Origin: Gammaproteobacteria bacterium
GTDB taxonomy: Bacteria; Pseudomonadota; Gammaproteobacteria; DSM-26407
NCBI GenBank assembly: GCA_028694565.1
Contig: JAQVKR010000028.1
Span: forward strand, 1-12,533
Reading direction: 5' to 3'
DNA: 12,533 bases
Made by a program: the position numbers and the translations under genes. The first letter of the stretch is position 1. Each line of letters opens with the position of its first letter. Under the pieces are notes generated by a model, which worked only from the letters and a program-made list of their open reading frames with translations, searched no databases and was not told where the DNA came from. Below, in pieces: positions 1 through 12,533 of the stretch.

Positions 1-63
1 GACCGATGCCACCCGATACCCCTTCCAGTCCCCACCCAGATTCAGTAGCTCCTTCGACGGCAT
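1..63 (-). CDS. possible N-terminal fragment of an unrecognised gene, cut by the window edge
   Basis: A minus-strand ATG at 63 begins an open frame of 21 codons that runs off the left edge. A GAGGAG lies about 7 bases upstream and could be its ribosome-binding site. The frame also stays open upstream of the ATG for at least 30 codons, but that stretch reads poorly (three Trp in a row) and overlaps the space after the fccB terminator. The visible peptide contains DWKGYRVAS, which vaguely recalls the W-x-PYR-x-VAS segment near the C-terminus of AlkA-type DNA glycosylases. If so, this would be a gene remnant rather than a gene start. The evidence is weak, and the stretch could be non-coding. Confidence 0.2.
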   Translation of the reverse strand, partial: MPSKELLNLGGDWKGYRVASV

Positions 64-155
64 CACGGGCTCCTCGGTCCTCTTGGTCCACCACCAAGTT
101 ACCCGAGTACCCAGGACTGCATGAAGCACGATTCCCGGAGATGTGCGAAGAACCC

Positions 156-183
156 AAAAAAACGGGGCCCGAAAGGGCCCCGT
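156..183 (-). terminator. intrinsic terminator of the fccAB operon
   Basis: A perfect 9-bp inverted repeat, ACGGGGCCC / GGGCCCCGT, encloses a 4-base loop. On the minus strand it is followed directly by a run of seven T. It lies 24 bases past the fccB stop codon. GC-rich stem, tetraloop and U-tract are all as expected for a Rho-independent terminator. Confidence 0.93.
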
Positions 184-207
184 CGGGTAGGACATGCCGT
201 GCGGCGC

Positions 208-1503
208 TCAGCCGAAGGTGTCGTGGGTGATGTTCTGGAACCAGCTGTGGGCGAAGGTGACTTCGCGCTTGAGCATCTCCGCGGAGGCGTCGCCGGGGGT
301 CAGGCCGCCCGCACCCTCCACGGAGGCGATCTTGCCGTCGTCGCCGAGGCGGTAGACGGCGGCCACCGAGATGCCGTGATCCTTGCCCACGATGCTGTAG
401 CAGGTGTTCACGTAGGAGGGCTGGCCCGGCTCCCTGCCGTTGAGCAGATCCACCACCGCCGCCGCGCAGACCTTGGCCTCGGAGTTGGCGGCGTAGCCCG
501 ACTTGGGCATCGGGGAGGCGATGCTGGCGTCACCCACGACGTGGATGCCGGCGTGGACGGTGGACTCGAAGGTCTTCGGGTTCACCGGGCACCAGCCGGC
601 GTCGTTGGTGAGCCCCGCGGTCTGGGCGATGGTGCCCGCCCGCTGGGCCGGAATGATGTTGATGACATCGCCCTTGAAGCTCTCCACGGCCCCCTGCAGG
701 GTCATGCTGCCGGCATCGAAGGACTCCACCTTGCCGCCGGCGGCGCCGGAGATCCATTCGATCATGGAGTTGTCGGTGCCGTAGCCGTAGAACTTCTTCC
801 AGCCCGCGGTGAACAGCCCCTGCTTGGAGAACTTGTCCTTCGGGTCGAGGATGAGCACCTTCGACTTCGGCTTGTTGTTCTTCAGGTAGTGGGCGATGAG
901 GCTGGCCCGCTCGTAGGGCCCCGGAGGGCAGCGGAAGGGGTTCGGCGGGGCGACGATGACCACGGTGCCGCCGTCGGGCATGGCCTCCAGCTGCTTGCGC
1001 AGGGTGACGGTCTGCGGTCCCGCCTTCCAGGCGTGGGGGACGGTCTCGGCCACCTCGGCGCTGTAGCCGGGCACGCTGTCGTAGACCAGGCTGATGCCGG
1101 GGGCCACGATGCAGCGATCGTAGCTCAGGGTCTGGCCGCCGGCGGTGGTCACGGTCCGGGCGGCCGGATCGATGGCGGTGACCGTGTCCTTGACCACGTT
1201 CACGCCATGGCCCTTCAGGCCGTCGTAGGTGAAGCGGATGGAGTCGATGCTGCGCTCCCCGGCCAGCACCTCGTTGCTCATGAAGCAGGTGTGGTAGTCG
1301 GCGTTGGGCTCGACCAGCGTCACCTCGACGCCGGAGTCGGCCATGCGGATGTACTTGGCCGCGGTGGCGCCACCGATGCCGCCACCCACGATCACCACCT
1401 TCTTGCCGGCGGCGCCCACGATCTGCGGAAAACCCACCACCATGCCGGCCACGGCGGCACTGCCGGTGAGTTTGATGAAATCACGACGATTGAATTTGCT
1501 CAT
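208..1503 (-). CDS. fccB: flavocytochrome c sulfide dehydrogenase, flavoprotein subunit
   Basis: This is the FAD subunit of periplasmic flavocytochrome c, which oxidises sulfide to sulfur/polysulfide and passes electrons to the cytochrome subunit. The 431-residue precursor opens with a Tat signal (RRDFIKL at residues 6-12, hydrophobic segment to about 31). A Rossmann motif follows (VGGGIGG, 39-45). Cys73 in YHTCFMSNE matches the cysteine that binds FAD covalently in the Allochromatium vinosum enzyme (mature Cys42 if cleavage follows residue 31). Cys192 and Cys368 fall at mature 161 and 337, the positions of the redox-active disulfide, so the protein should be catalytically competent. The ATG at 1503 was chosen over an upstream in-frame codon at 1563 because the Tat signal starts there and a GGAGAAGAGAGG Shine-Dalgarno region precedes it. 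It lies 19 bases after fccA and is almost certainly cotranscribed. Confidence 0.95.
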
Positions 1504-1522
1504 CCTCTCTTCTCCCCCGCGC

Positions 1523-2113
1523 TCACTTCTGGCTGCCGTAGTAGTGCACCAGGGCCTCGACACCGGCGTCGCCCTGGTCGGCCTGCAGCTTCTCCATCTG
1601 CCGGGCCATCTTCTTCGGCGTCTCGCGGCGTTCGCTGGCGAAATCGTCGAGTGCGTAATTGAGGTAGGTCATCCACTGACCGGCCAGGATGCCGCCCTCG
1701 TCCGCCTTCAGGCCGCCGTCCTCGTGGCATTTCTCGCAGTACTTCTTGTGCAGCTTGCGGCCGAAGTCGGCCTTCTCGGCGTCGTGGGCCTGGGCCTGGC
1801 GCAGGAAGGGCTTGTCGGAGAAGAAATTGGCCATGGCCTTGATCTCCTCGTCGGTGTAGCCCTTGGCGATGCGGGTCATGATGGTGGATTCCCGCTCACC
1901 GTTCTTGTAGGACGTCATCGTGTCGACGAAGTACTCCGGCGTGATCCCGGCGATGGTGGGAGTGGCCGGCCCCATGCTGGAGCCGTTGGTGCCGTGGCAT
2001 CCGGCGCAGGTGTTGCCCAGCATCTGTCCGGACGGCATGTCGGCCGCCTGGGACGTGGCGCCGAACGCCAGCCCTCCGAGCAGAAGCAGGCTGCTGATGG
2101 CTTTGTACCCCAT
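1523..2113 (-). CDS. fccA: flavocytochrome c, diheme cytochrome subunit
   Basis: This 196-residue exported protein has a Sec signal peptide (cleavage probably after SQA at residue 23) and two CXXCH heme sites, CAGCH at 36-40 and CEKCH at 126-130. Two class I cytochrome c domains in about 170 mature residues is the layout of the diheme FccA subunit of Chromatiaceae, which takes electrons from the FAD of FccB and delivers them to soluble cytochromes. The neighbouring fccB confirms the assignment. Start choice: ATG 2113 with a perfect AAGGAGG (2118-2124) four bases upstream. It is the first gene of an fccA-fccB operon. The 380-bp gap upstream makes an own promoter likely. Other diheme cytochromes share the fold, but the pairing with fccB leaves little doubt. 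Confidence 0.94.
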
Positions 2114-2179
2114 GTTTCCTCCTTAGCGAGTCGTGCATTGCCGCGTCGGTCTTCAGGTCCGTTGGCGGCATTTCTTGTA

Positions 2180-2274
2180 GACCGGAACGTCCGGTCGGCG
2201 GTTATCCGGAACGGCTCTGCGACCGTTCCGCCTGCTCACTTTCAGATTCCGTCCCGTTCATGGGGAGAACGGGA
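2180..2274. repeat. three inverted repeats built on a GGAACG/CGTTCC core upstream of fccA
   Basis: Three short palindromes lie in a row. GACCGGA-ACG-TCCGGTC is at 2180-2196. CGGAACGG-N8-CCGTTCCG is at 2207-2230. TCCCGTTC-N7-GAACGGGA is at 2252-2274. All three arms are perfect and all three carry GGAAC or GAACG or their complement. GACCGTTCC of the second element recurs once more at 2476-2484, just past the ankyrin gene. They lie about 65-160 bases upstream of the fccA start codon, so they could be operators or leader-RNA hairpins. No known regulator is recognised. Confidence 0.55.
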
Positions 2275-2378
2275 ACCCGAAATACCCATGCAATCAGCAG
2301 GCCAAAGCGCAATGGACGGTTGCCATCGCGCCACCGGGCGGCTTTGGACTCTGGCGCTTGCCCATGTCGGTCCGGGAT

Positions 2379-2457
2379 TGTCACAAAATCGGCCATATGT
2401 CATCTGACACTTCATGACATTACTGCCGCAATCTGGCAGGTGTCAGGCTTTGTGTCA
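2379..2457. promoter_or_regulatory. cluster of six TGTCA/TGACA boxes between the ankyrin gene and fccA
   Basis: TGTCA occurs at 2379-2383, 2398-2402, 2441-2445 and 2453-2457. Its complement TGACA occurs at 2405-2409 and 2415-2419. Two arrangements are symmetric: TGTCA-TC-TGACA (2398-2409) and ATGTCAT-N10-ATGACAT (2397-2420). The last two form a 12-base direct repeat starting TGTCAGG. Density and symmetry suggest binding sites for a dimeric regulator. The regulator is unknown, and no convincing sigma-70 promoter could be placed in this gap. Confidence 0.4.
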
Positions 2458-2493
2458 GGTTCTGCTTTCCCCGCCGACCGTTCCCACCCGGGC

Positions 2494-3456
2494 CTAGCGG
2501 GTGGCCGCAGGGGCGTTGCGCAGGAGGTTCGCCACCGCGTCGTGCCCGGCGCGCGCGGCGAGGTCGAGCGCCGTGTGGCCGCTGTGATCCCGGTTTCCGG
2601 TGGGCACGCCGAGGCGCAGCAGCAGTTGCACCGCCTCCAGGTGGCCGTGCCGCGCCGCCTCCATGAGCGGCGTGACGCCGTTCTCGTCGGCCAGTCCCGC
2701 CGGGGCGCCCGCGGCGACCAGGAGTTCCATGACATCGGCGTGGCCGCGGCTGGCGGCCCAGATGAGGGCGCTGGCGCCGTCGTTGTCGAGCAGGGTGGCG
2801 TCGGCGCCGCCCTCGAGGAGGGTGCCGACCACCTCGGGATGGCCGTTCTCCGCCGCCAGGAACAGGGCGGTGGCGCCGTTGTGATCACGGCTGTTGGGTT
2901 CGGCGCGGCCGGCGAGCAGGGCGCGGACCACATCCACGTGCCCCTTGGCGGCGGCCCCCATCAGGGCCGTCTGGCCGTCCTTGTCCCGGGCCCCCGTGTC
3001 GGCACCCATGAAGATGAGCTGCCGGACCAGCAGCTCGTGGCCCTGGCGGGCGGCGATCATCAGCGAATCCCAGCCGGAGCGGGTGCGGTCGTGGACATTG
3101 GCCCCATGGTGCAGGAGCAGGGCGGCCACGCCGGGGTGGTTGAACTCCGCGGAGAAGGTGAGCGCGGTGCAGCCGGCGACGGTGCGGGCGTTGACATCGG
3201 CGCCGCGCCTCACCAGGTAGGCCACCACGCGCACGTTGCCCTCCTCGGCGGCGCGCATCAGCGCGGTCTTGCCGAACCTGTTCTTGCCGTTGATATCGGC
3301 GCCGCGGTCCACCAGGTCGCGCACCTCGTCGATATCGCCGATGAAGGCGGCGTCCCGCAGCGCGATGCCCAGGGGGTCGCCGGATTCCTCCTGGGCCGCG
3401 GCCGCGCCCGGCAGGGCGAGCGCAAGCGCGAGCAGCATGACGTTCCATGATCTCAT
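2494..3456 (-). CDS. exported ankyrin-repeat protein (nine repeats)
   Basis: This 320-residue protein starts with a Sec signal peptide (hydrophobic stretch to about residue 21, AAAA|QEE), so it probably works in the periplasm. The rest is almost entirely nine 33-residue ankyrin repeats, recognisable by G-x-TALMxAAxxGHxxVVxxLLxxGA in each unit. Ankyrin repeats bind proteins; no catalytic domain is visible. The gene starts 24 bases after the tetraheme cytochrome gene and has a GGGAGAAG ribosome-binding site, so the two are probably cotranscribed. That context suggests a scaffold or chaperone for the periplasmic cytochrome or the nearby flavocytochrome c (inference). A small exported ankyrin protein is also known beside catalase genes in some bacteria, but no catalase is seen here. 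Confidence 0.9.
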   Translation of the reverse strand: MRSWNVMLLALALALPGAAAAQEESGDPLGIALRDAAFIGDIDEVRDLVDRGADINGKNRFGKTALMRAAEEGNVRVVAYLVRRGADVNARTVAGCTALTFSAEFNHPGVAALLLHHGANVHDRTRSGWDSLMIAARQGHELLVRQLIFMGADTGARDKDGQTALMGAAAKGHVDVVRALLAGRAEPNSRDHNGATALFLAAENGHPEVVGTLLEGGADATLLDNDGASALIWAASRGHADVMELLVAAGAPAGLADENGVTPLMEAARHGHLEAVQLLLRLGVPTGNRDHSGHTALDLAARAGHDAVANLLRNAPAATR

Positions 3457-3480
3457 GGTCGGACTTCTCCCGTTGGCGGT

Positions 3481-4080
3481 TCAGTTGCCGGCGGCCGCTG
3501 GCTCGTCGGGCTCCAGTGGCTCCTCGTGGGCGATGCCCGTGTGGCAGTCGATGCAGGTCTGACCCTCGTCGAGCGCCTTTTCGTGCTTGCTGCGGGCCGA
3601 GCGCCCCTGGAGGCTGAGATCCATCCGTTCGAAGGCGTGGCAGTTGCGGCACTCGCGCGAGTCGGACGCCTTCATTTTCGCCCACACCCGGGAAGCCATG
3701 TCCCAGCGGTGGGCCTCGTACTTCTCGGGCGTGTCGATGGTGCCGATGATCTCGTGGTAGACGTCCTTCGCCGCGAGGATCTTCGCCTTCATCTTGGGCA
3801 GGAACGGCTTCGGGACATGGCAGTCGGCGCAGCCGACCGTGGCGCCCACCCGGCCGAGGTAGTGGGGGGTCTCCTTGAACTCCTCGTAATTGGTCTGCAT
3901 GGAGTGGCAGGAGACGCAGAACTCGGTCCGGTTGGTGGCTTCCAGTACGGTCATGAAGCCGCCGAGGAACAGCGCCCCGGCCAGGAACGCCAGCAGTGCG
4001 ACGACCAGCAGGCGCTTGCGGGTGAAGGTAATCGTGCGGCGTTTCTCGATCGGGCTGCTGGGTTCAGCCATGTTCTCCAT
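3481..4080 (-). CDS. membrane-anchored tetraheme cytochrome c, NapC/NirT/NrfH family
   Basis: This 199-residue protein has one N-terminal membrane span (about residues 24-46) and four CXXCH heme sites: CVSCH (55-59), CADCH (84-88), CRNCH (144-148) and CIDCH (176-180). Size and layout match the NapC/NirT family, which oxidises membrane quinol and hands electrons to periplasmic enzymes. No nitrate, nitrite or DMSO reductase gene lies beside it. Its neighbours are an exported ankyrin protein downstream and the fccAB operon beyond, so its partner is unknown. An alternative ATG at 4071 has a GGGGAG at better spacing and may be the true start. Symbol withheld because napC, nirT, nrfH and cymA cannot be told apart here. 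Confidence 0.92.
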   Translation of the reverse strand: MENMAEPSSPIEKRRTITFTRKRLLVVALLAFLAGALFLGGFMTVLEATNRTEFCVSCHSMQTNYEEFKETPHYLGRVGATVGCADCHVPKPFLPKMKAKILAAKDVYHEIIGTIDTPEKYEAHRWDMASRVWAKMKASDSRECRNCHAFERMDLSLQGRSARSKHEKALDEGQTCIDCHTGIAHEEPLEPDEPAAAGN

Positions 4081-4279
4081 CTCCCCCCGGGGCGGCGGCT
4101 GCGGCGTGGCAGGACCGTCCGGTTATTGTTTGTCGTTGTCGTTGTATGGCGGGCAGGCGCCCACCGCAGTCCTGCAAGAAAATTGCCAGAACGAAACAGT
4201 CCCTACAAGTGTTGTGATAATTATTGCGGGGCGGGCGGGCGCCGGGCCGCTGCCCGGCCGGCGCCGGGGAGGGGCGGCG
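4081..4279. other. 199-bp gap between dioxygenase and tetraheme cytochrome genes
   Basis: No gene is seen here. The gap holds a GC-rich hairpin GCCGGGC-CGCT-GCCCGGC (4241-4258), 21 bases past the dioxygenase stop. It lacks a T-run on the minus strand, so it is at best a weak terminator. An AT-rich patch (about 4170-4227) could carry the promoter of the cytochrome gene, but no good -35/-10 pair was found. A short tandem repeat TTGTCG-TTGTCG-TTGT lies at 4130-4145. Confidence 0.4.
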
Positions 4280-5188
4280 TCAGGTCCGGGCGGATCCGGC
4301 GGTGCCGCTCACGCGCTCATGGTAGCGGGCGCGGTAGAGCAGGCGGGGCGGGTGGCCGGGGAGATCCTCGAAGCCGGCCCGATCGTGGAGCACGTTGTTG
4401 CTCAGCAGCCCCATCCCCGGCTCCAGCCGGGCGCGGAAAATGGCCGGGTGGTCGCCGGCGAGGAGGCGTTCGAGGCAGGCGACGGCCTCGCGCAGCACCG
4501 CCTCACCGCGCCAGCGGATGTTGTGGCGGCGGGCGGTGTAGCGCATGTGGAGCGCCCCCTCCGGGGTGAGGGAGAAGACCGGCCCGGTCACCTCGGCGCG
4601 GGCCACCGCCCCGTTCTCCTCGCGGGCCGGTATGGTCATGGCCTGCGGATGCATCAGCGCCGCGATGTAGGCGGGGTCGCTGTCGCGCAGGTGGATATAG
4701 GCGATTTCCGGGTCCAGCAGGGCGTTCCCGCCGCCCCGGGCGGCGGGGTGCACGCAGTGCAGCAGCAGGCCGCGCACCTGGCGGCCGGGCGGGTTGTAGT
4801 AGCCGTCGGTGTGCCAGCGGATGGGGCGGTTGGTGTAGGGAATGTAGCCCGGCCGCGCACCGGTCCGGCTGACGGCGAGCGGGGTGATGGCGTCCTCGTC
4901 GGCGAGCCAGTTGTGATCGAGGTGGATCAGGCCGAACTGCCGGCCCAGCGCCGCGGGTATGGACTTGTCCGGATCGGCGCCGCAGCGGCTCGCGTAGACG
5001 GCCATGTTGGCCCGGCGGCAGCGTTCCAGCAGGGCGTCGTGCTCCGCGGCGGTGAGGCTGCGCGGATCGCGCACCTCCACCAGCAGCTCCTCCAGCCGGC
5101 CCGGGTGGCCGGCGAGCTTGCGATCGCGCCAGGCGCGGTAGGCGTCCGGCTGTTCGAGATCGAAGGGGTTGGCGGCGTGGGCGTTCAT
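4280..5188 (-). CDS. TauD/TfdA-family Fe(II)/2-oxoglutarate-type dioxygenase
   Basis: The 302-residue protein carries the iron-binding facial triad of the TauD/TfdA family: His126-x-Asp128 in RWHTDGYYNP and the distal His268 in NNVLHDR. Arg-rich PRLLYRARYH (281-290) sits where the 2-oxoglutarate carboxylate is normally held. Length is typical of the family. There is no signal peptide, so it is cytoplasmic. The substrate cannot be read from the sequence; taurine and chlorophenoxyacetate are only the name-giving examples. It is divergent from yhcC-ubiUV and shares a 197-bp gap with an FNR-type box. The ATG at 5188 lacks a strong Shine-Dalgarno. An overlapping long plus-strand frame is rejected because it lacks family motifs. 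Confidence 0.85.
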   Translation of the reverse strand: MNAHAANPFDLEQPDAYRAWRDRKLAGHPGRLEELLVEVRDPRSLTAAEHDALLERCRRANMAVYASRCGADPDKSIPAALGRQFGLIHLDHNWLADEDAITPLAVSRTGARPGYIPYTNRPIRWHTDGYYNPPGRQVRGLLLHCVHPAARGGGNALLDPEIAYIHLRDSDPAYIAALMHPQAMTIPAREENGAVARAEVTGPVFSLTPEGALHMRYTARRHNIRWRGEAVLREAVACLERLLAGDHPAIFRARLEPGMGLLSNNVLHDRAGFEDLPGHPPRLLYRARYHERVSGTAGSART

Positions 5189-5215
5189 GGCGGCGGCGGG
5201 GCAGGGTGACGGGGT

Positions 5216-5258
5216 ACACTAGCAGAGCCGGCGGCCCCGCCATGTTGATCCAGGTCAA
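5216..5258. promoter_or_regulatory. FNR/ANR-type box in the divergent gap, with a possible -10 toward the dioxygenase
   Basis: TTGATCCAGGTCAA (5245-5258) differs from the FNR consensus TTGAT-N4-ATCAA by one base. A minus-strand TAGTGT (plus 5216-5221) is centred 33 bp from the box, close to the 32-bp spacing of class II FNR promoters. It would give a leader of about 20 bases for the dioxygenase gene. Toward yhcC-ubiUV the best -10-like hexamer is TATGGA (5276-5281), centred only 27 bp away. The box could serve either or both genes. Confidence 0.7.
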
Positions 5259-5385
5259 TTACTCGACTTGCCGGCTATGGAAAGGTTGTCCATCCGCCAG
5301 GGCAGGTCCCAGGAGAGCCGTGAAGCGTCCGTAGCGCAGCGATTCCGTCGTCTTGTCCCTGGGTCGTCAATGCTGAGGAATCGCC

Positions 5386-6345
5386 GTGGCGCTGTCGGAT
5401 CGCGTGCACACCCTGGGTCAGGACCTGCTGCGCCGCTACGGCGAGCGGGTGCACAAGCTCGCCATCAACGCCGGCTTCACCTGCCCCAACCGGGACGGCA
5501 GCAAGGGCCGGGGGGGCTGTACGTTCTGCAACAACGTCTCCTTCAGTCCCAACGCCCGGCAGCGGCCCGCCATCGCCGCCCAGCTGGCGGCGGGACGGGC
5601 GGTGCTGGCGAGGCGCACCGGGGCCCGGCGGTTCATCGCCTACTTCCAGGCCTACACCAACACCTACGACGAGGTGGACCGCCTGGCCCGGCTCTACGGC
5701 GAGGCCCTGGCGGAGCCGGACGTGGTGGGGCTGTCGGTCGGAACCCGGCCCGACTGTGTCCCCGACGCGGTACTCGACCTGCTCGCCGCCTACCAGGCCG
5801 AGGGGCGGGAAGTGTGGCTGGAGCTGGGGCTGCAGTCGGCCTTCGACGAGACCCTGGCGCGGGTGAACCGCGGTCATGGCTTCGCCGAATACCGCCAGGC
5901 GGTGCGGGCCGCGCAGCTGCGCGGCCTGAAGGTCTGCACCCATCTCATCGTGGGGCTGCCGGGCGAGCGCGGCTGGCACGCGCACCAGACCCTGGAGCGG
6001 GTTCTGGAGCTGGGGGTGGACGGGCTCAAGCTCCACCCCCTGCACGTGGTCAGGAACACCCTGCTGGCGCACCAGTGGCGCCGGGGCGGCTACCGGCCGC
6101 TGGCGCTGGAGGAGTACGTCGCCATCGCCGCCGACCTGGTGGAGCGGACCCCGCCGGAGGTGGTCTGGCACCGGCTCACGGGCACCGCCTCGCGGGACAT
6201 TCTCCTGGCCCCCGAATGGTGCGCCCGCAAGTGGGCGGTGCTGAACGCCGTCGAGGCGGAATTGGCCCGGCGCGACAGCCGCCAGGGCGCGGCCCTGGCC
6301 CCGGGGCATGCCCGCCGCGGCGGCCTGGCCCGGGCCGGTAACTGA
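5386..6345 (+). CDS. yhcC: YhcC-family radical SAM protein
   Basis: This 319-residue protein matches the conserved YhcC (TIGR01212-type) radical SAM family, whose substrate is not established to my knowledge. The N-terminal cysteines Cys33, Cys45 and Cys48 (CPNRDG...GGCTFC) would hold the SAM-binding 4Fe-4S cluster. Further family blocks include YFQAYTNTY (about 86-94), SVGTRPDCVPD (about 117-127) and LELGLQSA (about 145-152). The start is a GTG at 5386 with GAGG about 8 bases upstream. A nearby ATG at 5370 is out of frame. The C-terminal 25 residues are low-complexity and Arg/Gly/Ala-rich. Only 26 bases separate it from ubiU, so it is probably the first gene of a yhcC-ubiU-ubiV operon, which hints at a link to anaerobic quinone synthesis. 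Confidence 0.9.
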   Translation: MALSDRVHTLGQDLLRRYGERVHKLAINAGFTCPNRDGSKGRGGCTFCNNVSFSPNARQRPAIAAQLAAGRAVLARRTGARRFIAYFQAYTNTYDEVDRLARLYGEALAEPDVVGLSVGTRPDCVPDAVLDLLAAYQAEGREVWLELGLQSAFDETLARVNRGHGFAEYRQAVRAAQLRGLKVCTHLIVGLPGERGWHAHQTLERVLELGVDGLKLHPLHVVRNTLLAHQWRRGGYRPLALEEYVAIAADLVERTPPEVVWHRLTGTASRDILLAPEWCARKWAVLNAVEAELARRDSRQGAALAPGHARRGGLARAGN

Positions 6346-6371
6346 CATCGCAAGAGGTACGGAACAGGAAC

Positions 6372-7367
6372 ATGGAACTCGTCTGCCCCGCCGGCAATCT
6401 GCCGTCCCTGAAGGTCGCCGTGGACAACGGCGCCGACGCCGTCTACATGGGTTTCCGGGACGATACCAACGCGCGCCATTTCGCCGGGCTGAACTTCACG
6501 CCCGAGAAGATGCACGAGGGCATCCGTTACGCCCGCCAGCGCGGGCGGCGGGTATTCCTGGCCCTGAACACCTTTCCCCAGCCCGGCGGCTGGGAACGCT
6601 GGCGGGCGGCGGTGGATCGGGCCGCCGAGCTCGGCGTCGACGCCCTCATCATCGCCGATCTCGGGGTGCTGGACTACGCCGCCGAGCGCTGGCCCGAGCT
6701 CGCCCGCCACCTCTCCGTGCAGGGCTCGGCCACCAACTACGAGGCGCTGCGCTTCTATCAGCGCCACTTCGGCATCCGCCGGGTGGTGGTGCCGCGGGTG
6801 CTCTCGCTGCCCCAGGTGGCGCACCTGGTGGAAAACAGCCCGGTGGAGGTGGAGGTGTTCGGCTTCGGCAGCCTGTGCGTGATGGTGGAGGGGCGCTGCC
6901 TGCTCTCCTCCTACGCCACCGGCCAGTCGCCCAACACCTACGGCGCCTGCTCGCCGGCCCACGCGGTGGAGTGGCGCGAGATCGGCCAGGGCCTCGAGAC
7001 CCGCCTCGGCGGGGTGCTCATCGAGCGCTACGGGGAGGGCGAGAACGCGGGCTACCCCACCCTCTGCAAGGGCCGTTTCCGGGTCGGCCAGAACACCTTC
7101 CACGCCATCGAGGAGCCCACCAGCCTCAACACCCTGGAACTGCTGCCGCAGCTGGTCGCCGCGGGCGTGGCGGCGGTGAAGATCGAGGGCCGCCAGCGCA
7201 GCCCGGCCTATGTGGCCCAGGTGACGCGGGTCTGGCGCGCCGCCCTGGACGCCTGCGCCCGCGACCCGGAGCGCTACAGCAGCCGTCCCGAGTGGGATGC
7301 CGAGCTGGCGCGGGTGTCCGAGGGCGCGCAGACCACCCTCGGCGCCTACCACCGCCCGTGGCAGTGA
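6372..7367 (+). CDS. ubiU: O2-independent ubiquinone biosynthesis protein UbiU (U32 family)
   Basis: UbiU pairs with UbiV to hydroxylate the ubiquinone ring without oxygen; prephenate is the known hydroxyl donor in Escherichia coli. The 331-residue protein begins MELVCPAGN, typical of the U32 (former peptidase/collagenase) fold. Its 4Fe-4S ligands are Cys169, Cys176, Cys193 and Cys232, the same numbering as in E. coli UbiU. Start ATG 6372 follows an AGGA about 3 bases upstream. It sits 26 bases after yhcC and 120 bases before ubiV; the latter gap holds a long imperfect hairpin. A long minus-strand frame across the gene is a GC-driven shadow. Confidence 0.95.
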   Translation: MELVCPAGNLPSLKVAVDNGADAVYMGFRDDTNARHFAGLNFTPEKMHEGIRYARQRGRRVFLALNTFPQPGGWERWRAAVDRAAELGVDALIIADLGVLDYAAERWPELARHLSVQGSATNYEALRFYQRHFGIRRVVVPRVLSLPQVAHLVENSPVEVEVFGFGSLCVMVEGRCLLSSYATGQSPNTYGACSPAHAVEWREIGQGLETRLGGVLIERYGEGENAGYPTLCKGRFRVGQNTFHAIEEPTSLNTLELLPQLVAAGVAAVKIEGRQRSPAYVAQVTRVWRAALDACARDPERYSSRPEWDAELARVSEGAQTTLGAYHRPWQ

Positions 7368-7377
7368 GGGGTTGCGA

Positions 7378-7435
7378 GTGAGGGGTGAGGAGAGAGGTGT
7401 GAGGGGTTCCTCACGCCTAACGCCTCACTCCTCAC
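7378..7435 (+). repeat. long imperfect stem-loop of GTGAGG/CCTCAC heptamers between ubiU and ubiV
   Basis: The outer arms GTGAGGGGTGAGG (7378-7390) and CCTCACTCCTCAC (7423-7435) pair over 13 bp with one wobble. The inner arms AGGTGTGAGG (7395-7404) and CCTCACGCCT (7409-7418) pair over 10 bp with one wobble. A 4x4 internal loop and a GGTT tetraloop complete the structure. It is built from degenerate TGAGGGG/TGAGGAG units and resembles intergenic filler repeats I associate with gammaproteobacterial genomes. No T-run follows, so it is not a standard terminator; it could tune ubiV expression or mRNA stability. Confidence 0.75.
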
Positions 7436-7487
7436 CGACTCCCACGCTGCCATCGTCACCATCACAACCAACTTCTCCGAGCCTTCC

Positions 7488-8393
7488 ATGAAATCTCCCA
7501 AGCTTTCACTCGGCCCCATCCTCTACTACTGGCCCCGCGAGCAGGTGCTCGACTTCTATGCCGAGGCGGCGGAGTGGCCGGTGGACATCGTCTACCTCGG
7601 CGAGGCGATCTGCTCCAAGCGCCGCCTGGTGCGCACGGAGGACTGGCTGGAGCTGGCGCAGCGGCTGGAGGCGGCCGGCAAGACGGCGGTGCTCTCCACC
7701 CTGACGCTGCTGGAGGCGGAGTCGGAGCTCATCAACCTGCGCCGTATCTGCGCCGACGGCCGGTTCATGGTGGAGGCCAACGATCTGGGCGCGGTGAACC
7801 TGCTCGAGGGCCGGCCGTTCGTCACCGGTCCGTCGGTGAACGTCTACAACCAGCGCACCCTGGCGCGGTTGGCGGCCCTGGGCCTGAAGCGCTGGGTGCT
7901 GCCGGTGGAGCTCTCCCGCGACACCCTGGCGGAGATGCAGGCGGCCCGCCCGGAAGGCGTGGAGACGGAGGTGTTCGCCTGGGGGCGGCTGCCCCTGGCC
8001 TACTCGGCGCGCTGTTTTACCGCCCGGGCCCACAACCTGCCCAAGGACGACTGCCAGTACCGTTGCCTCGACTACCCCGATGGACTGACCCTCTCCACCC
8101 AGGAGGACCAGCGCTTCCTCGCCCTCAACGGCATCCAGACCCAGTCGGCCCAGACCTTCAGCCTCCTGGGGCAGTTGGCCGATTTGCGGCGCCTGGCCGT
8201 GGACGTGCTGCGCATCAGCCCCCAGTCGCGGGGCACCGGGCAGGTGGTGGCCGCCTTCCGGGAGTGCCTGGAGGGGCGGCGCGATCCGGCGCAGGCCGCC
8301 GCCGCGCTGGAGGCGCTGATGCCGGCCGGGCCCTGCGACGGGTACTGGTTCGGGGAGTCGGGGATGGTCGCCCATGGCGGCGGGGCGGCGTAG
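7488..8393 (+). CDS. ubiV: O2-independent ubiquinone biosynthesis protein UbiV (U32 family)
   Basis: UbiV is the partner of UbiU in the anaerobic ring-hydroxylating complex. The 301-residue protein has the four cluster cysteines Cys42, Cys176, Cys189 and Cys193. The 13- and 4-residue steps among the last three are those of E. coli UbiV (Cys180, Cys193, Cys197), so a 4Fe-4S cluster is expected. The start ATG 7488 has no strong Shine-Dalgarno, unlike ubiU. Together with the hairpin just upstream, this suggests translation may be weak or dependent on read-through from ubiU. The last residues are Gly/Ala-rich. A GC-rich hairpin lies downstream (8471-8519). Confidence 0.95.
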   Translation: MKSPKLSLGPILYYWPREQVLDFYAEAAEWPVDIVYLGEAICSKRRLVRTEDWLELAQRLEAAGKTAVLSTLTLLEAESELINLRRICADGRFMVEANDLGAVNLLEGRPFVTGPSVNVYNQRTLARLAALGLKRWVLPVELSRDTLAEMQAARPEGVETEVFAWGRLPLAYSARCFTARAHNLPKDDCQYRCLDYPDGLTLSTQEDQRFLALNGIQTQSAQTFSLLGQLADLRRLAVDVLRISPQSRGTGQVVAAFRECLEGRRDPAQAAAALEALMPAGPCDGYWFGESGMVAHGGGAA

Positions 8394-8470
8394 CGGCGCC
8401 GGCGGGGGACGTGGCGCGGAGCGCGGCCGCGCCGGCAGGGGCGACCGCCGCCAGGCGCGGCGAGCGCGTC

Positions 8471-8519
8471 GGGTGGGCCGGGCCGGCACCGTCGGCTGAC
8501 GGCGCCGGCCCGGCCACCC
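8471..8519. terminator. long GC-rich hairpin between the convergent ubiV and small membrane peptide genes
   Basis: The stem pairs CCGTC/GACGG around a GGCT loop. After one mismatch it continues with an 11-bp perfect arm GCCGGGCCGGC / GCCGGCCCGGC. Past a single bulged G it extends a few pairs more (GGGT / ACCC). It is 77 bases after the ubiV stop and 7 bases after the stop of the convergent small gene. There is no T-run on either strand, so calling it a bidirectional terminator is inference from position and stability. Confidence 0.55.
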
Positions 8520-8526
8520 GGACTGT

Positions 8527-8625
8527 TCAGTGGGCCGTGGAGGCCAGGAACAGGATGTAGCCGGCGTAGAGGACGCCCAGCACGGGGATCATGGGGACGA
8601 TGGGCAGGGATGCGAGCTGCTTCAT
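8527..8625 (-). CDS. 32-residue single-span membrane peptide, function unknown
   Basis: The peptide starts MKQLASLPIV and is almost wholly hydrophobic from residue 8 to 29 (two Pro, two Tyr, no charge after Lys2), ending in STAH. One membrane helix is expected. Reasons to believe it: a good AGGAGAT ribosome-binding site about 6 bases before ATG 8625; a sigma-70-like promoter upstream (8753-8780); and a strong hairpin 7 bases after the stop. The same frame stays open upstream to 8754, but that part is Arg/Pro-rich and lacks a good start. I do not recognise a family. Small subunits of quinol or cytochrome oxidases (CydX, CcoQ types) are of this size, but no specific match is seen. Confidence 0.65.
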   Translation of the reverse strand: MKQLASLPIVPMIPVLGVLYAGYILFLASTAH

Positions 8626-8752
8626 GGCGGATCTCCTGGTTTTCAGTGGTGGGGTTCGGGTCGGTTGCTTGTTATGGGCCCGCCTCTCTCCGGGGGCGGG
8701 CGGCCGCCCCGGCCGTGTCAGTCCCGGCAGGGCGATCCGAAGAAACCCGAAC

Positions 8753-8780
8753 ATCTTACTAGGTTACTGCTCCAGGTCAA
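8753..8780 (-). promoter_or_regulatory. sigma-70-like promoter for the small membrane peptide
   Basis: On the minus strand TTGACC (plus 8775-8780) and TAAGAT (plus 8753-8758) are separated by 16 bp. Transcription would begin near 8746 and leave a leader of about 120 bases. The -35 region also reads TTGAC-N4-AGCAG, a poor FNR half-match that I do not count as a box. The rest of the 8626-8927 gap shows no gene. Confidence 0.5.
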
Positions 8781-8794
8781 TATCCGACTAAAAA

Positions 8795-8810
8795 GCAATA
8801 TTATTATTGC
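8795..8810. repeat. AT-rich inverted repeat upstream of the small-peptide promoter
   Basis: GCAATA-TTAT-TATTGC is a perfect 6-bp inverted repeat in the only strongly AT-rich patch of this GC-rich gap. It is about 15-30 bp upstream of the -35 hexamer, a position suited to an operator or UP element. Confidence 0.4.
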
Positions 8811-8927
8811 GTGAATGCGCTGGTGCGGATAAATGGGGCCAGGCGGGGCTGATCGCCCATCGGCGCGAACGGCCGGGGCTGACGGCGCCTTTGGCCGTCA
8901 CCCGTCAGCAGGGGCGGATGGCCGGTC

Positions 8928-9407
8928 TCAGGCGAGGCGTTCGAACAGGCGGGAGGCGCGATCGAGCGTGCCCATGAGGGGCTGCAGCCGCTCGGGGGGC
9001 TCGTAGGCGTCGAGGAAGTTCTTCACGTAGAGTCCCAGCTCGGTGTCGCCGCCCAGGCGCAGCCGGCGGTTGAAGAACAGGGTGTCCGGATCCTCGCGCC
9101 GACTGGCCAGCAGCAGGAAGTCGTAGGTGTCGCCCTCGATGGTGAGATCGTGGGGGCGGCGCTCGTCGGCCGGGCGCAGCCGGCCCCGCTCGAGGGTGAA
9201 GCAGAGCCGCAGGCGCAGGTCGTTGACCCGGATCCGCACCACCCGCCCGTCCAGGAACTCCAGCTCGCCATCGCGCAGGGCGGTGGCGAAGATCCGGTTC
9301 AGGGCCAGGCACACCGTGGTGCTGTGGGTGGCGGTGGGCACCAGTCCCACCGGAAAGGTGAGCAGGCGCGGCAGGCGCGGCGGCGGTTTACGGGTCTGCA
9401 TGTCCAT
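8928..9407 (-). CDS. ubiT: ubiquinone biosynthesis accessory factor UbiT (SCP2 lipid-binding domain)
   Basis: UbiT is the lipid-binding partner of UbiU-UbiV in anaerobic ubiquinone synthesis. The 159-residue protein has the SCP2-like fold pattern of YhbT/UbiT: an N-terminal segment with the ALNRIFA helix (about 37-43), an ELEFLDGRVVRIRVNDL strand region, then LTIEGDTYDFLLLASRREDPDTLFF and a C-terminal helix ending at Ala159. It is on the opposite strand from ubiUV with a perfect FNR box just upstream. Start: ATG 9407 or ATG 9401; neither has a Shine-Dalgarno. The predicted transcription start (near 9411) would make the mRNA nearly leaderless. A longer minus-strand frame reaching 9821 overlaps the SirB2 gene and is rejected. 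Confidence 0.9.
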   Translation of the reverse strand: MDMQTRKPPPRLPRLLTFPVGLVPTATHSTTVCLALNRIFATALRDGELEFLDGRVVRIRVNDLRLRLCFTLERGRLRPADERRPHDLTIEGDTYDFLLLASRREDPDTLFFNRRLRLGGDTELGLYVKNFLDAYEPPERLQPLMGTLDRASRLFERLA

Positions 9408-9416
9408 AGGCTGGGG

Positions 9417-9460
9417 TTTATGACACGGTGGCATCGGGAAGGCATTGATCCCGATCAATG
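9417..9460 (-). promoter_or_regulatory. perfect FNR/ANR box and class II-type promoter of ubiT
   Basis: CATTGATCCCGATCAATG (9443-9460) contains a perfect TTGAT-N4-ATCAA. A -10-like CATAAA on the minus strand (plus 9417-9422) is centred 32 bp from the box centre, the spacing of FNR-activated class II promoters. The box overlaps the stop codon of the upstream SirB2-family gene (9455-9457). Confidence 0.88.
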
Positions 9461-9844
9461 GATGCCGAGGGGGAAGGGGTCGCGGGTGAGGGCGACGGCC
9501 ACGATGTAGCCGAAGGTGGCCAGGGCGGCCACCCAGGATGCGATCCGGACCCGTCGGCTGCGGCCGCGCCGCAGGGCGATGCTGCCGAGGATGATGTAGG
9601 CCAGCAGTCCGCTCACCTTGGCGGTGAGCCAGCCGTGCACCCCGGGGTACTGGTGGCTCAGCAGCGCCAGGGCGATGGCGCTGGCCAGCAGCAGGGTGTC
9701 CACCACGTGCGGGGCGATGCGTACCCAGCGCCGGTCCAGCAGCGCCGAGCCGCGCATCATCCAGGCCCCGCGCACCACGAACCCCGTCAGGGAGAGGCTG
9801 ACGCAGGTGACGTGCAACCACTTCAGGGCGAGGTAGAGGCTCAT
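9455..9844 (-). CDS. SirB2-family integral membrane protein
   Basis: This 129-residue protein has about four membrane spans and begins MSLYLALKWLHVTCV. With GFVVRGAWM, PHVVDTLLLASAIAL and WLTAKVSGLLAYIILG it matches the SirB2 family, whose biochemical role is unknown. The ATG at 9844 overlaps the TGA of the upstream membrane protein (ATGA), so the two are translationally coupled and belong to the hemerythrin operon. Its stop codon lies inside the ubiT FNR box. A longer frame extending to 10477 is an artefact of GC-rich antisense reading. Confidence 0.82.
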   Translation of the reverse strand: MSLYLALKWLHVTCVSLSLTGFVVRGAWMMRGSALLDRRWVRIAPHVVDTLLLASAIALALLSHQYPGVHGWLTAKVSGLLAYIILGSIALRRGRSRRVRIASWVAALATFGYIVAVALTRDPFPLGIH

Positions 9845-11187
9845 GCCCCTGGGCCCTCGCCGGCGGGCGCGAGCAGCAGCGCCCGGTTCACGCTCCGGTA
9901 GCGCCGGGCGGCCTGCCCCAGCCCGAATCCGAGCAGCCCCCAGGAGGCGGCCAGGGCCAGGCCGGCCGGCCGGCTGGCCAGCGCCGGCCACAGCGGCGCC
10001 AGGGCCAGGAGCCCCAGCCCCGCCACATAGATGCGGAGCTGCCAGCGGGTGGTGCGCTCGGGCAGCAGTTCGCGCAGGTTGGGCACGGCCACGTCCGCCC
10101 GGCCCAGGGCGAGCTGGCGGTTCTGGAGATGGAACCAGGCCAGGAAGGGGACGATCTTGATCATCATGCCGTTGAGGATGGGCACGGCGAAGCCGAGAAG
10201 ATAGCTCCCGCCCAGCCACAGGGGGTAGGCGGGATGGGCGGCGAATCCGGGCCATGCCCGTCCCGCCAGCCACAGCGTCACCGCCGTGCCGAGGCCCGCC
10301 AGGCCCAGGCGCCACCAGGCGAGACCGGCATCGGGCAGAGGCCGCCGCCGCCGCTTCTGCAGCCGCACCGTGAACGCCGCGAACAGCAGCAGGGCGGCGC
10401 CGGCGGTCGCGGCGGCGGACACCGGCCATGCCGGAGGGATCCGCTCCGCCGCGGCCAGCCAGTGGAGCACGCTCCACAGCAGCAGCAGGGCGAACAGGGC
10501 GGCGGTGAGGTGGCGGCGCAGCCGGAGCGGGTACTCAGGCGTGAGCTGGAACATGGGCAGCGCCTGGTAGGCCACGCCCAGCACCAGCAGCCCCACCCAG
10601 CCGAGCAGCCCCCAGGCCAGGTGGACGTCGGTGAGCGAGCGCATGAACAGCAATCCCGGGACTCCGCCCCAGAACAGCGCCAGCCCGATGCCCAGGATGG
10701 CGGTGACGGCCAGCGCGGTGACCGCCAGGCGCATGGCCGCCACGGTGGGATTGGGGTTGTCGGCCCGGCTCAGGCCCCACCCCAGTGCGCCGACGAAGAC
10801 CAGGAACGCGCCGCCCAGCAGGACGGCGGCGGCCAGCGACCAGGAGCCGCCGTCGGCCAGGAAGCCGATGGCCAGCGCCAGCGTGCCGCCGCTCAGCAGC
10901 AGGTGGGTGGTGCGCCCGACGGTCACCGCGCCGAAGACCCGGGTGCCGGCCAGCACCGGGAGCATCTGCAGCAGCGCCCCGCACATGGCCTGGGTCACGA
11001 GGCCGAGGGTGATCAGGTGGGTGAAGGCGAGCACGCCGGGGCTCCAGCGTCCGGTCAGCAGCGCCGGTCCCTGCAGGGTCAGCAGCAGCCCGGCCAGGAC
11101 CCCGAACAGGGGGGCGGAGAGCAGGAACCGGAACGGAACCGAGATGGGTGGCGCCTGATCCAGCGAGAGGTTGCCCGGAAACAGCAT
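9841..11187 (-). CDS. polytopic membrane protein, NnrS / heme-copper-oxidase subunit I-like
   Basis: The 448-residue protein has roughly a dozen membrane helices. Conserved-looking blocks carry intramembrane histidines: FTHLITLGLVTQ (His57), DVHLAWGLLGW (His189) and IKIVPFLAWFHLQ (His353). These blocks are the kind found in NnrS-like and oxidase-subunit-I-like proteins of denitrification and NO-response loci. I cannot tell whether it binds heme or copper. Start ATG 11187 has GAGG about 8 bases upstream. The gene follows DUF2249 by 25 bases and overlaps the SirB2 gene by 4. Context suggests a role in NO or redox stress at the membrane. Confidence 0.75.
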   Translation of the reverse strand: MLFPGNLSLDQAPPISVPFRFLLSAPLFGVLAGLLLTLQGPALLTGRWSPGVLAFTHLITLGLVTQAMCGALLQMLPVLAGTRVFGAVTVGRTTHLLLSGGTLALAIGFLADGGSWSLAAAVLLGGAFLVFVGALGWGLSRADNPNPTVAAMRLAVTALAVTAILGIGLALFWGGVPGLLFMRSLTDVHLAWGLLGWVGLLVLGVAYQALPMFQLTPEYPLRLRRHLTAALFALLLLWSVLHWLAAAERIPPAWPVSAAATAGAALLLFAAFTVRLQKRRRRPLPDAGLAWWRLGLAGLGTAVTLWLAGRAWPGFAAHPAYPLWLGGSYLLGFAVPILNGMMIKIVPFLAWFHLQNRQLALGRADVAVPNLRELLPERTTRWQLRIYVAGLGLLALAPLWPALASRPAGLALAASWGLLGFGLGQAARRYRSVNRALLLAPAGEGPGA

Positions 11188-11212
11188 GCTCGGCCTCGTG
11201 ATTTCCGGCGGA

Positions 11213-11458
11213 TCAGGTGCGTCCGGCGGGCATGGCGTCCTCCGCCAGGCGGTCGCCGTCGCGCCAGATGTAGACCTCGATGCCGTGGGTGCCGCCGGTG
11301 TCCGTATGCCAGCGGAAGCCGGCCTGTTCCAGCAGCGGATAGGCGAGCAGCGGTTCCCGATGCAGCCTGACGTGCAGGAAGTCGCCGGGCCGCACCCCGG
11401 GCAGTTCGCCGAGGATGCGCTCGAGGGGCTCCGGGGGCATCAGTTCGGAGAGATCCAT
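11213..11458 (-). CDS. DUF2249 domain protein
   Basis: This 81-residue protein reads MDLSELMPPEPLERI, then PGDFLHVRLHREPLLAYPLL, then GFRWHTD. That is the typical DUF2249 pattern (PPEPxxRI, REPxxLYPLL, GFxW). The family has a small alpha/beta fold and is recurrently encoded beside hemerythrins and NO-related genes; its activity is unknown. ATG 11458 was chosen over ATG 11470 because GGAAAGG lies just before it and the family usually starts there. It lies between the hemerythrin gene and the large membrane protein in one operon. Confidence 0.85.
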   Translation of the reverse strand: MDLSELMPPEPLERILGELPGVRPGDFLHVRLHREPLLAYPLLEQAGFRWHTDTGGTHGIEVYIWRDGDRLAEDAMPAGRT

Positions 11459-11484
11459 GAACCTTTCCATCGCCGCGCCGCCGC

Positions 11485-11919
11485 TCAGACGGCGCCCATC
11501 TGCGACAGCACCTGCTCCATGCCGTCCTGCAGCGCGCGGTCGGCCATCGGATAGAGCATCTGCTCCTCCTTGGCGTTGTGCTGCTGCATCACGATGAGCA
11601 GGGTCTCGGACAGGCCCAGGTAGCGGTCCCGGTCCCGCGCGGTGATCGCCGTGGCCATCTCCCCGGTGAGCTGGCGCATCTGGCCGTGCTCCATGCGCAT
11701 CACCCGGGTGGGGCCCATGGTCTGCCCGGTGCGGGCCTCGTAGGCGGGGAACATCACCTCCTCCTCCATGCGGAAATGGTGCTCCAGGGCTTCATGGAAA
11801 GCGTTGAAGGCGCTTTCGCCGGTCAGCCAGTCGCCCCGGGCGACGGCGGTTTCGGCCTCGGCGAACAGGGAGTCGCAGCGCTGGTGATCGTCACCCAGGA
11901 CCTGGCTGATGGTGTGCAT
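11485..11919 (-). CDS. hemerythrin HHE-domain protein
   Basis: This 144-residue four-helix protein has the diiron ligand pattern of bacterial hemerythrin-like domains: DDHQRCD (His12), FHEALEHHFRMEEE (His42, His47/48, Glu52), EHGQMRQL (His78) and QQHNAKEEQMLYP (His114, Glu118). Such proteins bind O2 or NO, or protect iron-sulfur clusters. It is first in the operon with DUF2249, the NnrS-like protein and SirB2. ATG 11919 is preceded by GAGG about 8 bases upstream; an alternative TTG at 11925 adds two residues. An FNR-type box lies 65-78 bases upstream of the start. Confidence 0.92.
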   Translation of the reverse strand: MHTISQVLGDDHQRCDSLFAEAETAVARGDWLTGESAFNAFHEALEHHFRMEEEVMFPAYEARTGQTMGPTRVMRMEHGQMRQLTGEMATAITARDRDRYLGLSETLLIVMQQHNAKEEQMLYPMADRALQDGMEQVLSQMGAV

Positions 11920-11955
11920 TGGCAACCTCGTGCGGATTCGAAGGATTGGCCGTCA

Positions 11956-11997
11956 ACGTTAACGGCAGCGACGCCCGGCGTGTTTGACCTTCATCAA
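11956..11997 (-). promoter_or_regulatory. FNR/ANR-type box and class II-type promoter of the hemerythrin operon
   Basis: TTGACCTTCATCAA (11984-11997) matches TTGAT-N4-ATCAA with one mismatch. On the minus strand TAACGT (plus 11956-11961) is centred 32 bp away, the same spacing as at ubiT. Transcription would begin near 11949, giving a leader of about 30 bases. Confidence 0.8.
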
Positions 11998-12090
11998 GCG
12001 CATTAATGTGCCTCTGGCGGGCTCGGGGCGGCTCCGGCCCGATTGTAAATCCCACAAAATTGTTGCGGTAGTTCACAGAATTTGCTACCT

Positions 12091-12119
12091 CTTTATGGGC
12101 GCCCGGGGCCCTGATAAAG
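12091..12119 (+). repeat. stem-loop in the leader region of the right-edge gene
   Basis: CTTTATGGGC (12091-12100) pairs with GCCC (12108-12111) and, past a two-base bulge, ATAAAG (12114-12119), giving about 10 bp. It is about 145 bases before the start codon of the right-edge gene. No T-run follows. The remaining 11998-12262 stretch becomes AT-rich after 12170 and contains a TTGACG (12173-12178), but no convincing -10 at the right distance was found. Confidence 0.4.
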
Positions 12120-12262
12120 GCGGTGGCGCAGCGCAGGAAGCGCGGTGCGGTGTTCCGCGAACCTGTGGCAATTTGACGTGTAGCGGAAATAAAAAGCGAA
12201 TAACGAGTTGAAAAAACAATAATTCGTTCCGCGCACACTGCAATCCAGATGGAGGAGGGGTT

Positions 12263-12533
12263 ATGAAACTACGCTACGTGGTAATACCCGCCCTCGTGCT
12301 TGCGGCAGGGGTTGCCTGCAGCCCCAGGCATGCGGGGGAGGGTGCGGCCGGCATGGCCGCGCCGGGCACCGGGACGGTCGCGAACACCGGTGTCGGCAAG
12401 GACGGTCCGAACAAGCCCAAGAACGACTACAACATCAGCATCAACTACGAGCTGGGCATGCACTGCACCGGCTTCGACTTCAGCTACTGCTGCGTCCTGC
12501 CGCCGTACAATTCCATCCAGGCCCAGGTCATCA
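12263..12533 (+). CDS. N-terminal part of an unrecognised exported, cysteine-containing protein (cut by window edge)
   Basis: The first 90 codons are visible. An ideal GGAGGAGGGG (12251-12260) stands right before the ATG. The N-terminus (Lys2, Arg4, then a hydrophobic run to GVACSP) is a secretion signal, possibly a lipoprotein signal with Cys19 as the lipidated residue, though Gly at -3 is unusual for a lipobox. A Gly/Ala/Pro-rich linker follows (about 24-53). Then comes a conserved-looking segment, NYELGMHCTGFDF (Cys67), SYCCVLPPYNS (Cys74, Cys75). The paired and nearby cysteines and histidine could bind a metal. No CXXCH is seen in the visible part. I do not recognise the family. Confidence 0.8.
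   Translation, partial: MKLRYVVIPALVLAAGVACSPRHAGEGAAGMAAPGTGTVANTGVGKDGPNKPKNDYNISINYELGMHCTGFDFSYCCVLPPYNSIQAQVI

Follow-up and report, generated by a model that had tools for sequence, protein, structure and literature searches.

The window, that is, the whole stretch of 12,533 nucleotides that was analysed, carries four genes on its minus strand. In the direction of transcription, they encode a tetraheme cytochrome of the NapC/NrfH type (napC hereafter), an ankyrin-repeat protein (ank) and the two subunits of flavocytochrome c, fccA and fccB (Table 1). An earlier note on this DNA had described this order on one strand and had placed the start of ank 24 bases past the cytochrome gene, and both statements were confirmed. 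The other gaps are 380 nt between ank and fccA and 19 nt between the fccA stop and the fccB start. Among related loci, the median spacing was 37 nt for napC-ank (55 loci) and 14 nt for fccA-fccB (45 loci), whereas the ank-fccA distance had a median of 180 nt in 41 other loci and is longer in the window. We found no sigma-70-like promoter and no minus-strand terminator in this long gap, and an Rfam scan of the window gave no match. The note had also reported that no nitrate or nitrite reductase gene adjoins the cluster, and our scan of the window's genes agreed with this.

Table 1. Features of the window with their positions, strands and supporting matches.
Feature	Position	Strand	Match or motif
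Tetraheme NapC/NrfH-superfamily cytochrome c (napC), membrane anchored, 199 aa	3481-4080	minus	Pfam Cytochrom_NNT, E 2e-68
Exported ankyrin-repeat protein (ank), 320 aa, nine repeats, one Cys (C96)	2494-3456	minus	Ank_2, E 1e-82
ank-fccA intergenic gap, 380 nt	2114-2493	minus	
fccA, diheme cytochrome subunit of flavocytochrome c sulfide dehydrogenase	1523-2113	minus	1fcd_C, E 5e-52; two CXXCH
fccB, flavin subunit of flavocytochrome c sulfide dehydrogenase	208-1503	minus	FCSD-flav_bind and FCSD_central; 1fcd_A, E 3e-171
TauD/TfdA-family dioxygenase gene, upstream of napC	4280-5188	minus	
mnmL-like radical SAM gene, ubiU, ubiV; SCP2-domain gene	5386-9428	plus; SCP2-domain gene minus	
Genes for a SirB-domain protein, a membrane protein, a DUF2249 protein and a hemerythrin protein	9455-11925	minus	
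MHC7 (heptaheme protein gene) start, 90 codons, truncated by the window end	12263-12533	plus	

Several other genes surround the cluster. The dioxygenase gene had a match only in the window's genome and in the same-genus genome G084 among the loci scanned. The SCP2-domain gene near ubiU and ubiV is presumably UbiT-like. UbiU, UbiV and the SCP2-domain protein, which we take to be linked to the oxygen-independent ubiquinone pathway, point to this kind of ubiquinone synthesis in the organism. The membrane protein of the following group has no Pfam match and is, we presume, NnrS-like in appearance; this group is possibly a nitric-oxide response group.

The tetraheme cytochrome has CXXCH motifs at residues 55, 84, 144 and 176, the first of which is CXXCHXM, and one N-terminal hydrophobic segment. 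Its Cytochrom_NNT domain, four hemes and N-terminal hydrophobic anchor place it in the NapC/NrfH superfamily. Its scores lay below the curated cutoffs of both TIGR02161 for NapC/NirT (221.9 vs 310.6 bits) and TIGR03153 for NrfH (62 vs 134.2 bits). A maximum-likelihood tree of 82 NapC-type proteins contained one branch of 66 rows with support 97/99; the rows, which include G239 and G056 and leave out G044 and G185, were found through similarity to the window protein, and this biases the sampling but not which neighbours the rows have. An adjoining ank was present in 56 of the 66 rows (39 with ank and fccAB, 14 with ank, 3 with ank and fccA), while 7 had fccAB without ank and 3 had neither. In two of these last three (L061 and L070) the contig ends about 120 nt past napC, and the third (L094) is a long branch whose placement is unsure. 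Outside the branch, 14 of the 16 rows were loci without an ank neighbour, and the two NapC paralogues of the window's genome, which also fall outside, had no ank within short flanks.

The branch is marked by residues F93, P95, A99, K105, D106, W126 and M128. When L094 is counted as outgroup, K100 and D106 occur in all 65 branch rows; they align with positions 82 and 89 of the NrfH chain, the Lys and Asp that we take to form its quinol site. Position 106 is D in the branch and E in 11 of the 15 outgroup rows. The protein thus shares with NapC/NirT and NrfH quinol dehydrogenases the four hemes, the CXXCHXM first heme and the conserved Lys and acidic residue of the quinol site; it differs from them in its separate clade, its scores below both cutoffs, its D106 and the lack of an adjoining reductase gene. 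These comparisons support its assignment to a subfamily of its own within the NapC/NrfH superfamily, with the predicted quinol-site residues kept. In addition, another NapC-type tetraheme gene (L155 in G061), which scores 188 bits against that of the window, immediately precedes an fccAB pair otherwise counted as unlinked, so the link between NapC and FccAB may extend past the close subfamily.

Over their length, FccA and FccB can be aligned with 1fcd, the enzyme of A. vinosum. The FccB searches ran on 208-1497, two codons short of the ATG at 1503. The conserved FccB cysteines align with positions 42, 161 and 337 of the 1fcd chain, presumably the FAD-attachment and redox cysteines. The FCSD flavin-binding and central domains, the three cysteines and the adjoining diheme subunit gene identify a flavocytochrome c sulfide dehydrogenase. 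SQR is a single flavoprotein, and the only SQR model that FccB matched (NF049943) gave 98 bits against a cutoff of 525. The window's enzyme is like A. vinosum FccAB in both subunits, the three aligned cysteines and the two FccA hemes; it is unlike it in being genetically tied to a tetraheme cytochrome of quinone-reactive type and to an ankyrin protein. FccB has a twin-arginine-like leader (NRRDFIK), and so all four products would face or reach the periplasm.

The ankyrin protein begins with a Sec-like signal peptide as judged by eye, and its AlphaFold model (mean pLDDT 94.8) has nine helix pairs, so that both the signal peptide and the nine repeats of the earlier note were borne out. The top Foldseek matches of the model were designed and eukaryotic ankyrin solenoids; as modelled, the protein is therefore a plain protein-binding fold, a rigid solenoid. 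Outside the ankyrin consensus, the conserved surface residues of repeats 2-4 are K63, E71, C96, F101, E104, W129, R137 and position 138, which is Tyr in most rows and Gln in the window. W233 and E266 are conserved as well. The equivalent positions in repeats 5, 6, 8 and 9 are mostly variable, with the exception of E266 in repeat 8. In the 14 loci without fccAB, F101, W129 and D130 are less conserved. When the whole ankyrin protein was used in a homology search, the matches were mainly other repeat proteins, and the search was discarded. Excerpts from one paper (PMC7787665) interpret EGV51005.1, an ankyrin protein of Endoriftia, as possibly involved in host interaction.

We estimated partial correlations of pairwise distances among the four proteins in 37 loci. 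The values were 0.59 for ank-fccB, 0.53 for fccA-fccB, 0.41 for napC-fccA and 0.13 for napC-ank, and they fit, as weak evidence, one assembly of the four proteins. A special NapC-Ank pair was not singled out, since its value was low. Nor did we find any complementarity in net charge between the two proteins (median -9 for ank and -7 for the periplasmic part of NapC).

To describe the conservation of the cluster, we used 85 loci (L033-L117, including six duplicates), of which 65 are NapC loci from a scan of named genomes and 20 are high-scoring loci, taken with longer flanks, from a class sample of 274 genomes, 36 of them with a close NapC. In 41 loci, ank and fccAB are near NapC on the same strand; 14 loci have ank without fccAB, 3 of them (L033, L036 and L064) with less than 1.8 kb of contig downstream, and 3 have ank and only fccA. 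The remainder comprises 9 loci with fccAB without ank, 3 with fccB or fccA only, and 15 with neither. At L038/L103 and L066, fccAB precedes napC rather than following it. Hosts of the four genes include Sedimenticola, Ca. Thiodiazotropha, Halochromatium, Lamprobacter, Ca. Thiosymbion, a Solemya symbiont and one MAG labelled Hyphomicrobiales; the named host genomes of the NapC loci are mostly those of known sulfur oxidisers.

Within the class sample, ank was found in 15 of the 20 loci, 7 of which also have fccAB and 8 of which have none nearby; 4 further loci have fccAB without ank, and 1 has fccA only. Five of the eight genomes with ank and no nearby fccAB carry FccB elsewhere (G097, G009, G272, G154 and G032), and in the other three (G067, G249 and G253) FccB was not detected at E <= 1e-40. 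Ten weaker NapC loci (L023-L032) had no ank within the short flanks covered. FccB was present in 28 of the 36 NapC-positive class genomes compared with 83 of all 274 (p = 3e-10), and the two genes are less than 2 kb apart in 16 of the 36. The association between NapC and FccB exceeds chance.

The family sample consists of 77 genomes around Halochromatium, including the Sedimenticola and Thiodiazotropha genomes G276 and G277. NapC and FccB each had a match in 61 of the 77 and occurred together in 56 (p = 2e-6). For the census, we took 60 of 73 NapC rows, leaving out 5 already covered and 8 weak ones (E 2.7e-62 or worse). These comprise 37 rows with ank and fccAB, 3 with ank and fccA, 14 with ank only, 2 with fccAB only and 4 with neither. 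The four rows with neither are the lowest scoring and have no KDVxHE motif, which is also missing in eight ank loci. At the 48 loci whose contig continues for more than 3.5 kb downstream, ank lies directly downstream of NapC in 44 and fccAB is present in 37 (35 with both, 9 with ank only, 2 with fccAB only, 2 with neither). We searched 16 genomes for ankyrin matches; in 11 of the 12 that matched at E 1e-40 or better, the best match was the gene adjacent to NapC, the exception being G335. No ankyrin match at E <= 1e-25 was found in the NapC-FccAB genomes G239, G044 and G185, and G056 had only a weak match, away from NapC. FccB was not detected at E <= 1e-100 in the NapC-Ank genomes G318, G320, G323 and G332. 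The coordinates of G318 are identical to those of G253, and in G323 the contig ends after napC, ank and fccA.

Confinement to one strain, a possibility raised in the earlier note, is excluded by the 41 loci and the family sample, and these data support a conserved neighbourhood of four genes rather than a one-strain accident. The note had also considered that the cytochrome and ankyrin genes might usually travel without fccAB and with another reductase. In the family sample the pair is mostly accompanied by fccAB (35 of the 44 ank loci with room). At 8 of the 15 class-sample ank loci, five of them in genomes with FccB elsewhere, it has no fccAB nearby. The link to fccAB is thus looser in the class sample than in the family sample. 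No single other reductase replaces fccAB at the NapC-Ank loci, although the heptaheme protein gene MHC7 does so in some. A strict unit of four genes is counted against by the NapC-Ank genomes without FccB (G067, G249, G253, G320 and G332) and by the NapC-FccAB genomes without Ank (G239, G044 and G185).

We tentatively interpret the four genes as coding for a modular periplasmic sulfide:ubiquinone reductase, in which electrons pass from FccAB through the NapC-type cytochrome to ubiquinone and the ankyrin protein is a dedicated partner; we regard this as a serious possibility that falls somewhat short of probable. Sulfide would be oxidised by FccAB, at the FAD of FccB and then through the two FccA hemes. 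The electrons would pass to the membrane tetraheme cytochrome instead of, or besides, soluble cytochrome c, and the cytochrome would reduce ubiquinone at the K100/D106 site. The exported ankyrin protein may bind the electron-transfer pair as a docking, stabilising or assembly factor. The proposed overall reaction is identical to that of SQR, whereas FccB matches FCSD and lies below the SQR model cutoff. This proposal is supported by the co-occurrence of NapC and FccB, the cytochrome subfamily with its adjoining ank, the short spacing, K100 and D106, and the FccB cysteines.

Published work gives further support. According to excerpts from PMC3772326 and PMC3701875, HAO and cM552 form a module in which a quinone reductase of the NapC/NrfH superfamily receives electrons from a periplasmic dehydrogenase; in Nautilia, the same module has been proposed to work in the opposite direction. 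The cluster resembles it in pairing a periplasmic dehydrogenase with a tetraheme protein of this superfamily that would exchange electrons with quinone, as genetic linkage suggests here; it differs in having sulfide for hydroxylamine, flavocytochrome for HAO and an additional ankyrin protein. In excerpts from PMC11267869, four A. vinosum genes rise on pyrite compared with sulfide, with log2 values of 6.18 for Alvin_1092 (FccB), 7.45 for Alvin_1093 (FccA), 4.83 for Alvin_1094 and 5.39 for Alvin_1095. There, Alvin_1094 is listed as uncharacterised, and the text calls Alvin_1095 a '4-heme c-type cytochrome' of unresolved function. We infer that the ankyrin protein corresponds to Alvin_1094 and that Alvin_1095 belongs to the NapC subfamily; the four locus tags run consecutively, in keeping with the gene order of the cluster. 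However, the table of the same paper names Alvin_1095 epoxyqueuosine reductase, which counts against the proposal.

Other observations also weaken it or count against it. They include the class-sample pairs without nearby fccAB, the genomes with NapC-Ank but no detected FccB or with NapC-FccAB but no Ank, and the lack of ank at the ten weaker class-sample loci. The distance correlations, higher for ank-fccB and napC-fccA than for napC-ank, belong here too, although they are weak in both directions. We considered whether NapC-linked FccB forms a special clade and rejected this, since linked and unlinked copies intermix in the tree with 14 label changes. The excerpts from PMC3368242 describe soluble c-type cytochromes as FccAB acceptors in vitro and report that sulfide oxidation in fccAB mutants of A. 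vinosum is as fast as in the wild type. Finally, ImoA had been proposed to act as a quinone reductase, but this NapC/NirT protein oxidised quinol on testing.

The ankyrin protein could instead be a maturation or protection factor for a neighbouring heme protein rather than a docking scaffold. This is compatible with the proposed sulfide:ubiquinone reductase, and we consider it possible but somewhat doubtful. Excerpts from a review describe the ankyrin-containing Cj1386 of Campylobacter, said to be cytoplasmic, as binding heme and passing it to catalase, and according to the title of another paper, optimal KatB activity in P. aeruginosa depends on periplasmic AnkB. Like AnkB-KatB and Cj1386-KatA, the present pair may be an ankyrin protein serving a heme protein, as its adjacency suggests, and it persists where FccB is undetected. 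The neighbours here, however, are an electron-transfer cytochrome and a flavocytochrome, not catalase; K63, E71, C96, E104, W129, R137 and position 138 resemble a protein-binding face; and an adjoining Ank is missing from seven fccAB-linked rows of the NapC subfamily, among them G239, which has no ankyrin match genome-wide at E <= 1e-25.

A rather doubtful alternative is that NapC-Ank is a general quinol:cytochrome c oxidoreductase, which passes electrons from quinol to diheme c4-type carriers, with fccAB a frequent neighbour through shared regulation only. Members of the NapC/NrfH family are mostly quinol oxidases, and ImoA oxidised quinol. A c4-like diheme cytochrome (L053:9819-10643 and relatives) is often encoded near napC-ank, with a member of its protein cluster in 34 of the 85 loci and in 22 of the 48 family loci with room. 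Its gene lies in the fetched stretch of 7 of 9 napC-ank loci without fccAB compared with 15 of 35 with fccAB. The class-sample pairs without nearby fccAB and the retention of the pair in FccB-free genomes agree with this alternative too. Against it, no other neighbour is as frequent as fccAB in the family sample (37 of the 48 loci with room), and the c4-like gene often lies on the other strand.

MHC7, which the earlier note had not mentioned, bears on a further alternative. In the FccB-free class genomes G067, G249 and G253, it encodes about 810-850 residues with seven CXXCH, probably a lipoprotein, 2.3-2.6 kb from napC. The full gene is present in G084 (L120:3749-6190), and contig C449 of the window's genome has a match from residue 75; in this genus, the distance between MHC7 and napC is 8.2 kb. 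The gene was found in 10 of the 274 class genomes and, two weak partial matches left out, in 11 of the 77 family genomes; it is also encoded by Endoriftia (P0142). Six lineages have it in the vicinity of napC-ank, and in seven genomes (G000, G084, G067, G249, G253, G320 and Sedimenticola L074) the distance is no more than about 8 kb. In G332, MHC7 and napC are on different contigs, and 5 of the 10 class genomes with MHC7 have no close NapC. A PpiC-like neighbour was present in 10 of 11 MHC7 neighbourhoods and a TlpA-like one often; both genes lie behind MHC7 in G084. In that genome, genes for a molybdopterin enzyme, a ferredoxin-type subunit and a membrane protein also adjoin MHC7 (L120:8343-11979, minus strand) and presumably resemble SoeABC sulfite dehydrogenase. 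No PDB entry matched MHC7 by sequence at E <= 0.01.

All five NapC-Ank genomes without detected FccB encode MHC7 (G067; G249; G253, the same as G318; G320; and G332), when a sixth, G323, is set aside for its contig end. Among the 57 family NapC-Ank genomes, MHC7 is present in 3 of 4 without FccB compared with 7 of 53 with it (p = 0.015), and among the 16 class genomes (15 fetched and the window's) in 3 of 3 compared with 2 of 13 (p = 0.018); the two samples overlap, and the test was conceived after the first cases had been seen. This distribution suggests MHC7 as a possible alternative redox partner. NapC-Ank might then be an exchangeable cassette that couples the periplasm to quinone, with FccAB as its commonest client and MHC7 as a sulfur-oxidising or electron-delivering stand-in, which we regard as unlikely. 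Reverse flow, in which quinol would reduce FccAB through the NapC-type cytochrome and polysulfide or sulfur would be reduced to sulfide, is very improbable: quinol oxidation has precedent in the family, but the named hosts are, we presume, mostly sulfur oxidisers, and the in vitro activity given for FccAB in excerpted reports is sulfide oxidation with cytochrome c.

A full-text search of open-licence PMC papers gave, in the excerpts of the matches listed, no description of a NapC-ank-fccAB cluster; each part is known, whereas their combination appears to be undescribed. Excerpts from PMC3368242 and PMC11267869 describe what FccAB does in vivo as unresolved, and the recurring link to a cytochrome of quinone-reactive type offers a concrete acceptor for this enzyme. 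If the exchangeable cassette is real, MHC7, with its PpiC-like and often TlpA-like genes, would be a new sulfur-oxidising or electron-delivering enzyme. If the proposed sulfide:ubiquinone reductase is correct, it would provide a second route besides SQR for sulfide electrons into the quinone pool, and it would give exported bacterial ankyrin proteins a role in bioenergetics.
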